Positions 1 through 64,000 of a stretch of DNA of 64,000 bases are shown here, piece by piece; positions within the stretch are counted from its first letter, which is position 1, and each line of letters opens with the position of its first letter. The position numbers were made by a program, and so were the translations under genes. The DNA is from Jatrophihabitans cynanchi (GTDB lineage Bacteria; Actinomycetota; Actinomycetes; Mycobacteriales; Jatrophihabitantaceae), in NCBI RefSeq assembly GCF_027247405.1, contig NZ_CP097463.1:3906001-3970000 (forward strand), written 5' to 3'. Under the pieces are notes generated by a model, which worked only from the letters and a program-made list of their open reading frames with translations, did no database searches and was not told where the DNA came from.

Positions 1-1215
1 TCACGGCGTCGAGGGGGAAAAGGCGCCGCCCTGGGCGAGGGAGCGGCGGCTGACGCGTAGGGCGGCGACGAAGGAGACCCGGTCTGGGTCTCGACCGCCG
101 GTGGTGGCGGTGTCGGCCATCAGCGCCCGGATCGCGTAGTGGCAGCACAGGTATCCCCAGATCTCCTGGAGCACCAGGTCCGGCGATTTGGACCGAAGCA
201 CGATGCGGGGCCCGCGCTGGTGCGTCTTGAGTTCGTCGAAGGTCGACTCGATCTCCCAGCGCTCGGCGTAGGCCAGCGCGAGCTGCTCGCCGGGCGCCTC
301 GTCGGGATCGGTCAAGGTGGTGAGCAACCGGTAGGTGGTGGTGTTCTCGCGGCCGTCGTCGAGGGTGTAGTCGATGACCCGTACCGGCATCGGCTCACCA
401 TGGCGGTCGGTGGACCTGCGCAACTGGCCCAGCCAGGACCCGTCGGCAAGATCACGCACGTGTGTCGGGTTCGGCCCGAACCTGTCCGTGCGGACGCGCC
501 ACAGCAGATCGGCGTTCGTGTCGGTCGCCTTGCGCCACAGCGCGTAGGAGAAGAACCCACGGTCGGCCAGCACCACCATCCCCGGCCCGAACGCCGGCAG
601 CAGTTTCTCGGTCAGCGTCGCTTCCGAGTCCCGGTATGCACCTACCCGCGCGGCCAGTATCGCGTGCGTGCCGCACTCGGCCAGCGCCACCACCCGGGCC
701 TGCGGGAACGCGGACTTCTCGCCCTTGTTCACCCCGGGCCGGCCGAAGAACTCATCGTTGACCGGTACATCGGCAACGTCCAGGCAGGTGCCGTCGATCG
801 CGACCATCCGCCGCCCGGCCAGCCATACCCCCGGCGTGTCCGGGCCGCCCAAGGGCGCAGCGACCCGCTCGAACAATGCCCGCACCGGCTCGGCACCCAG
901 CCGGGCCCGAGCCTGGAAGATCGCCGACTTTCCCGGAAGCACGAACTCCGAACGCCAGCGATCCGACCATGCCAGCCCATCGGTCAGCTGCGCCAGCACG
1001 TCCTCGTACGACCCGTCGGCGTACAGCGCCATCCCCACCGCGAAGTAGGCCATCACCCGAGCCGGCAACAACCGGGACCGCTGCTGCGTGCGCCCGACCC
1101 GCTCGATCACCTCATCGACCAGATCCGGCGGGAACACCCGCGTCAGCACACCCACCGACACCAGATCCGACAGTCGGCGATCCGACGTCGGCTTCTTCCA
1201 TCCCGCACGAGGCAT
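1..1215 (-). CDS. IS4-family transposase
   Basis: 404-residue DDE transposase. The N-terminal ~100 residues form the IS4-type helical domain. The catalytic domain shows the first Asp in MVAIDGTCLD, the second Asp in VVLADRGFFS, and the YREK signature of IS4 transposases in YAERWEIESTFDELK (Y-x2-R-x3-E-x6-K). The reading frame is complete, from an ATG at 1215 to TGA at 1-3, so the transposase is probably intact although the left end of the element lies outside the window. It sits just downstream of lipA and points the same way. It is a mobile element and not part of the neighbouring lipoate genes. Confidence 0.9.
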   Translation of the reverse strand: MPRAGWKKPTSDRRLSDLVSVGVLTRVFPPDLVDEVIERVGRTQQRSRLLPARVMAYFAVGMALYADGSYEDVLAQLTDGLAWSDRWRSEFVLPGKSAIFQARARLGAEPVRALFERVAAPLGGPDTPGVWLAGRRMVAIDGTCLDVADVPVNDEFFGRPGVNKGEKSAFPQARVVALAECGTHAILAARVGAYRDSEATLTEKLLPAFGPGMVVLADRGFFSYALWRKATDTNADLLWRVRTDRFGPNPTHVRDLADGSWLGQLRRSTDRHGEPMPVRVIDYTLDDGRENTTTYRLLTTLTDPDEAPGEQLALAYAERWEIESTFDELKTHQRGPRIVLRSKSPDLVLQEIWGYLCCHYAIRALMADTATTGGRDPDRVSFVAALRVSRRSLAQGGAFSPSTP

Positions 1216-1273
1216 GCAACCAAACTACACCGGTGTAAGCTTAACTGAACGGTATTGGGCCTAGCCCCGTGCA
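1216..1273. other. IS4 element right end and lipA 3' flank
   Basis: This short stretch between the transposase start and the lipA stop must hold the right end of the IS element. The string GGCCCAATACCGTTCAGTTA, read inward on the minus strand from about 1262, looks like a plausible terminal inverted repeat, but its partner is outside the window and no target duplication can be checked. Confidence 0.35.
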
Positions 1274-2215
1274 CTAGCCCCGGCGGGCCGCGATCGCTTC
1301 CTGGTACAGCCGGCCCGCGCGGTAGGACGAGCGTACGAGCGGGCCGCTCATCACCCCGGCGAAGCCGATCTCGAGAGCCTCCTCGCGCAGCTCGACGAAC
1401 TCCTCCGGCTTGACCCAGCGGGTGACCGGATGGTGCTTCGGCGAGGGCCGCAGGTACTGGGTGATGGTGATCAGCTCGCAGCCCGAGTCGTGCAGGTCCT
1501 GCAACGCCTGGCTGATCTCGGCGCGCTCCTCGCCCATGCCCAGGATGAGGTTCGACTTGGTGACCAGAGCGTCGTCGCGCGCGGCGCGCAGCACGCCCAG
1601 CGACCGGTCGTAACGGAAACCCGGACGGATCGACTTGAAGATCCGGGGCACCGTCTCGACGTTGTGCGCGAACACCTCCGGCCGGCTGTCGAACACCTGC
1701 TGCAGCAGCTCCGGTACGGCGTCGAAGTCAGGCGCGAGCAGTTCCACGCCGGTCCCCGGGTTCACCCGGTGGATCTGCCGCACCGTCTCGGCGTAGAGCC
1801 ACGCGCCACCGTCCGGCAGGTCGTCACGGGTCACCCCGGTCACCGTCGCGTAGCGCAGTTGCATCGCCTGCACCGATTCGGCCACCCGGCGTGGCTCGTC
1901 GCGATCGAGCGGGCCCGGCTTGCCGGTGTCGATCTGGCAGAAGTCGCACCGCCGGGTGCACTGGTTCCCCCCGATGAGGAAGGTCGCCTCGCGGTCCTCC
2001 CAGCACTCGTAGATGTTGGGGCAGCCGGCCTCCTGGCACACCGTGTGCAGGCCCTCGCGCCTGACCAGTGCCTGCAGCTGCGTGTACTCCGGCCCCATCC
2101 TCGCCCGCGTCTTGATCCACTCGGGTTTGCGCTCGATCGGGACGGCGGTGTTGCGTGCCTCGATGCGGAGCAGGCGACGGCCTTCGGGTGCGGTTTCAGG
2201 ACGAACTGCGGTCAC
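1274..2215 (-). CDS. lipA: lipoyl synthase LipA
   Basis: Radical-SAM enzyme that inserts two sulfur atoms into protein-bound octanoyl groups to make lipoyl cofactors. The 313-residue protein has both iron-sulfur cysteine sets: the auxiliary cluster in [12 protein letters not shown] and the radical-SAM CxxxCxxC in CTRRCDFC. The length is normal for the family. The GTG start at 2215 is preceded on the minus strand by TAGGCT (2227-2222) only 6 nt upstream, which suggests a leaderless transcript. lipB lies upstream on the same strand with a small membrane gene between them. LipB attaches octanoate and LipA sulfurates it, serving the lipoylated SucB encoded 6 kb away. Confidence 0.97.
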
Positions 2216-2221
2216 CCGTCG

Positions 2222-2227
2222 AGCCTA
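2222..2227 (-). promoter_or_regulatory. putative leaderless -10 box for lipA
   Basis: TAGGCT on the minus strand ends 6 nt before the lipA GTG, leaving no room for a ribosome binding site. This TAnnnT-to-start spacing recurs at many genes in the window. No -35 box is evident. Confidence 0.5.
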
Positions 2228-2247
2228 CGCCGACGGCCGGATCCGGC

Positions 2248-2589
2248 TCAGACGGTGGCGAGCAACGCGCGCGAGGCGAAGAACAGGCCCACCAGCACGA
2301 GGACTGCCACCAGCCCGATCGTCAGGACGCCACGCCGGGCGCGCCCGTAGCTGAGCACGGTCGCGGCGGTGACGATCGCGATGACGCACACCACGAGCAC
2401 CACGCCGAGGGACGTGCCGGTGCTCCGGCAGGCCAACGAGGTGGCGCGCGACGAGCAGGTCGTGAAGCGCGCGGCGGCACCGAGCAGTGCGAACAGCCCG
2501 GCGGCGAGCCCGGCCAGCCAGACCAGCAGCAGCGTGGGCAGCCGGAGCGACCGCGGCCGGTCGCCGGCCGACGTGGAGTGCCTGCCCAC
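2248..2589 (-). CDS. small three-helix membrane protein
   Basis: About 113 residues if the GTG at 2589 is used, beginning 7 nt after the lipB stop. Three hydrophobic segments are visible: LPTLLLVWLAGLAAG near residue 18, SLGVVLVVCVIAIVTAA near the middle, and GVLTIGLVAVLVLVGLFFA close to the C-terminus. A Cys pair (FTTCSSRATSLAC) lies in the first loop. I do not recognise a named family. Its position between lipB and lipA suggests co-transcription but not a function in lipoylation. The start is uncertain because there is no clear ribosome binding site and the frame extends into lipB. Confidence 0.6.
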   Translation of the reverse strand: MGRHSTSAGDRPRSLRLPTLLLVWLAGLAAGLFALLGAAARFTTCSSRATSLACRSTGTSLGVVLVVCVIAIVTAATVLSYGRARRGVLTIGLVAVLVLVGLFFASRALLATV

Positions 2590-2596
2590 CCGGCGG

Positions 2597-3244
2597 TCAG
2601 GCCGCCAGGACGACGTCGAACAGGCTCGGCAGGTGCCGTTCGACCACCGGCAGGACCTGCTCGACCGTGACGTCCCGGCCGAGCTCGTTCGCCAGCGAGG
2701 TGACACCCGCATCGGCGATGCCGCAGGGGACGATGCGGTCGAACCAGCTCAGGTCCGGGTCGCAGTTGAGGGCGAAGCCGTGCAGCGTCACACCCTGGGC
2801 CACGCGGATGCCGATCGCGGCGATCTTGCGCGCCGGGCGGTTCGCGTCGGCGGCGAGCCACACACCGCTGCGCCCCTCGACGCGCCCGGCGGCGACGTCG
2901 AACTCGGCGCAGACGGCGATCAGCATCGCCTCCATCCGGCGCACGTACGCGACCACGTCGATCGGGTCGGGCAGCCGGACGATCGGGTACCCGACGAGCT
3001 GGCCGGGCCCGTGCCAGGTGATCTTGCCGCCGCGGTCGACGTCGATCACCGGCGCGCCCGCGCTGCCGAAGGGCCGCTCGTGCGGCTCGGTGCGTTTGCC
3101 TGCGGTGTAGACGGGCGGGTGCTCCAGGAGCAGGACCGTGTCCGGCCTGGTGCCGCCGACGACCTCCGCGTGCAGGGCGCGCTGGCGCTCCCAGGCCTGC
3201 TCGTACGGCACCGTCCCGGCCCGAATGACCTCAACCTCGCTCAC
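2597..3244 (-). CDS. lipB: lipoyl(octanoyl) transferase LipB
   Basis: Transfers octanoate from acyl carrier protein to the lipoyl domains of E2 and GcvH proteins. The 215-residue protein shows [18 protein letters not shown] (family HGPGQ motif), the catalytic Lys in [11 protein letters not shown], and the catalytic Cys in [14 protein letters not shown]. The GTG at 3244 is favoured over longer frames because TAATCT (minus strand 3257-3252) stands 7 nt upstream as a leaderless -10, and because the protein then begins [10 protein letters not shown] as expected. A much longer minus-strand frame continues upstream, but it is antisense to the MMPL gene and spurious. Confidence 0.96.
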
Positions 3245-3331
3245 GCGAGCAAGATTACGCGCGAGGTGTCCGGTGTCAGCGGTCAGCACTACCCTCGACC
3301 GGTCCGCTCTGCCCGAGCCCAGGAGGACGTG

Positions 3332-5548
3332 ATGACCGGCGCCGCAGTCACCCGACAGGCCGACCCGCCGCGGCGGCGAAGCGTTCCGCGGGGCGCCTGG
3401 CTGGTCGCCGCGCTCGGCGTCCTGTGGTTCCTGCTCGGTGCCGCCGGCGGCCCGTACCAGGGCAAGCTCGGCGACGTCCAGAAGAACGACAACTCGGCGT
3501 ACCTGCCCGGCTCGGCCGAATCGACCAAGGTGGCCGACGCGGTCGGCGAGTTCAACCCGGTGCAGACCATCCCGGGCTTCATCGTCTACGAACGTCGAGG
3601 TGGCCTCACCGCCGCCGACAAGGCGCGCATCGCGGCCGACCGGACGAAGATCCTCGCGGTCGACGGCGTCGCGGCCGACCAGGCCGGCCCGGTCGTCTAC
3701 TCGAGCAAGCGGCCCGCCGCCTACGTGTCGGCACCGCTGATCGCCAAGCAGAACGGCAAGGAGGTCGACGGCAAGAAGCTGGCCGATGTCGAGAACGAGG
3801 TGACCGACATCGCGCAGGCGAACGTGCCGGACGGCTTGCAGGTGTTGCCGGCCGGCCCGGGCGGCTTGCTGGTCGCGTTCATCGACTCCTTCAACGGGAT
3901 CGACGGCGCGCTGCTGGTCGCCGCCGGCGCGGTGGTGATCGTCATCTTGCTGGTCGTCTACCGCAGCCCGGTGCTCTGGTTCTTCCCGCTGTTCAGCGCC
4001 GTGCTCGCGCTCGGCGCGGCCGCGTTGATCATCTACCCGCTGGCCAAGCACGACGTCATCACGCTCAACGGGCAGAGCCAGGGCATCCTGTCGGTGCTGG
4101 TGATCGGGGCGGGGACGGACTACGCGCTGCTGCTGATCAGCCGATATCGCGAGGAGTTGCACACCCATGCCAGCCGCGTCGAGGCGATGGTGCGTGCCTG
4201 GCGCGGGGCGGCTCCGGCGATCGGGGCGTCGGCGGCAACCGTCATCATCGGCCTGCTGTGCCTGACGCTCGGCGAGCTGAACTCGGACAAGAGCCTCGGG
4301 CCGGTGTGTGCGATCGGCATCGCGTGCACGGTGGCCGTCATGCTCACGTTCCTGCCCGCCTTCCTGGTGCTCTTCGGCCGCTGGGTGTTCTGGCCGCGAG
4401 TCCCGCACGTCGACAACCAGAGCGATATCGCCACGCACGGCGCGTGGGGCCGGTTCGCGGCCGCGCTCAGCCGGCACCCGCGCCGCGGCTGGGTGGCGAC
4501 CGGCGTGTTCCTGCTGATCTGCGCCAGCGGCGTCGCCGGCCTCAAGACCGGCGGCCTGACCGTCACCCAGAGCTTCACCAACAAGCCGGACGCGGTGCAC
4601 GGTCAGGCGCTGTTCGACGCGGCGTTCGACAGCGGCGCAGGGGCGCCGGCGCAGATCGTCGCCGCGGCCGACCGGGCCGACGCGGTGATGGCCGCGGCCG
4701 CCAAGGTGCCTGGTGTGGACCCGTCCGCAGGTGGCGTGTGCATCGCGACGGACTGGGCCAAGGTCGCGGCGCTGACCAAGGGCGCCGGCATTCCCGCGGG
4801 CGCGCAGACCGACCGGTGTGCGCCGCCCGTTGCGCAGGTGTCCGCGGTGGGCGGCCGGATCCTGATCGATGCCAACCTCACCAGCCGCTACGACACGTCG
4901 GCGGCGCGGGACACCGTGATCGCGCTCCGCGAGGCCGTTCACGGCATCGCGGGGGCGAACGCGCAGGTCGGCGGTCAGACCGCCATCAACTACGACACCC
5001 AGCAGGCGTCGAGGCATGACCGCAACCTGATCATCCCGATCGTCCTCGTGGTGATCCTGCTCGTGCTCGCGGTCGTGCTGCGCGCCGTGCTCGCCCCGGT
5101 GCTGCTGATCCTCACCGTCGTGCTGTCCTTCTCCGCGACGCTGGGCGTGAGCGCGTTCGTGTTCAACCACGTGTTCCACTTCGCGAACGCCGATCCGGCG
5201 TTCCCGCTGTTCGCGTTCGTGTTCCTGGTGGCGCTCGGGATCGACTACAACATCTTCTTGATGACCCGGGTACGCGAGGAGACGCTCCGGTACGGCACCC
5301 GGATGGGGATCCAGCGCGGGCTGGCGGTCACCGGCGGGGTGATCACCTCGGCGGGCGTGGTGCTGGCCGCGACGTTCGTGGTGCTCGGTGTGCTGCCGCT
5401 GGTGTTCCTGGCCGAACTGGGATTCGCGGTCGCGTTCGGCGTGCTGCTGGACACGATCCTGGTGCGTTCGGTGCTCGTGCCCGCCCTCAGCCACGACATC
5501 GGCAGACGGATCTGGTGGCCGTCCCGGCTCGCGACCGGAGCGCAGTAG
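3332..5548 (+). CDS. MMPL/RND-family transporter
   Basis: Inner-membrane proton-driven exporter of the MmpL (RND) type, often for lipids or hydrophobic drugs. The 738-residue protein has an N-terminal transmembrane helix ([14 protein letters not shown]), an extracytoplasmic loop, a first membrane bundle with [17 protein letters not shown], and then a second half that repeats this plan with [17 protein letters not shown]. These two Asp-Tyr motifs mark the proton-relay helices. The ATG at 3332 has a strong AGGAGG at 3321-3326. It diverges from lipB. The natural substrate cannot be told from sequence. Confidence 0.93.
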
Positions 5549-5555
5549 CGGCGGC

Positions 5556-6284
5556 TCAGAGCCGGCGCGGGTCGATCCTCGTCTCGACGGCGGTGCCGCC
5601 GGCTCCACGCTCGACCAGGTAGGCACCCTTGCCGTCCTGTTCGCCGACCGCCTCGACGAACTCGGTGCCGCGATACAGCAGGCCGACACCGTCGTCGGTC
5701 GCGTAGCCGGCCGGCAGCGTCCCGTCCGCGACGAGTGAGTGGAACAGCGGGCGGCGCTGCTGCTCGCTGTCGTAGTGGACGCCGTTGCCGAACGGGACCA
5801 GCCCCAGCCCGTTGGTGACCGCGCGCAGGTCCGGGCCGAACGAGTCGGTGGTTCCGCCGACGTGCCAGCACAGTGAGCCGGCCGACGAACCGGTGAGCAC
5901 GACGCCGGCCTGCCACGCGGTCCGCAGCGCCGGGCCGAGATCGTGCAACTGCCACATCGCCAGTAGCCCGGCGACGCTTCCGCCCCAGACGAAGATCACG
6001 TCCTGCTCGAGCAGGTGCTCCGGCACGTCCCCGACGTTCGGCATCGGGAACAGCGCGAGGTGGCTCGCCGCGACACCCCGTGCCTGCGCCGCGGCGTAGA
6101 ACGACGCGACGATGAACGGGTCGTCGCCGACGGCGGTGGCCAGCAGGCAGACCCGCGGTGCTCGCCCGTGCACGCCGGACAGCTCGATCGCGTACTCGCT
6201 GAGCGGTCCGAACTCCCACCGGACGCGGTGACCCGGCACCACGCCGCCGGAGTTGGCGAGGATGGTCGGAGCGTCGGCAGGCAT
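5556..6284 (-). CDS. peptidase E-like (S51) protein
   Basis: The 242-residue protein has the class-I glutamine amidotransferase-like fold of the peptidase S51 family (PepE, cyanophycinase). The nucleophile elbow is [13 protein letters not shown] with the Ser at about residue 134. It is preceded by the oxyanion-side glycines in [11 protein letters not shown], and the His lies downstream in the LCWHVGGT region. PepE enzymes cleave N-terminal Asp dipeptides, but substrate specificity here is unproven. TACGGT (minus 6296-6291) lies 6 nt before the ATG, consistent with leaderless expression. It is convergent with the MMPL gene, with a 7-nt gap. Confidence 0.85.
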
Positions 6285-6290
6285 GCGATC

Positions 6291-6349
6291 ACCGTACTGA
6301 GCCGCGCCCTGTGGACAACCCGGGAGTCCGGTCCGGATCGTCCTAGCCT
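6291..6349. promoter_or_regulatory. divergent leaderless promoter pair pepE / kinase
   Basis: On the minus strand TACGGT (6296-6291) is 6 nt before the pepE ATG. On the plus strand TAGCCT (6344-6349) is 8 nt before the kinase ATG at 6358. Neither gene has a purine-rich ribosome binding site, so both are probably leaderless. Confidence 0.5.
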
Positions 6350-6357
6350 GGGTGGCT

Positions 6358-7917
6358 ATGACGGGCGGGTCGGTGCAGGTGCCGGGCTACGTCCTGGACG
6401 TGCCGATCGGCTCGGGCGGGTCCGGGCAGGTGTGGCGCGCCCACCCCGCCGCCGGAGGCAGCGCGGTCGCGATCAAGCTGCTGCCGGCGGTCGGGCCCGA
6501 GCAACTCGCGGCGGCGCGGACCGAGGCGGCGATGCTGGCCGGCCTCGACCATCCCCACCTGGTCCGGCTGCACGAGGCGGTGCCGTTCGCCGGTCGGCTC
6601 GCTCTCGTGCTCGAACTGGCCGCCGCCGGGTCGCTCGCCGACCTGCTGGAGCGACGCGGCCGGCTCGCGCCGGGCGAGGTGGTCACCGCGGTGGCGCCGG
6701 TCGGGGCCGCGCTCGCCTACGCGCACAACGCCGATGTCGTGCACGGCGACGTCAGCGCGGCGAACATCGTGTTCACCGCGGTCGGGCTGCCGCTGCTCGC
6801 CGATCTGGGCGTCGCGCGGCTGGCCGGCGACGCGCGCCCCGCGCGCAGCACTCCGGCGTACCTCGATCCGGTCGTGGCGGCAGGCGGCCAGCCGCAACCC
6901 GCGTCGGACGTGTTCATGCTGGCCGCGGTCGCGCTGCACGCGCTGACCGGCGAGCCGCCCTGGCGGTCGGGCGCGGCCGACAGGGCGCTGCAGGAGGCTG
7001 CTCGCGGTGACCTGGCCGCCGTGCACGCGCGCCTGTCCGCAGCGCCCGCGCCGGCGCCGATGGTCGCGGTGCTGGCCGCCGCGCTCGAGCCCGATCCGGT
7101 GCGCCGGCCGACCGCGGCGGAGTTCGCCCTCGACCTGCGGCACGCCGCCGAGCCGGTCGCCGTCGACCTGAACGCCGGGCGCGGACCCAGGCATGCGTGC
7201 CCGAGTGCCGACGCCCGTGCCGACGCCCGTGCGGACCAAGCGGCCGCCGACCCGGCGTTCACCCGGCTGGTTGCCCGCGCGCGCCAGCCCGCCGCGCCGC
7301 GTGCGGACGCTGGCCGGCGAGAGCGCCGCGGCCACCTACCCAGGGCGGCGCTGGCCGGGGTCGCGGCCGTTGCCGCGGCAGGCGCGGTCGTGGCCCTGGC
7401 GCTCGCACTCTGGCTGCCCGGCCACGCGCCGGCCAAGAGCCCGATGGCAGCGCGGTCCGCCCCGCTGCCCGCCGGCCCGCCGCCGGGCGGACCACGGCAC
7501 CGCACCGCGCCGGCTCCGCACACGATGGCGCCCGTCCCACTCGACGTGGCTGGCGCCGCGCAGGTGCTGGCCACCCTGGACGTGGTGCGTGCGCAGGCGT
7601 TCGCGCGGCGTCAACCCGGCCTGCTGGCCCAGGTCTACCGGCCGGGGCCGCTGCGTGACCAGGACGTCGCGACGCTTACCCGGCTGGTGCCGCGCGGTTG
7701 CGGGCTGTACGGCGTACGCACCGATTACACCGGGGTACGGATCACCGCGCGCGGAACCGGACGGGTGGTACTCAGCCTCAAGACGACGTTGAGCCCATCA
7801 GTGCTCAAGTGCGCAGGCTCGGCGAGGGCGCGGGCGCCCGGCAGCGGCCCGACCGCGCTGCGGGTGGTGCTACAGGCGGTCGACGGCCGCTACCTGCTGG
7901 CCGGTATCACCCGGTGA
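6358..7917 (+). CDS. membrane-anchored Ser/Thr protein kinase (variant motifs)
   Basis: 519 residues. The N-terminal Hanks-type kinase domain (about 10-270) has a Gly-rich loop (IGSGGSGQVW), the ATP lysine in VAIK (about residue 40), a catalytic loop HGDVSAANI (Asp about 131), and ADLGVAR at the Mg-binding position. The canonical HRD is HGD and DFG is DLG, yet the key Asp and Asn residues are kept, so activity is possible. A Pro/Ala-rich linker leads to one transmembrane helix (about 325-350, rich in Ala/Val) and an extracytoplasmic domain of ~150 residues. A GTG at 6352 is an alternative start, but TAGCCT 8 nt before 6358 favours the ATG. The ligand and substrates are unknown. Confidence 0.88.
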   Translation: MTGGSVQVPGYVLDVPIGSGGSGQVWRAHPAAGGSAVAIKLLPAVGPEQLAAARTEAAMLAGLDHPHLVRLHEAVPFAGRLALVLELAAAGSLADLLERRGRLAPGEVVTAVAPVGAALAYAHNADVVHGDVSAANIVFTAVGLPLLADLGVARLAGDARPARSTPAYLDPVVAAGGQPQPASDVFMLAAVALHALTGEPPWRSGAADRALQEAARGDLAAVHARLSAAPAPAPMVAVLAAALEPDPVRRPTAAEFALDLRHAAEPVAVDLNAGRGPRHACPSADARADARADQAAADPAFTRLVARARQPAAPRADAGRRERRGHLPRAALAGVAAVAAAGAVVALALALWLPGHAPAKSPMAARSAPLPAGPPPGGPRHRTAPAPHTMAPVPLDVAGAAQVLATLDVVRAQAFARRQPGLLAQVYRPGPLRDQDVATLTRLVPRGCGLYGVRTDYTGVRITARGTGRVVLSLKTTLSPSVLKCAGSARARAPGSGPTALRVVLQAVDGRYLLAGITR

Positions 7918-7923
7918 CGGTGC

Positions 7924-9447
7924 TCAGACGCCGCCGGACAGGCCGAGCGAGTGCTCGAACGCGCCGGTCTCCAGTCGCTCCTTCATCGTCGCCAGGAACC
8001 GCGCGGCGTCCGCACCGTCGACGATCCGGTGATCGTAGGACAGCGCCAGGTACACCATCGAACGCACCGCGATGGTCTCGCCGAACTCGGGGTCGCTCAC
8101 GACAGTCGCGCGCTTGACCACCGCACCGGTGCCCAGGATCGCCACCTGGGGCTGGTTGATGATCGGGGTGTCGAACAGTGCGCCACGGCTCCCGGTGTTC
8201 GTGATGGTGAAGGTCCCGCCACCGAGCTCGTCCGGGCTCACCCTGTTGGCGCGCGTGCGCTCGGCGAGATCGGCGATCTTGCGCGCGATGCCGGCGAGGT
8301 TGAGGTCCCCCGCGTCGTGGATCACCGGCACCGCCAGGCCACGCTCGGAGTCGACGGCGATGCCCAGGTGCGCGGCCTCGTGGTACGTGATCGTCTTGGC
8401 CGCCATGTCGACGGAGGCGTTCACCACCGGGTGCGCCTTGAGCGCCTCGATCGCCGCGACCGCGAAGAACGGCAGGAAACTCAGCTTCACGCCCTCGCGC
8501 GACTCGAAGTCTGCCTTGGCCGCCGCGCGCAACCGGGCGATCTTGGTGACGTCGACCTCGACGACGGTCGTGAGCTGGGCGGACGTCTGCAGCGACTCGA
8601 CCATGCGCGCGGCGATCACCTGGCGCATGCGGGACATCGGCTCGGTGCGGCCGCGCAGGTTCGCCGCGGCAGCCGCCGGTGCTGCGGCGCCCGTTGCCCT
8701 GGCCGCGGCGGGTGCCGGTGCCTGAGCTGCCTCGGCTTGCGCGGCCTGGGCAGCCTGGGCCGCCTGGGCAGCCGCGAGCACGTCGGACTTGCGGATCCGT
8801 CCGCCGATCCCGGTGCCGGAGATGCTCGACAGCTCCACGCCGTGCTCGCTGGCCAGCTTGCGGACCAGCGGGGTCACGTAGGTGCCAGCGACGTCGTCCT
8901 CGTCGTCGTCGGACGATGCGGCGGGCTGGGCCGCCGGCTGCGGGGCGGCGGCCGGAGCTGGTGCCGGGACAGGAGCCGGGGCAGGAGCCGGGGCAGGAGC
9001 CGGCGCAGGGGCGGGAGCGGGAGCCGCCGCAGCGGCCGGCGGCTGTGGCTGCTCGGCCTGCACGGGCTCGGCCGGCGGTGCCGCCGGTGGCTGCTCCTGT
9101 GCCTGTGGTTCGGGTTCGGGCTGCGGTTCGGGTGCGGCCTGCTCGGCCGGCTGCTCGGGTTCGGCGTGCGTGGCCCCCGCCTCCTGCGCGGCCGGCTGCG
9201 CGGCCTCCTGCGCGTCGCCGATCACCGCGAGTTCGACGCCGATGTCGACGGTCTCGTCCTCCTGGACCTTGATCGAGAGCACCGTCCCGGAGGCCGGCGA
9301 CGGCACTTCGGTGTCGACCTTGTCGGTCGAGACCTCGAGCAGCGGCTCGTCGGCGTCGACGTGCTCGCCCTCCTGCTTGAGCCAACGGGTCACGGTGCCC
9401 TCGGTGACGCTCTCACCGAGGCGCGGCATGGTCACGGATACCGGCAT
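7924..9447 (-). CDS. sucB: 2-oxo acid dehydrogenase E2 (dihydrolipoamide acyltransferase)
   Basis: Core acyltransferase of the 2-oxoglutarate and/or pyruvate dehydrogenase complex, 507 residues. It has one lipoyl domain (1-78) with the lipoylated Lys at about 43 in STDKVDTE, then a very Ala/Pro-rich flexible linker (about 80-190). A peripheral-subunit-binding domain follows ([10 protein letters not shown] to RKSDVLAA). The C-terminal catalytic domain carries [16 protein letters not shown] with the active His and Asp. In actinobacteria this protein (DlaT/SucB) commonly serves both complexes, with Kgd or AceE as E1. A plus AAGGAG-type site precedes the ATG. lpdA lies directly upstream on the same strand, giving an lpdA-sucB unit. 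Confidence 0.95.
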
Positions 9448-9492
9448 GGTCCTTGGGGCTCCTTAGGTCGGGGCGAGAAGAAGAACGTCGCG

Positions 9493-10887
9493 TCAGTCGT
9501 GCACGTGCAGCGGCTTGCCGGCGAGCAGCAGGTGTGCCTCGCCGATCGCCTCGGACTGGGTGGGGTGCGGGTGGATCAGCTGCGCGACCTCGCTGGGCAG
9601 CGCCTCCCAGTTGTAGATCAGCTGCGCCTCGGCGATGAGCTCACCGACGCGCTCGCCCACGATGTGCACGCCCAGCACCGGCCCGGAGTCCTGCGCGACC
9701 AGCTTGACCGCGCCCTTGGCGTTCAGGATCGCGCTGCGGCCGTTGCCGGACAGGTCGTAGGTCACGGTCTTGATGTTGTCGGCCCCGTACTTCTCGGCTG
9801 CCTGCGCCTCGCTCAGGCCGACGGACGCGACCTCGGGGGCGGAGTAGGTGATCCGGGGGACGCCGGCGTAGTCGATCGGCACGACCGGCTGGCCGGCGAG
9901 GTGCTCGGCCACGAGAATGCCCTCGGCGAAGCCGACGTGCGCGAGCTGAAGGTGCGGTCCGTTGCCCTGGGTGATCAGGTCGCCGACCGCGTACACGCCC
10001 TCGACCGACGTGCGGCACAGCTCGTCGGTGACGACGAAGCCGCGCTCGATGGCGATGCCCTGCTCCTCGTAGCCGAGGTTCTGCGAGACCGGCCCGCGCC
10101 CGACGGCGACGAGCAGCACCTCGGCCTCGAGGCTCTCGCCGCCCTCGAGCGTGACGCGCACCCCACTGTCGGTGTGCTCCACCTTCTCGAACCGGGCGCC
10201 CAGTTTGAAGTTGATCTTGCGGCGTCGGAAGGCGCGCTCGAGCAGCTTGGACGACGCCTCGTCCTCCAGTGGCAGCAGGTGTGGCAGCGCCTCGACGATC
10301 GTGACCTGGGTGCCGAAGGACGTCCAGGCGCTGGCGAACTCGACACCGATCACGCCGCCGCCGAGCACGATCGCGGTCTGCGGCACGCGGTCGAGCACGA
10401 GGGCGTGCTCGCTGGTGATCACCCGCTGCCCGTCGATGTCCAGGCCGGGCAGCGTGCGCGAGTAGGAACCGGTGGCGAGCACCACGTTGGTGCCGGTGTA
10501 GGTGTCCGACCCGACGGTGACCGTCTTCGCCCCGGTCAGCCTGCCCTCACCCTCGACGATCTGGATGCCACGACTCTTGATCAGGCCGGTCAGGCCCTTG
10601 TGGTTCTTCGAGACGACGCCGTCCTTGTACTTGTGGACGCCGCTCATGTCGATGCCGTTGAAGGTCGCGTTGACGCCGAACGTCTCGCTCTCCCGTGCCT
10701 GGTCGGCGATCTCGCCGGCGTGCAGCAGCGCCTTGGTGGGGATGCACCCGCGGTGCAGGCAGGTGCCGCCGACCTTGTCCTTCTCGATGAGCACGACGGA
10801 CTTGCCGAGTTCGGCAGCGCGCAGGGCCGCGGCGTAACCGCCGCTGCCGCCGCCGAGGATGACGAGGTCGAACTGGTTGTCGGCCAC
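9493..10887 (-). CDS. lpdA: dihydrolipoyl dehydrogenase (E3)
   Basis: FAD-dependent disulfide oxidoreductase that reoxidises dihydrolipoamide using NAD. The 464-residue protein begins ADNQFDLVILGGGSGGYAAA (FAD Rossmann motif). It has the redox disulfide in GGTCLHRGCIPTKALL, a second nucleotide motif AIVLGGGVIGVEFAS, and the catalytic His-Glu pair in LIHPHPTQSEAIGEA. The GTG at 10887 is chosen because AGGAG lies ~6 nt upstream and the length then matches the family. A longer in-frame start at 10941 adds an unconserved tail. It is followed by sucB after 45 nt. Confidence 0.96.
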   Translation of the reverse strand: MADNQFDLVILGGGSGGYAAALRAAELGKSVVLIEKDKVGGTCLHRGCIPTKALLHAGEIADQARESETFGVNATFNGIDMSGVHKYKDGVVSKNHKGLTGLIKSRGIQIVEGEGRLTGAKTVTVGSDTYTGTNVVLATGSYSRTLPGLDIDGQRVITSEHALVLDRVPQTAIVLGGGVIGVEFASAWTSFGTQVTIVEALPHLLPLEDEASSKLLERAFRRRKINFKLGARFEKVEHTDSGVRVTLEGGESLEAEVLLVAVGRGPVSQNLGYEEQGIAIERGFVVTDELCRTSVEGVYAVGDLITQGNGPHLQLAHVGFAEGILVAEHLAGQPVVPIDYAGVPRITYSAPEVASVGLSEAQAAEKYGADNIKTVTYDLSGNGRSAILNAKGAVKLVAQDSGPVLGVHIVGERVGELIAEAQLIYNWEALPSEVAQLIHPHPTQSEAIGEAHLLLAGKPLHVHD

Positions 10888-10985
10888 TGCTGCTCCTGCT
10901 TCGTCTGAGGTGCCCCGCGCGGGGGAGGACGCCGCCTCCATCTTGGCACTAGCGGGCGAAGCGGATCACGGCGGGCAAGCCCGGA

Positions 10986-12443
10986 TCAGGCCGCCGCGAG
11001 GCGCTCCACCGCGGCGATGATGGTGCGCACGGCCGCGCCCGTCCCACCCTTGGGGGTGTAGCCGTGCGGGGCGCCCAGGTTCCAGGCCGGCCCGGCGATG
11101 TCCAGGTGCACCCAGGGCAGCCGGTCGGGCATGAAGTCGGCGAGGAAGTGCCCGGCCACCAGCATGCCGCCCCACCGATCGCCCGGCAGGTTCTGCAGAT
11201 CGGCGACCTGCGAGTCCAGGCCCGCGCGCAACTCCTCCGGCAGCGGCATCGGCCACACCGCCTCGCCGACGGCGTTGCCCGCCGCCGCGACCTGGTCGCG
11301 CCAGCGCTCGGCGCCCATCGCGCCGATCACCCGCGTGCCGAGCGAGACCAGTTGCGCGCCGGTCAGGGTCGAGGCCTCGATCAGGTAGTCCGGTTCGTCC
11401 TCGAGCGCCCGGGCGATCGCGTCGGCCAGCACGAGGCGGCCCTCCGCGTCCGTGTCGGCCACCTCGACGGTACGGCCGTTGCGCATCGTGATCACGTCCG
11501 ACGGCCGGTAGGCCGAACCCGACGGCATGTTCTCGGCCATCGGCACCGTGGCCGTCACCTCGACCGGCAACCGCAGCGCGGCGATCGCGCAGACACTCGC
11601 GACCACCGCGGCGGCGCCGCCCATGTCGGACTTCATCCAGTTCATGTTGGCGGTCTTGAGGTTCAACCCGCCGGAGTCGAAGGTGATGCCCTTGCCGACC
11701 AGTGCGACCCGCGCCTTGGCACGTGCCGGCCGGTATCCGATCCGCACCAGCCGTGGCGGGCGCGCGGAACCGCCGCCCACTGCGAGGACGGCGCCGAACC
11801 GCTCCCGCTTGAGCGCGCGCTCGTCGAGCACCTCGACCTGGAGCTTGGCGGCGCGCGCGAAGTCCGCCGCGTGCTGCGCGAACGTCTCCGGGTACAGGTC
11901 GTTCGGCGGGGTGTTCACCAGGTCGCGGACCCGGGTGATCGCCTCGACCACCGCACGCGCGCGCTTGAGTTCCGCCTTCGCCGACGGGTCATCGGTCGCG
12001 CCGAGGGTGATCCTGCGCAGCGCCGGCCGTTCGGCTGAGGACTTGTAGCGGTCGAAGGCGTACGCCCCGAGCTGGGCGCCTTCGGACAGCGCTCCCGGCG
12101 GTCCGTCCAGTGCGAGGTGCACGTGCGCGTGGTGGCCGAGCCCGCGCACCGCGGCGCCGACCGCGCGCCGCAGGCTCTCGGCCGAGCGGGCGTCGGCGCC
12201 CAGCCCGGTGGCCACCACGAGCGGGAACGGCGCCAGCCCGAGCGTCGGCACCTTCAGCACCTCCTCGGGCTGGCCGGTCGCGCCCAGCGTGCGCAGCGCG
12301 GCAAGCAGGGTTCGCCCCAGCACCGCCTCGACCGGTTTCGCGCCGCGCGCGAGTCGCGGCCCGTTGTTCCCCGGTACGACACCGACCACGACCGCGTCCG
12401 CGTCGGGCAGCGTGCTCGGATCGTGCAGCGATACGGACACCAT
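10986..12443 (-). CDS. pepA: leucyl aminopeptidase (M17)
   Basis: Cytosolic two-metal aminopeptidase of 485 residues. The metal and active-site signatures are present: VGKGITFDSGGLNLK (Lys and first Asp), SDMGGAAAV, and EVADTDAEGRLVLADA, a slight variant of the NTDAEGRL hallmark with Asp for Asn. The protein starts at the ATG at 12443, where TAGGAT (minus 12456-12451) stands 7 nt upstream, the leaderless spacing. An upstream in-frame start at 12536 would run into gcvT and is rejected. It diverges from gcvT. Confidence 0.94.
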   Translation of the reverse strand: MVSVSLHDPSTLPDADAVVVGVVPGNNGPRLARGAKPVEAVLGRTLLAALRTLGATGQPEEVLKVPTLGLAPFPLVVATGLGADARSAESLRRAVGAAVRGLGHHAHVHLALDGPPGALSEGAQLGAYAFDRYKSSAERPALRRITLGATDDPSAKAELKRARAVVEAITRVRDLVNTPPNDLYPETFAQHAADFARAAKLQVEVLDERALKRERFGAVLAVGGGSARPPRLVRIGYRPARAKARVALVGKGITFDSGGLNLKTANMNWMKSDMGGAAAVVASVCAIAALRLPVEVTATVPMAENMPSGSAYRPSDVITMRNGRTVEVADTDAEGRLVLADAIARALEDEPDYLIEASTLTGAQLVSLGTRVIGAMGAERWRDQVAAAGNAVGEAVWPMPLPEELRAGLDSQVADLQNLPGDRWGGMLVAGHFLADFMPDRLPWVHLDIAGPAWNLGAPHGYTPKGGTGAAVRTIIAAVERLAAA

Positions 12444-12450
12444 GACCGCG

Positions 12451-12507
12451 ATCCTAGGGCGGGTGCCGCGCACCGGGTCGGTCCGGTCCGTGCCGGCGCA
12501 ATAGGGT
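12451..12507. promoter_or_regulatory. divergent leaderless promoters pepA / gcvT
   Basis: TAGGAT on the minus strand (12456-12451) lies exactly 7 nt before the pepA ATG, and TAGGGT on the plus strand (12502-12507) exactly 7 nt before the gcvT ATG at 12515. Both starts lack a ribosome binding site. The 71-bp intergenic space leaves no room for a glycine riboswitch. Confidence 0.55.
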
Positions 12508-12514
12508 GACGTGC

Positions 12515-13618
12515 ATGAGCGAGTTGCTGCGGTCACCGCTGTACGAGCGGCACGTCGAGCTGGGCGCCAAGCTCGCCGATTTCGGTGGCTGGGAGATGCC
12601 GATCGAGTACCCGGCCAGCGGTGGGGGAGTGCTGAAGGAGCACGCCGCGGTGCGCGACGCGGTCGGCGTCTTCGACGTCTCGCACCTGGGCAAGGCCACG
12701 GTGCGCGGTTCCGGTGCGGCGCGGTTCGTGAACGCCTGCCTGTCCAACGACCTGGGGCGGATCGAACCGGGCAAGGCGCAGTACACGCTCTGCTGTGACG
12801 AGTCCGGCGGCGTCGTCGACGACCTCATCGCGTACCTGGTCAGCGACGACGAGGTGTTCCTGGTGCCGAACGCGGCGAACACCGCCGAGGTGGTGCGCCG
12901 GCTGGCCGCGGCGGCGCCGGCCGGGATCGAGGTGCCCGGCCAGCACCGCGACTTCGGCGTGCTGGCCGTGCAGGGACCGCGCTCGTCCGAGGTGCTCGCC
13001 GCACTCGGACTGCCGAGCGATCAGGACTACATGGCGTACGCCGACGCGACGTTCGACGGCACGCCGGTGCGCATCTGCCGTACCGGCTACACCGGCGAGC
13101 ACGGGTACGAGCTGATCCCGTCCTGGGACGCAAGCGTGCGGCTGTGGGACGCGCTCGTGCAGGTGGTGCGTTCGCTCGGCGGCATGCCGGCCGGGCTCGG
13201 CGCCCGCGACACGCTGCGCACCGAGATGGGGTACCCGCTGCACGGTCAGGACCTGTCGCTGTCCATCTCGCCGCTGCAGGCGCGGGCAGGCTGGGCGGTG
13301 GGCTGGAAGAAGGACGCGTTCTGGGGGCGCGACGCCCTGCTCGCGGAGAAGGCGGCGGGGCCGGCGCGCGTGCTGTGGGGGATCGAGGCGCTCGACCGCG
13401 GAATCCCACGCTCACACATGACTGTTCTCGACGCGTCGGGTTCGGCGATCGGTGAGGTGACCTCGGGGACGTTCTCGCCGACGCTGAAGAAGGGCATCGG
13501 GCTGGCGCTGCTCGCCCCCACCGTCGCTGAGGGCGATGAACTGTCGGTCGACGTGCGCGGGCGTAGCGCGGCGGTGCGCGTCGTCAAGCCGCCGTTCGTG
13601 CCCTCGCACGTGCGCTGA
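12515..13618 (+). CDS. gcvT: glycine cleavage system T protein (aminomethyltransferase)
   Basis: Transfers the methylene group from the aminomethyl-lipoyl H protein to tetrahydrofolate, releasing ammonia. 367 residues, with the usual N-terminal [28 protein letters not shown], and a folate-binding region [13 protein letters not shown] and [20 protein letters not shown]-terminal barrel ends in KPPFV. GcvH and GcvP are not in the window. The gene depends on the same lipoyl biosynthesis (LipB/LipA) encoded nearby and on Lpd. It faces away from pepA and is convergent with soxR. Confidence 0.95.
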
Positions 13619-13632
13619 GCCGACCGATCGCG

Positions 13633-14094
13633 TCAGGTCGGCCGCAGTGCGCGCGGCAGGTACGCGGCTCCCGCCCCCGCGGTCGCGGCGATGTCGGCGG
13701 GGTTGGAGATGGCGCACCGTTTGAGCGACAGGCAGCCGCAGCCGATGCACGAGTCCAGTCCGTCGCGTAGCTTCTCCAGCGCCGTGATCTGGTCGTCCAG
13801 CCGGCGGCGCCACGAACGGGACAGCCTGGTCCAGTCGGCCCTCGTCGGCGTGCGCCCGGCGGGCAGGGCGGCGAGCGCGCCGGCCACCTCGTCCAGGCTG
13901 AGGCCGACGTTGCGTGCTGCGCGGATGAACGCGAGCCGGCGAAGCACGCTACGCGCATAGCGCCGTTGTCCGCCGCTGGTGCGGCTCGCCGAGATCAAGC
14001 CTTCGCGTTCGTAGAAGCGCAGGGCAGACGCGGCGAACCCGCTGCGCGCGGCGACCTCACTGACGGTCAGCAGATCCGTCGTAGAAATCGCCAT
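13633..14094 (-). CDS. soxR: redox-sensing transcriptional regulator SoxR
   Basis: 153-residue MerR-family activator. The N-terminal winged helix-turn-helix (LLTVSEVAARSGFAASALRFYEREGL) is followed by a dimerisation helix and the 2Fe-2S motif C-x2-C-x-C-x5-C at about residues 116-127 (CIGCGCLSLKRC), identical in spacing to known SoxR. In actinobacteria SoxR typically answers redox-active compounds rather than superoxide alone. AAGGAG lies 6 nt before the ATG. It diverges from an SDR gene, and the shared 74-bp interval carries a 16-bp palindrome expected for SoxR binding. Confidence 0.93.
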   Translation of the reverse strand: MAISTTDLLTVSEVAARSGFAASALRFYEREGLISASRTSGGQRRYARSVLRRLAFIRAARNVGLSLDEVAGALAALPAGRTPTRADWTRLSRSWRRRLDDQITALEKLRDGLDSCIGCGCLSLKRCAISNPADIAATAGAGAAYLPRALRPT

Positions 14095-14109
14095 CAGATT
14101 CTCCTTGAC

Positions 14110-14125
14110 TTGAAGTTGACTTCAA
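14110..14125. promoter_or_regulatory. SoxR-type operator palindrome
   Basis: TTGAAGTTGACTTCAA is a 7-2-7 inverted repeat (TTGAAGT and ACTTCAA with a TG centre), close in form to the SoxR box, which pairs CTCAAGT with ACTTGAG. It lies between TTGACT (14105-14110) and TATAAC/AACGAT (14127-14135), as expected when a MerR-type regulator binds the spacer. The plus promoter would drive the SDR and QueA-like genes. Confidence 0.6.
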
Positions 14126-14168
14126 CTATAACGATGGCGGTTCGAACCGGAACCGTCTAGGAGAACCG

Positions 14169-14861
14169 ATGTCCACTGCACTGATCACCGGCGCGTCCCA
14201 GGGCCTGGGCCTGGCCCTCACAACAGCATTCGCCGAGCGCGGCTGGAACCTGGTGGTCGACGCCAGGGACGAGACCCGGCTGCGCGAGGCCGCCCGGACG
14301 CTGCCCACCGTGGTCGCGATCGTCGGCGACGTGACCGATCCGGGGCATCGCGAGGCGCTGGCGGCCGCGGCCGAGGTGTTCGGCCCGCTCGACCTGCTCG
14401 TGAACAACGCCAGCGAACTCGGGCCCAGCCCGCTGCCCGAGCTGGCGCGGTACCCGCTCGACGCGCTGCGCACGGTGTACGAGACCAACGTCGTCGCACC
14501 GCTGGCGCTCACCCAACTGCTGCTGCCTGCACTGCGGGCCGCGGGCGGGACCGTCGTGAACATCAGCTCGGACGCCGCGGTCGAGCCGTACCCGGGCTGG
14601 GGCGGCTACGGCCCCAGCAAGGCCGCTCTGGACCACGTGTCGGCGATCCTGGCCGCCGAAGAACCCGAACTGCGGGTCTTCGCGTTCGACCCGGGTGACA
14701 TGCGCACCGCGATGCACCAGCGCGCCTTTCCTGGCGAGGACATCAGCGACCGGCCGGCGGCGAGCACCGTCGTCCCGGCCGTCCTGCGGCTGTTCGACGA
14801 GCGGCCGGCGAGCGGTCGGTACCGCGCGGTGGACCTGCTCGCCGCCGAGGTGGCGCGGTGA
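14169..14861 (+). CDS. short-chain dehydrogenase/reductase
   Basis: 230-residue classical SDR. It has the NAD(P)-binding TGASQGLGLAL, the NNAS motif in LLVNNASELG, the catalytic Ser region (VVNISSDAA) and YGPSKAALD with the Tyr-x3-Lys pair. AGGAGA lies just before the ATG. The stop overlaps the GTG start of the QueA-like gene by 4 bases, so the two are translationally coupled. The palindrome upstream and the divergent soxR suggest redox induction. The substrate is unknown. Confidence 0.88.
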   Translation: MSTALITGASQGLGLALTTAFAERGWNLVVDARDETRLREAARTLPTVVAIVGDVTDPGHREALAAAAEVFGPLDLLVNNASELGPSPLPELARYPLDALRTVYETNVVAPLALTQLLLPALRAAGGTVVNISSDAAVEPYPGWGGYGPSKAALDHVSAILAAEEPELRVFAFDPGDMRTAMHQRAFPGEDISDRPAASTVVPAVLRLFDERPASGRYRAVDLLAAEVAR

Positions 14862-15880
14862 CGGCGCTTCAGTTCGAGCTGCCGCCGGAGCTGGCGGCGG
14901 CGCATCCGCGGGCAGATCGCGACCGGAGCCGCCTGCTGGTCGCCCGCCCGTCCGGCATCGAGCACGCCGTCTTCGCCGAACTGGAGGCGTTCCTGCACCC
15001 GGGCGACCTGCTCGTCGTGAACACGTCGGCAACCCTGGCGGCGGCGCTCGACGGCCGCCGAGCGGACGGCCGGGCGCTCACGGTGCACTTCGCGACGGCG
15101 TTGGACGACGGACGGTGGATTGTCGAACTGCGGCCGGCGGCGGACGCGACCGGACCGCTACCCGACATCGCGGCAGGTGAGCGGGTGCGACTACCGGACG
15201 GCGTCACGCTGACCGTGCTCGAGCCGGCGGCCCCGGCGCCGGGCGTGACCCGGCTGTGGCTCGCCGAGGTCGGGGTCGAGGGCGGTGTCGAGCACTACCT
15301 CGCCAGGCACGGCCGGCCGATCCGCTACGGCTACCTGGATGGGGACGTGCCGCTCGCGAACTACCAGACCGTGTTCGCGCGCGATCCCGGCAGCGCCGAG
15401 ATGCCGAGTGCCGGCCGACCGTTCACCGCGGAACTGGTTGCCGGGCTGGTCGCCGCGGGGATCGCGCTGGCGCCGATCACGCTGCACACCGGCGTCTCCT
15501 CGCAGGAGGCCGGCGAGCCGCCGATGCCCGAACGCTTCACCGTCCCGGCCGCCACGGCACGCCTGGTGAACTCGACGCGCGCCGCTGGCGGCCGGGTCGT
15601 CGCGGTCGGCACGACGGTGACCCGCGCGCTGGAGTCGGCAGCCGACCGCAGCGGCCGGGTACGCCCGGCCGCGGGCTGGACCGAGCTCGTCCTGGGCCCG
15701 AACCGCCCGGCCCGGGTCGTGGGTGGCCTGATCACCGGCTGGCACGCGCCGGGCGCCTCGCACCTGCAGCTGTTGCAGGCGGTGGCCGGCACGCCGCTGG
15801 TCGCCGCCGCGTACGAGGCGGCGCTGCGCGAGCGTTACCTGTGGCACGAGTTCGGCGACAGCTGCCTGCTGCTGCCGTGA
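14858..15880 (+). CDS. QueA-like S-adenosylmethionine:tRNA ribosyltransferase-isomerase family protein
   Basis: The 340-residue protein is related to QueA, which builds epoxyqueuosine on tRNA. Recognisable family landmarks are RADRDRSRLLV, the DLLVVNTSATLAAAL region (QueA usually has NDTRV-ARL), NYQTVFARDPGSAEMPSAGRPFT, and GGRVVAVGTTVTRALESAA. The motif usually written LHxGxGTFxPV is changed here to LHTGVSSQEAG. Other queuosine genes are absent from the window. Start GTG 14858 overlaps the SDR stop (GTGA). Genuine queuosine work is doubtful, and a different tRNA or small-molecule substrate is possible. The family assignment is firm but the function is not. Confidence 0.8.
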   Translation: MTALQFELPPELAAAHPRADRDRSRLLVARPSGIEHAVFAELEAFLHPGDLLVVNTSATLAAALDGRRADGRALTVHFATALDDGRWIVELRPAADATGPLPDIAAGERVRLPDGVTLTVLEPAAPAPGVTRLWLAEVGVEGGVEHYLARHGRPIRYGYLDGDVPLANYQTVFARDPGSAEMPSAGRPFTAELVAGLVAAGIALAPITLHTGVSSQEAGEPPMPERFTVPAATARLVNSTRAAGGRVVAVGTTVTRALESAADRSGRVRPAAGWTELVLGPNRPARVVGGLITGWHAPGASHLQLLQAVAGTPLVAAAYEAALRERYLWHEFGDSCLLLP

Positions 15881-15884
15881 GCGG

Positions 15885-16688
15885 TCAGCCGGGCGCGCCG
15901 CCGAGCGCGGCCAGGAACTGCCCGTGCAGCAGGCCGTTGGACGCGGCCGCGTTGCCCTGGTGCACGCCGTCGACGCCGTCCAGACCGGTGAACCGCCCGC
16001 CCGCCTCGGTGACGATCGGGTAGAGCGCCCCCATGTCCCACAGCGACAGTTCGGGTTCGGCGGCCAGGTCGACGGCCCCCTCGGCGACGAGCAGGTACGA
16101 CCAGAAGTCGCCGTAGGCGCGGGTGCGCCACACCCGGTCGGTCAGTGCGAGGAACTGCTCGCGCCGGCCTCGGGCGGCCCAGCCGGCGAGCGAGGAGTAG
16201 GACAGGCTGGCGTCGGCGAGGTCGCCGACCGCGGAGACGGCGAGGCGCCGCGGATCGCCGCCGAGGGCACGCAGCCAGGCGCCGCCCCCGCGGTGCGCCC
16301 ACCAGCGGCGTCCGAGTGCGGGCGCCGACGCGACGCCGACGACCGGCACGCCGTCATCGAGCAGGGCGATCAGGGTCGCCCAGACCGGTACGTTGCGCAC
16401 GAAGTTCTTGGTGCCGTCGATCGGGTCGAGCACCCACTGCCGTCCGGTGCGCGCCTCCTCGCCACCGAACTCCTCGCCGAGCACGGCGTCGCCCGGCAGC
16501 GCGGTGGCAAGGTGTGCCCGCACGGCCTGCTCGACGGCGCGATCGGCGTCGCTGACCGGCGTCAGGTCCGGCTTGGCCTCGACCACCAGGTCGGACGCCC
16601 CGAAGCGGGCGGTGGTGATCGCGTCGGCGAGATCGGCCAGTTCGAGCGCGATCGCGAGGTCAGCGGCATGGTCCGTCGAGGCAGGCAC
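15885..16688 (-). CDS. hisN: histidinol-phosphatase / inositol monophosphatase family
   Basis: 267-residue Mg-dependent phosphatase of the IMPase superfamily. Metal ligands are visible in GEEFGGEE and [12 protein letters not shown], and the late Asp in [10 protein letters not shown]. In actinobacteria the member with this sequence style is histidinol-phosphatase HisN, but IMPase activity cannot be excluded. The GTG at 16688 is preferred over an upstream start at 16727 because TAACCT (minus 16701-16696) stands 7 nt upstream and the longer form overlaps the divergent gene. Confidence 0.85.
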
Positions 16689-16695
16689 GGCTGGC

Positions 16696-16705
16696 AGGTT
16701 ACCGT
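16696..16705. promoter_or_regulatory. overlapping back-to-back -10 boxes, hisN / aminotransferase
   Basis: Only 23 bp separate the hisN GTG (minus, 16688) and the aminotransferase GTG (plus, 16712). TAACCT on the minus strand (16701-16696) and TACCGT on the plus strand (16700-16705) share two bases and sit 7 and 6 nt from their start codons. Both genes would be leaderless, and two polymerases could hardly bind at once. Confidence 0.45.
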
Positions 16706-16711
16706 CGAGCC

Positions 16712-17968
16712 GTGCTGCCGCCGACATCTCCGGACGAACGGGAGACCGCGAAGGTGCTGCGCGCGTACCTGCGCGACGGCGTGCTGACGACGATGCCGCG
16801 GCGCGGGCGGGCCGGCGCGTCTGCGCGCAGCGACATAGCGCCGTTCCACGTGATGCGGGTGATCGACGCGGTGGTCGCGCGCCGGGCGGCGGGGCTGCCG
16901 GTGATCGACCTGTCGGCCGGCCAGCCGTCGACCCAGGCTCCGAGCACGGTGCGTAAAGCCGCTCACGAGGCGCTCGACCGCGACAAGATCGGCTACACGA
17001 ACTCCCTCGGCATCCCGCCGCTGCGCGCGGCGATCGCGGCGCACTACGAGCGGACGTACGGCGTCGCGGTCGACCCGGCCGCGGTCGCGGTAACGACCGG
17101 CTCGTCCGGCGGCTTCCTGTACGCGTTCCTCGCCGCGTTCGAAGCCGGCGACACCGTGGTCATGGCGCGCCCCGGCTACCCGGCCTACCGAAACATGCTT
17201 GCCGCGCTGGGCGTTCGCGTGATGGAGCTGCCGTGCGGCGCGCCGACCCGGTTCCAGCCGACGCTCGCGCAGCTGGAGGCGCTGCCCGAGCCGCCCGCCG
17301 GACTGGTCGTGGCCAGCCCGGCGAACCCGACCGGGACGATGATCGCGCCGGACGAACTGGCCGCCCTCGCCGCATGGTGCGAGCGGCACGGCACCAGGCT
17401 GGTCAGCGACGAGATCTATCACGGCATCACCTTCGGCGAACGGGCCGACACGGCGTGGCGCAGCAGCCGCAGCCCGCTCGTCGTCAACTCGTTCAGCAAG
17501 TACTTCTGCATGACCGGCTGGCGGATCGGCTGGCTGCTCGTGCCCGAGGAGTTGCGCGACGCCGTCGACCGGCTGGCCGGCAACTTCGCGATCTGCCCGC
17601 CGGCGCTGTCGCAACTCGCCGCCGTCGCCGCGTTCGACGGCTACGAGGAGCTCGACGCGAACGTGGCCCGCTACGCCGCGAACCGCGAACTGATGCTGCA
17701 GGCGCTGCCGGCGATCGGCCTGGACCGGCTGGCCCCCGCCGACGGGGCGTTCTACATCTACGCCGATGTGTCGCGGTGGACGGACGACTCGCTGGCCTGG
17801 GGCAGGCGTGTGCTGGACGAGTGCGGCGTCGCGGTCGCGCCCGGTGTCGACTTCGATCCGGTCGACGGCGGCAGCTTCATCCGGATGTGCTTCGCCGGCG
17901 ACGGCGCCGACATCGCGCGCGCCCTTGAGCTGTTCGGCGCCTGGCTCGCCCGCCAGCGCGAGGTCTGA
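16712..17968 (+). CDS. class I/II PLP-dependent aminotransferase
   Basis: 418 residues with the GTG start. The PLP lysine is in [16 protein letters not shown]. Other fold-type I landmarks are [32 protein letters not shown] and SDEIYHGI. The aspartate/tyrosine aminotransferase-like domain starts near residue 40. The first ~28 residues (including [15 protein letters not shown]) resemble the opening of DUF2087 proteins, not aminotransferases, and may be a fusion remnant. An internal ATG at 16793 would give a 391-residue protein without that extension. The leaderless -10 6 nt before 16712 favours the long form. The amino donor and acceptor are unknown. Confidence 0.85.
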
Positions 17969-17970
17969 CT

Positions 17971-18816
17971 TCAGCGGGGCGGGCCGTCGGACTCCTCGCG
18001 CTCGAGCACCTCGACCGAGTCGCCCACGCTGATCGACCCGCCGGGGGTGTCCGGGATCAGGTTCATCGCGAACCAGGACGAGCCGTCCCACCTGCGGTGC
18101 CTCGCGAGCGTGGCGAGCGGCTCCTTGCCGCGTTCGGCGGTGTCCGGATCGGTGATCGTCATGATGCACCGGTCACAGCCCTTGACGACGCGGAACACCG
18201 CGTCGCCGATCCGCAGGCGGCGCCAGTGGTCCTCGTCCCAGGCGGGCGCGCCACGCACGACCAGGCTGGGCCGGAACCGCCGCATCGGCAGCGGCCCCTC
18301 CTGCGGGTGGCGCCCGCCGGCGATCAGTTCGTTCAGCGCGGCCAGCGAGTCCTCGCTCGCGAGCAGCAGCGGGTAGCCGTCGGCGAACGAGACCCGATCG
18401 TCCGATCTGCCGAAGCGCGGGTTGACGGCGCGCCGTGTCGGGTCGTCCAGGTAGACCAGCCGTGCGGGCGCGCCGAGAACCTTGCTCACCCAGGCGTCGG
18501 CGGCGGCCCCCGCCGGGGCGGCCTGCAGACTGCTCGACCACACCTGCACGTCGGCCAGCGTCGAGCCGTCCGGAACCGCGACCTCGATCGGGTCGAGGTC
18601 CGGGTGGTTCAGCCGCAGCCCGCCGTCGACGAGTTCGGGCACGACCAGCAGCATGCGCGGCACGTCGCGGGCGGTGACGACCATGCCGTCCTCATCGACG
18701 ACCATCCAGCGACGGTCACCGCGCAGCCCCCACGGTTCGACCAGCGCCGACTGCAGCGCTTCGCCGCGGAAGGACTTCACCGGGTACCGGTGCAGGCCGG
18801 TCAGCGTCAGCGTCAC
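17971..18816 (-). CDS. MOSC-domain molybdenum cofactor-dependent protein (YcbX-like)
   Basis: 281 residues. An N-terminal MOSC beta-barrel (LTGLHRYPVKSFRGEAL, LRGDRRWMVVDEDG) is followed by the MOSC sulfurase-like domain with the conserved Cys in VVKGCDRCIMTITDPDT. Such proteins (YcbX, mARC-type) reduce N-hydroxylated compounds with a molybdenum cofactor, or bind and transfer it. The GTG start at 18816 has TAGCCT (minus 18828-18823) 6 nt upstream, overlapping the rsgA stop codon, so it has a likely leaderless promoter of its own in addition to read-through from rsgA. Confidence 0.87.
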   Translation of the reverse strand: MTLTLTGLHRYPVKSFRGEALQSALVEPWGLRGDRRWMVVDEDGMVVTARDVPRMLLVVPELVDGGLRLNHPDLDPIEVAVPDGSTLADVQVWSSSLQAAPAGAAADAWVSKVLGAPARLVYLDDPTRRAVNPRFGRSDDRVSFADGYPLLLASEDSLAALNELIAGGRHPQEGPLPMRRFRPSLVVRGAPAWDEDHWRRLRIGDAVFRVVKGCDRCIMTITDPDTAERGKEPLATLARHRRWDGSSWFAMNLIPDTPGGSISVGDSVEVLEREESDGPPR

Positions 18817-18825
18817 CCGGACAGG

Positions 18826-19815
18826 CTAATCGGCGGAGCGACTGACGAGCAGCCTGCGAAACGCGGCCAATCGCTCGGCCGTGGCCTGCCCGGCAGCGAC
18901 CCAGCCATCGAGTCTGCAGCCGGCGTCGGCGCTCAGGTGCTCGCACCCCGGCGGGCAGGAGTTCGCACCGTCCTCCAGGTCGGGAAAGGCCCAGAGCAGG
19001 TCGTCCGCCGTGACGTGCGCGAGCCCGAACGAGCGCACGCCCGGGGTGTCGATCGCCCAGCCGCCGTCCGGAAGGCGCAGTGCGATGGCCGACGATGACG
19101 TGTGCCGGCCCTTGCCGATCGCGCTCACGATGCCCGTCGCCCGGGCGGCCTCCGGGATCAGCGCGTTGATCAACGTCGACTTGCCGACGCCGGAATGGCC
19201 GACGAGCACGGACATCTGATCACGCAACCGCGCATGCAGCTCGTCGAGGGGGCCACCGCGACGGATGACGATCGCCGGGACGGACAGCGTCTCGTAGCGA
19301 GCCAGCGTGTCGTCGGGCGGCGCCAGGTCGGCCTTGGTCAGGCAGAGCACCGGTTCCATCCCGGCGGTGAGCGCGGCGACGATGCATCGGTCGATCAGCC
19401 CGTAGCTGGGCTCGGGGTCGGCGAGCGCGGCGACGATCACCAGCTGGTCGGCGTTCGCGACGATCACGCGCTCGAACGGGTCGTTGTCGTCGGCCGTGCG
19501 CCGCAGCACGGTGCTGCGTTCGGCGAGCCGCACGATGCGGGCCAGGGTGTCGGTGGCGCCGGTCAGGTCGCCCACCACGCTCACCCGATCGCCCACGGCG
19601 ATCCCCTTGCGGCCGAGTTCGCGGGCCCGCATCGCGGTCACCTCGATGTCGTCCACGAGCACGGTGTACCGGCCGCGGTCGACGGTCACCACCATGCCGT
19701 CTGCGGCGTTCTCGTGCGCGGGACGCTGCTTCGAACGCGGGCGCGTCCCGCGCGGGTTGGCCCGCACGCGCACGTCGTCCTCGTCGAACCGGCTGACGTC
19801 GCGGTTACGGGCCAT
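18826..19815 (-). CDS. rsgA: ribosome small subunit-dependent GTPase RsgA
   Basis: Circularly permuted GTPase that helps mature the 30S subunit. The 329-residue protein has an N-terminal OB domain (VVTVDRGRYTVLVDD), the G4 motif LTKADL ahead of G1 GHSGVGKST and G3 DTPGVRSFG, then a C-terminal zinc knuckle CPPGCEHLSADAGC. The ATG at 19815 is used because the longer frame runs through aroA. Only 5 nt separate it from the aroA stop, so aroA and rsgA are one transcription unit. Confidence 0.95.
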   Translation of the reverse strand: MARNRDVSRFDEDDVRVRANPRGTRPRSKQRPAHENAADGMVVTVDRGRYTVLVDDIEVTAMRARELGRKGIAVGDRVSVVGDLTGATDTLARIVRLAERSTVLRRTADDNDPFERVIVANADQLVIVAALADPEPSYGLIDRCIVAALTAGMEPVLCLTKADLAPPDDTLARYETLSVPAIVIRRGGPLDELHARLRDQMSVLVGHSGVGKSTLINALIPEAARATGIVSAIGKGRHTSSSAIALRLPDGGWAIDTPGVRSFGLAHVTADDLLWAFPDLEDGANSCPPGCEHLSADAGCRLDGWVAAGQATAERLAAFRRLLVSRSAD

Positions 19816-19820
19816 GAAGC

Positions 19821-21083
19821 TCAGGCGTCCAGCATCCGCAGCCACCGGCCGGCGAAGTCGGGAAGCGTCTTGCCGGTGCACGCGATGTCGTCGACGAGGA
19901 CGCCGTCGACGGCCAGCCCGAGCAGCGCACCGGCGGTCGCCATCCGGTGGTCGGCGTAGGACTGCCAACGGCCGCCGTGCAGCGCGGCGGGCCGGATCGT
20001 CAGCCCGTCGTCGGTCTGGGTGACGTCGCCGCCGAGCCGAGTGAGTTCGGTGGCCAGCGCGGCGAGCCGGTCGGTCTCGTGTCCACGCAGGTGCGCGATG
20101 CCGGACAGGCGCGACTCGCCGTCGGACAGCGCGCACAGCGCGGCGAGCACCGGGGTGAGCTCGCCGACGTCGTGCAGGTCGGCGACCAGCGGTCCGATCC
20201 GGCCGGTGCCGCGGACGGTGAGGGCCTCGGACGTGAGCCAGACCTCGGCACCCATCAGCGCGACCAGCCCGCGCAACGCGTCGCCCGCCTGGGTCGTCGC
20301 GGCCGGCCAGCGCGGAATGCGCACCTCGCCGGCGGTGACCAGCGCCGCGGCGAGGAACGGTGCGGCGTTCGACAGGTCGGGTTCGACCACGCTGTCGACT
20401 GCGCAGATCGTGCCGGGCGCGACCAGCCAGCGGTTGTGCACCGCGTCATCGACCTCGACGCCGGCCCGGCGCAGCACCGCGACGGTCATCTCGATGTGCG
20501 GCTGCGACGGCACCGGCTTGCCGACGTGGCGCAGCTCGACGCCCTTGTCGAACCGCGCGCCCGCAAGCAACAGTGCCGAGACGAACTGCGACGACGCGGA
20601 CGCGTCCAGTTCGACGACCCCGCCGGGCACCGATCCGGTGCCGCGCACCGTGAACGGCAGGCGGCCGGTGCCGCCGTCGTCGACCACGACGCCGGCCAGC
20701 CGCAGCGCATCGAGCAGCGCGTGCATCGGCCGGCTGCGCGCGTACTCGTCCCCGTCGAAGACGGTGTCACCGTGCGCCAACGCGGCGACCGGCGGGACGA
20801 AGCGCATCACCGTGCCGGCGAGGCCGGTGTCGACCGTCGCGCCGTGAAGGCGCTGCGGCGCGACGACCCAGTCGGCGCCGGAGTCTTCGACCGAGACGCC
20901 GAGCGCCCGCAGCGCACCGGCCATCAGGTCGGTGTCGCGGGCGCGCAGCGGTGCGGTGATGCGGCTGGGGGCGTCGGCCAGCGCCGCGAGCACGAGCAAC
21001 CGGTTGGTCAGGGACTTCGAACCGGGAACCTCGACGGTGGCATGCACCGCTCGGTCCGCTCGCGGCGCCGGCCAATCAGTCAC
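19821..21083 (-). CDS. aroA: 3-phosphoshikimate 1-carboxyvinyltransferase (EPSP synthase)
   Basis: Shikimate pathway enzyme joining shikimate-3-phosphate and phosphoenolpyruvate. The 420-residue protein has [17 protein letters not shown] (active Lys), [43 protein letters not shown] and the C-terminal [16 protein letters not shown]. The GTG start at 21083 overlaps the hsp20 stop by 4 bases (GTGA), so aroA appears translationally coupled to a small heat-shock gene and downstream of its HAIR-controlled promoter. Confidence 0.96.
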
Positions 21084-21562
21084 TCAGCAGATTCTGCCAG
21101 CTCCGGCTCGGTAGCCCCGCCGTTCGCGATCTGGATGCGCTCGGCCGTCGCGCCGCTGTAGGCGCCGCGGATCCGGACGCTCAGCACGCCGGCGTCGTAG
21201 CTGGCGCTGATCGCGTCGGCGGTGACGTGGGCGGGCAGCGCGAAGCTGCGCCGGAACGAGCCGTATCGCAGCTCTCGCAAGGTGGTGCCCGACTGCGTTT
21301 CGGTCTTCTCCTGGCGGCGCTCACCGTGCACGACCAGCCGGCCGCGGTCCAGCTCGACGCTGACGTCGTTGGTGACGTCCAGGCCGGGGAGCTCGAGCTT
21401 GACGACGGCGTCGTCGCCGTCGCGGGTCAGTTCGCTGGCCGGCACGAACGCGCGCGGGCGTTCGAGCGGGGCGAGCGAGGTGCGGACCAGGGCGTCGAAC
21501 TCGGCGAACGGGTTGCGCTCGGTCCAAGGGTTGCGTTGCGTCCACAGGGACAAGGTGCTCAT
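21080..21562 (-). CDS. Hsp20/alpha-crystallin small heat-shock protein
   Basis: 160-residue ATP-independent chaperone. The alpha-crystallin domain spans about 45-145 with [44 protein letters not shown], and the C-terminal [13 protein letters not shown]. An N-terminal arm carries the [14 protein letters not shown] type sequence common to Hsp20. GGAGGA lies 5 nt before the ATG. A HAIR inverted repeat (21618-21638) upstream predicts repression by HspR. It is the first gene of the hsp20-aroA-rsgA(-MOSC) unit. Confidence 0.94.
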
Positions 21563-21617
21563 CTGTTCCTCCAGCGGTCACGGTGACCGGCCGTCTCGAC
21601 CGGTTCACTCCATGGAA

Positions 21618-21638
21618 CTTGAGTCGCCTTCGCTCAAT
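21618..21638 (-). promoter_or_regulatory. HAIR element (HspR operator) upstream of hsp20
   Basis: CTTGAGT-N7-GCTCAAT matches the HspR consensus CTTGAGT-N7-ACTCAAG in 12 of 14 positions, with the exact 7-nt spacer. It lies 56-76 bp upstream of the hsp20 ATG on the minus strand and overlaps a possible -35 TTGAGC read on that strand. HspR would repress the operon until heat stress. Confidence 0.72.
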
Positions 21639-21710
21639 TCCGCTGCGTCGTTCGCCGTCGGCGAACCGGGTCCTGCTCCGCGCGTCCTGACCTGCGGCAG
21701 ACTGATCGGC

Positions 21711-22454
21711 ATGTGCGGCAGGTACGTCTCGGTGCGCTCGGACGGCGACATCGTGGCCGAGTTCGACGCGGTCGACGCCACCGACGCCGAGGACGTCGAG
21801 CCGGACTGGAACGTGGCGCCGACCAAGCCGGTGCGGGCGATCGTCAACCGGCCGCTGCGCGACGCCGACGGGAACCCGGCGAAGGCACCCACCCGCCAGT
21901 TGCGCGTGCTGTCCTGGGGGCTGGTGCCGTCCTGGGCGAAGGACCGCACGATCGGTGGCCGGATGTTCAACGCCCGGGTCGAGAGCGTGGCCGACAAGCC
22001 CGCGTTCCGCACCGCATACGCGAAACGGCGCTGCCTGGTGCCGGCCGACGGCTGGTACGAGTGGCAGACCGTGGACGGCCCGGACGAGCCGATCAAGCAG
22101 CCGCTGTTCATGACGCCCGAGGACGGGCACCTGATCGCCTTCGCCGGGCTCTACGAGTTCTGGCGCGGCGCCGGCCCGACGCTGACCACCTGCACGATCA
22201 TCACCACGCCGTCGGCCGGCGCGCTCGCCGAGGTGCACGACCGCATGCCGCTCGTGCTGCCCCGCAGCGGATGGGCGCGGTGGCTGGACCCCGAGGTTGC
22301 CGACCCGCACGACCTGCTGCAGCCGTGGGACGAGGCGGCCGGTGAGCACCTGGAGCTGCGACCGGTGTCCCGGGCCGTGAACAAGGTCGACAACAACGGG
22401 CCGGCCCTGATCGAGCGTGCCGAGCCCGTGCCCGAAGCGCAGACGCTGTTCTGA
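21711..22454 (+). CDS. SRAP (SOS response-associated peptidase) family protein
   Basis: The 247-residue homologue of YedK/HMCES crosslinks to abasic sites in single-stranded DNA. The catalytic Cys is residue 2 (MCGRYVS), exposed once Met is removed. Other family residues are WNVAPTK, MFNARVES, CLVPADGWYEW and EVHDRMPLVLP (His-Arg-Met-Pro). The ATG at 21711 is fixed by the need for Cys2. CAGACT 7 nt upstream may be a leaderless -10. The gene is directly followed by a hydrolase, 1 nt after its stop. Confidence 0.94.
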   Translation: MCGRYVSVRSDGDIVAEFDAVDATDAEDVEPDWNVAPTKPVRAIVNRPLRDADGNPAKAPTRQLRVLSWGLVPSWAKDRTIGGRMFNARVESVADKPAFRTAYAKRRCLVPADGWYEWQTVDGPDEPIKQPLFMTPEDGHLIAFAGLYEFWRGAGPTLTTCTIITTPSAGALAEVHDRMPLVLPRSGWARWLDPEVADPHDLLQPWDEAAGEHLELRPVSRAVNKVDNNGPALIERAEPVPEAQTLF

Positions 22455-22455
22455 G

Positions 22456-23151
22456 ATGCGCATCGACCTCGCAACGGCGGCCGGGACCGCCTGGGCCGAC
22501 CTGGAGCGCCCACGCGGCGCGAGCGCGCTGCTCGTCCTGACCCATGGCGCCGGTGGGGGAGTGCAGACCGCCGACCTGCTCGCGATCCGCGACGTGTGCA
22601 CCGCCGAGGGCATCGCCGTCGCGCTGCTCACCCAGCCGTACCGGGTCGCCGGGCGGCGTACCCCGCCGAAACCCGGGCCGCAGGACGCGGCATGGCTGGA
22701 GGCGATCACCGCGCTGGGCCGCCGGCGCGGGCTGGCCGCCCTGCCGCTCGTCCTGGGCGGCCGCTCGAACGGCGCCCGGGTGGCCTGCCGGACCGCGAGA
22801 GCGAGCGGCGCGGTCGCGGTGGTCGCACTCGCCTTCCCGCTCCACCCGCCTGGCAAGCCCGAGAACTCGCGCCTGGGCGAGCTCGAGGCCACCGGTGTCC
22901 CCACCCGCGTCGTCCAGGGCGACCGCGACCCGTTCGGAATGCCTCCGCCCGGTGCCGGCCGTGACGTCGTGGTCATCGCCGGTGCCGACCACTCGCTCAA
23001 GCGCGACACCGTCACCACGGCGGCCGCGGTACTCGACTTCGTCCGCGCGACATTGCCTGACCGCGGCCGGCAAACCCGGGTAGCCGGGCGGGCGGACCGT
23101 CAGCCGGGCCCGGTCAGCGCGCCGCGATCGGAGCCAGCCGCCCCCCGGTGA
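22456..23151 (+). CDS. alpha/beta-hydrolase (KANL3/Tex30-like)
   Basis: 231-residue alpha/beta-hydrolase. LLVLTHGAGGG near the start matches the HGxGG oxyanion region, the nucleophile elbow is GGRSNGAR (GxSxG) and the His lies in GADHSLKR. The short cap-less form fits the KANL3/Tex30 group of bacterial hydrolases, whose substrates are unknown. It begins 1 nt after the SRAP stop, so it is co-transcribed. Its last ~38 bp overlap the 3' end of ybaK on the other strand. Confidence 0.85.
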   Translation: MRIDLATAAGTAWADLERPRGASALLVLTHGAGGGVQTADLLAIRDVCTAEGIAVALLTQPYRVAGRRTPPKPGPQDAAWLEAITALGRRRGLAALPLVLGGRSNGARVACRTARASGAVAVVALAFPLHPPGKPENSRLGELEATGVPTRVVQGDRDPFGMPPPGAGRDVVVIAGADHSLKRDTVTTAAAVLDFVRATLPDRGRQTRVAGRADRQPGPVSAPRSEPAAPR

Positions 23152-23590
23152 GCCGGACCAGGTCCGCGGGCGCCAGTTCGACCTGCAGCCCGCGCCTGCC
23201 TGCGGACACGAACACGGTCGGGTACTGCGCTGCCGAGGAGTCGATGACGACGGCGATCGGCGATTTCTGCCCGAGCGGGGAGATCCCGCCGACCACGTAG
23301 CCGGTTGCGCGTGCGGCCGCCGCCGGATCGGCGAGCTCGCAGCGTTTGCCACCGGCGACTGCGGCCAGCGCCTTCACGTCCAGCCGTCCGGCCACCGGCA
23401 CCACGCCGCACACGAGCGTTCCGTCGACGCTGGCGATCAACGTCTTGAACAGGCGTTCGGCGGGCACCCCGAGCGCGGCGGCCGCCTCCTCGCCGTACGC
23501 CTCGGCGCGCGGGTCGTGCCGGTACGGGTGCAGGGTGAAGGCGACCTTTGCCTTGCTCAGCAGGGCCGTCGCCGGGGTGCCGGACGCCAC
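23114..23590 (-). CDS. ybaK: Cys-tRNA(Pro)/Cys-tRNA(Cys) deacylase YbaK/EbsC
   Basis: 158-residue trans-editing enzyme that clears mischarged Cys-tRNA(Pro). The YbaK fold shows [40 protein letters not shown] (catalytic Lys region) and [12 protein letters not shown]. The GTG at 23590 gives the family's usual length. A frame extension to 23686 adds 32 unlike residues and would run through the SigR-type promoter. It diverges from sigR. Confidence 0.9.
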
Positions 23591-23606
23591 CGGCGCGAGG
23601 ATACCC

Positions 23607-23632
23607 GGAATGCGTCCGGCGTCCGGCGGGTT
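23607..23632 (+). promoter_or_regulatory. SigR-type (-35 GGAAT / -10 GTT) promoter upstream of sigR
   Basis: GGAAT at 23607-23611 and GTT at 23630-23632 are separated by 18 nt, the consensus recognised by SigR/SigH. Transcription would start near 23638 and run into sigR, giving positive autoregulation as in Streptomyces and mycobacteria. Confidence 0.72.
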
Positions 23633-23825
23633 TGTAACCACGAGCCGCGCGTATCGGCGGCCGTCGACGAGGAGCTCGCCAGGCATGATGTGTCAGCTGC
23701 AGGAACGTCCGGATGCCCGATCGCCCCGTGAGGCCACCGCGGCGTCCGGGGTCAAGCGCGCGATCGTGCCGCTGTGGCCAGGCGCGCTACGCTCCGAGGA
23801 CGAGGTCGGCGAGCGAGGGAGTGCA

Positions 23826-24416
23826 GTGGCTGAGGAGACGGTCGAGCAGCGGCGCGCCCGGTTCGAACGCGACGCCTTGCCGTTCGTGGACCAGCTCTAC
23901 GCGGCCGCGATGCGGATGACGAGGAACCCGGCCGACGCCGAGGACCTCGTCCAAGAGACGTTCGTCAAGGCATTCGCCGCGTTCCACCAGTTCACCGAGG
24001 GCACCAACCTCAAGGCGTGGCTGTACCGGATCCTGACCAACACCTTCATCAACATCTACCGCAAGAAGCAGCGTCAGCCGCTGGAGTCCAACAGCGAGAA
24101 CGTCGAGGACTGGCAGCTCGCCCGGGCCGAGTCGCACATGTCGACCGGGTTGCGCTCGGCCGAGATGGAGGCCTTGGACGGGCTGCCCGACTCGGACGTC
24201 AAGGAGGCGCTGCAGGCGCTGCCCGAGGACTTCCGGCTCGCGGTCTACCTCGCCGACGTCGAGGGGTTCGCGTACAAGGAGATCGCCGAGATCATGGGCA
24301 CGCCCATCGGCACGGTCATGTCCCGGCTGCACCGCGGCCGCAAGCAACTGCACAGCCTGCTCGCCGACTATGCGCGCGAGCGAGGGCTCATCAGCGCGAG
24401 CGTCGGAGGCGAATGA
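23826..24416 (+). CDS. sigR: ECF sigma factor SigR (SigH-type), thiol/oxidative stress
   Basis: 196 residues from the GTG at 23826. Sigma region 2 has [34 protein letters not shown] and [23 protein letters not shown], and region 4 has [25 protein letters not shown]. The sequence is strongly like mycobacterial SigH and streptomycete SigR, which induce thioredoxin, mycothiol and proteolysis genes on disulfide stress. GAGGGAG precedes the GTG. An in-frame ATG at 23685 with GAGGAG upstream would add 47 residues, reminiscent of the longer SigR' isoform made from the SigR-dependent promoter in Streptomyces. rsrA follows after 1 nt. Confidence 0.94.
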
Positions 24417-24417
24417 G

Positions 24418-24708
24418 ATGTCCGGCTTCGGCTTCGGTCCCGGCAACATCGACTGTGACGACGTCCTCAAGGACCTCTACCTGTACTTGGACGACGAGTC
24501 CGACGACACGCTGCGCAACCGGATCCGTCAGCACCTGGAGGGCTGCGCGCCCTGCCTGAAGCAGTACGGCCTGGAGCAGGACGTCCGCGCGCTGGTGACC
24601 AGGTGCTGCGGCGGTGACCACGCGCCGGCCAGCCTGCACGAGCGGATCCGGGTCCGCATCACCGAGATGACCATCGAGTTCGGTGGCCGGGAGTTCCGCG
24701 CCGACTGA
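24418..24708 (+). CDS. rsrA: zinc-binding anti-sigma factor RsrA (RshA-type)
   Basis: 96-residue ZAS-family redox switch that holds SigR inactive when reduced. The signature H-x3-C-x2-C is at about residues 39-46 (HLEGCAPC), with an additional N-terminal Cys at 13 (IDCDDVL) and a Cys pair near 63 that can form the regulatory disulfide. Oxidation expels zinc and frees SigR. The ATG at 24418 follows the sigR stop by 1 nt, which couples the two proteins. Confidence 0.93.
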   Translation: MSGFGFGPGNIDCDDVLKDLYLYLDDESDDTLRNRIRQHLEGCAPCLKQYGLEQDVRALVTRCCGGDHAPASLHERIRVRITEMTIEFGGREFRAD

Positions 24709-24716
24709 AACGCGGC

Positions 24717-26393
24717 TCAGGCCGGCTCGGGGTGCCCTTCGGCGGCTGCGAGCGTGACGGCGGCCTCCTCGGCAACCGCCGGCGAAGCAGCGTCGGAGTG
24801 GTAGTCCTGCTTCGCGGTCGCGTCGGTCCCGGCCGGCACGCGCAGCATGCGGAACAGCGCGGTCAGCACGATCGACACCACCAGGTTGATCACGATCGCC
24901 GAGACCGCGATGTAGACCTTGGTGTCGGTGAACGGGAACGGAGCCAGCGACGACGCGAAGTGCTCGACCTTCGGCGTGCTCTGCCGGTAGGCCGCGATCG
25001 TGCCGTAGACCATCGCGGCGGCCCAGCCGAGCAGCAGCGCCCAGCGGTGGAACCAGCGGGTGTAGAGGCCCGCGACGATGCCCAGGAACGTCTGCATGAT
25101 CCAGACGCCGCCGAGCAGTTGGAAGTTCAGCGCGTTCTGCTTGTCGAGGAACAGCACGAACGCGAGCGCGCCGAACTTCACCACGAGCGAGGCGAGCTTG
25201 GACACCCGCGCCTCCTCGCGCGGGGTCGCGTGCGGACGGATGAAGTCGCGGTAGATGTTGCGGGTGAACAGGTTGGCCGCGGCGATGGACATGATCGCCG
25301 CCGGAACCAGCGCTCCGATGCCGATGGCGGACAGCGCGACCCCGGCGAACCAGTCCGGGAACACCTGCGCGAAGAAGTGCGGCGCGGCCAGCTGTGCGTT
25401 CGGCTTGCCGTCCTGACCGATGATCGAAGTGTGCTTGTAGATCGCGGCGAAGCCCAACAGCGCAAGGAAGCCGAGCATCAGCGAGTAGAGCGGGAGCAGC
25501 GCCGCGTTGCGCCGGATCACGCGGCGGTTCTTCGCGGCCAGCACGCCGGTCACCGAGTGCGGGTACATGAACAGGGCCATCGCCGAGCCGAACGCGAGCG
25601 TGGTGTACGCCCAGTAGGTCTGGCCGTTCGGGATGAACACGCCCGGCGGCTTGCCGGTCTTCGGGTCCGCGGTCGTGAACTTCTTCTGCGCGGTGTCGAA
25701 CATGTTGCCGAAGCCGATCTTCCAGGCGACGTAGACGATCGCCACGATGATCACCACGTAGATCAGGGTGTCCTTGACGAACGCGATGAGCGCCGGCGCC
25801 CGCAGTCCTGAGGAGTACGTGTACGCGGCCAGCACCGCGAACGCGATGATCAGCGGCAGATCCTTCTCCAGCGTGCTGCCCGACCCGCCGAGCCCCATCG
25901 TGTCCAGCACCGCCTGGATGCCGACCAACTGCAAGGCGATGTACGGCATCGTGGCGAGGATGCCGGTGACCGCCACGGCCAGCGAGAGCAGCCGGCTGTC
26001 GTAGCGGCCGCGGACGAAGTCGGCAGGGGTGACGAACCCGTTGCGGTGCGAGACGGACCACAGCCGCGGCATGAAGATGAAGATCATCGGATAGACGACG
26101 ATCGTGTACGGCACCGCGAAGAAGCCGCTCACCGAACCGAGCGCGTACATCGCGGCGGGCACGGCCACGAACGTGTAGGCCGTGTAGAGGTCCCCGCCGA
26201 GCAGGAACCACGTGATGACCGTGCCGAAGCGGCGCCCGCCCAGGCCCCACTCGTCCAGGCTGTGCATCGAGTCCGGACGCTTCCAGCGCGCGGCCACGAA
26301 GCCGCCGGCCGTGACCACGACGAAGAAGAACAGCACCACGGCGACCTGCACGCCGTTGACACCCGTCCCGGTGCCCGCGAGCAGGGCGCTCAT
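24717..26393 (-). CDS. sodium/monocarboxylate symporter (SSS family, MctP-like)
   Basis: 558-residue transporter with about 13 predicted helices, of the solute:sodium symporter family. Landmarks are GGRRFGTVITWFLLGGDLYTAYTFV, PADFVRGRYDSRLL and the C-terminal helices. The combination with a preceding DUF3311 gene is typical of MctP/MctC permeases for acetate, propionate, pyruvate and lactate. The ATG at 26393 overlaps the DUF3311 stop by 4 bases. Substrate assignment is by family only. It is convergent with rsrA, with an 8-nt gap. Confidence 0.88.
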   Translation of the reverse strand: MSALLAGTGTGVNGVQVAVVLFFFVVVTAGGFVAARWKRPDSMHSLDEWGLGGRRFGTVITWFLLGGDLYTAYTFVAVPAAMYALGSVSGFFAVPYTIVVYPMIFIFMPRLWSVSHRNGFVTPADFVRGRYDSRLLSLAVAVTGILATMPYIALQLVGIQAVLDTMGLGGSGSTLEKDLPLIIAFAVLAAYTYSSGLRAPALIAFVKDTLIYVVIIVAIVYVAWKIGFGNMFDTAQKKFTTADPKTGKPPGVFIPNGQTYWAYTTLAFGSAMALFMYPHSVTGVLAAKNRRVIRRNAALLPLYSLMLGFLALLGFAAIYKHTSIIGQDGKPNAQLAAPHFFAQVFPDWFAGVALSAIGIGALVPAAIMSIAAANLFTRNIYRDFIRPHATPREEARVSKLASLVVKFGALAFVLFLDKQNALNFQLLGGVWIMQTFLGIVAGLYTRWFHRWALLLGWAAAMVYGTIAAYRQSTPKVEHFASSLAPFPFTDTKVYIAVSAIVINLVVSIVLTALFRMLRVPAGTDATAKQDYHSDAASPAVAEEAAVTLAAAEGHPEPA

Positions 26394-26620
26394 CGGCGGC
26401 CGCCACGTTCGATCAGCAGGTAGGCACCGAACGTGCACGCGCCGGCGATGAGCACCCAGAGCAGCTGGTACCAGAAGAAGAACGGGAAGCCCCACAGGCG
26501 CGGCTTCTCCTTGGCGTACGTCCAGACGAGCAGCGGCACGACGATCCCGGCCGCGAGCAGAACGCCGGCGATCAGCTTGTTGGCCAGCGGGACCTCAGGA
26601 CGCCCCGATTCGTTCGTCAC
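26390..26620 (-). CDS. DUF3311 small membrane protein
   Basis: 76 residues with two transmembrane segments (LIAGVLLAAGIVVPLLVWTY and FFFWYQLLWVLIAGACTFGA). DUF3311 proteins almost always sit directly before an SSS-family permease and are thought to be its accessory subunit. GTG start with GGAGG about 7 nt upstream. Overlaps the MctP-like gene by 4 bases. Confidence 0.88.
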   Translation of the reverse strand: MTNESGRPEVPLANKLIAGVLLAAGIVVPLLVWTYAKEKPRLWGFPFFFWYQLLWVLIAGACTFGAYLLIERGGRR

Positions 26621-26760
26621 CCTTTGCCTCCAGTTCGCAGCATTGCCGACGACTACGGCGGGTAAAGCGGGATATGTCTAGTGCGTGAACTTAGACCCGA
26701 CCCGGATCCGTGCCAAGCACCTGCCGTTCGCGCGTCTGCGCGGCATGGCAGGGTAGACGT

Positions 26761-28284
26761 GTGTCGGCGCTCTCCGAACTGCTCGCGGCGCGCTCGAAGC
26801 TGTCCGACGAGCAGGTGGCGCATCTGCAGCGGCTGGTCGGGGAGTGGCAACTGCTGTCCGATCTCGCCTTCGCCGACCTGCTGCTCTGGGTGCCGATCTC
26901 GATCGCCGACGGTGAGGCCGGCAGCGTCCCCGGCTTCCTGTGTGTCGCGCAGTGCCGACCCACGACGGGCCCGACCGCGTACCAGCACGACCAGGTCGGC
27001 GCCCGGCTGCACGGCGAGCGGTCGGTGCCGTTACGCACCGCGTACACCGAGGGCCGCATCTTCCGCGAGGTCGAACCGGACTGGAGCGGTGACCTGCCGA
27101 TCCGCCGCGAGGCGATCCCGATCCGCCACGCGGGCGAGGTCATCGCGGTGCTCGGCAAGGACGCGAACCTGGCCAGCGTCCGCACGCCGAGCCAGCTCGA
27201 GCTCGTCTACCTGCAGACCGCCGCAGACCTGGCGGCGATGGTTGCCGAGGGCACCTTTCCGGCCGCCGACTCCGGGATCGAGGAGGGCTCGGGCCCACGC
27301 GTCGGCGACGGCGTCATGCGCCTGGAGCCGGACGGCACGATCATCTACGCGAGCCCCAACGCGCTGTCCGCGTTCACCCGTCTCGGCGTCACCGGCGCCG
27401 TGCTCAGCGAGCCGATCGACACGCTGACCAGCTCGGTCGCCGACGACCCGTTCGACGCGAGCGACCTCGCCGACGCGGTTGCCGCCGCGATCGATGGCGG
27501 CCACCCGGCCGCCATCGAGGTGGAAGGCGGCGGCGCGACGATCTTGTTCCGGGCCATCCCGCTGCGGCCGCGTGGCGAGATGCTGGGCGCGCTGGTGCTG
27601 ATGCAGGACGTCACCGAACTGCGCCGCCGCGACCGCCAGATCATGAGCAAGGATGCGACGATCCGCGAGATCCACCATCGGGTCAAGAACAACCTGCAGA
27701 CGGTCGCGGCCCTGCTCCGGCTGCAGTCCAGGCGGGTCAGCGTGCCCGAGGCGCGGGTCGCGCTCGAGGAGTCGATGCGCCGGGTCGCGTCGATCGCGCT
27801 GGTGCACGAGACGCTGTCCTCGTCGATCGACGAGGAGGTCGACTTCGACGAGATCGTCGACCGGCTGCTGGTGATGCTCTCGGATGTGATGGGGTCGTCC
27901 GGACGCGTCACCCTCGCCCGGCAGGGGAGCTTCGGTGACATCCCGGCCGAGATCGCCACCGCCCTCGTCCTGGTGCTGACCGAGCTGGTCCAGAACGCTC
28001 TCGAGCACGCCTTCCCGCAAGGCCGGTCGGGGCGCGTGGACCTGACCGCCGTTCGCCGTCGCGGCGAGCTGGTGGTCCGGGTGATCGACGACGGGGTGGG
28101 GCTACCCGCGGACTTCGACGCCGAGTCGGCCGAGCGGCTGGGGATGCAGATCGTGCGCACCCTGGTGTCGGCGGAGCTGAACGGGACGGTGGCCTTCGAG
28201 CCCGGCGCGCAGGCCGGCGCGTCCGCCGGGACCGTCGCGACGCTGACCATGCCGCTCGGTCGGCGCCCGCGGGTGGGTGGTTAA
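26761..28284 (+). CDS. pdtaS: two-component sensor histidine kinase PdtaS
   Basis: 507-residue cytosolic kinase. It has an N-terminal GAF-like domain (about 1-150), a PAS domain (about 180-290), then an HWE/HisKA_2 dimerisation domain with the phospho-acceptor His near residue 305 in EIHHRVKNNLQTVAALLRLQSRR. A C-terminal HATPase follows, with LTELVQNALEHAF and VIDDGVGLP. PdtaS pairs with the RNA-binding ANTAR response regulator PdtaR, which is not in this window. The GTG at 26761 has CAGGGT 6 nt upstream, consistent with a leaderless start. The gene order PdtaS next to WhiB1 is the same as in mycobacteria. Confidence 0.92.
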   Translation: MSALSELLAARSKLSDEQVAHLQRLVGEWQLLSDLAFADLLLWVPISIADGEAGSVPGFLCVAQCRPTTGPTAYQHDQVGARLHGERSVPLRTAYTEGRIFREVEPDWSGDLPIRREAIPIRHAGEVIAVLGKDANLASVRTPSQLELVYLQTAADLAAMVAEGTFPAADSGIEEGSGPRVGDGVMRLEPDGTIIYASPNALSAFTRLGVTGAVLSEPIDTLTSSVADDPFDASDLADAVAAAIDGGHPAAIEVEGGGATILFRAIPLRPRGEMLGALVLMQDVTELRRRDRQIMSKDATIREIHHRVKNNLQTVAALLRLQSRRVSVPEARVALEESMRRVASIALVHETLSSSIDEEVDFDEIVDRLLVMLSDVMGSSGRVTLARQGSFGDIPAEIATALVLVLTELVQNALEHAFPQGRSGRVDLTAVRRRGELVVRVIDDGVGLPADFDAESAERLGMQIVRTLVSAELNGTVAFEPGAQAGASAGTVATLTMPLGRRPRVGG

Positions 28285-28289
28285 ACGAC

Positions 28290-28316
28290 TCTGCCGAGCG
28301 GCTCGCGCTCGGCAGA
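28290..28316. terminator. bidirectional terminator hairpin between pdtaS and whiB1
   Basis: TCTGCCGAGCG (28290-28300) pairs perfectly with CGCTCGGCAGA (28306-28316) around a 5-nt loop. It begins 6 nt after the pdtaS stop and faces the convergent whiB1. A weaker 8-bp hairpin (28323-28330 with 28346-28353) follows. No U-tract, as is usual in actinobacteria. Confidence 0.65.
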
Positions 28317-28354
28317 TCGGATTCGACCGGTATGGCCCGGCCAGGCCGGTCGAG

Positions 28355-28606
28355 TCAGGCCAGTCGAGCTCGGGCTCGGGCGTTCCGGCGCTTCAGTGCG
28401 CGCCGTTCGTCCTCGGACAGACCGCCCCAGACGCCCGCGTCCTGTCCGCTCTCCAGTGCCCATGCGAGGCACTCCTGGATAACAGGGCAGCGCCGGCAGA
28501 CTGACTTGGCCTGCTCGATCTGGAGCAACGCGGGCCCGGTGTTCCCGATCGGGAAGAACAGCTCAGGGTCCTCGTCACGGCAGATCGCGCGGTGACGCCA
28601 ATCCAT
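28355..28606 (-). CDS. whiB1: WhiB-family iron-sulfur regulator WhiB1
   Basis: 83 residues, almost collinear with mycobacterial WhiB1 (MDWRHRAICRDEDPELFFPIG). Four cluster cysteines lie at 9, 37, 40 and 46 (CRRC and ECLAW), followed by the turn GVWGGLSEDERR and a basic DNA-binding tail ALKRRNARARAR. WhiB1 carries a nitric oxide-sensitive 4Fe-4S cluster and contacts sigma-A region 4. GAGGAGAGG precedes the ATG. A CRP-like site 63-78 bp upstream suggests cAMP control, which is known for mycobacterial whiB1. Confidence 0.95.
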   Translation of the reverse strand: MDWRHRAICRDEDPELFFPIGNTGPALLQIEQAKSVCRRCPVIQECLAWALESGQDAGVWGGLSEDERRALKRRNARARARLA

Positions 28607-28668
28607 TTCTGCTACCTCTCCTCACTGTGCGGCGGCCGAGGTTGCCTGGTGGGTCCCCGTACCGCGCT

Positions 28669-28684
28669 TGTGAATCCTTTCACG
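28669..28684. promoter_or_regulatory. CRP/Rv3676-type site upstream of whiB1
   Basis: TGTGA-atcctt-TCACG matches the CRP consensus TGTGA-N6-TCACA in 9 of 10 fixed positions. It is located 63-78 bp upstream of the whiB1 start codon. The remaining upstream interval to the lipid kinase (28685-28861) shows no gene or clear repeat. Confidence 0.6.
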
Positions 28685-28861
28685 AGCGCCCGCCCGATTC
28701 AAGACTCTCCGCTGGCACTGCAACCGACGTCACCCGGACCCTTGGCCGGATCCGGTTCACTTCGCCAGCGTGGCCTACTCTGCCGGGGGACGGCAAGTGG
28801 GACCTTCGCGACGTTACAAGCAATCATTCCCAGCGTCGAGCCCTGAATCACCAGAAACCGG

Positions 28862-29782
28862 TCAAATGACGACGTGGATCGCGCCGGGCTCGGAGCTGAA
28901 CTGCAGCTTGTCGCGGGCGCCGATGAACTCGCCGTCCACCTGTACCGGCATCGGATCGTCCGCGGTCACGGTCAGCGACGGCAGGTCGTGCTCGACCCAG
29001 GCGCCGCGGCGACCGATGCGCGGCGTGTCGCCGGACAGCCTGGCCATGCTGAACAGCACGCCCGCCGTACTCATCCGGCGCCGGGCGTAGAGGGCCAGGC
29101 CGGAGTCGAAGTCGGCGTCCGGAGTGGGACGCAGCGGCCGGTTGCCGACGAACGTCCAGGGGTCGGTGTTCGCCACGATCGCGAAGTGCACCGGCTCGAG
29201 CACGCTGCCGTCGGCCAGTTCGACGTGCAGCTTGGGATGACGGCGGTCGGTGCCGAAGAAGGCGCGAACGCCGACCTTCGCGTACAGCAGGTGCGTGCTC
29301 TTGCGCCCCTTGCGGCGCTGCGCTTCGACCGCCTCGACGATCGCGCCGTCCAGGCCGATGCCGGCTGCGAAGACGAACCAGCGGTCATCGACCCGGCCCA
29401 TGCTCACCGGACGTCGCCTGCCGGTGCGTAGCGCCTCCAGCAGGACGCCGGTCGACTCCACCGGGTCGTTGGGCATTCCGAGCGCGCGCGCGAACACGTT
29501 GGTCGAACCGGCCGGCACGACGCCGAGCGCGGGGATCGCGTCGTGGACCCCGTCGGTGAGCAGGCCGTTGACCACCTCGTTGACCGTGCCGTCGCCGCCG
29601 AGTGCGACGACCGCGTCGGTGTGGTTGCGCATCGCCCGGCAGGCCAGCGCCGCGGCGTGGCCGCGGTTGGCCGTCTCGACGATCTCGAGCTCGGCCACGC
29701 TGCCGAGCGAATGTGCCAGCACATCGCGCGCCCGGGCCGTCGTGGCGGTCGCGCGGGGGTTGGCTACGACGAGGATGCGCAC
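28862..29782 (-). CDS. diacylglycerol kinase-family lipid kinase
   Basis: 306 residues with the DAGK catalytic signature VALGGDGTVNEVVNGLL and ATP-loop region VVPAGSTNVFARALG. The C-terminal beta-rich domain ends in VQVDGEFIGARDKLQFSSEPGA. Members phosphorylate diacylglycerol, or act as sphingosine-like or mannolipid kinases. The GTG at 29782 is preferred because TAACGT (minus 29795-29790) stands exactly 7 nt before it. An in-frame GTG at 29791 would add three residues. Confidence 0.9.
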   Translation of the reverse strand: MRILVVANPRATATTARARDVLAHSLGSVAELEIVETANRGHAAALACRAMRNHTDAVVALGGDGTVNEVVNGLLTDGVHDAIPALGVVPAGSTNVFARALGMPNDPVESTGVLLEALRTGRRRPVSMGRVDDRWFVFAAGIGLDGAIVEAVEAQRRKGRKSTHLLYAKVGVRAFFGTDRRHPKLHVELADGSVLEPVHFAIVANTDPWTFVGNRPLRPTPDADFDSGLALYARRRMSTAGVLFSMARLSGDTPRIGRRGAWVEHDLPSLTVTADDPMPVQVDGEFIGARDKLQFSSEPGAIHVVI

Positions 29783-29789
29783 GGCGGGC

Positions 29790-29809
29790 ACGTTACCCGC
29801 AGGTATGGT
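29790..29809. promoter_or_regulatory. divergent leaderless -10 boxes, lipid kinase / membrane protein
   Basis: TAACGT on the minus strand (29795-29790) and TATGGT on the plus strand (29804-29809) are each 7 nt from the start codons GTG 29782 and GTG 29817. The whole intergenic region is 34 bp. Confidence 0.5.
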
Positions 29810-29816
29810 GACGGCC

Positions 29817-30212
29817 GTGGATCAGGACACCGAGGTGACGCCCGGGCAGGTGCGCGCGGCGGTGTGCATCGTGGCCGCCGAAGCCCTCGCGCTGCTCGTC
29901 GCGGCCGGTGTCCTGCTGACCAAGACGGTGCTCGGCCACCCGGACAGCGTGGCCAGGGCGCTGCTGGACGCCGGCTTCGCGATCTTCGGCGCCGCGCTGC
30001 TCGCCCTGGCGGCGCGCGGGCTGTGGCACCTGCGACCGGCGGCGCGGACCCCGGTGATCGTCCTGCAGTTGCTGGCCATTCCGGTGTCGTACAGCCTGGC
30101 GTTCCAGGCCGACCGGGTCGCTTACGGCGGCCCGATCCTGCTTGCCGCGCTGGCCGTGATCTACCTGCTGTTCACGCCCGCGGCACGTGAGGCGCTCGAC
30201 AGGGACGTCTGA
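29817..30212 (+). CDS. four-helix integral membrane protein
   Basis: About 131 residues with four hydrophobic helices: AAVCIVAAEALALLVAAGVLL, LLDAGFAIFGAALLALAARG, TPVIVLQLLAIPVSYSLAF and GGPILLAALAVIYLLF. A similar protein lies next to whiB1 in mycobacteria, so the position is conserved, but no function is known to me. An ATG at 29805 would add four residues. The GTG at 29817 is preferred for its 7-nt spacing from TATGGT. Confidence 0.75.
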   Translation: MDQDTEVTPGQVRAAVCIVAAEALALLVAAGVLLTKTVLGHPDSVARALLDAGFAIFGAALLALAARGLWHLRPAARTPVIVLQLLAIPVSYSLAFQADRVAYGGPILLAALAVIYLLFTPAAREALDRDV

Positions 30213-30228
30213 TCAGCCGGAACCCTGA

Positions 30229-31041
30229 TCAGCCGGGCGGCGCGTCCTGTTCGTCCAGCCGGCTGCGCATCCGCTTCAGACCGCGTGCCACCAGCCGCGA
30301 CACCTGCATCTGCGAAACGCCGATCAGCCCGGCGATCTCGGTCTGCGTCTTGTTGGCGACGAAGCGCAGCAAGAGCACCTCACGCTCGGTCTCGGGCAGT
30401 TCGGCGATCACGTCGCGCAACAGCGCGCGCTGCTCGGCCTGCTCGAATCCCTCGTCGACCACCCCGAGCGCCGGATGATCCGGTGCGCTCTCACCCGGTG
30501 GCGTGAGGATCTCCAGCGGGACGCCCGAGTACGCGCGTGCCGCATCCAGAGCCTCGACGACGGCGTCCTCGTCGGCGTCGAGGCGCTGCGCGATCTCGGC
30601 GACGGTGGGCGGTCGCCCGAGCTCCTGGCTCAGATCGGCACGAGCGGTGTTCAGGCTCGTCTGCATCTCCTGGGCGCGGCGCGGGACGTGGATCAGCCAG
30701 CCGGTGTCGCGGAAATGCCGCTTGATCTCGCCGAGGATGGTGGGCGTGGCGTAGGTGGAGAACTCCAGCTTCCGCTCCGGGTCGAAGCGGTCGATCGCTT
30801 TGAGCAGGCCGATGGATCCCACCTGGATCAGGTCGTTGAGCGGCTCGCTGCGTCCGGCGAAGCGTTTGGCGAGGTACACGACGAGCGGCATGTGCTGATG
30901 CACCAGCTGCTCGCGCAGCTCGGCGCGCCGCGGGCTGTCCTCGGGCAGCTGAGCCAGCTCGCCCAACAGGGTCAGCGCGTCTGGGCCGTCGTCGTCCGTG
31001 TCGCCGGCCCCGGTGGTGCTGTCCGGAGGCGTCGGGCTCAC
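30229..31041 (-). CDS. sigF: SigB/SigF-type stress sigma factor
   Basis: 270-residue group 3 sigma factor. Region 2 shows LVVYLAKRFAGRSEPLNDLIQVGSIGLLKAIDRFD and FSTYATPTILGEIKRHFRD, region 3 has VPRRAQEM and GRPPTVAEIAQRL, and region 4 has ETEREVLLLRFVANKTQTEIAGLIGVSQMQVSRLVARGLKRMR. Actinobacterial SigF relatives govern general stress, stationary phase and pigment genes. Its GTG start overlaps the rsbW stop by 4 bases, so sigma and anti-sigma are coupled. Confidence 0.93.
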   Translation of the reverse strand: MSPTPPDSTTGAGDTDDDGPDALTLLGELAQLPEDSPRRAELREQLVHQHMPLVVYLAKRFAGRSEPLNDLIQVGSIGLLKAIDRFDPERKLEFSTYATPTILGEIKRHFRDTGWLIHVPRRAQEMQTSLNTARADLSQELGRPPTVAEIAQRLDADEDAVVEALDAARAYSGVPLEILTPPGESAPDHPALGVVDEGFEQAEQRALLRDVIAELPETEREVLLLRFVANKTQTEIAGLIGVSQMQVSRLVARGLKRMRSRLDEQDAPPG

Positions 31042-31439
31042 GGCCGGGCTGCCTCGCGCCTCTTCGTGACCGTGATGATCAGGCGCCCGTCGAGGTGGCC
31101 GACGTCCACGCTGCTCGCCAGGGCGCCGAGGACCGTCCAGGCGAAGCCGCCGCGATCGATGTCGGCTCCGTTCGCGGCGACGACGCTGGCGTCCACCTGC
31201 AGCTCACCGGGTGCGACCACGAACAGTGCCTGCAGCGTGTCGTCGGGCGGCGCCAACTGCAGCAGCAGCGAGCACGCCTCGTCGACGGCCAGGCGCAGGT
31301 CCTCGATGTCGTCGACGGTCAGGTCGCAGCGTGCGGCGAGGCTCGCGGCGGCCAGGCGCAGCGTCGCTACGTAGGCGCCGCTCGCCGGCACCCGGATCTC
31401 GACGAGCTCGCCGTCGCGGCGGGGAGAGTCGGGGTTCAC
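31038..31439 (-). CDS. rsbW: RsbW-like anti-sigma factor (GHKL ATPase fold)
   Basis: 133 residues with the histidine-kinase-like ATPase fold: LVEIRVPASGAYVATLRLAAASLAARCDLTVDDIEDLRLAVDEAC, then a glycine-poor ATP lid and VGHLDGRLIITVTKR. The usual N-box Asn after EAC is not evident (LAVDEACSLLL), as in several actinobacterial SigF partners, so kinase activity is uncertain while sigma binding is likely. GTG start overlaps the upstream mutase gene by 4 bases, and its stop overlaps sigF. No anti-anti-sigma gene is nearby. Confidence 0.85.
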   Translation of the reverse strand: MNPDSPRRDGELVEIRVPASGAYVATLRLAAASLAARCDLTVDDIEDLRLAVDEACSLLLQLAPPDDTLQALFVVAPGELQVDASVVAANGADIDRGGFAWTVLGALASSVDVGHLDGRLIITVTKRREAARP

Positions 31440-32104
31440 TGGTGATTCCCTTCGGCCGTCGCTGGGTTGGGCAGGTTCCAGTGGACGATGACGGGGGCGT
31501 CGTACTGGAAGCCGAGTACCGACGGCGCTGCGGTGCCGAGGGCGAGGTTGGCCCCTGCCTGGGGCGCAAGTGCGATCCACCGGGCGCCGATCACCCGGCT
31601 GATGTGCCCGTGGGCGACCAGCACGACCGGACCGTCGGCGAGTGAGGCACGGGCGCGGGCGATCACGCGATCGGCACGGGCGCTGACCAGCTCGATGCGC
31701 TCGCCGTTCGGGACGCCGTCGGTCCACAGCGTCCAGCCCGGCCGGTCCGCGCGGATCTCGGCCGAGGTCCGGCCCTCGTAGTCGCCGTAGTCCCATTCGG
31801 CCAGGTCGTCGTCGATCACAATGTCCTGGTACCCGGCCAGGCGGGCGGTATCCCGGGCACGGAGCAACGGGCTGCACAGGACGAGCGCAGGACGGACGTC
31901 GGCGAGTACTGCGCGCAGACCGCGCGCCTCGTCCTCGCCGGCCGCGGTGAGCGGCAGATCGGTGCGGCCGGTGTGCCGGCCGGAGCGACTCCACTCGGTC
32001 TCGCCGTGGCGGACGAGCCACAGCTGGACGTCGTCGGGCAGTTCGGCAGGTGCGGCGGAGGCCGGTCCCGCTTCGGGACCGGCCTCCGCCGGAGGAGCGT
32101 GCAC
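31436..32104 (-). CDS. histidine phosphatase/phosphoglycerate mutase-like protein
   Basis: 222 residues from the GTG at 32104. The catalytic phosphohistidine lies in LWLVRHGETEWSRSGRHTGRTDLPLT and the second His in VVLVAHGHISRVIG, with WDYGDYEG typical of acid phosphatase/GpmB-like members. The first ~23 residues are Ala/Pro/Glu-rich and are encoded by the strands of a long hairpin (32053-32091), so the real start could be different or the leader may have an RNA role. It lies between sodN and rsbW and overlaps rsbW by 4 bases. The substrate is unknown. Confidence 0.82.
   Translation of the reverse strand: MHAPPAEAGPEAGPASAAPAELPDDVQLWLVRHGETEWSRSGRHTGRTDLPLTAAGEDEARGLRAVLADVRPALVLCSPLLRARDTARLAGYQDIVIDDDLAEWDYGDYEGRTSAEIRADRPGWTLWTDGVPNGERIELVSARADRVIARARASLADGPVVLVAHGHISRVIGARWIALAPQAGANLALGTAAPSVLGFQYDAPVIVHWNLPNPATAEGNHQ
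32053..32091 (-). terminator. long hairpin downstream of sodN
   Basis: An 18-bp perfect inverted repeat (32053-32070 with 32074-32091, 3-nt loop) built of GC-rich arms that include GGCGGAGGCCGGTCCC. On the minus strand it begins 18 nt after the sodN stop codon, where a terminator or a 3'-end stabilising structure is expected. It also lies inside the N-terminal codons of the mutase-like gene. Confidence 0.6.
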
Positions 32105-32109
32105 CGCGC

Positions 32110-32505
32110 TCAGGCGGCCTTGGTCTCCCAGAAGATCTTGTCGATCTCGGCGATCAGGTCCAGCAACTTCTGGCCCTCCGCCGGATCGACGGCGCCCTTG
32201 CCGCCCGCGGCGCCGGCGGCCTTGGTGGCGCGGTTGAACAGGTCGTGCAGCTGCGGGTACTTCTCGAAGTGCGGCGGCTTGAAGTAGTCGGTCCACAGCA
32301 CCCACAGGTGGTGCTTGACCAGTTCGGCGCGCTGCTCCTTGATGATCAGTGCGCGGGTCCGGAACACCGGGTCCTCGTTGCCCTGGTACTTCTCCATGAT
32401 CGCCTTGACCGACTCGGCCTCGATCCGCGCCTGCGCGGGGTCGTACACGCCGCAGGGCAAGTCGCAGTGGGCGTACGCGGTGATCGTCCGGCGGAACAGT
32501 TGCAT
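32110..32505 (-). CDS. sodN: nickel superoxide dismutase
   Basis: 131-residue Ni-SOD precursor. A 12-residue leader (MQLFRRTITAYA) precedes the nickel hook HCDLPCGVYDP, in which His1, Cys2 and Cys6 of the mature protein bind nickel. The four-helix bundle follows (IEAESVKAIMEKYQGNEDP, LWVLWTDYFKPPHF). The leader must be clipped for activity, by the divergent SodX. AGGAGG lies 7 nt before the ATG. A long hairpin follows the stop. Confidence 0.97.
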   Translation of the reverse strand: MQLFRRTITAYAHCDLPCGVYDPAQARIEAESVKAIMEKYQGNEDPVFRTRALIIKEQRAELVKHHLWVLWTDYFKPPHFEKYPQLHDLFNRATKAAGAAGGKGAVDPAEGQKLLDLIAEIDKIFWETKAA

Positions 32506-32594
32506 TTGGTGGACCTCCTGATTTCTCGCAATCGGGGTGCTCGAGACCGACCCTACTACCGGGCGATCGGGCCGAAGGAGGCAGCATTGGCAGC

Positions 32595-32912
32595 ATGCGA
32601 GGCGCCGTGATCCCGTGGCAGCGCGTGCGGGTGAGCGGCCCGTCGATGGTGCCGACCTTGCACGACGGCGACGTCGTGCTGGTGCGGCACGGCGGCGTGG
32701 TGCGAGCCGGTGACGTCGTGCTGGCCCGGTTCCGCTCGATGCCCGAGCGGTTCGTGCTCAAGCGCGCGGTGCGCGAGGTCGACGGTGGCTGGTGGCTCGC
32801 CTCGGACAATGCGGCGGCCGGTGGCGACAGCGCGGTCCACGGCGTGGCCGACGTGCTCGCTCGGGTGGTGTTGCGCGTGGTGCCGGGGAAGTGGCCGGTC
32901 CGGGTGCGCTGA
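32595..32912 (+). CDS. sodX: nickel-type SOD maturation protease SodX (S26)
   Basis: 105-residue member of the signal peptidase I fold. The catalytic Ser is in VSGPSMVPTLHDGD (about residue 17) and the catalytic Lys in RFVLKRAV (about residue 56). No transmembrane helix is obvious, in keeping with a cytosolic protease that removes the Ni-SOD leader. It diverges from sodN, and the pair is always found together. An AGGAGG lies 13 nt before the ATG, a rather long spacing. Confidence 0.92.
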   Translation: MRGAVIPWQRVRVSGPSMVPTLHDGDVVLVRHGGVVRAGDVVLARFRSMPERFVLKRAVREVDGGWWLASDNAAAGGDSAVHGVADVLARVVLRVVPGKWPVRVR

Positions 32913-32943
32913 CTGTGGCGCTCGCCGGTGCTTTGATGAACCG

Positions 32944-34203
32944 ATGGAGGACGAGGATGTCCTACAGGTCGGCCCGCCGCGTAGCCGGCGGCCGGCTCTG
33001 GTTCGTGTGCTCGCAGCACTGGCCGTCGCGGGAGTGGTGGCCGGGTACTTCCTGACGCGCGGCGACCAGCACCGTGCGCCGGAGGCTGCGCCGTCAGCCA
33101 GTTCGGCATCGCCGTCCGAGGCCGTGCCGTCCGAGGCGGTGCCGACCGGCCCGCCCGCCACGCTTCCACCGTGGCCGCAGGCGGACGGAGCGTGCGGGAA
33201 CACGGCGTTCCTGCCCCTGGTGACGGCAGCCCCGCTACGGGAACGAACGGGGCTGCGGCTCGTGGTGGGTGACCGGCTCAGCTCGGTCGACGTCGACGCC
33301 GGCACGGTCCGTCAGCCGCGCGGCCTGCCTGCCGGAAGCTACGCGACGGCCGTCGCGACGGCCGCGGGCCACACGTACGCGCTGCTCGTCACGTGCGGCG
33401 CCGGCTTCGGCGACCCGGCGACGGTGGTGCGCCTCGACAGCTCCGGCGTGGCGCGCACGGTGGCTCACGGCCGGTACGGCGGCCTGCTCGGTGGGGGCGC
33501 GCACGTCTGGGCGGTGGCGTGGCCGGGGGACGGCTCGACCGCCGTCCTCGACCCACTGGACGGCGGCCGTACCGTGCGGCTGCCGCACAGCTTCGCACCG
33601 GTCGCTGCGTACGGTGACCTGATCGTGGGTGAGACGCCGGACATCGCCACCGCCGGCGGGTCGACCCAGGTCGTGCAGCTGTTCGATCCGTCCACCGGCC
33701 GGACGACGCGCACGCTCGGACGGGCGTCCAGCGTCGCGACCGGCGCCGGCCTGGTGATCTGGGCGGGCGCCAACTGCGGACGGTGCCCGGTGGTGAGCTA
33801 CGACCTGGCGACGCGGGCCCGCACATTGCTGCCGTTCACGGTGCCGGGCGGGTTGCAGTTGTGGTCGGCCGCGATCAGCCCGGACCGGCGGTTCGCGGCG
33901 CTGATCCGTGAGCGCAGCGAGCCGGCGCCGTTCGAGACCGAGCACCCGGGCAACCCGAACGAGATGGTGCTGCTGGATCTGCGCTCCGGTGCCGTACACC
34001 CGGTCCCGGGGTTGGTGTTGTGGACGAAGTCCTTCCCCGGCATGGCCTTCTCGCCGGACAGCCGCTGGCTGGTGGTCGCGCTGGACGAGGGATCGGCGGT
34101 GCGGGTGCTGCTGTGGCGCCCTGGCCTGGCGGCGCCGCTGGAATCGCCGACGCGGGTGCGCGGGCCGGTGGCCCTCGCGCCGTCCATTGCGTCCGTCACA
34201 TAA
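32944..34203 (+). CDS. membrane-anchored beta-propeller-like extracellular protein
   Basis: 419 residues. One transmembrane anchor (ALVRVLAALAVAGVVAGYFL, about 20-40) is followed by a Ser/Pro/Ala-rich linker, then repeated beta-strand blocks with recurrent phrases such as GDRLSSVDVDAGTV, VVRLDSSGVART, VVQLFDPSTGRTTRT, AISPDRRFAAL and FSPDSRWLVVALDEG. These suggest a WD40/TolB-like propeller. Cys pairs (ACGN, NCGRCPV) may form disulfides. No catalytic motif is recognised and no family name can be given. It follows sodX after 31 nt. Confidence 0.75.
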   Translation: MEDEDVLQVGPPRSRRPALVRVLAALAVAGVVAGYFLTRGDQHRAPEAAPSASSASPSEAVPSEAVPTGPPATLPPWPQADGACGNTAFLPLVTAAPLRERTGLRLVVGDRLSSVDVDAGTVRQPRGLPAGSYATAVATAAGHTYALLVTCGAGFGDPATVVRLDSSGVARTVAHGRYGGLLGGGAHVWAVAWPGDGSTAVLDPLDGGRTVRLPHSFAPVAAYGDLIVGETPDIATAGGSTQVVQLFDPSTGRTTRTLGRASSVATGAGLVIWAGANCGRCPVVSYDLATRARTLLPFTVPGGLQLWSAAISPDRRFAALIRERSEPAPFETEHPGNPNEMVLLDLRSGAVHPVPGLVLWTKSFPGMAFSPDSRWLVVALDEGSAVRVLLWRPGLAAPLESPTRVRGPVALAPSIASVT

Positions 34204-34334
34204 CGCGGCCATACGCATTTTCGCGCTCTCGTGCCAGACTTACGGGGCCGGGCGAACCCCGGGAGGTCCATGCAACCTGCGCCGTAACCTGGGTGGGATT
34301 CGGCTTATTCGAGCAGCGAACGGGGCGCACGGCA

Positions 34335-35498
34335 GTGGGGTTCGATCCGCAGAGCGAGGTCTTTCGCGTGCACGAGGGCGGCAAGCTCTCGGTGCGCAGC
34401 ACGTTGCCGCTCACCGATCGCGAGTCGCTGTCACTCGCGTACACGCCCGGCGTGGCCGAGGTGTGCACGGCGATTGCTGAGGACGTGTCGCTGGCGCGCG
34501 AGTACACGTGGCGTTCGCGGTTGGTCGCTGTCGTCAGCGACGGGACGGCCGTGCTCGGGTTGGGCAACATCGGCGCGGCGGCCGCGCTTCCGGTGATGGA
34601 GGGCAAGGTAGCGCTGTTCAGCGAGTTCGCCGGGCTGAACGCGGTGCCGATAGTGCTGAACACGACCGACCCGGACGAGATCGTCGACACCGTGGCGCGG
34701 ATCGCGCCGTCGTTCGGTGGCATCAACCTGGAGGACATCTCGGCGCCGCGGTGTTTCGAGATCGAGGCACGGTTGCGCGAGCGGCTGGACATCCCGGTGT
34801 TCCATGACGATCAACACGGCACCGCGATCGTCGTGCTCGCTGCGCTCCGCAACGCGGCCAGGATCACAGGGCGTTCGCTGGGGGAGTTGCGGGTGGTGGT
34901 GTCCGGGGCGGGCGCGGCGGGCGTCGCCTGCACGAAGATCCTGCTCGCAGCGGGGATCGGTGACATCGCGGTAGCGGACTCGCGCGGCATCCTGCACACC
35001 GGGCGGCACGGCCTCACCGCGGTCAAGGAGGAGCTGGTGCGGCTGACGAACCGTGCGGGTGTTTCCGGTTCGCTGACCGACGCTCTCGCCGGTGCGGATG
35101 TGTTCCTCGGGCTCAGCGCCGGCGCCGTGGACGAGGAGGCGGTCGCGACGATGGCACCGCACTCGGTGATCTTCGCGTTGGCCAATCCGAATCCGGAGGT
35201 CGACCCGGATGTCGCGCACCGGTATGCCGACGTCGTGGCGACCGGTCGCAGCGACTACCCGAATCAGATCAACAATGTGCTGGCGTTCCCGGGGGTTTTT
35301 GCCGGTGCGTTCGATGCGGGCGCGACGGCGATAACCGAGAATATGAAGCTTGCCGCGGCCGCTGCGCTGGGAGATGTCGTCGGCGACGCGCTCACGCCCG
35401 ACTACATCGTGCCGACGCCGTTCGACTCGCGCGTCGCGCCCGCCGTCGCTGCCGCCGTGGCCGCACAGGCGCGTACCGACGGCGTAGCTCGGGTCTGA
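34335..35498 (+). CDS. NAD(P)-dependent malic enzyme
   Basis: 387-residue prokaryotic-type malic enzyme that converts malate to pyruvate. Landmarks are LAYTPGVAEVC (catalytic Tyr region), INLEDISAPRCFEIE and DIPVFHDDQHGTAIVVLAAL (metal-binding Asp/Asp-Asp), then the Rossmann VVVSGAGAAGVAC and NPNPEVDPDVA. No phosphotransacetylase fusion is present. The GTG at 34335 gives a standard N-terminus (VGFDPQSEVFRVHEGGKL). The frame is open further upstream but unlike the family. The 131-nt upstream interval shows nothing else clear. Confidence 0.92.
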   Translation: MGFDPQSEVFRVHEGGKLSVRSTLPLTDRESLSLAYTPGVAEVCTAIAEDVSLAREYTWRSRLVAVVSDGTAVLGLGNIGAAAALPVMEGKVALFSEFAGLNAVPIVLNTTDPDEIVDTVARIAPSFGGINLEDISAPRCFEIEARLRERLDIPVFHDDQHGTAIVVLAALRNAARITGRSLGELRVVVSGAGAAGVACTKILLAAGIGDIAVADSRGILHTGRHGLTAVKEELVRLTNRAGVSGSLTDALAGADVFLGLSAGAVDEEAVATMAPHSVIFALANPNPEVDPDVAHRYADVVATGRSDYPNQINNVLAFPGVFAGAFDAGATAITENMKLAAAAALGDVVGDALTPDYIVPTPFDSRVAPAVAAAVAAQARTDGVARV

Positions 35499-35502
35499 GC
35501 CG

Positions 35503-35859
35503 ATGGGAACGGACGACGTGCGTGCCGCGGTGCTGGAGCATGTCGCCGCGTTCAATTCGTGGGACACCGGCCGGCTTCTGCAGGGCTTCACCCCCGATGC
35601 GGTGTGGGTGACCGGGCAGGATCACTTCGCCGGACGCGGCGAGCTGTCGTCGTTGTTCGATGCCGGGCTGTGGGAGCTCGCGCCGCACCTGGACGTGCTC
35701 GGGCTGGTGTGCGCGGATCGGGACGCTGCCGCGCAGTTGCACGAGCGATTGACTGTCGACGGCGAGGTGCGCGAGTTCGACATCGCCGTCTTCTTCCAGC
35801 TGGACGGTGGCCTGATCACCCGCGCCAAGGTGTACCGCGAAGGCAGCGCCGACCTCTGA
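35503..35859 (+). CDS. SnoaL-like/NTF2-family protein
   Basis: 118 residues with a cone-like NTF2 fold: helix DDVRAAVLEHVAAFNSWDTGRLLQGFTPDAVWV, TGQDHFAGRGELSSLFDAG, and a C-terminal sheet ending FFQLDGGLITRAKVYREGSADL. It starts 4 nt after the malic enzyme stop, so it is co-transcribed. Family members range from isomerases to ligand-binding proteins, and a specific role is unknown. Confidence 0.75.
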   Translation: MGTDDVRAAVLEHVAAFNSWDTGRLLQGFTPDAVWVTGQDHFAGRGELSSLFDAGLWELAPHLDVLGLVCADRDAAAQLHERLTVDGEVREFDIAVFFQLDGGLITRAKVYREGSADL

Positions 35860-35877
35860 TCTCAGTGCGGCCGATCG

Positions 35878-36573
35878 TCAGAACGGTGGCGCTTCGTCGT
35901 TCGGGTCGGGTCCGGTATTGGTTGTCTCTGCCGGTGGTGGTTCGGGGACGGGTAGTTCGGGTGGCCGGTACTGGTAGTGGTGTCTGGTGGCGCTGGTCCA
36001 GTGGTAGCTGCCGTCGGGGGTTCGGGTGAGGGTCCAGCCGGCGTGATGCTTCAGGTCATGGTGCCGTTTGCATAACGGTTCGAGGTTGACGGCGCTGGTC
36101 GCACCGTCGGGCCATGGGAGCCGGTGATCGAGTTCGCAGGTGTGGGCGCGGCGTCGGCAGCCGGGCATGATGCAGTGTTGGTCGCGGGTGATGACGTGTC
36201 GGGCGATCGTCACGGTGGGCTGGTACTGGTCGGTGGTCAGGCTGCTGTCGATCACCGGCCCGGTGGGCACTGTGGATGCTGCGGGCGCGTGCGGGCAGGC
36301 TTGGTCGAGGAGCCGCCCGGTGCTGTCGACGGGCCAGTAGAAGCGCTTGGCGCCGGGTTGGGTGGCGACGCGTCGGGCGATGTCGGCGGGGACGGGTTCG
36401 CCGTTCAGGTAGCCGGGTTGGTTGTCGGCACCGGTGAGGGTGCTGGCGGCGAGGGTGACGTTCACCGTCGGCCTGAGTCCGTGCTGGGCGGGTAGTCCGG
36501 GCATGGCCAGGGCTGCCGCGCAGATCTCCACCAGTGCGTCGGCGCGGCGTTGGTCGGCGGTGCGCTGGTCTTC
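35878..36573 (-). pseudogene. DUF222/HNH endonuclease, C-terminal part (split by IS256)
   Basis: Carries the HNH nuclease domain: CIMPGCRRRAHTCELDHRLPWPDG, NLEPLCKRHHDLKHHAGW, then a Pro-rich tail. It is the 3' part of a 13E12-like DUF222/HNH gene whose 5' part lies at 38172-38921. The codons on both sides of the inserted element join in frame at Ser-Arg within the duplicated target (AGC CGG, then GAA), which would restore a 491-residue protein. An internal ATG at 36531 could start a 217-residue fragment, but it has no upstream signals. Confidence 0.88.
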
Positions 36574-36581
36574 CCGGCTGG
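36574..36581. repeat. 8-bp target site duplication, left copy
   Basis: CCGGCTGG here is repeated exactly at 38172-38179 on the other side of the IS256-family element (a ninth flanking C is also shared). The length fits the 8-9 bp duplications made by IS256-type transposases. Confidence 0.85.
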
Positions 36582-38171
36582 GAGCCTGTCAAGTCTTCTG
36601 TGTAAGTGGTCAAGATCGTTGGGTTAGAGGCCGGCGGGGAGCCGGCCGGGGTAGGCCAGGTCGAGGGCGTTGATGGCGGCGCGCCAGCCGGTGGTGGTGG
36701 CGCCTTCGATCAGGCGGGGCGGGGCGGTGCGCTTGTTCGCCGGCTTGCCTTTGTCCTTCTCTCGCAGAGCGGCGCGCTTGTCTTCGATGTCGAGGATGGC
36801 CAGCCAGATGAGCTTGATGATGGCGTCGTCATTGGGGAACTGGCCACGGTTCTTGATGATCTTGCGGAGCTGGTAGTTCAACGACTCGATCGAGTTGGTG
36901 GTGTAGATGACCTTGCGAACCTCCAGTGGGAAGGCCAGGAACGGCACGAACCGGTCCCAGGCTCGTTCCCACGCTGCGACGGTGGCGCCGTACTTCTTGC
37001 CGAGTTCGGAGTCGGCGAACGTGGTGAGCTCGTCGAAGGCGGCGTCGGCGTTGACCGCGGTGTAGATCGGCTTGAGCGCCGCAGCGACGGCCTTGCGGTC
37101 GTTGTAGGACACGTAACGCAGCGAGGCGCGAATCAGGTGGACCACGCAGGTCTGCACCACTGTCTGCGGCCAGGTCGACTCGACCGCCTCTGGCAGCCCG
37201 ACCAGGCCGTCGCAGCAGGCGATCAGCACGTCGCGCACTCCGCGGTTGCGCAGCTCGCCGAGCACCTGGTTCCAGAACCGAGCGCCTTCTTGCTGCTGAA
37301 CCCACAAGCCCAGCACGTGCTTCACGCCGTCGGTATCGACGCCGATCACCACGTGACAGGCCTTGTTGCGCACTACGTTCTGGTCGCGGACCTTCACCAC
37401 CAGGGCGTCGATGAAGATCACCGGATAGACCGCGTCCAGGGGACGGGTCTGCCAGGCCTTGACCTCTTCGAGGACCTCGTCGGTGATCTTGGAGATCGTG
37501 TCATGGGACAGCTCGGTGCCATAGACCCGCTGCAGGTGGTGGCCGATGTCGCGCACCGTCATCCCACCGGCATAGAGGCTGATGATCATGTCCGACAGGC
37601 CGCCGAGGCGGCGGGTCCCCTTCGGTACCAGCCGGGGCGTGAAGCTGCCGACCCGATCCCGCGGCGTGTCCAGATCGACCGGCCCGACCTCGGTCAACAA
37701 CGTCTTCGGCGTCGACCCGTTACGGGAGTTGCCAGACCCGGCCCCGGCCGGGTCACCACGCTCGTAGCCCAAGTGATCGGTGAGCTCGGCCTCGAGTCCA
37801 CGCTCGAGCACCGCCTTGATCATCTCCGGCAGGAACCCGCCGTCGCCGGTCAACGCGACACCGTCGTCACCGACCTTCGACATCAGATCGTCCAGCCAGC
37901 CCTGCCCGGCCATCTCGGCCACCAGCTTGCGCGCCGCCACCCGCGCCGGTGGCACCGGCTCGTCCTTGCGGCTGCGCTTGGCCATGTCCTCCAGTGTCGC
38001 CGACACCAGCTGATCGGCCACCGCCGACGGCACCTCGTTCACCGCAGCGGCCCGGCCGCCCGGCATCATCGTGATCGTCATGATCGTGTTCTCCGATCTG
38101 TGCGACAGCTCCCGCAGGAGCCTCCCGCACGGGGTTAGCTCAACCCCTCACACAGACCATCTGACACGCCC
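36582..38171 (-). mobile_element. complete IS256-family insertion sequence, 1590 bp
   Basis: The element is bounded by imperfect inverted repeats of about 25 bp. The left end begins GAGCCTGTCAAGTCTTCTG and the right end, read inward, begins GGGCGTGTCAGATGGTCTG; they agree at 18 of 25 positions. It holds one transposase gene and is flanked by an exact 8-bp duplication. It interrupts a DUF222/HNH gene. Perfect duplication and an undamaged host frame indicate a recent insertion. Confidence 0.88.
36624..38081 (-). CDS. IS256-family transposase
   Basis: 485-residue mutator-type DDE transposase. The family signature lies in the middle: IFIDALVVKVRDQNVVRNKACHVVIGVDTDG (first Asp), DVLIACCDGLVGLPEAVESTWPQTVVQTCVVHLIR (second Asp and the C/H box), and YTTNSIESLNYQLRKIIKNRGQFPNDDA (Glu). 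The frame is intact. Two close starts are possible (ATG 38081 or ATG 38069). Confidence 0.93.
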   Translation of the reverse strand: MTITMMPGGRAAAVNEVPSAVADQLVSATLEDMAKRSRKDEPVPPARVAARKLVAEMAGQGWLDDLMSKVGDDGVALTGDGGFLPEMIKAVLERGLEAELTDHLGYERGDPAGAGSGNSRNGSTPKTLLTEVGPVDLDTPRDRVGSFTPRLVPKGTRRLGGLSDMIISLYAGGMTVRDIGHHLQRVYGTELSHDTISKITDEVLEEVKAWQTRPLDAVYPVIFIDALVVKVRDQNVVRNKACHVVIGVDTDGVKHVLGLWVQQQEGARFWNQVLGELRNRGVRDVLIACCDGLVGLPEAVESTWPQTVVQTCVVHLIRASLRYVSYNDRKAVAAALKPIYTAVNADAAFDELTTFADSELGKKYGATVAAWERAWDRFVPFLAFPLEVRKVIYTTNSIESLNYQLRKIIKNRGQFPNDDAIIKLIWLAILDIEDKRAALREKDKGKPANKRTAPPRLIEGATTTGWRAAINALDLAYPGRLPAGL

Positions 38172-38921
38172 CCGGCTGGTTCTCGAGCCCCAAGCGGTGA
38201 CGGCGGTCCAGACGGTTTCGATGCCGTCGGCCGGCGCGAACAGGGTCAACCACCCCATCCCGTCCTCCACCTGCTGTTTGCGCACGTGGCGTTGCGCGGC
38301 CGCCTGGCGGTGTTTCTCGCTCTGGGTCTTCGCGTCGTGCCTGGCGATGGCGCGGCGGACGGCGGCGCGGAACTCACCGGGTGTCTGACCCGGCGCCCGC
38401 TTCAGGACTTGTGCCTGGACTTTCGCGACCACCGGATCGGGCAGCTCGATGGTGGCGGTGGCCAGGATGCGGGCGTGCACCGCGGACAGGTGCCCGGCAC
38501 GCAGCAGGTCGAACGTGTCCCACAGGCGCGACGTCAACTCGGCCGCGCAGTCGAGGCGGTCCTGGCTGGTGGCCGGCGCCAGATGCAACGCCAGCGCCGC
38601 CTCGTCGCGCAGGAACGCCGCACCGTCCGGGTCACGGCGGGCGAGCTCGGCCAGCAGCTCGGTTTGCTTGGCATCCACCAGGGCGCGCAGCCGGTCACAG
38701 GCCTGCAGGGCGTCGATCAGGCCGGTGTCCGACAGTCGGCCCGGCAGCAGCGACTCGATCGCGGTGAACACCGCACCCGAGGGTGTCAGCACGGTCGCCG
38801 CGCAGGCGACCTGGTCGGGTCGGTGCAGCACGTCCGACGCGGTCGGTAGTGGGGTGCACTGGGCGGGGTCGACCAGGTCGACGGTGGTCCCGTCGATCTG
38901 GATCTGATCGGATTCGCCCAT
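38172..38921 (-). pseudogene. DUF222/HNH endonuclease, N-terminal part (split by IS256)
   Basis: The DUF222 domain (about residues 35-250) with IDALQACDRLRALVDAKQTELLAELARRD, LHLAPATSQDRLDCAAEL and AVHARILATATIELPDPVVAKV is truncated by the element. The interrupted frame reads 8 codons into the IS and stops at 38148. The start ATG 38921 is favoured by TAGAAT (minus 38934-38929) exactly 7 nt upstream, so the promoter of the broken gene is still present. DUF222/HNH genes (13E12 family) are multicopy in actinobacteria and can act as integration targets. Confidence 0.85.
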
Positions 38922-38934
38922 GCGTCTGATTCTA

Positions 38935-39437
38935 CAGCACAGATCTGACATGTCAATCCTTTGGGACCGACTTTCGCCTTATTTTATCGACTGATCCCGA
39001 CAGAAGGAGAACGTCCGGAGCGGATGCAAACCACCAGCCAAAGGCGACCCGGCAGCGCAAGCCAAGCCGCACAGAGCCCCTCGTCGGTGCGCACTTCGAC
39101 GGAGAGCAACCAGGAGCGGTCGGCGACCCGGCAGCGGCAACCGACCGAGAGCCGGTCCCGTTCGCCGGTGCGCACTTCGACCTACTGCAACCCGAGCGAG
39201 AGGCGACCCAGCAACGCAACTCTTCCGGGCGCCAACTCCTCGTCGCCGCGTCTTTCACGGAGCGCACCCACGAGCGGTCGGCGACCCGGCAGCGGCAACC
39301 CATCCGACCTGCGAGCCGGCCGTGCTCAACAACGAGGCAACAGAACCAGCAGCGGCCCGCGACTGCCGCAGCTCGAAACGGGTCATGAACCGTCTCAGGC
39401 GCTGGCGCACGAGGCGCTCCAGGTCTTCAATGGCGGT
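38935..39437. other. non-coding interval carrying degenerate tandem repeats
   Basis: About 500 bp with no convincing gene. It is AT-richer just before the repeats (38945-39000) and then holds the ~79-bp array described separately. A plus-strand frame stays open throughout but has a low-complexity Ser/Arg/Gln composition typical of chance open frames in GC-rich DNA. Confidence 0.6.
39043..39310. repeat. ~79-bp imperfect tandem repeat, about 3.5 units
   Basis: GGCGACCC recurs at 39043, 39122, 39202 and 39280 (periods 79, 80 and 78). Each copy is followed by a GCAGCG(G)CAA-like string, and in the first two by GGTGCGCACTTCGAC about 40 bp later; units 1, 3 and 4 are preceded by GAGCGG(T)C-like bases. 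Divergence between units is about 20-35 per cent. Neither neighbour explains it. Confidence 0.75.
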
Positions 39438-39674
39438 GTGCAACTGCGATGGCGGGCATGGATGCGCGGCTGGACGGCGGCTGTCGTACTCGCGGCCGTG
39501 GCGTGCGTGACACTCGTCGTGCTGATTATGAGTCGCGATGCCTCAGCTGGGGCGCGTCAGACGAACCGCTACACCGATTTCCTCGACGGTCCGTCTTCCG
39601 GCTCGTCGCAGTGCACGGCGCCGCCGGCCGACAGACACGGCGGCTGGACCTGCTACGAGAGCCCTGCACCCTGA
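39438..39674 (+). CDS. possible small single-pass membrane protein
   Basis: About 78 residues from a GTG at 39438. One strongly hydrophobic segment (TAAVVLAAVACVTLVVLIM) is preceded by basic residues (LRWRAWMRGW) and followed by a short polar domain with two Cys (SSQCTAPP, GWTCYESP). The frame stays open upstream for 480 bp into the repeat region, so the start is uncertain. I do not recognise a family, and it may not be expressed. Confidence 0.35.
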   Translation: MQLRWRAWMRGWTAAVVLAAVACVTLVVLIMSRDASAGARQTNRYTDFLDGPSSGSSQCTAPPADRHGGWTCYESPAP

Positions 39675-39753
39675 TCGGTGGCACACCGCGGCGCTGCATG
39701 CCGGTCGCCGGTCATGCGGCACTTCCGCCCACCGGCGGGCCGGGCGCCGGGAG

Positions 39754-41193
39754 CTATGCCACGACGAGCTGGCGGTGCGGTGCGCCGGAGCGATCCAGTT
39801 GCGCCCACACGCCGGCGAGCCGGCGCACGGCCTCGTTCAGCCGCTCGACCGGCAGCGAGTAGGGCAGCCGCAGGAACCGCTCGAGCGTCCCGTCGACGCC
39901 GAAGCGTGAGCCGGGGACGATGGCGACCCCCGCCGGCAGCGCCATCAGCGTCAGCGGTGTCGACAGCGGCGCGTCCAGCTCGAGCCACAGCGACAGCCCA
40001 CCCCGCGGCACGTTGGTGCGCCACTGCGGCAGCTCACGCGCGAGCGCGGCGACGAGCGCGTCGCGCTGTGGCCGCAGCTCGGCCAACCGCGTCGCGAAGA
40101 TCTCGTCCAGGCGGCCGAACAGTTCCGCGGCGACGAGCTGGTCGAGCACCGCGCCGCCGAGGTCGATCGACGCGCGCAACGCGGCCAGCCGCGAGATCAC
40201 CTCGGCTGAGGCGCGGATCCAGCCGATTCGCAGCCCACCCCACACCGGCTTGGACAGCGAGCCGATGCAGATGACGGACGGGTCTATCGCCGCGCAGGGC
40301 CGCTCGTCCGGCTCGAACCCGAGCCCGACGAAGGACTCGTCGATGACGACCGTCGTGCCGGTCTGGCGCGCGGTGCGCAACACAGCTCGGCGCGCGTCGG
40401 CGTCCATGAGCGCGCCGGTCGGGTTGTGGAAGTCGGGGATCAGGTAGGCGAGTCGGGGTGCGGTCTGGCGCAGCGTCGCGGTCACCTGGTCGATCTGCCA
40501 GCCCGCGCCGCCGGCGAGCGGAACCGGCACCACCCGCGCGCCGTTCGCCCGGATCGCATCCAGTGCGCCCGGGTAGGCGGGCAGGTCGGTGAGCACCCGG
40601 TCACCGGGGCCGGCGATAAGGCGTAGCAGCAGGTCGAGACTGTGCAGCGCGCCACTGGTGATCAGCACCTGGTCCGCGGACGTCGGGACGCCGCGGCCGG
40701 TGAACCGGTCCGCGACCGCCACACGTAGCACCGCCAGCCCGGCCGGGTCGTACCCGTCGGCGCGGGTGTACGGGCCGAGCGCGTCGGCCGCTGCGGCAAT
40801 GGCCGGCGCGAGCACGCCCGGCGGCGCCGGCAGCGCAGCGCAGGACAGGTCGATCATGTCGTCGGCGGCGTCCGAACTGACCCAACGGGCCAGCGACGGG
40901 CGCGGGTGCGAGCCGGCCGGCAGGGTCACGTAGCTACCCGACCCGGTGCGACTGGCGAGGTACCCGCGCGAGCGCAGCGCGTCGTAGGCCGCGGTCACCG
41001 TCGCCCGGCTCACCTGAAGTGCGACGGCGAGCTCACGCTCGGACGGCAGCCTGGTCTCGGTGACCACTCGCCCGTCCAGCACGAGCGCGGTCACCGCGTC
41101 GCTGAGTGCCGAGTACACCGGTCCGGGCAGGGCGCGCAGGTCCGGCAGCAGGGCGGCCAGGGCGCGGCCGCCGAGGCGCGATACGGGAGCCAT
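39754..41193 (-). CDS. MocR-type GntR/aminotransferase transcription regulator
   Basis: 479 residues. A GntR winged helix (GPVYSALSDAVTALVLDGRV, RLPSERELAVALQVSRATVTAAYDALRSRGYL) is joined to a fold-type I aminotransferase domain with the PLP Lys in CIGSLSKPVWGGLRIGW and FHNPTGALM. MocR regulators use PLP or an amino compound as effector. It diverges from a YczE-like membrane gene, the same pairing as yczR/yczE in Bacillus and relatives, so it probably controls that gene. The ATG at 41193 has CACGAT 6 nt upstream. Confidence 0.9.
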   Translation of the reverse strand: MAPVSRLGGRALAALLPDLRALPGPVYSALSDAVTALVLDGRVVTETRLPSERELAVALQVSRATVTAAYDALRSRGYLASRTGSGSYVTLPAGSHPRPSLARWVSSDAADDMIDLSCAALPAPPGVLAPAIAAAADALGPYTRADGYDPAGLAVLRVAVADRFTGRGVPTSADQVLITSGALHSLDLLLRLIAGPGDRVLTDLPAYPGALDAIRANGARVVPVPLAGGAGWQIDQVTATLRQTAPRLAYLIPDFHNPTGALMDADARRAVLRTARQTGTTVVIDESFVGLGFEPDERPCAAIDPSVICIGSLSKPVWGGLRIGWIRASAEVISRLAALRASIDLGGAVLDQLVAAELFGRLDEIFATRLAELRPQRDALVAALARELPQWRTNVPRGGLSLWLELDAPLSTPLTLMALPAGVAIVPGSRFGVDGTLERFLRLPYSLPVERLNEAVRRLAGVWAQLDRSGAPHRQLVVA

Positions 41194-41290
41194 GCAGCCA
41201 TCGTGCCACACAATGGTCTGGTCGCAGCCTGGCCACTGCCTCGCAATTGGACGGTGGAATTCGATAGACCGGACCGGCAGACTGGCGGAC

Positions 41291-41995
41291 GTGACCCGAG
41301 ATGGACTGCTGCGGCGGCTGGTGCAGCTCTATATTGGCCTGCTGATCTACGGTCTGGCCGGCGCGCTGCAGGTACGCTCCGGGCTCGGCCTGGACCCGTG
41401 GGACGTCTTCCACCAGGGCCTGTCCAAGCACATCGGGCTGGCCATCGGTACCACCTTGATCCTGGTCGGAGCGGCCGTGCTGCTGCTGTGGATCCCGCTG
41501 CGGCAGTTGCCCGGCCTGGGCACGCTGAGCAACGTGGTCCTGATCGGCGTCTCGATGAACGCCTCGCTCGCCTGGCTGCCGCACGTGCACGCAATGGTCT
41601 GGCGCATCGCCGACATGGTTATCGGCATCGTGCTGTGCGGCGTCGCGACCGGCATGTACATCGGCGCCCACTTCGGGCCGGGTCCGCGCGACGGCCTGAT
41701 GACCGGGCTGGCACGCCGCACCGGCCGCTCGATCCGGCTGACCCGGACCTGCCTGGAAGTGACCGTGCTCGCGGTCGGCTGGCTGCTCGGCGGCACGGTC
41801 GGCATCGGCACCGTGCTGTTCGCCGCCAGCATCGGCCCGCTGGCTCAGCTGTTCATGCGGATCTTCGACACGAAGATCAGTCGAGATCGTCGTCCGAACG
41901 GGCCAGCCAGGTGGCGAACCGGTCGACGGCCACCTCGAACTCCGGGTGCAGATCCACGAACGTCTGCAGCCGCTCACCCAGCCATTCCAGGCTGA
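41291..41995 (+). CDS. YczE/YitT-like integral membrane protein
   Basis: 234 residues. Five or so helices (RLVQLYIGLLIYGLAGALQV, IGTTLILVGAAVLLLWIPL, LSNVVLIGVSMNASLAW, MVIGIVLCGVATGMYIGAHF, LEVTVLAVGWLLGGTVGIG) end near residue 195. The GPGPRDGLMTGLARR loop is a hallmark of YczE. The last ~40 residues are Arg/Pro-rich, unlike the family, and lie antisense to the conserved DUF6104 gene, so the natural stop may have been lost. GTG 41291 has CAGACT 7 nt upstream. Likely regulated by the divergent MocR protein. Function unknown. Confidence 0.85.
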   Translation: MTRDGLLRRLVQLYIGLLIYGLAGALQVRSGLGLDPWDVFHQGLSKHIGLAIGTTLILVGAAVLLLWIPLRQLPGLGTLSNVVLIGVSMNASLAWLPHVHAMVWRIADMVIGIVLCGVATGMYIGAHFGPGPRDGLMTGLARRTGRSIRLTRTCLEVTVLAVGWLLGGTVGIGTVLFAASIGPLAQLFMRIFDTKISRDRRPNGPARWRTGRRPPRTPGADPRTSAAAHPAIPG

Positions 41996-42053
41996 CCCGC
42001 TCCGCGCCCCTGCGCTCGGTCAGCTCCTCGATGCCGCGGTCGGTGAAGTACAT
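41877..42053 (-). CDS. DUF6104 family small protein
   Basis: 58 residues beginning MYFTDRGIEELTERRGAERV and containing WLGERLQTFVDLHPEFEV and an acidic tail ending ARSDDDLD. This is the pattern of the short actinobacterial DUF6104 family, which commonly sits near kgd. GAGGA lies ~7 nt before the ATG. It starts 2 nt after the Gfo/Idh stop, so kgd, the oxidoreductase and this gene form one unit. Its coding strand overlaps the 3' end of the YczE-like gene by 119 bp. Confidence 0.82.
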   Translation of the reverse strand: MYFTDRGIEELTERRGAERVSLEWLGERLQTFVDLHPEFEVAVDRFATWLARSDDDLD

Positions 42054-42055
42054 GC

Positions 42056-43042
42056 CTAATCCTCGTCAGCGTCATAACGCACGCCGAGTCGGCGGCGTGC
42101 GTCGTCGAGTATCTCCAGCACGCCGATCGTGTCCTCGAGCGGGGCGAGCAGGCTCTCGGTGGCGCCGGCGTGCAGGCACGACTCGACCTCGGCGATCTCC
42201 CAGTTGAACCCGTTGCCCTGCACCGGCGCGCCGGTGATCATCCGCTCGCCGGCGGCCGTGTGCACGGTCAGCGCGGTCGGGTGGTGCATGCGTCCTTCGA
42301 AGCGCACCCAGCCCGACGTCCCGGTCAGCAGCGCGGCGTAGGGGCTCTCGCTGATCGCGCTGCAGTACACCTGCGCGACCCGTCCGTCGTCGTAGCCCAG
42401 TTGCAGCGCCGCGGTCAGGTCGACGCCGGTCCGGCCGCGCGACCCGGCGACGTACACGCCGGCCGGGCGGCCGAGCAGCAGCCAGGCCAGGGTCACCGGG
42501 TAGACGCCGAGGTCGAGCAGCGCGCCGCCGCCGGCCGCGGGGTCGAACAGCCGCACGTCGCGGTCCGGGTCGAACGTCTTGGACAGGTCCGCCCGCAGCC
42601 CGACGACCTCACCCAGCTCGCCGGCGCGAACCAGCTCGGTTACCTGCCGGATCAGCGGATGCACCCGCATCCACATCGCCTCCATGCAGAACAAGCCGCG
42701 TTCGCGAGCCTCGGCCACGACCTCGCGTGCCTGCCGGGCGTTGAGCGTGAACGCCTTCTCGACGAGCACCGGCTTGCCCGCGCGCAGCGCCAGCAGCGCC
42801 TGCTCGTGGTGCTGCGCATGCGTGGTCGCGATGTAGACGACGTCGACGTCCTCGTCCTCGACCAGCTCTCGGTACGAGCCGTACGAGCGGGGGACACCGA
42901 GCCGGCCGGCGAACGCCGCTGCCCGGCCGCCGTCGCGCGCCGCCACCGCGGCGATGGCGCTGCCCGGCGCGGCGAGCAGGTCGCTGCCGAACTTCGCCGC
43001 AATGCCGCCGGCGCCGAGGATGCCCCAGCGGATCGGTGCCAT
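42056..43042 (-). CDS. Gfo/Idh/MocA-family oxidoreductase
   Basis: 328 residues. N-terminal Rossmann domain (IRWGILGAGGIAAKFGSDLL, VYIATTHAQHHEQALLALRAGKPVLVEKAF, containing the EKP-like signature as VEKAF) and a C-terminal domain with FDPAAGGGALLDLGVYPVTLAWLLLG. Such enzymes oxidise sugars, inositols or dihydrodiols with NAD(P). It starts 3 nt after the kgd stop. The substrate is unknown. Confidence 0.88.
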   Translation of the reverse strand: MAPIRWGILGAGGIAAKFGSDLLAAPGSAIAAVAARDGGRAAAFAGRLGVPRSYGSYRELVEDEDVDVVYIATTHAQHHEQALLALRAGKPVLVEKAFTLNARQAREVVAEARERGLFCMEAMWMRVHPLIRQVTELVRAGELGEVVGLRADLSKTFDPDRDVRLFDPAAGGGALLDLGVYPVTLAWLLLGRPAGVYVAGSRGRTGVDLTAALQLGYDDGRVAQVYCSAISESPYAALLTGTSGWVRFEGRMHHPTALTVHTAAGERMITGAPVQGNGFNWEIAEVESCLHAGATESLLAPLEDTIGVLEILDDARRRLGVRYDADED

Positions 43043-43045
43043 CGC

Positions 43046-46000
43046 TTACGCGAACGCGGTCGCGACGACCTCGTGCTGCTGCCCCTCGTGCACGGTGAGC
43101 GAGCCGACCGCGGGCGAGGCCGACGCGCGCCGCGAGGCGCGCAGCAACGGCCGGCCGTCGAGGTGCTCGGGCAGGTTCAGCGCGATGAACGGCCAGGCGC
43201 CCTGGTTGGCCGGCTCTTCCTGCACCCAGACGAGTTCGGCGTTCGGGTACTTCGCCAGCTCGCCGCGCAGCTCCTCCGCGGGCAGCGGGTACAGCTGCTC
43301 GACGCGGACGATGGCGACGTCGGTGCGGTCCTGCTCCGCGCGCGCGTGGGCCAGGTCGTAGTAGACCTTGCCCGCGCACAGCAGCACGCGGCGCACCTGG
43401 GCCGGGTCGGCCGAGCTGTCGCCGAGAACGGGCTGGAACGAGCCGTCGGTGAACTCCTCCAGCGAGCTGACCGCCGCCTTGAGCCGCAGCAGCGACTTCG
43501 GCGTGAACGCGATCAGCGGCCGCCGCACCGGGGACAGGCCCTGGCGGCGCAGCAGGTGGAAGTAGTTGGCGGGCGACGAGCACAACGCCACCGTCATGTT
43601 GTTCTCGGCGGCGAGCTGCAGGAAGCGCTCCGGACGTCCGGACGAGTGGTCCGGGCCCTGGCCCTCCTGACCGTGCGGCAGCAACAGGGTGACGGCGGAG
43701 CGCTGGCCCCACTTGGCCTCGCCGGAGGAGATGAACTCGTCGATGATCGTCTGCGCGCCGTTGGCGAAGTCGCCGAACTGGGCCTCCCAGCACACCAGCG
43801 CGTCGTCGCGCACCACCGAGTAGCCGTATTCGAAGCCCATCGCCGCGTACTCGGACAGCAGCGAGTCGTAGGCCCAGAACGGCGCCTGGTCCGGCGACAG
43901 GTTGCGCAACGGCGTGTACTCCTCGCCGTCGTTGCGGTCGATCAGCGTGACGTGCCGCTGGGTGAAGGTGCCGCGGCGCGAGTCCTGTCCGGCCAGCCGG
44001 ACCGCGCGCCCCTCCATGACCAGCGCGCCGAGCGCGAACAGTTCCGCCGTGGCCCAGTCGACGCCGCCGTTGCTGGCCATCGCCACGCGCCGGTCGATCT
44101 GCGCCTTGAGCCGCGGGTGGATGGTGAAGCCGTCCGGCAGGTTGGCGTAGGAGTCGGCGATCCGCTTGATCACCTCGAGCCCGACCGCGGTGATCACCCG
44201 CTGCGACGGTGAGACGTTCTCGATCTGCCGTTCGGGTGCGGCCTTGCCGGAGGAGTTGCGCGTCTCGACGAACACCTTCTCCAGCTGCGCCTGGAAGTCC
44301 TTCAGCGCTGCCTCGGCGTCCTCCAGGGTGATGTCGCCGCGGCCCACCAGCGCCTCGGTGTAAAGCTTTCGCACGCTGCGCTTGCCGTCGATGATGTCGT
44401 ACATCAGCGGCTGGGTGAACGACGGGTTGTCCGCCTCGTTGTGGCCGCGGCGCCGGTAGCAGACCATGTCGATGACGACGTCCTTGCGGAACTCGCGACG
44501 GTACTCGACGGCGAGCTTCGCGACCCGCACGCACGCCTCCGGATCGTCGCCGTTCACGTGGAAGATCGGCGCGGCGATCATCCGCGCGATGTCGGTGCAG
44601 TAGAGCGAGGAACGCGAAGCGGACGGCGAGGTGGTGAAGCCGACCTGGTTGTTCACGACGACGTGCACCGTGCCGCCGGTGCGGTAGCCGCGCAGTTGGG
44701 ACAGGTTCAGGGTCTCGGCCACCACGCCCTGCCCGGCGAACGCGGCGTCGCCGTGCATCATCAGCGGCAGCACCGAGTAGCCGTCCTCGCCCTTGTTGAG
44801 CAGGTCCTGCTTGGCCCGGACGATGCCCTCGAGCACCGGGTCGACGGCTTCGAGGTGCGACGGGTTCGCGGTGAGCGCGACCGCCACCTGCTTGCCGCTG
44901 GGCGCGTGGAACGTGCCCTCCGCACCGAGGTGGTACTTGACGTCGCCCGAGCCCTGCGCGGTGCCCGGGTCGATGTTGCCCTCGAACTCGTTGAAGATCT
45001 TGGCGTACGGCTTGCCGACGATGTTGGCCAGGACGTTGAGCCGGCCCCGGTGCGGCATGCCGATGACGACCTCGTCCAGGTCCTCGTCGGCGGCCTCGGC
45101 GAGCACCGCGTCCAGCAGCGCGATGACCGTCTCGGCGCCCTCGAGGCTGAACCGCTTCTGGCCGACGTACTTGGTCTGCAGGAACGTCTCGAACGCCTCG
45201 GCGACGTTGAGCCTGCCCAGGATGTGCAGTTGCTGCTCGCGCGAGGGCTGATCGTGCTTGACCTCGACGCGGGCCTGCAGCCAGGCCCGCTGCTCCGGGT
45301 CGGTGATGTGCATGTACTCGACGCCGACACGCCGGCAGTACGCGTCGCGCAGCACGCCCAGGACGTCGCGCAGCTTCATCAGCCGCTCGCCGGCGAAGCC
45401 ACCGACGGGGAACTCGCGGTCCAGGTCCCACAGCGTCAGCCCGTGCTGGGTGATGTCCAGGTCCGGGTGGGTGCGGATCCGGAACTCCAGCGGGTCGGTG
45501 TCGGCCATCAGGTGGCCGCGGCTGCGGTAGGAGTTGATCAGCTCGATGACCCGGGCGTTCTTGTCGATCTGCCCCTCGTGCCTGGTCTCGCGGTCGACCA
45601 TCCAGCGCACCGGCTCGTACGGGATCTTCAGCGCGGCGAAGATCTCGTCGTAGAACGCGTCGGAGAGCAGCAACTCGTGGATGCGGCGCAGGAACTCGCC
45701 GGACTGCGCTCCCTGGATGATGCGGTGGTCGTACGTCGACGTGAGCGTGATCGTCTTGCTGATGGCCCGCTCGGTCAGCGTCTCCTCACTCATCCCGCTG
45801 AACTCGGCCGGGTACTCCATCGCGCCGACACCGACGATCGTGCCCTGGCCGGCCATCAGTCGCGGGACGGAGTGGTTGGTGCCGATCGTGCCCGGGTTGG
45901 TCAGGCTGATCGTGGTGCCGGCGAAGTCGTCGGCGGTGAGCTTGCCCGCCCTGGCCCGCCGGATGATGTCCTCGTAGGCGTTCCAGAACGCGTGGAAGTC

Positions 46001-46879
46001 CATCGTCTCGGCGGCCCGGATCGCCGCGACGACGAGCGAGCGCGAGCCGTCCTTGCCGGGCAGGTCGATCGCCAGCCCGAAGTTGACGTGCTCGGGCACC
46101 AGCAGCGCCGGCTTGCCCCCCACCTCGGCGAAGGCGTTGTTCATCTCCGGGAAGTCGTGGACGGCCCGCACGACGGCGTAACCGATCATGTGCGTGAAGC
46201 TCACCTTGCCGCCGCGGGCCCGGCGCAGGTGATTGTTGATCACCACCCGGTTGTCGGCGAGAAGCTTGGCCGGCACCGCACGCACGCTCGTCGCGGTCGG
46301 GACCGTCAACGACGTGTTCATGTTGGCCACGACGCGGGCCGCGGCACCGCGTAGCGGCGTCGGCGACGGCGCGGAGCTCGGCTTGGCGGGCTCTGGCTTG
46401 GCGTCCGGCTTGGGGGCTGCGGCCGGCTTGGAAGCGGCGTCCGGCTCGGGTTCGGCTGCGGCCGGCTCGGGTCGGGCTGCGGATCGGGCTGGAGCCGCCG
46501 ACCCCTCGGATTGCGCCGCCGCGGGCTTGCCGGCGGCCGCCTCCGAGCCGTTCGCCCGCGTGGGTGGCACAGTGGCGCTCGTCGCCGGGTCGGTACCGGG
46601 ACCGGCGACCGCCGTGCCCGAGTCCGTGGCCGGTGCGACGGGGGTGCGGCTGCGTGTGTCCTGGGCGGCGGTGGTCGCCGCGGCGCCGGCGGGGCGGTAG
46701 TCGGCGAAGAAGTCGTGCCAGGCCTCGTCGACACTCGACGGATCGGACTGGTACCGCTCGTACAGCTCCTCGACCAGCCACTCGTTGGCGCCGAAGCTTC
46801 CGGCTGTCGAGGATGAGGTTTCGCTGCCTGTCGACTGGTCAGTCGTCGCCACTGTGTCCGGCCATTCTCGTGTCGTCAT
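43046..46879 (-). CDS. kgd: multifunctional 2-oxoglutarate metabolism enzyme Kgd (E1/E2-like, SucA)
   Basis: 1277-residue fusion typical of actinobacteria. An N-terminal ODH-interaction arm ([25 protein letters not shown]) and an Ala/Pro-rich linker lead to an acyltransferase domain with [17 protein letters not shown]. The thiamine diphosphate-dependent E1 part has [54 protein letters not shown] and [13 protein letters not shown]. It acts as 2-oxoglutarate dehydrogenase E1 or decarboxylase with SucB and Lpd, and is inhibited by the FHA protein GarA in relatives. The ATG at 46879 is chosen because the frame continues spuriously upstream. Confidence 0.95.
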
Positions 46880-46891
46880 GCGTCCGCCTGG

Positions 46892-46917
46892 GGCAAACTT
46901 GCCAAACGTTGAGCCTA
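46892..46917 (-). promoter_or_regulatory. kgd upstream region: -10-like box and small palindrome
   Basis: TAGGCT on the minus strand (46917-46912) is a plausible -10 about 33 nt before the kgd ATG. Between it and the start lies the 12-bp inverted repeat GGCAAACTTGCC (46892-46903). Position suggests an operator or leader element, but no regulator is identified. Confidence 0.35.
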
Positions 46918-47035
46918 CGCGTCGCGGCCGTCCGGGGCATGCAACGCGGGCCGATTGTGCGCCATCAGACGCGCACCACCGGGACCGGCGCGCGCCGCCG
47001 GTGTGGGGCGACCGCCGCAGGGGCATGCTGGGCGT

Positions 47036-48031
47036 ATGCGCGCCGTGGTGCTCGCCCTGGCCCTGCTTCTGCTCGGCGGCTGCAGCAGCAGCGGTTCGCC
47101 GGGCCATCCCCGGCATGCGGATGCCGCCACGACCGGGACGCCGACCCCGGCCGCGCCACCGGCCGGCTCGCCGTCTTCCAGCCCGACGTCTTCCAGCCCG
47201 AGGTCTGCCAGCACGACGTCTTCTGGCACGACGTCTTCCGGCACACCCGCGCCGGCATCCGGTTCGGGCCCGGCCGGCAACGGGCTGCCGCGTCCGGCCC
47301 ACGTCGTCGTGGTGGTCCTGGAGAACCACTCCTTCAGCGAGGTGATCGGCCGCACGCAGGCGCCCTTCATCGCCGGCCTGGCTCGCAGCGGCGCCGTGTT
47401 CACCCGCTTCTACGCGATCACGCACCCGAGCGAGCCCAATTACCAGGCACTGTTCTCCGGGTCGACCCAGGGGCTGACCAGCGACGCCTGCCCGGTGAAC
47501 TACCGGGCGCCGAACCTGGGCAGCTCGCTGCTTGCGGCCAGGCGGACGTTCGTGGGTTACGCCGAATCACTGCCTCGGTCCGGGTTCACCGGGTGCACCA
47601 GCGGCGCGTACGCCCGCAAGCACTGCCCGTGGATCAACTTCGACCTCCCGGCCCGGGTGAGCCTGCCGATGACCGCGTTCCCGCGCGATCTCGCGGCCCT
47701 GCCGACTGTCTCGTTCGTGATCCCGAACCTGCAGCACGACATGCACGACGGCACGCTCGCGCAGGCGGACAGTTGGTTGCGTGCGCACCTCGGTGGGTAC
47801 GCACGATGGGCGCGCGCGCACAACAGCCTGCTGATCGTGACCGCCGACGAGGACGACCGAAGTGCGGGGAACCAGATCCCGACGATCATCAGCGGGGCGC
47901 ACGTGCGTGCCGGGCACTACGCGCGGCACTACACGCTCTACTCGCTGCTGCGAACCATCGAGGACATGTACGCGCTGCCGCACCTGGGCAACGCGCGGAC
48001 GGCAGCCACGATCACCGGCTCCTGGTCGTGA
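47036..48031 (+). CDS. lipoprotein phosphoesterase (acid phosphatase/phospholipase C superfamily)
   Basis: 331 residues. A lipoprotein signal ends in [11 protein letters not shown] (lipobox LGGC), followed by a Ser/Thr/Pro-rich linker whose codons are near-repeats of GACGTCTTC (47190-47240). The catalytic domain has [14 protein letters not shown] (metal and nucleophile region), [28 protein letters not shown] and IVTADEDD, as in AcpA-like phosphatases and bacterial phosphatidylinositol-phosphatases. It is extracytoplasmic and probably scavenges phosphate. It diverges from kgd. Confidence 0.87.
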
Positions 48032-48055
48032 TCAGCGCAGTGTGCACAGCGCAGA

Positions 48056-49051
48056 TCAGGATGAGCCGGACAGCTCCGGGATCACGCGCCGCTCGAACAG
48101 CTCCACGCTGCCGCGGTCGTAGGCGAAGTCGACGAAGTTGCCGATCGCATAGGACAGTCCGAGCTGCTCGGCCTCGCGCAGCCGCTCGATGATCAGCTCC
48201 GGGGTACCGACGAGCGGACCGGTCTCGAACATCTTCTTGTACCGCTCGAGCTGATCGGCCGGGACCAGCGCCTCGTAGTGCGCGACGATCCAGGCCAGCT
48301 TGTCCTTGACGTCCTTGTCGGTCTCGCCGATCACGACGTTGTAGTTGCCGGAGCGCACGATCTCGCCGAAGTCGCGGCCCAGGTCGCGGCAGTGCTCGGC
48401 GAGGACGTCGGACTTGTGCCGGAACACCTCGGGGGTCGCGTCGAAGTTGGTGTACTGCGCGTACTCGGCCGCGATGCGCAGGGTCTTGCGCTCGCCGCCG
48501 CCGGCGATCCACAGCGGGATGCCGCCGTCCTGTAGCGGCAGCGGCCGGCAGATCGCGCCGTCGACCTGGTAGTGCTTGCCGGCGAACGTGGCCACCCCGG
48601 CGGTCCAGGCCTGGATCATGATCTGCACGCCCTCGTCCAGCATGGCGAGCCGTTCCCCGGCGCTGGGGAACCCGTACCCGTAGGCGCGCCACTCGTGCTC
48701 GTACCAGCCTGCGCCGATGCCCATCTCGAGCCGGCCGCCGGAGACGTGATCGACCGTCGCCGCGACCTTCGCCAGGTACGCCGGATTGCGGTAGGCCATG
48801 CAGGTGCACATCTGCCCGAGCCTGATCCGCTCGGTCGAGGCGCCGAGCGCGGCCATCAGCGTCCACGCCTCGTGGGTGGCCTCCTCGGTCGGCACCGGGA
48901 CGGTGTGGAAGTGGTCGTACACCCACAGCGACTCCCACGGACCGGCGTCCACGGACCGGGCGAGGCCGCGCATGGTGGGCCACTGGTCGGCGGGGGCGAT
49001 GCCGGCGAGGTCGAGCCGCCAGCCTTGCGGGAGGAAGATTCCGAAGCGCAT
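48056..49051 (-). CDS. LLM-class F420-dependent oxidoreductase
   Basis: 331-residue luciferase-like TIM barrel. Signatures are MRFGIFLPQGW, WVYDHFHTVP, RIRLGQMCTCMAYRNPAYLAKVAATVDHVSGGRLEMGIGAGWYEHE and PLWIAGGGERKTLR. This style is typical of actinobacterial F420-dependent (TIGR03560-like) members rather than flavin luciferases. TAGGCT (minus 49063-49058) lies 6 nt before the ATG, a leaderless arrangement. Substrate unknown. Confidence 0.88.
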   Translation of the reverse strand: MRFGIFLPQGWRLDLAGIAPADQWPTMRGLARSVDAGPWESLWVYDHFHTVPVPTEEATHEAWTLMAALGASTERIRLGQMCTCMAYRNPAYLAKVAATVDHVSGGRLEMGIGAGWYEHEWRAYGYGFPSAGERLAMLDEGVQIMIQAWTAGVATFAGKHYQVDGAICRPLPLQDGGIPLWIAGGGERKTLRIAAEYAQYTNFDATPEVFRHKSDVLAEHCRDLGRDFGEIVRSGNYNVVIGETDKDVKDKLAWIVAHYEALVPADQLERYKKMFETGPLVGTPELIIERLREAEQLGLSYAIGNFVDFAYDRGSVELFERRVIPELSGSS

Positions 49052-49125
49052 CGCATCAGCCTATTGCCATCGACACGCGCGCCCGACTTCTGCCCTGCCG
49101 GCGAACCTGGTGGTGTCGCTGGATT

Positions 49126-49248
49126 GATCGGGCTCTGCATGCACTCTTGCGTGCAGAGCCCGATCTTCGAGCTCTGCAGGCACTGTTGCGTGCAGAGCCC
49201 GATCTTCGAGCGCTGCAGGCACTGTTGCGTGCAGAGCCCGATCGATTC
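49126..49248. repeat. three 39-bp direct repeats, each a hairpin
   Basis: Copies at 49132-49170, 49171-49209 and 49210-49248 differ at only a few positions. Each contains a CTCTGCA...TGCAGAG-type inverted repeat around a 12-nt loop such as ggcactgttgcg. The first copy with its left flank forms a perfect 14-bp stem (GATCGGGCTCTGCA at 49126-49139 with its complement at 49152-49165). Adjacent units can also pair across their junctions. Confidence 0.85.
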
Positions 49249-49289
49249 GACTAGCACTGCCTTGTTGCGGCTGCCGGCGCCCAGTGACA

Positions 49290-49359
49290 CGAGTCCGGCA
49301 GAACGAGTCCGGCGGAACGAGTCCGGCGACACGAGTCCCGCGACACGAGTCCGGCGAAA
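49290..49359. repeat. five 14-bp tandem repeats
   Basis: CGAGTCCGGCAGAA and four near-identical copies follow each other without gaps (starts 49290, 49304, 49318, 49332, 49346). Changes are limited mainly to the last four bases and one C/G switch in copy 4. The period is not a multiple of three, so it is not a coding repeat. Confidence 0.85.
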
Positions 49360-49419
49360 CAGATCCAGCGCCACTCCCGCCCAGCGCGAGTAGGGGTCCA
49401 GCGCCAGTAGGGTCGGGCC

Positions 49420-49863
49420 GTGCGGACGGGACGACGGCAGGCGCGCGAACTGTTCACGGTCGCGCGGGTCGCGCGGCTGGCCACCGTGTCGCCGGACGGG
49501 CGCCCGCACCTCGTCCCGATCGTCTTCGCGCTCGACGGCGACGTCATCTACTCCGTCGTCGACGCCAAGCCCAAGCGCACGATGTCCTTGCAGCGCTTGG
49601 CGAACATCGCGGCGAACCCGGCGGTCAGCGCGCTGGTGGACGAATACCACGAGGACTGGACGCGGCTGTGGTGGGCGCGCGCCGACGGCACGGCCCACCT
49701 CGTCGCTGACCCCGCGGCTGCGATCACGCTGCTCGCAGTGCGCTACCCGCAGTACCGTGCGATGCCGCCACCCGGACCGGCGATCGCGATCACGGTGAGC
49801 GCCTGGTCCGGGTGGTCCGCGTCAGCCCCAGATCTCGGCGGCCGTCTCGACGAACAGCGCTAG
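49420..49863 (+). CDS. PPOX-class (F420/flavin) oxidoreductase
   Basis: 147-residue split-barrel protein of the pyridoxamine-phosphate oxidase-like superfamily, TIGR03668-like: RQARELFTVARVARLATVSPDGRPHLVPIVFALDGDVIYSVVDAKPKRT, then WWARADGTAHLV and YPQYRAMPPPGPAIAITV. F420 is the likely cofactor in actinobacteria. GTG 49420 has TAGGGT 6 nt upstream. Its 3' end overlaps the 3' end of the MetE-like gene by 42 bp. Confidence 0.85.
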   Translation: MRTGRRQARELFTVARVARLATVSPDGRPHLVPIVFALDGDVIYSVVDAKPKRTMSLQRLANIAANPAVSALVDEYHEDWTRLWWARADGTAHLVADPAAAITLLAVRYPQYRAMPPPGPAIAITVSAWSGWSASAPDLGGRLDEQR

Positions 49864-50943
49864 CTTGGCGATCTCCTCGTCCTGGGTGAGCTTGTTGCCC
49901 TCGACGGTGGAGGAGAAGCCGCACTGCCCGGACAGGCACAGCTGCTCGAGCGGGACGAACTTGGCGGCCTCGTCGATGCGCCGTTTGAGCTCGTCCTTGG
50001 ACTCCAGCTCCGGTCGCTTGGTGGTGACCAGGCCGAGCACGACCAGCTTGCCGGGCGGGACGAAGCGCAGCGGCTCGAAGCCACCGGAACGCGCGTCGTC
50101 GAACTCGAGGAAGAAGCCGTCGACCTCCAGGCCACCGAACAGTGCCTCGGCGACGAAGTCGTAACCACCCTCGGCGGTCCAGGCGGACCGGAAGTTCCCG
50201 CGGCACATGTGCGTGGTGACGGTCAGCCCCTCGGGCCGGCCGGCCAGAGCGGCGTTGATCTGCCGGATGTACCGCTCGTGCTGGTGCTCCGCGTCGGCGC
50301 CCTTCGCAGCCAGTTGGGCCCGCTGCGCCGGATCGTTCAGGTAGGCCAGGCTGGTGTCGTCCAGTTGCAGATAGGTGCAGCCCAGGGCGGCGATCCCGCT
50401 GACCTGCTTGGCGTACGCCGCCGACAGGTCGGCCCAGAACTCGTCCTCGTCCGGGTACACGCCGCGGTCGATAGCGGCCGGACCGCCGCGGTAGTGCACC
50501 ATGCTGGGCGAGGGGATCGTCAGCTTCGGGGTACCGGTGGTGACGGTTGATTGCAGGAACTGGAAGTCGCGGCCGAAGATCGGCTCGTCGCCGAGGCCGA
50601 CCTTGCCGTCAACCCGCAGCGCGGCCGAGGTGAAGTCCAGGTCGCCCTGCGCATTGCGGAAGTGCACCTCGATCTTCTCGTCGGTCCGGTGCACGCCCTG
50701 CAACTGGTAGATGAAATCCATGTGCCAGGACGTGCGGCGGAATTCGCCGTCGGTCGCGGTCTGCAGGCCGATGCCCTCCTGCAGCCGGACGACGTCGCGG
50801 ATCGCGTCGTCCTCGATCGCGCGCAGTTGCTCGGCGGTGATGGTGCCCGCCGCGTGGTCGGCGCGCGCCTGGAGCAGGTGCGGCGGCCGGAGCAGGCTAC
50901 CGACGTGGTCGGCCCGGAACGGCGGTGTCGTGCGCTGTGCCAT
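49822..50943 (-). CDS. MetE C-terminal-like (YxjG/YxjH type) methyltransferase family protein
   Basis: 373 residues matching the short, single-domain relatives of cobalamin-independent methionine synthase. Putative zinc ligands are in THMCRGN (His, Cys), FFLEFDDARSG (acidic residue) and SGQCGFSS (Cys). N-terminal FRADHVGSLLRPP is typical. It lies 27 nt downstream of pcaL on the same strand, so it may belong to the aromatic operon, where a methyl acceptor role for methoxylated aromatics is imaginable but unproven. The alternative is methionine metabolism. Confidence 0.85.
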   Translation of the reverse strand: MAQRTTPPFRADHVGSLLRPPHLLQARADHAAGTITAEQLRAIEDDAIRDVVRLQEGIGLQTATDGEFRRTSWHMDFIYQLQGVHRTDEKIEVHFRNAQGDLDFTSAALRVDGKVGLGDEPIFGRDFQFLQSTVTTGTPKLTIPSPSMVHYRGGPAAIDRGVYPDEDEFWADLSAAYAKQVSGIAALGCTYLQLDDTSLAYLNDPAQRAQLAAKGADAEHQHERYIRQINAALAGRPEGLTVTTHMCRGNFRSAWTAEGGYDFVAEALFGGLEVDGFFLEFDDARSGGFEPLRFVPPGKLVVLGLVTTKRPELESKDELKRRIDEAAKFVPLEQLCLSGQCGFSSTVEGNKLTQDEEIAKLALFVETAAEIWG

Positions 50944-50970
50944 CTGGATGCACCCTTCTTCGGTTTCGTC

Positions 50971-52098
50971 TCAGCCTTCGTCGAGTACCTCTTGTGCGAT
51001 CGCGAACGCCCGGTTCGCGCGGGGCAGGCCGGCGTACAGCGCGGTGTGCAGCAGCACCTCGGCGATCTCGTCTGCCGACAGCCCGTTGCGCTTCGCTGCG
51101 CGCACGTGCATCGCCAGTTCGTGCTCCGCGCCGAGCGTCACGAGCGCGGCGAGGGTGACGATGGAGCGCTCGCGCCGGCCCAGTCCCGGCCGCGACCAGA
51201 CGTCACCCCACGCGTAGCGGGTGAGGAACTGCTGGAACGGCGCGGTGAAATCGCTGGCCGCGGCAACGGCACGCGCGACGTGGTCCTCGCCGAGGACCGC
51301 GCGCCGGGTGCCGTAGCCGGCGTCCAGCGTGGCCCCGCCGCCGAAGTGCTGCAGCAAGGCGCGGGCGATCACCCCAGGCTGCTCGACGGTGGCCAGGTGC
51401 GCGGCCGGGTCCAGCAACTGCAGCCGCGCGCCGGCAATACCCTCGGCGATCTCACCCATCAGCTCCGGTGGGGTCGCCTCGTCCTGCGCGCCGGCGAGGA
51501 CGAGCGTGGCGGCGGCGATCCGGCCGAGGTCCGGCCGCAGGTCCATCGTGGCGATGGCCTCGCAGCACTGCGCGTAGCTCTCGGCGTCGACGCCGAGGAA
51601 CATCGCGCGCAGCCGGCCCACCAGCTCGGAGTCGCGTCCGGCAAGCGCGGGCGTGATCCAGCGCCGCACCGATCCGTCCACGGCCGTCGCCATGCCGCCC
51701 GCGCGCACCGCGGCAGCGCGGTCCAGATAGCCGGCCGCGGTCGGCAGGTGGGCGGCCGTGGCGACCAGGCCGAGCCGGCGGACCCGTTCCGGCCGGTGCG
51801 CGCCGAGCCACATCGCGATCATCGCGCCGAGCGAGACGCCGGCGACATCGGCCCGCCAGATCTCCAGCTCGTCCAGGGTTTCCAACACGTCGGCGGCCAG
51901 TTCGGCCAGCGTCACCGGCAGGTTCGTGACCGCGGCCGGCGAGGACCCGTGGCCGCGCGTGTCGATCCGGATGACGCGGAACTGCTCGGCCAGCGGCGCA
52001 ATGCACGGCGCCCAGCACTCGGTCGTGCTGCCGATCGAGTTCAGCAGCACCAACGGCGGCGCCTCGGTCCGGCCGTCCGCTCGCCAGGCGAGGATCAC
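50971..52098 (-). CDS. pcaL: PcaL: 3-oxoadipate enol-lactonase / 4-carboxymuconolactone decarboxylase fusion
   Basis: 375 residues. The N-terminal alpha/beta-hydrolase (about 1-245) hydrolyses the enol-lactone and has the nucleophile in VAGVSLGAM. The C-terminal part (about 255-375) is the decarboxylase with YAWGDVWSRPGLGRRERSIVTLAALVTLGAEHELAMHVRAA. The fusion is characteristic of actinobacteria and carries out two steps from 4-carboxymuconolactone to 3-oxoadipate. Start overlaps the pcaB stop by 4 bases. Confidence 0.94.
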   Translation of the reverse strand: MILAWRADGRTEAPPLVLLNSIGSTTECWAPCIAPLAEQFRVIRIDTRGHGSSPAAVTNLPVTLAELAADVLETLDELEIWRADVAGVSLGAMIAMWLGAHRPERVRRLGLVATAAHLPTAAGYLDRAAAVRAGGMATAVDGSVRRWITPALAGRDSELVGRLRAMFLGVDAESYAQCCEAIATMDLRPDLGRIAAATLVLAGAQDEATPPELMGEIAEGIAGARLQLLDPAAHLATVEQPGVIARALLQHFGGGATLDAGYGTRRAVLGEDHVARAVAAASDFTAPFQQFLTRYAWGDVWSRPGLGRRERSIVTLAALVTLGAEHELAMHVRAAKRNGLSADEIAEVLLHTALYAGLPRANRAFAIAQEVLDEG

Positions 52099-53249
52099 GA
52101 CGGCCTCCCGGCGAGGTAACGGTCGACCAGTTCGCCGGCGTGACCGGTGTCGACGTCGCCGGTACGGGCGGTGAGTCCGTTCAGGTTGCGGGCCATCGCC
52201 GCTTCATCGACCCGCAGCCCGGTGAGGCAGACCCGAAGTCGCGACGCCGCCCCGCCGGCCGCGCGAAGTAGCGCGGTCAGCGCCGGCCATTCGGCGTGCC
52301 AGGGCCCGGCCCCGCGCTGCAGCTCCGGCGCGCCGGCGGCCAGCAGCGTGGCGACCAGGCCGGGCGCCTGCAGCGCGGCCGCGCGTGCGGTGACGGCCGC
52401 GATCGGATTGTGCTTGTGCGCCATGGATGATGAGCCTCCCGACGCCGCCTCGCTCAGCTCACCCAGCTCGGTCTGCGCGAGCAGCACCACGTCGCCGGCG
52501 ACCTTCGCGACCGACGCCGCGGCAGTGCCCAGCGCGCCGGCAAGCTGGTGCACGACCCCGCGTTCGGTGTGCCAGACGCCGGACGGCACCGCCAGCGCGA
52601 GCTCGTCGGCGAACGCGGTGAGGACGTCGAGACCGTGCGGGTGAAGTGTCGCGAGCGTCCCCGCGGCCCCGCCGAGCTGGACCGGCAGTTCGGCGCGAAC
52701 CGCGTTCAGCCCGGCCACGGCGCGATCCAGGCCGGCGCCCCACACCGCGGCGAGTGCGCCGAACGTGGTGGGGACAGCCTGCTGCAGCAGGGTGCGCCCG
52801 GCCATTGCGGTGTTTCGATGCTCGCGCGCGAGCGATGCGGTCGCGGCGGCGCAGCCGTCCAGTTCGGCGATTACCACTGCGAGCGCGCGGTGCGCAAGCA
52901 GCATCATCGCGGTGTCCAAGACGTCCTGGCTGGTCGCGCCCGTATGCACCGCGGCTGCGGCGTGATCACCGGCCTGCGCGCGCACCCGCTCGCGCAGCAG
53001 GGCGACGAGCGGGATCACCGGGTTGCCGCCCGCGACGGCACCTCGGCCGAGCGCGCCGACGTCACCGCCGGCCAGCTCGGCACCGGCCGCGCCGATCTCC
53101 AGCGCGGTCGGCAGGTCGATCACACCGGCCCGCGCGCAGGCCCGGGCCAGCGCCGCCTCGGCCTCGCACAGCGCACCGAGCCAGGCGCGGTCGCCGGTGG
53201 CCGCGGCGACCGCGGTTGTCCCGAAGATCGGATCGAAGAGCCGGCTCAT
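52095..53249 (-). CDS. pcaB: 3-carboxy-cis,cis-muconate cycloisomerase
   Basis: 384-residue class II fumarase-superfamily enzyme closing 3-carboxymuconate to 4-carboxymuconolactone. The family signature is GGSSSMAHKHNPIAAV, with GATSQDVLDTAMMLL in the middle and SRLFDPIFG at the N-terminus. It is slightly shorter than many PcaB (about 450), which is common in actinobacterial forms. 12 nt separate it from pcaG. Confidence 0.94.
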   Translation of the reverse strand: MSRLFDPIFGTTAVAAATGDRAWLGALCEAEAALARACARAGVIDLPTALEIGAAGAELAGGDVGALGRGAVAGGNPVIPLVALLRERVRAQAGDHAAAAVHTGATSQDVLDTAMMLLAHRALAVVIAELDGCAAATASLAREHRNTAMAGRTLLQQAVPTTFGALAAVWGAGLDRAVAGLNAVRAELPVQLGGAAGTLATLHPHGLDVLTAFADELALAVPSGVWHTERGVVHQLAGALGTAAASVAKVAGDVVLLAQTELGELSEAASGGSSSMAHKHNPIAAVTARAAALQAPGLVATLLAAGAPELQRGAGPWHAEWPALTALLRAAGGAASRLRVCLTGLRVDEAAMARNLNGLTARTGDVDTGHAGELVDRYLAGRPS

Positions 53250-53261
53250 CGAATCAGCGTG

Positions 53262-53837
53262 TCAGACCGCGAAGAACGGTGTCTCGGGCCCGGCTTCGGC
53301 GGCCTGCAGCCTGATGTCGAAGCGGAGCGTGCCGTCCGGCTGGGGGAGCGCGGTCAGCAGCGCCCGTTCGGCCGGATCGAGTTCGCGCAGCACGGGGTCC
53401 GCCGCGTTGGCGTCCACCTCGTCCGGGAAGTAGACGCGGGTGACCAGCCGGTGCAGCATGCCGCGCGCGAACACCGACACGTCCAGGTGCGGCGCCTCGA
53501 CGCGGCCGCCCTCGCAGGGCAGCGCTCCGGGCTTGAGGGTGCGGAACCAGAAGGCGCCCCCCGTCTCGGTGGCACACCGGCCGAAGCCGCGAAAGCCCGA
53601 GGCGACCGGTCCGCGCGGATCGTCCGGGTGGGCGAACCGGCCGGCCGGGTCGGCCTGCCAGATCTCGACCAGCCCGTCCGGCACCGGCGCCCCGGCGCCA
53701 TCGGTCAGCGTGCCGGCGATGCGTATCGCGCCCGCGGTGCCCTCCGGGACGACGTCCGGCCCGTCCGGCCATGGCAGCCCGATCGACAGGAACGGCCCGA
53801 CGGTCTGCGACGGGGTGGAGCCGAGCGGTTCAGTCAT
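53262..53837 (-). CDS. pcaG: protocatechuate 3,4-dioxygenase alpha subunit
   Basis: 191-residue intradiol dioxygenase subunit. TPSQTVGPFLSIGLPW and GLVEIWQADPAGRF are typical, followed by FWFRTLKPG and the PHLDVSVFARGMLHRLVTRVYFPDE strand. The iron site is in the beta subunit. Overlaps the pcaH stop by 8 bases, ensuring paired synthesis. Confidence 0.95.
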   Translation of the reverse strand: MTEPLGSTPSQTVGPFLSIGLPWPDGPDVVPEGTAGAIRIAGTLTDGAGAPVPDGLVEIWQADPAGRFAHPDDPRGPVASGFRGFGRCATETGGAFWFRTLKPGALPCEGGRVEAPHLDVSVFARGMLHRLVTRVYFPDEVDANAADPVLRELDPAERALLTALPQPDGTLRFDIRLQAAEAGPETPFFAV

Positions 53838-54558
53838 CGTCGGGCTCGCTCTCGAACGGTGTCTGCTCGCGCCCGCGCAGGACGATGTCCCAGCGGAAGC
53901 CCAGCGCCCAATGATCGGTCGTCGCCTCGTGGTCGTAGGCCGAGACCATCCGCTGCCGCGCTTGCGGATCGGGTACCGAGTTGAAGATCGGATCCTGGAA
54001 GAACAGCGGGTCGTCCGGGAAGTACATCTGGGTCACCAGGCGCTGGGTGAACGAGCGGCCGAAGACGGAGAAGTGGATGTGCGCCGGGCGCCACGCGTTC
54101 GGGTGGTTGCGCCAGGGGTAGGCGCCGGGGCGGACCGTGGTGAACCGGTAGCTGCCGTCCGCGCCCGTGCTCACCCGGCCACCGCCACCGAAGTACGGGT
54201 CGAGCGGCGCCGGCCACTGGTCGGCGACATGGCGGTAGCGGCCGCCGGCGTTGGCCTGCCAGACCTCGACGAGCGTGTTCGGCACCGGCCGTCCGTCCCC
54301 GTCGAGCACCCGGCCGTGCACCACGATGCGCTGGCCGATCGCCTCCCCACCGTTCCAACGGGTGAGGTCGTCCTCGCCCGGTAGCACGCGTTCGTCGCCG
54401 AACAGCGGCCCGGTCAGCTCGGTGAGCCGGTGGGGGAGCACGTGCAGCGGCCGGGTCGGGTGGCGCAGCGCGGTACTGCGGTAGCCCGCGAAGTCCATCG
54501 GTGGGTGGGTGCCGCTCGGGTCGGCGCGGTAGCCGGGGGGCAGGTCGATCGGGGTCAT
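53830..54558 (-). CDS. pcaH: protocatechuate 3,4-dioxygenase beta subunit
   Basis: 242-residue catalytic subunit that opens protocatechuate to 3-carboxymuconate. Iron ligands appear in RPGAYPWRN (Tyr) and AWRPAHIHFSVFG (two His), with the second Tyr in RYRHVADQW. VLPHRLTELTGPLFG and VEVWQANAGGRY are conserved. Overlaps pcaJ by 4 bases. Confidence 0.96.
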   Translation of the reverse strand: MTPIDLPPGYRADPSGTHPPMDFAGYRSTALRHPTRPLHVLPHRLTELTGPLFGDERVLPGEDDLTRWNGGEAIGQRIVVHGRVLDGDGRPVPNTLVEVWQANAGGRYRHVADQWPAPLDPYFGGGGRVSTGADGSYRFTTVRPGAYPWRNHPNAWRPAHIHFSVFGRSFTQRLVTQMYFPDDPLFFQDPIFNSVPDPQARQRMVSAYDHEATTDHWALGFRWDIVLRGREQTPFESEPDDD

Positions 54559-55325
54559 CGGGCCGGTTCCTCGTGCAGCGTGGCTACGAGTTCGCGCAGG
54601 ACGCGCAACTCGGTGGCGGTGGGCGGTTCGGTCGTGTGTACGTCGGTCGCGCAGCGCAGGTCCCAGCCGGTGGCGGCCCGGACGTCGGCCACGGCCACGC
54701 CCGGATGGGTGGCGGTGAGGACGAGCTCGCAGGTCCGCGGGTCCGGGGTGAGCACGCCCAGGTCGGTGATCACCGTGACCGGGCCGCGGCCGCGCAGCCC
54801 GAGCCGCTCGCGCGAACCGGGTCCGTCGCCGAAGCCGACGCTCGTGACGAAGTCGACCTGCTCGACGAACGAACGGGTCGACTGCCGCATCACGATCACG
54901 ACCTCGCGGCAGGACGCGGCGATCTCCGGCGCGCCGCCCGCACCGGGCAGCCGGACGCTCGGGTGCGCGTAGTCACCGCCGATGATGGTGGTGTTGATGT
55001 TGGCGTAGCGGTCCAGTTGCGCGCCGCCGAGGAAGCCGATGTCGACCCGGCCGGCCTGCAGCCAGTAGTTGAAGACCTCGGGGACGCCGATGACCGAATC
55101 CGCGGTGTCGGCCAGGATCCCGTCGCCGATCGACAGTGGCAGCCGGTCCGGCTTCGCACCGAGCGTGCCCGACTCGTAGATCAGCACCAGGTTGGGCGCG
55201 TGCGTGCGCCGCGCCAGGTTGGCCGCGGTGCTGGGCTGGCCGATGCCGACGAAGCACACCGCGGCATCGCGCAGCGCGCGGGACGCTGCGACGATCATCG
55301 TCTCGTCGCTGCTGACCTCGCTCAC
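54555..55325 (-). CDS. pcaJ: 3-oxoadipate CoA-transferase, beta subunit
   Basis: 256 residues of the CoA-transferase beta family (CatJ/GctB-like): VCFVGIGQPSTAANLARR, LIYESGTLGAKPDRLPLSIGD (Glu region) and VFNYWLQAGRVDIGFLGGAQ. With the alpha subunit it activates 3-oxoadipate using succinyl-CoA. GTG at 55325 overlaps the pcaI stop by 4 bases. The longer frame upstream is pcaI read in another frame. Confidence 0.9.
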   Translation of the reverse strand: MSEVSSDETMIVAASRALRDAAVCFVGIGQPSTAANLARRTHAPNLVLIYESGTLGAKPDRLPLSIGDGILADTADSVIGVPEVFNYWLQAGRVDIGFLGGAQLDRYANINTTIIGGDYAHPSVRLPGAGGAPEIAASCREVVIVMRQSTRSFVEQVDFVTSVGFGDGPGSRERLGLRGRGPVTVITDLGVLTPDPRTCELVLTATHPGVAVADVRAATGWDLRCATDVHTTEPPTATELRVLRELVATLHEEPAR

Positions 55326-56140
55326 CGGCTCACCGCCCCGTACACCTCGGCGTCCAGCCAGGCCGTGAACGCGTCCCGGTCGCGGCTGATCGCGTCCCAC
55401 GCACGGTAGTAGCCGTTGTCGCGGTCCGAGTAACCCTGCGCGTACGAGGGGTGCGCACCGCCGGGCGCGGTGGCGATCGCGGTGATCGACCAGCTCGGGA
55501 GCACGATCGCGCCCGGCCGCGGCGTCAGCTCGTCCACCACCTCCTCGACGGTGACCAGCGAGCGGCGGGCGGCCAGCACGGCTTCCTTCTGGATGCCGAC
55601 GATGCCCCACAGCTGCACGTTCCCAGCGCGATCTGCCTGCTGCGCATGGATGATCGTGGTGTCGAGATCCAGCGCCGGCACCGCGGCCAGCACCTCACCG
55701 GTGAACGGGCAGGTGATCGGTTTGATGGTCTCGGTCTGGCCGATCAGGTCGGTGCCCGCGTACCCGCGCAGCACGGCGAACGGCAGCCCGGACGCCGCGG
55801 CGACGTACCGGTTGGCCATGCCCGCGTGCGAGTGCTCCTCGATCTGGAGCGGGGCGGGCCAGCCGCGCTGGATGGCGTCGCGGAAGCGGTGCAGCGAGCC
55901 GACGCCGGGGTTGCCGCCCCACGAGAAGATCAGCCGGCTCGCGCAACCCGCTCCGATCAGCTGGTCGTAGACGAGATCCGGCGTCATCCGCACGAGGGTG
56001 AGGTCACGGCGCCGCTGCCGGATGATCTCGTGCCCGGCGGCCATCGGAATCAGGTGGGTGAAGCCCTCCAGGGCGATGGTGTCGCCGTCGTGAACCAGTT
56101 CGGCCACCGCGTCGGCCAGCGGCAGATGCCGGGCGTTCAC
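55322..56140 (-). CDS. pcaI: 3-oxoadipate CoA-transferase, alpha subunit
   Basis: 272 residues, CatI/GctA-like: ADAVAELVHDGDTIALEGFTHLIPMAAGHEIIRQ, LIFSWGGNPGVGSLHRFRDAI and EEHSHAGMANRYVAAASGLPF. GTG 56140 overlaps the pobA stop by 4 bases. The actinobacterial PcaI/J are closer to glutaconate CoA-transferase-type enzymes than to pseudomonad PcaI/J. Confidence 0.9.
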   Translation of the reverse strand: MNARHLPLADAVAELVHDGDTIALEGFTHLIPMAAGHEIIRQRRRDLTLVRMTPDLVYDQLIGAGCASRLIFSWGGNPGVGSLHRFRDAIQRGWPAPLQIEEHSHAGMANRYVAAASGLPFAVLRGYAGTDLIGQTETIKPITCPFTGEVLAAVPALDLDTTIIHAQQADRAGNVQLWGIVGIQKEAVLAARRSLVTVEEVVDELTPRPGAIVLPSWSITAIATAPGGAHPSYAQGYSDRDNGYYRAWDAISRDRDAFTAWLDAEVYGAVSR

Positions 56141-57321
56141 CGGTACGACCAGCCCTGGCTGTACGGCAGGCCCGTGTAGTTCTCGGCGAGCGAGGCTTCC
56201 ATAGCGCGTGAACTCGCCACGTACTCGAGTTGGGACAGCGCGAGTTGGTGGCCGAACTCGTCCTCGTCCGGGTCGACGTGCAGCATCGTCGTCATCCACC
56301 ACGAGAAGTGCATCGCCCGCCACACCCGGTGCAGCGCCGTCTCGGTGTAGGCCGCGAGCAGATCGGTGCGGCCGTCGGCGTAGTAGCCGCCGAGCGCGTG
56401 GGCGAGAACCCGGATGTCGGCCATCGCCAGGTTCATGCCCTTCGCGCCTGTGGGGGGCACGATATGCGCGGCGTCGCCGGCCAGGAACAGCCGGCCGTGC
56501 TGCATAGGCGTACACACGAAGCTGCGCATCGGCGTGATGCCCTTGTCCAGTAAGGGACCTTCGGTGAGCTTGAAGCCGTCGTCGGTGCTCAACCGGGTGT
56601 GCAGCTCGGTCCAGATCCGCTCGTCCGACCATTGCGCGAGGTCTTCGTCGGGACGGACCTGCAGGTACATCCGGATGATGTGCGGGGTGCGCATCGAGTG
56701 CAGCGCGAAGCCGTCCTCGTGCCGCGCGTAGATCAGCTCGTGTGACGACGGCGGCGCCTCGGCCAGGATGCCGAGCCAGGCGAACGGGTAGTGCCGCTCG
56801 TACACGGTGGGGTTGGGCAGGTAGCCACGGCTGACTCCGTGGAAGCCGTCTGCGCCTACGACGACATCGCACTCCAGTTGGTGCTGCTCGCCCGCCGCGA
56901 CGAAGCGGCAGGTGGGCCGGTCGGTGTCCAGCCCGGCGAGTTCGACGCCCTGGACCTCGAAACGGATGTCTCCGCCGGCGCCGATCCGGGCGGCGAGCAG
57001 GTCCTTGACGATCTCCTGCTGCCCGTACACGGTGATGCCGCGGCCGGTCAGCTGCTCGAAGTCGATGCGGTGACGGCGGCGCATGAAGCGCAGCTCGGTG
57101 CCGCCGTGGGCCATCCCGAGCTCGTCCATCCGCGCGCCCACGCCCGCCTCGCGAAGGGTCTGCGCGCTGCCGTGTTCCAGCACCCCGGCCCGGACCCGTT
57201 GCTCGATGTACGCGCGGTCGTGACGCTCGAGCACCACCGACTCGATGCCTTGCAGCGCCAGCAGTTGGGACAGCAGCAGACCGGCCGGCCCGGCGCCGAT
57301 GATGCCGACCTGGGTTCGCAC
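56137..57321 (-). CDS. pobA: 4-hydroxybenzoate 3-monooxygenase
   Basis: 394-residue flavoprotein hydroxylating 4-hydroxybenzoate to protocatechuate. FAD motifs are VGIIGAGPAGLLLSQLL, the internal VVVGADGFHGVSR, and LFLAGDAAHIVPPTGAKGMNLA. ERHDRAYIEQRVRAGVLE carries substrate and NAD(P)H loop residues. AAGGAG lies ~8 nt before the GTG. It is between the aldehyde dehydrogenase and pcaI, feeding the pca branch. Confidence 0.96.
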   Translation of the reverse strand: MRTQVGIIGAGPAGLLLSQLLALQGIESVVLERHDRAYIEQRVRAGVLEHGSAQTLREAGVGARMDELGMAHGGTELRFMRRRHRIDFEQLTGRGITVYGQQEIVKDLLAARIGAGGDIRFEVQGVELAGLDTDRPTCRFVAAGEQHQLECDVVVGADGFHGVSRGYLPNPTVYERHYPFAWLGILAEAPPSSHELIYARHEDGFALHSMRTPHIIRMYLQVRPDEDLAQWSDERIWTELHTRLSTDDGFKLTEGPLLDKGITPMRSFVCTPMQHGRLFLAGDAAHIVPPTGAKGMNLAMADIRVLAHALGGYYADGRTDLLAAYTETALHRVWRAMHFSWWMTTMLHVDPDEDEFGHQLALSQLEYVASSRAMEASLAENYTGLPYSQGWSYR

Positions 57322-57340
57322 TGCCGGACTCCTTCGCGGC

Positions 57341-58801
57341 TCAGAACGGGTAGGCGGGGATCTCGCTGCGCATGGTCACCCACTGGGTCTCGGTGAACGC
57401 CTCGATGTTCGCCTCCGCGCCGCCGAACCGCGAGCCGGTCCCGGAGGCGCCGACTCCGCCGAAGGGGATCTGCGCCTCGTCGCTGACGGTCTGGTCGTTG
57501 ATGTGCACGATCCCGCTCGGGATTCGCGCGGCAAGCTCGAGCCCCTTGAGCGGGTCCCGGGTCAGGATGCCGAGCGACAGACCATAGTCGGTGTCGGCGG
57601 CGAGCCGGGCGGCCTCCTCGATGTCGGCGAAGCGCAGCACGGGCGCGACCGGCCCGAACACCTCCTCGGCGTAGGCGGGCGAGTCCGGACGCACGTCGGT
57701 GAGCACGGTGGGCCGGTAGAACAGCTGGTCGTAGCTGCCGCCGGCCACGAGCGTTGCGCCGCCGTCGACACTCGCCCTGACCAGGCCGTGGATCTTGTCC
57801 CGCTGGCCGGCGTCGATCACCGGGCCGAGCGCGACCTGGCCGCCGGCCGGATCGCCCACCGGCAGCGCGTCGGCCTTTGCGGCCAACGCCTCGACGTATG
57901 CGTCGGCGAGCCGTTCGTGCACCAGGTGCCGGCCGGTAGTCATGCAGATCTGCCCCTGGTGCAGGAAGGACCCGAACGCACCGGCCCCTACCGCGAGGTC
58001 CAGATCGGCATCGTCGAGTACGACCAGCGCCGAGTTGCCGCCCAGTTCGAGGTGAACCCGCTTGAGATGCCGGGCGGCCGTCGCGCCAACCTTGCGCCCG
58101 GCCGCGGTCGAACCGGTGAACGAGACCACCCGCACGTGCGGGTCGGCGACGAGCGCCTCGCCCGCCTCGGCACCGCCGGGCAAAACGTGCAACAGCCCGT
58201 CGGGCAGCCCGGCTTCCTCGAAGACCCGGGCGAGCACGACGCCGCCACACACTGCGGTACGCGGGTCGGGTTTGAGCACCACCGCGTTGCCGAGCGCGAG
58301 GGCAGGCGCTACCGACCGGATCGACAGGATCAGCGGCACGTTGAACGGCGCGATCACCGCAACGACTCCGGCCGGCACCCGGCGTTCCAGGCTGAAGCGT
58401 GGTTGCTCGCTGGGCAGGATCCGGCCGAACGGCCGGGACGGGAGCGCTGCTGCCTCGTAACACTCCTGGGCGGCCACGTGGGTCTCGAGCTCGGCCTTGG
58501 GCTGGACGGAACCGGCCTCGCGGATGATCCACCACTGGATCTCCTCGGCGTGTTGCGCGATCAGGTCGCCGGCGCGGCGCAGCACCGCGGCCCGTTCCTG
58601 AAAACCGGTGTTTGCCCAGTCGCGTTGCGCGGTGGCGGCGGCAGCGGCGGCGCGGGCGACATCGTCGCCGTCGGCGAAGCCGATCGTGGCGAGTGTGTTG
58701 CCGGTCGCGGGCTCGACCACCGGGCGGGTGCCGCCACTCGCGTCGCGCCAACCGCTGGAGTAGAGCTGTCCGTCCCACGTCGAGGTGTCGAGCAGGGTCA
58801 T
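57341..58801 (-). CDS. aromatic aldehyde (benzaldehyde/vanillin-type) dehydrogenase
   Basis: 486-residue NAD(P)-dependent ALDH. The catalytic Cys is in FLHQGQICMTTGRHLV and the general-base Glu in VHLELGGNSALVVLDDA; GSTAAGRKV binds the cofactor. Sequence style and its place before pobA suggest oxidation of 4-hydroxybenzaldehyde or a related aromatic aldehyde to the acid. GAGGAGG precedes the ATG. Its upstream region holds paired GTTC-N7-GAAC motifs that could bind the IclR regulator. It is the first gene of the pob-pca operon. Confidence 0.91.
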   Translation of the reverse strand: MTLLDTSTWDGQLYSSGWRDASGGTRPVVEPATGNTLATIGFADGDDVARAAAAAATAQRDWANTGFQERAAVLRRAGDLIAQHAEEIQWWIIREAGSVQPKAELETHVAAQECYEAAALPSRPFGRILPSEQPRFSLERRVPAGVVAVIAPFNVPLILSIRSVAPALALGNAVVLKPDPRTAVCGGVVLARVFEEAGLPDGLLHVLPGGAEAGEALVADPHVRVVSFTGSTAAGRKVGATAARHLKRVHLELGGNSALVVLDDADLDLAVGAGAFGSFLHQGQICMTTGRHLVHERLADAYVEALAAKADALPVGDPAGGQVALGPVIDAGQRDKIHGLVRASVDGGATLVAGGSYDQLFYRPTVLTDVRPDSPAYAEEVFGPVAPVLRFADIEEAARLAADTDYGLSLGILTRDPLKGLELAARIPSGIVHINDQTVSDEAQIPFGGVGASGTGSRFGGAEANIEAFTETQWVTMRSEIPAYPF

Positions 58802-58848
58802 CGCGCCTCCTCGGTGCCGGCTTGCCGATCGGGCACTCTGCTCGTATT

Positions 58849-58882
58849 GTTCGTATCCCGAACGGCTGTTCTGCGTATGAAC
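58849..58882. promoter_or_regulatory. paired GTTC-N7-GAAC inverted repeats (candidate IclR operator)
   Basis: GTTCGTATCCCGAAC (58849-58863) is a perfect 5-5-5 palindrome, and GTTCTGCGTATGAAC (58868-58882) follows with centres 19 bp apart. They lie 48-81 bp upstream of the aldehyde dehydrogenase start. IclR-family PcaU/PobR sites of Acinetobacter also start with GTTCG. Confidence 0.5.
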
Positions 58883-58961
58883 TCTGCTGATGAACGTAGT
58901 GCCGGGTGCTGCCCGCCGTCAACGAGCCGAGCGTCGGTAGGCCGCTCGGCTCTCGGCATTA

Positions 58962-59000
58962 ACTCTCTTGGCACACTCTCTTGGCACACTCTCTCGGTAC
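58962..59000 (+). repeat. three 13-bp direct repeats before the iclR gene
   Basis: ACTCTCTTGGCAC occurs at 58962-58974 and 58975-58987, and a variant (ACTCTCTCGGTAC) at 58988-59000, ending 17 nt before the regulator's ATG. Head-to-tail repeats at this place may be an autoregulatory site. Confidence 0.6.
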
Positions 59001-59017
59001 ACAGTGAGGCGGTAGCG

Positions 59018-59830
59018 ATGTCCGACGAGGTACCAGCCGCGACGCGCAACAGCGAGTTCGTGCAGTCGCTCGAGCGCGGCCTGGCGGTGATCCGTGCCTT
59101 CGACGCGGACAACCCCGAGTTGACGCTCAGCGACGTCGCCCGGCTGACCGGGCTCACCCGCGCGGCCGCGCGGCGGTTCCTGCTCACGCTGGCCGACCTG
59201 GGCTACGTGCGCACCGACGGCCGCCTGTTCGCGCTACGCCCGCGGGTGCTCGAGCTCGGCTACTCGTACCTGTCCAGCCTCGGGTTGCCGGAGGTCGCCC
59301 TGCCACACATGGATGCCCTTGTCGCCCAGGTGCACGAGTCGTCGTCGCTGTCGGTGCTCGACGAGGGCGAGATCGTCTACGTGGCGCGTGTACCGACCCG
59401 CCGGATCATGACCGTGGCGATCACGGTCGGCACCCGATTCCCGGCGTACGCGACCTCGATGGGCAGGGTCCTGCTCGCCGGCCTCGACGCGAAGGCGCTG
59501 GATGCGTACCTGCACGGGCTGCAGCCGCGCGAGCTCACACCCAAGACCATCACCCAGCCGGCAAAACTGCGCGTCGTGCTGAACCGGGTGCGCAGCCAGC
59601 GCTATGCGATGGTCGATCAGGAACTGGAGGTCGGGCTGCGCTCGATGGCGGTGCCTGTGCACGTGGCCGGACGGGTCGTCGCCGCCCTGAACGTGTCGAT
59701 GCACGCCGGCCGCGGCAGCGCCGAGGCCGCCCGGCAGGAACTGCTGCCGCCGTTGCGCGCGGCGGCCGCCGCCATCGAGTCCGATCTGGCGGCGACCCAG
59801 GGCGCCGCGCTGGGCGGGTTGCCTCGCTGA
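59018..59830 (+). CDS. IclR-family regulator (PcaR/PcaU-like)
   Basis: 270 residues. N-terminal winged helix (QSLERGLAVIRAFDADNPELTLSDVARLTGLTRAAARRFLLTLADLGYV) and C-terminal effector domain (LSVLDEGEIVYVARVPTRRIMTVAITVGTRFPAYATSMGRVLLAGL, VDQELEVGLRSMAVPV). This sequence resembles PcaR/PcaU/CatR-type IclR proteins that sense protocatechuate, muconate or oxoadipate. It lies divergent from the pob-pca operon and ahead of the Liv transporter genes, so it may control both. Confidence 0.9.
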   Translation: MSDEVPAATRNSEFVQSLERGLAVIRAFDADNPELTLSDVARLTGLTRAAARRFLLTLADLGYVRTDGRLFALRPRVLELGYSYLSSLGLPEVALPHMDALVAQVHESSSLSVLDEGEIVYVARVPTRRIMTVAITVGTRFPAYATSMGRVLLAGLDAKALDAYLHGLQPRELTPKTITQPAKLRVVLNRVRSQRYAMVDQELEVGLRSMAVPVHVAGRVVAALNVSMHAGRGSAEAARQELLPPLRAAAAAIESDLAATQGAALGGLPR

Positions 59831-59848
59831 ACTCCGACAGTCGCCCTT

Positions 59849-59877
59849 GACACGTTCAGGGGCTAGGTCGACAGTGG
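59849..59877 (+). promoter_or_regulatory. possible promoter of the ABC importer operon
   Basis: TTGACA (59849-59854) and GACAGT (59872-59877) are separated by 17 nt, a housekeeping-type arrangement. The substrate-binding protein gene begins 77 nt downstream. No operator is obvious between them. Confidence 0.4.
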
Positions 59878-59953
59878 TGGCAATCATGCGGACACGTGTT
59901 CGGATGGCGAACGCCATGGACGAACCGGTCCGGTCGACGATCGGAGCCGGACG

Positions 59954-61294
59954 ATGGACCAAGGCAACACCTCGGGCAATGCGCGACTGATCGACCGGGC
60001 GGTATCGCGGCGCGCCGTACTGCGCGGTGCCGGCACCGGAGCGGCGGTACTCGCGGGCGGCTCGCTGCTCCAGGCGTGCTCGTCCGGCCTGAAGGGCAAC
60101 ACCAAGAGCACCGGCAAGACCATCACGATCGGGTTCGTCTCTCCGCTGTCCGGTCCACTTGCCGGCTTCGCGGTCTCCGACGGCTTCGTCGTCGATACGG
60201 TTCGCAAGACGCCCAAGTACAGCGGTGGGATCAAGATCGGCTCGTCGACCTACGACGTGAAGATCGTTGTGGCGGACAGTCAGTCGTCGACCAACCGCGC
60301 GTCCCAGGTGGCCAAAGACCTCATCACCAACGACAAGGTCGACATGGTGCTGGTGACCTCCACGCCGGAGGTGACGAACCCCGTCGCCTCGGTATGCGAG
60401 TCGCAGCACGTGCCGTGCGTGTCCACCGTCGTGCCGTGGGAGTCGTGGTACTTCGGTCGCGGTGCGAAGCAGGGTGATGCCTTCAAGTACACGACGATGT
60501 TCTTCTTCGGCGTGGCCGAGTTCGGCGAGTGCTTCATCCCGATGTGGAACCGGGTGTCGAACGACAAGGTCGCCGCCGGCATGTTCCCGAACGACGCCGA
60601 CGGCAACGCCTTCCGCGCAGGCTGGCCGCCGCTGATGAAGCCGGCCGGCTACCGCCTGGTCGACGGCGGCGCGTACCCCGACGGCACCACCGACTACACG
60701 TCGATGATCAGCAAGTTCAAGAACGCCAAGTGCGAGATCTACGTCAACGCGCCGTTGCCCCCCGACTTCAACGTGTTCTGGAAGCAGGCGGCACAGCAGG
60801 GCTTCCGCCCGAAGCTGGCGACCGTCGCCAAGGTGCTACTGTTCCCCGCCGACGTCGTCGCGCTCGGCGACCTGGTCACGAACATCGCGACCGACGCGTG
60901 GTGGACCCCGACGATGCCGTACAAGAGCTCGCTCACCGGCCAGTCGGCGAAGGACCTCGCCGATGCGTTCACGGCGGCGACGGGCAAGCAGTGGGTGCAG
61001 GCGCTGGGGAGCACGTACTCGCTGTTCGAGGTCGCGTACAACGCCTTCGCCGCAGTGGACGACCCGCACGATCACGACCAGGTTGCCGAGCAACTGCGGA
61101 AGATGAAGTTCTCCGGCATGTCCGGCGCCCTCGACTTCACCGCTGGGCCGGTGCCCGGAGTCGCGATCGTCAAACCTGCCGGGGTGCAGTGGAAGAAGGG
61201 GACCGGCAAGTTCCCGTTCGAGCTGCAGGTTGTCGACAACTCAGCGAACAAGGACGCACCCATTGCCGCGGACCTGGAGCCGACCAACGCCTGA
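59954..61294 (+). CDS. Liv-type ABC transporter substrate-binding lipoprotein
   Basis: 446 residues. The signal region has a twin-arginine start (SRRAVLRGAGTGAAVLAGG) and a lipobox LLQACSSG, so it is a Tat-exported lipoprotein. The mature part is a periplasmic-binding-protein type 1 fold: TITIGFVSPLSGPLAGFAVSDGF, VVADSQSSTNRASQVAKDLI and YNAFAAVDDPHDHDQVAEQL. Divergent members bind aromatic acids rather than branched-chain amino acids. The pca context supports an aromatic ligand. Confidence 0.88.
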   Translation: MDQGNTSGNARLIDRAVSRRAVLRGAGTGAAVLAGGSLLQACSSGLKGNTKSTGKTITIGFVSPLSGPLAGFAVSDGFVVDTVRKTPKYSGGIKIGSSTYDVKIVVADSQSSTNRASQVAKDLITNDKVDMVLVTSTPEVTNPVASVCESQHVPCVSTVVPWESWYFGRGAKQGDAFKYTTMFFFGVAEFGECFIPMWNRVSNDKVAAGMFPNDADGNAFRAGWPPLMKPAGYRLVDGGAYPDGTTDYTSMISKFKNAKCEIYVNAPLPPDFNVFWKQAAQQGFRPKLATVAKVLLFPADVVALGDLVTNIATDAWWTPTMPYKSSLTGQSAKDLADAFTAATGKQWVQALGSTYSLFEVAYNAFAAVDDPHDHDQVAEQLRKMKFSGMSGALDFTAGPVPGVAIVKPAGVQWKKGTGKFPFELQVVDNSANKDAPIAADLEPTNA

Positions 61295-62052
61295 TGACCG
61301 CGCTGCTCGAGCTGGACTCGTTGAGCAAGAGGTTCGGTCAGGTGCTGGTAGCCGACCGGCTGTCGCTGGACGTCCCGGTGGGAACGACCCTGGGCATCGT
61401 CGGCCCTAACGGTGCAGGCAAGACCAGCCTGTTCGCCATGGTGTCCGGTGAACTGCGCCCGGACGGCGGAGACATCAAGCTGGCCGGGCGCTCCGTGCTG
61501 GGGCTGGACACGGCTCGACGGGTACGCCTCGGTATCGGCCGCACCCACCAGGTGCCACGGCCGTTCACCGGGATGACCGTGTTCGAGAACGTCCTCGTCG
61601 CCGCCCACCAAGGGGGTGGGCTGCGCTCCGGCGCAGCGACGTGCGGCGCCCTGGACGTTCTGGAACGCACCGGTCTCGCCGATCAGGCCAACACGCTCGC
61701 CGGCCGGCTGGGACTGCTCTCTCGCAAGCGGTTGGAGGTGGCTCGCGCGCTGGCGACCGGGCCGGACCTGCTGTTGCTGGACGAGGTGGCGGGCGGCCTC
61801 ACCGAGCCCGAGGTGGCCCAGCTGGTGACGCTGGTGCGCGAGATCAACGCGAGCGGCGTGACGATCATCTGGATCGAGCACGTGGTCCGCGCGCTGCTTT
61901 CGACGGTCGACCGGCTGGTCTGCCTGGCACTGGGCCGGCTCATCGCCGACGGCGATCCGATCCAGGTGCTCGGCCGAGCGGACGTGAAGGAGCTGTTCCT
62001 CGGCACCGACTCGACGGTGATCGATCCGTTGGCTGCGGACGGCGGCCCATGA
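61294..62052 (+). CDS. Liv-type ABC transporter ATP-binding protein (LivG-like)
   Basis: 252 residues. Walker A is GIVGPNGAGKTS, the signature segment is LLSRKRLEVARAL (a variant of LSxGQ, as in some LivG), and Walker B is LLLLDEVAGGL. IGRTHQVPRPFTGMTVFENVLVA is typical. The ATG shares one base with the preceding stop (TGATG). Confidence 0.9.
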   Translation: MTALLELDSLSKRFGQVLVADRLSLDVPVGTTLGIVGPNGAGKTSLFAMVSGELRPDGGDIKLAGRSVLGLDTARRVRLGIGRTHQVPRPFTGMTVFENVLVAAHQGGGLRSGAATCGALDVLERTGLADQANTLAGRLGLLSRKRLEVARALATGPDLLLLDEVAGGLTEPEVAQLVTLVREINASGVTIIWIEHVVRALLSTVDRLVCLALGRLIADGDPIQVLGRADVKELFLGTDSTVIDPLAADGGP

Positions 62053-62777
62053 CCAGCCGGCCGGACGCGTTGCTCGTGGCAGAGGGGCTGACCGTCCGGC
62101 ACGGTCAGCTCACCGCGCTGCACGACGTTGCCCTGCAGGTGCGGCCCGGCGAACTGGTCGCGGTGGTCGGTGCGAACGGCGCCGGCAAGTCGACCCTGCT
62201 GCGCACACTGGCCGGGCTGCACCACACGTCCGGGCGGATCACGCTCGACGGCGAGGACATCACCGGCCTCAGCCCCCACCAGCGCGTGCAGCGCGGCCTC
62301 GTCATGGTGCCCGAAGGCCGCCGGCTGTTCCGGTCGCTGTCGATCGAGGAGAACATCCTTGTCGGCGCGAGCAACGGGCGAAGCGGCGAGTGGGATCTGG
62401 ACCGGGTGTTCGACCTGTTCGGGTGGATGCGCGGCCGGCGCCACGAGAAGGCCGACCATCTCTCCGGCGGCGAGCAGCAGGTGGTGGCGATCGGACGCGC
62501 ACTGGTCGCGAACCCGCGCGTGCTGCTGCTGGACGAGATCTCGCTCGGGCTGGCACCGGTCGTGGTCGGGCAGATCTACCGGATGCTGCCGACCCTGCTG
62601 CGCAGCGACATGGCGGTGCTGCTGGTCGAACAGGACGTCGCGCAGGCGATGCGCGTCGCGGTCCGGTTCCAATGCCTGCTGGAGGGCCGTACCACCTTGG
62701 CCGGCGCCCCGGACGACTACTCGCACGAGCAGGTCGAGGCGGCGTACTTCGGGTTCGCGACGGAGGGCGGGTCGTGA
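62049..62777 (+). CDS. Liv-type ABC transporter ATP-binding protein (LivF-like)
   Basis: 242 residues. Walker A VVGANGAGKSTLL, signature LSGGEQQVVAIGRAL, Walker B LLLDEISLGLAP and the LivF-like GLVMVPEGRRLFRSLSIEENI. Overlaps LivG-like gene by 4 bases. Confidence 0.92.
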   Translation: MTSRPDALLVAEGLTVRHGQLTALHDVALQVRPGELVAVVGANGAGKSTLLRTLAGLHHTSGRITLDGEDITGLSPHQRVQRGLVMVPEGRRLFRSLSIEENILVGASNGRSGEWDLDRVFDLFGWMRGRRHEKADHLSGGEQQVVAIGRALVANPRVLLLDEISLGLAPVVVGQIYRMLPTLLRSDMAVLLVEQDVAQAMRVAVRFQCLLEGRTTLAGAPDDYSHEQVEAAYFGFATEGGS

Positions 62778-63643
62778 ACTGGGTCAACGCGATCGTGCAG
62801 GGGCTGCTCCTGGGCGGGTTGTTCGCGCTGTTCGCGTGCGGGCTCTCGTTGCTGTTCGGCGTAGTCGGCATCATCAACCTCGCGCACGGCGATCTCGCGA
62901 TCCTCGGCGCGTACGTCGCGGTCGCGCTGTTGCCGTCGGTGCACTCGAATGCTTTGTGGGCGCTGCTGTTCGTGCCGCCGATGTTCGCGGCCTTCGGCTA
63001 CGTCTCGCAGCGCACCCTGCTGCAGCGCAGCCTGGACAACGGGCCGCTCACCACGCTGCTCGTCACCTTCGGGCTGTCCGTGGTCCTGCAGAACGCACTG
63101 CTCGAGGGGTTCTCCGCGGACAGCCACGCGTTCAGCGTCGGCAAGCTTGCGACCAAGGCGTTCCACCCGGCCGGCCAGGTGTCGGTCAGCTACCTGCGGC
63201 TCGGCATCCTGGTGGTCGCGGTGCTCGTGCTCGCAGGAGTGCAGGTGTTCCTCGCCCGCACCGGCACCGGTCGGCAGATCCGCTCGGTCGCCGACGACGG
63301 CGAGGCGGCCGCCATCGTCGGCATCAACACCAGGCACATCACCGCGATCGCGACGGCCATCGCGTTCGCGACCGTCGCGATCGCCGGCCTCGCGTTCGGC
63401 ATGTACGCACAGTTCGCGCCCACGAGCGGCAGCAGCTTGCTGCTGTTCGCGTTCGAGGCGGTGATCATCGGCGGGCTGGGCTCGCTCTGGGGCACCCTCG
63501 CCGGTGGCTGCGTGCTGGGCCTGGCACAGACGATCGGTGCCGAGTTCGACCCCACCATCGGCGTGCTGGTCGGGCACCTGGTGTTCCTGGCGGTGCTCGC
63601 CGTCCGGCCGAGCGGGTTGCTTCCGGCGAGGGCAGAGACATGA
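62774..63643 (+). CDS. Liv-type ABC transporter permease (LivH-like)
   Basis: 289 residues with about eight helices and the LivH signatures GLLLGGLFALFACGLSLLFGVVGIINLAHGD and AVIIGGLGSLWGTLAGGCVLGL. ARTGTGRQIRSVADDGEAAAIVGIN is the coupling loop to the ATPases. Overlaps LivF-like gene by 4 bases. Confidence 0.92.
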   Translation: MNWVNAIVQGLLLGGLFALFACGLSLLFGVVGIINLAHGDLAILGAYVAVALLPSVHSNALWALLFVPPMFAAFGYVSQRTLLQRSLDNGPLTTLLVTFGLSVVLQNALLEGFSADSHAFSVGKLATKAFHPAGQVSVSYLRLGILVVAVLVLAGVQVFLARTGTGRQIRSVADDGEAAAIVGINTRHITAIATAIAFATVAIAGLAFGMYAQFAPTSGSSLLLFAFEAVIIGGLGSLWGTLAGGCVLGLAQTIGAEFDPTIGVLVGHLVFLAVLAVRPSGLLPARAET

Positions 63644-64000
63644 TCGTGCCGATCCGGCGCTCGACCCGCACGTCCCGGTGGGCGTTGCTGCCTGCTGCCG
63701 TGATCCTGATCGTGCTCGGCTACCTGCCGTACCTCGCCGAGCAGAGCACCACGAACACGATGATCGACTTCTTCATCCTGCTGATCCTGGGGATCACCTG
63801 GAACATGCTCGCCGGCTACGCGGGCCTGGTGTCGGTCGGCCAGCAGGCGTACGTGGGCATCGGTGCGTACGGCGTGCTGTGGCTCGCGCAACGCGGCGTC
63901 AACCCGTTCGTCGGGTTGCCGATCGCAGCAGTGTTCTGCGCGGTCGTGGCGGTACCGGTGTCGTACCTGGTGTTCCGGCTGCGCGGCGGCTACTTCGCGA
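63640..64000 (+). CDS. Liv-type ABC transporter permease (LivM-like), partial
   Basis: The first 120 residues of the second permease run off the right edge. Helices ALLPAAVILIVLGYLPYLA and FFILLILGITWNMLAGYAGLVSVGQ, with NMLAGYAGLVSVGQQAYVGIGAY and LRGGYFA at the cut, are standard LivM landmarks. Overlaps the LivH-like stop by 4 bases. The pcaF thiolase may lie beyond. Confidence 0.9.
   Translation, partial: MIVPIRRSTRTSRWALLPAAVILIVLGYLPYLAEQSTTNTMIDFFILLILGITWNMLAGYAGLVSVGQQAYVGIGAYGVLWLAQRGVNPFVGLPIAAVFCAVVAVPVSYLVFRLRGGYFA

Follow-up and report, generated by a model that had tools for sequence, protein, structure and literature searches.

The analysed window, a stretch of 64 kb, harbors a small operon of two plus-strand genes, encoding an SDR oxidoreductase and a QueA-like protein (hereafter QueAL), which is divergent from the minus-strand regulator gene soxR. 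The features of the locus are as follows:

13633..14094, minus strand: soxR, redox-sensing activator of the MerR family (TIGR01950, 195.7 bits against a cut-off of 116.9)
13714..13749, minus strand: codons of the SoxR iron-sulphur cysteine cluster C-X2-C-X-C-X5-C, residues 116-127, CIGCGCLSLKRC
14105..14110, plus strand: -35 element TTGACT, overlapping the operator dyad
14110..14125, plus strand: SoxR-type operator TTGAAGTTGACTTCAA, dyad TTGAAGT-TG-ACTTCAA with arms 100% complementary
14130..14135, plus strand: proposed -10 element AACGAT, 19 bp past the -35 element
14169..14861, plus strand: SDR oxidoreductase (PF00106, 126.9 bits), with tetrad N107-S134-Y147-K151, TGxxxGxG and R33
14858..15880, plus strand: QueAL, a QueA-like enzyme of an SDR-linked clade (PF02547, 260.9 bits)
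15482..15502, plus strand: LHTGVSS codons (residues 209-215), replacing the canonical LHVGxGTF
15845..15859, plus strand: HEFGD codons (residues 330-334), replacing the canonical (F/Y)-S-(F/Y)-G-D

The window regulator shows both signs of a SoxR, the TIGR01950 equivalog and the cysteine cluster, the latter with the spacing given for the SoxR cluster in PMC4601167. The GTG start codon of QueAL overlaps the stop codon of the SDR gene by 4 bp (14858-14861), in agreement with the coupling of the two genes described previously; the SoxR-type palindrome that the preliminary description had placed between soxR and the SDR gene is indeed present, with perfect arms.

The SoxR operator and promoter

The operator dyad is the sole match at up to three mismatches within the 64 kb. 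Shuffled sequences gave a mean of 0.15 matches, with a match in 15 of 100 shuffles. The operator core AAGTNNACTT recurs in 41 of 46 soxR-SDR spacers, compared to a shuffled mean of 0.055, and this conservation better excludes a chance origin of the dyad. The aligned soxR-SDR loci have one promoter layout in common, in which TTGAC is found in 37 and the complete TTGACT in 31 of the 41 aligned promoters. The -10 element was proposed from the same alignment, where its second base is A in all 41 promoters and its last base is T in 35; an alternative would be TATAAC at 14127-14132, which leaves a spacer of 16 bp. The over-long spacer of 19 bp is presumably of the MerR/SoxR type. The locus thus resembles promoters of SoxR regulons in having a TIGR01950 SoxR with its cysteine cluster, a dyad between the -35 and the proposed -10 elements, and the 19-bp spacer. 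Among the literature matches listed on SoxR together with QueA or ribosyltransferase-isomerase, the SDR-QueAL operon is not named as a SoxR target.

A divergent SoxR accompanies the pair in 30 of 78 actinobacterial loci and 14 of the 80 scan loci, and none of the 17 f20 or 24 f22 loci has SoxR next to the pair. Of 109 loci that have no local soxR, only four have the SoxR core upstream (shuffled mean 0.4). Other loci carry different candidate sensors. Among 22 clustered kinases, 15 contain C-X-C-X17-C, preceded by the C-X7 spacing in two and by C-X3 in 13; the AirS-type sensor pattern is given as C-X7-C-X-C-X17-C in PMC4601167. The four displayed f20 kinases have no CxC cluster. SufR-like regulators were found at seven scan loci, and the two of these seven proteins that were scanned scored 118.1 and 127.6 bits, below the TIGR02702 cut-off of 178.8. 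An iron-sulphur type regulator is recognised at 66 of 158 loci at most (30 and 14 SoxR, 15 AirS-type and seven SufR-like), and many loci have neither an AirS-type kinase nor a SufR-like regulator. The conserved operator gives the earlier idea of a redox-controlled pair good support at soxR-bearing loci; many other loci have no recognised regulator, or one of a type other than iron-sulphur.

QueAL is a separate clade with the QueA fold

QueAL scores below all three listed NCBIfam queA equivalog cut-offs (198 against 324, 160 against 267.45 and 101.1 against 588 bits). The canonical motifs PLPP, AAPTAGLH, GTF, TNFH and F-(F/Y)-S-(F/Y)-GD are all changed, including the LHxGxGTF motif that had already been noted as lost, here LHTGVSS. 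Residues N55, E225, G251-T252, R256, E259, H296 and G333-D334 are nevertheless common to QueAL and canonical QueA, whereas T59, Y157, E181, S184, G294, H302, H330 and E331 are specific to the QueAL clade; H330 and E331 are invariant in 58 of 58 clade members. In a tree built by a quick method, the 58 QueAL rows fall on one side of a branch with an SH-aLRT of 98, apart from 28 canonical rows.

The predicted model of QueAL has a pLDDT of 93.8. Structural similarity search revealed full-length matches to 1WDI, 1VKY and 1YY3, with Z-scores of 27.8, 26.9 and 25.5, respectively. These entries are titled as structures of QueA (or of an uncharacterised protein) and state no ligand; according to a 2005 review, no complex with SAM had been seen (PMC1282579). 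Structure matches below the three QueA entries reach Z-scores of 7.4 or less and cover only parts of residues 60-154. QueAL is thus akin to QueA in its PF02547 domain, full-length fold and shared N, E, GT, R, E, H and GD residues, but differs in its own clade, its clade-specific residues and an SDR partner instead of tgt. We infer that the acceptor side of QueAL has been rebuilt. Net charge, compared in 19 same-genome pairs, was also considered as an indicator of tRNA binding (p 0.03), but this test was rejected because the predicted starts of several QueAL frames lie much too far upstream, giving lengths of up to 645 aa.

Co-inheritance with the SDR and the missing queuosine context

Across the many phyla sampled, this QueA relative is nearly always paired with one reductase gene, often with an iron-sulphur redox sensor alongside. 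Of 78 actinobacterial loci, 76 have an SDR gene within 3 kb upstream of QueAL in the same orientation. In the 80 best scan loci, 77 have it immediately before QueAL, again in the same orientation, and the other three lie at contig edges. Some loci may stem from one species or from closely related ones, and the counts are thus not independent. Pairwise distances of SDR and QueAL correlate with r 0.903 over 148 pairs, a value reached in 0 of 500 permutations. The soxR-SDR-queA trio put forward earlier is conserved as a pair, often as a trio, also beyond actinobacteria. An SDR-QueAL fusion was sought as direct proof of coupling and dropped, none being present among the tested loci. Seven pattern matches to the window QueAL on viral contigs included no relative, and PADLOC models gave no match for the window QueAL, the window SDR or a Bacillus QueAL.

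The SDR partner has the TGxxxGxG motif and N-S-Y-K tetrad of classical SDRs but differs from them in its co-inheritance with QueAL, and it falls below the cut-off in all 25 NCBIfam rows among the matches listed (208 in total). Among 148 paired SDRs, N107 is kept in 141, S134 in 147, Y147 in 148, K151 in 146 and R33 in 147. By SDR rules, R33 suggests NADPH as the cofactor.

The genome was searched for TGT, QueF, QueG, QueH and QueC. TGT, QueG and QueH are absent from the complete genome, the TGT search having detected 14 of 14 controls; QueF is absent from 78 genomes including this one, in a search that detected 8 of 14 controls. Of two partial matches to the QueC model (26.5 and 24.2 bits, above the Pfam cut-off of 22), one proved to be an asparagine synthase (PF00733, 368.6 bits) and the other a QatC-type protein (PADLOC QatC, 206.6 bits). 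The preliminary claim that no other queuosine gene is present in the window thus extends, for these five genes, to the complete genome, and no queuosine pathway was found elsewhere in it. Free preQ1 as an acceptor of QueAL in actinobacteria was rejected, because QueF is missing from the 78 genomes searched.

Among 394 class genomes, TGT occurs in 116 and PF02547 in 79, and the two occur together in only one; a Fisher test (p 1.3e-12) ignores relatedness and is not relied on. Within the class sample, PF02547 is a single-copy gene, which appears as two pieces in two genomes. In the listed rows of genus g2, at least five genomes have QueAL only, at least 15 have TGT only, and none listed has both. 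Of 30 further genomes, 21 have a full canonical QueA besides QueAL, and in 16 of these 21 TGT is adjacent to the canonical gene. Five genomes combine QueAL and TGT but lack a canonical QueA: G361 and, from the further 30, G400, G416, G420 and G423 (Nocardia panacis).

Possible functions of the SDR-QueAL pair

Given the SDR pairing and a genome in which the search gave no other queuosine gene, QueAL very probably does a job other than queuosine in this bacterium. To our knowledge, the chemistry of QueA, ribosyl transfer from SAM with rearrangement, is known only from queuosine. QueAL most likely retains SAM opening and ribosyl transfer, since its model keeps the QueA fold and its sequence the residues that all compared QueA proteins share.

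Starting from the operon and its operator, their conservation, the separate clade, the missing queuosine context and the retained fold and core residues, we propose, with about even confidence, a redox-induced two-enzyme pathway in which a QueA-type ribosyl transfer from SAM is directed to an acceptor other than preQ1 in tRNA, more likely a small molecule. Oxidised SoxR, acting on the promoter with the 19-bp spacer, would activate the operon; QueAL would open S-adenosylmethionine and transfer a rearranged ribosyl unit, of epoxycyclopentane type, to an amine. The acceptor would be made or modified jointly with the SDR, probably of NADPH type, and the outcome would be that a redox-active compound is neutralised or a protective metabolite is made. 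A VOC gene, an accessory gene in Bacillota, lies directly downstream of QueAL in 32 scan loci, and an MFS transporter gene is found inside the operon in three loci; both partners are lineage-restricted. We lean towards reading the VOC and MFS partners as pointing to a small molecule. More tentatively, and at rather less than even confidence, QueAL might be the first QueA-type SAM ribosyl transferase outside tRNA queuosine, which with the SDR would put a SAM-derived carbocycle on a small molecule, or make it there, in a redox-stress response of about eleven bacterial phyla and perhaps archaea. In this reading, the extra VOC protein of Bacillota, from a superfamily that includes epoxide-opening enzymes, could open the epoxide in place of QueG or QueH.

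A new modification of tRNA (or rRNA) is possible but on the unlikely side: QueAL would act on a different amine-bearing nucleoside, the SDR would complete the modification, and redox control would tune translation. QueA of known function acts on tRNA, the folds of QueAL and canonical QueA match over their full length, and a wide occurrence, in single copy within the class sample, fits a housekeeping role. However, no tRNA-modifying enzyme was recognised among the clustered neighbours listed, ARAGORN found no tRNA gene near the operon (window positions 5000-26000), and small molecules are a better match for control by SoxR, for VOC and MFS as partners and for the location of some members on Rhizobium plasmids.

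The altered canonical motifs could also mean that QueAL has lost ribosyl transfer and performs another SAM- or nucleoside-dependent reaction (e.g. as a lyase or hydrolase, or by methionine elimination) or only binds. We consider this unlikely, as the residues common to all QueA compared persist, and the new residues are equally fixed, which argues for an enzyme with a defined reaction. An ordinary queuosine QueA that has merely drifted in sequence is highly improbable and already contradicted in this genome: the PF02547 score, the full-length fold match, the annotation of relatives as ribosyltransferase-isomerases and the five genomes that lack a canonical QueA but have QueAL and a TGT-family protein would agree with it, but TGT, QueF, QueG and QueH are absent here, QueF is found in none of the 78 genomes, and QueAL forms a separate clade with canonical QueA alongside in 21 of 30 further genomes.

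SCO1804 of Streptomyces coelicolor appears as QueA in a survey (PMC4932002). Among the literature matches listed, titles and the beginnings of abstracts contain no description of a QueAL family or an SDR-QueAL pair. The gene order around SCO1804, together with the f22 neighbourhoods, would presumably place it in the QueAL clade. QueAL members also occur on Rhizobium plasmids, where they are annotated as tRNA ribosyltransferase-isomerases; p42f of Rhizobium etli CFN 42 carries the whole trio. If our preferred reading of a SAM ribosyl transferase acting on a small molecule is true, a widespread QueAL paralogue with a fixed reductase, under redox control at many loci, would represent a second use of QueA chemistry, and the labels of the Rhizobium proteins and of SCO1804, which would then wrongly predict queuosine, would need correcting. 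The small operon with its own regulator makes the function directly testable here.

QueA-like proteins of four other plasmids, S. meliloti pRmeGR4a, Geobacillus pGeo12a, S. salivarius pSaLI10 and Salmonella pIndS104-CTX, likewise lie outside the usual tgt context by annotation. They differ from QueAL in their partners (radical SAM, diaminopimelate decarboxylase, PqqD, thymidylate synthase, and MarR with an FAD oxidoreductase), and the tree places them outside the QueAL clade.

Locus layout and the SoxR-type promoter

The window covers bases 3906001-3970000 of a one-contig chromosome (4.5 Mb, 99.67% complete), in which gcvT and hisN flank a trio of soxR, an SDR gene and the gene of QueAL, the QueA-like protein (PF02547) of the SDR-linked clade. 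The features are as follows, the -35 and proposed -10 being placed from aligned promoters:

13633-14094, minus strand: soxR, passing the equivalog cut-off
14105-14110: -35, TTGACT
14110-14125: SoxR-type dyad, TTGAAGT-TG-ACTTCAA, perfect
14127-14132: alternative possible -10, TATAAC
14130-14135: proposed -10, AACGAT
14169-14861, plus strand: SDR gene
14858-15880, plus strand: QueAL gene

The end of the SDR gene and the beginning of the QueAL gene share 4 bases, in agreement with the coupling proposed in the preliminary description. Related loci show this 4-bp overlap more often than any other spacing (32/78 pairs measured, a few of the remaining distances being start-site artefacts).

The window SoxR exceeds the equivalog cut-off and possesses the cluster C-X2-C-X-C-X5-C. 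The 16-bp palindrome claimed between soxR and the SDR gene proved to be a perfect dyad, which is only moderately improbable in the window alone (a match with ≤3 mismatches in 15/100 shuffles). Its core AAGTNNACTT was found in 41 of the 46 spacers between divergent soxR and SDR genes, against a shuffled mean of 0.055, and was missing from five. The 41 core-bearing spacers share a single layout of a -35 element (TTGAC in 37, TTGACT in 31), a 19-bp spacer containing the dyad, and a hexamer with A as second base in all 41 and T as last base in 35. The combination of -35 and dyad is common to actinobacterial, Rhizobium and Acidobacteria loci. At soxR loci, a response of the operon through SoxR is thus well supported by promoter sequence; we propose that SoxR would put the SDR-QueAL operon under redox-cycling stress control. 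In many aligned promoters a possible SDR-start ATG lies a few bases 3' of the proposed -10; with this start, the messenger would be leaderless.

Conservation of the pair and its regulators

An SDR gene lies upstream of QueAL in 76 of the 78 actinobacterial loci from the class sample, including L053 and L057, where an MFS gene intervenes. Of the two exceptions, L107 runs off the end of its contig, and L055 has an MFS gene before QueAL, with no SDR found. A GTDB genome scan, from which the best 80 of at least 522 relatives were kept, gave an SDR directly upstream in 77 loci, the other three beginning 285-860 bases from a contig end. The pair is conserved, also outside actinobacteria. By title, these best 80 comprise Pseudomonadota, Actinomycetota, Myxococcota, Cyanobacteriota and Bacillota, isolates included, together with Acidobacteriota, Chloroflexota, Verrucomicrobiota, Fibrobacterota, Dormibacterota, Eremiobacterota and archaea from metagenome assemblies only, where misassigned contigs are possible. 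The distance matrices of SDR and QueAL correlate at 0.903 (148 pairs; 0/500 permutations), which shows joint inheritance and not interaction. Among the 148 paired SDRs the tetrad is conserved (N107 in 141, S134 in 147, Y147 in 148, K151 in 146), and R33, kept in 147, suggests NADPH as judged from sequence.

The full trio is present at part of the loci only: soxR is divergent in 30/78 actinobacterial loci, in 14 of the best 80 scan loci and in the two annotated loci inspected on Rhizobium plasmids (R. phaseoli and R. etli p42f). No soxR flanks the pair in families f20 (0/17) and f22 (0/24). A GAF histidine kinase is divergent in 38/41 loci of these two families; the four f20 kinases viewed have no CxC cluster. 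Related kinases cluster at 22 of the best 80 scan loci, 15 of them, all Bacillota, with C-X-C-X17-C. Two of these 15 match the full C-X7-C-X-C-X17-C spacing given for the [2Fe-2S] sensor AirS in PMC4601167. A SufR-like regulator occurs at seven of the best 80 scan loci, in five cases some 1.6-1.8 kb ahead of QueAL, and the two of these proteins that were scanned scored under the SufR cut-off. An iron-sulphur type regulator is thus recognised at no more than 66/158 loci. Redox sensing recurs among them but is not universal. Among loci without a local soxR, the SoxR core lies upstream in 4/109 (shuffled mean 0.4).

A distinct clade outside the queuosine context

The QueAL protein is the only PF02547 protein of its genome. 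In line with the preliminary description, none of the other queuosine genes searched for over the complete chromosome accompanies it: TGT, QueF, QueG and QueH are absent. Judged by these genes, the context of QueAL in its own genome is not queuosine. Of two QueC-model matches, one was identified as an asparagine synthase and the other as a defence protein of QatC type (PADLOC 206.6 bits; L228:197-2547, G000:C1 around 2308570), whose frame overlaps at its end an IS4-type transposase gene. In the class sample of 394 genomes, PF02547 occurs in 79 (78 over the cut-off) and TGT in 116, both together in G361 only; QueF is found in 0/78 genomes with QueAL. The other 115 of the 116 TGT genomes lack a PF02547 protein, which suggests salvage of queuine or a precursor.

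Thirty genomes behind scan loci were checked, four of them Actinomycetota (L131, L180, L190, L206) and the others titled as further phyla. All 30 have PF02547, 23 with at least two matches, and in 21 a full canonical QueA (342.8-487.4 bits) stands beside a lower-scoring QueAL. The canonical gene lies within about 350 bases of TGT in 16 of these 21; QueAL adjoins TGT in none of the 30, the nearest being about 15 kb away (G400). TGT is present in 26/30. QueAL and TGT-family proteins occur without canonical QueA in four genomes: G400, G423 (Nocardia panacis) and the archaeal assemblies G416 and G420, whose TGT may serve archaeosine.

In a tree of 91 rows (quick method without bootstrap, SH-aLRT support), 58 QueAL rows are separated from 28 canonical rows by a branch with support 98, and one odd plasmid row sits within the canonical group; QueAL is a distinct clade. 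Residues N55, E225, G251-T252, R256, E259, H296 and G333-D334 (window numbering) are shared by 58/58 QueAL and 28/28 canonical proteins. By contrast, T59 (57/58), Y157, E181, S184, G294, H302, H330 and E331 (each 58/58) are specific to the clade, canonical QueA having V, P, A, T, N, L, F/Y and S, respectively. The reported loss of the LHxGxGTF motif is one of these replacements. For the window QueAL, a confident structure model (pLDDT 93.8, pTM 0.93) matches the three solved QueA proteins along its length, with Z of 27.8, 26.9 and 25.5. The rmsd of 7.1-8.9 Å and TM-scores of 0.54-0.58 by query length suggest that the modelled domain angles differ.

Proposed reaction and other QueA-like genes

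QueAL represents a known enzyme superfamily in a new conserved context, and its substrate is very probably new. Among the matches listed, no description of the clade or of the SDR-QueAL pair was found in the open-access literature; SCO1804 is entered as QueA in one survey (PMC4932002). In the reaction that we propose, QueAL would move a rearranged ribosyl unit from SAM onto some amine that is not preQ1 in tRNA, and the acceptor or the product would be reduced (or oxidised) by the SDR. The main rival keeps tRNA as the acceptor, of another kind than preQ1-tRNA. Accessory genes give hints for a small molecule: a VOC/glyoxalase-kind gene (two of the proteins scanned with Pfam) directly 3' of QueAL in 32 of the best 80 scan loci, all Bacillota by title, with an additional, weaker match in L164, and an MFS transporter directly upstream in three f20 loci (L053:6373-7764 and its counterparts L055 and L057).

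Other QueA-like genes lie in different surroundings. On S. meliloti GR4 plasmid pRmeGR4a (NC_019846.2; L110:6986-12749), one belongs to a run that also has a pair of radical SAM genes and a gene for diaminopimelate decarboxylase; this run looks like a biosynthetic cluster and may use QueA-type chemistry. Those of Geobacillus pGeo12a (L122:1-1626) and S. salivarius pSaLI10 (L113:4995-9193) have PqqD-family genes close by, together with genes for diaminopimelate decarboxylase or for thymidylate synthase; in the tree the two proteins group with each other (SH-aLRT 82), outside the canonical and QueAL groups. An odd gene of Salmonella plasmid pIndS104-CTX (L112:2683-5996), on a long tree branch, adjoins MarR, FAD-dependent oxidoreductase and MFS genes.
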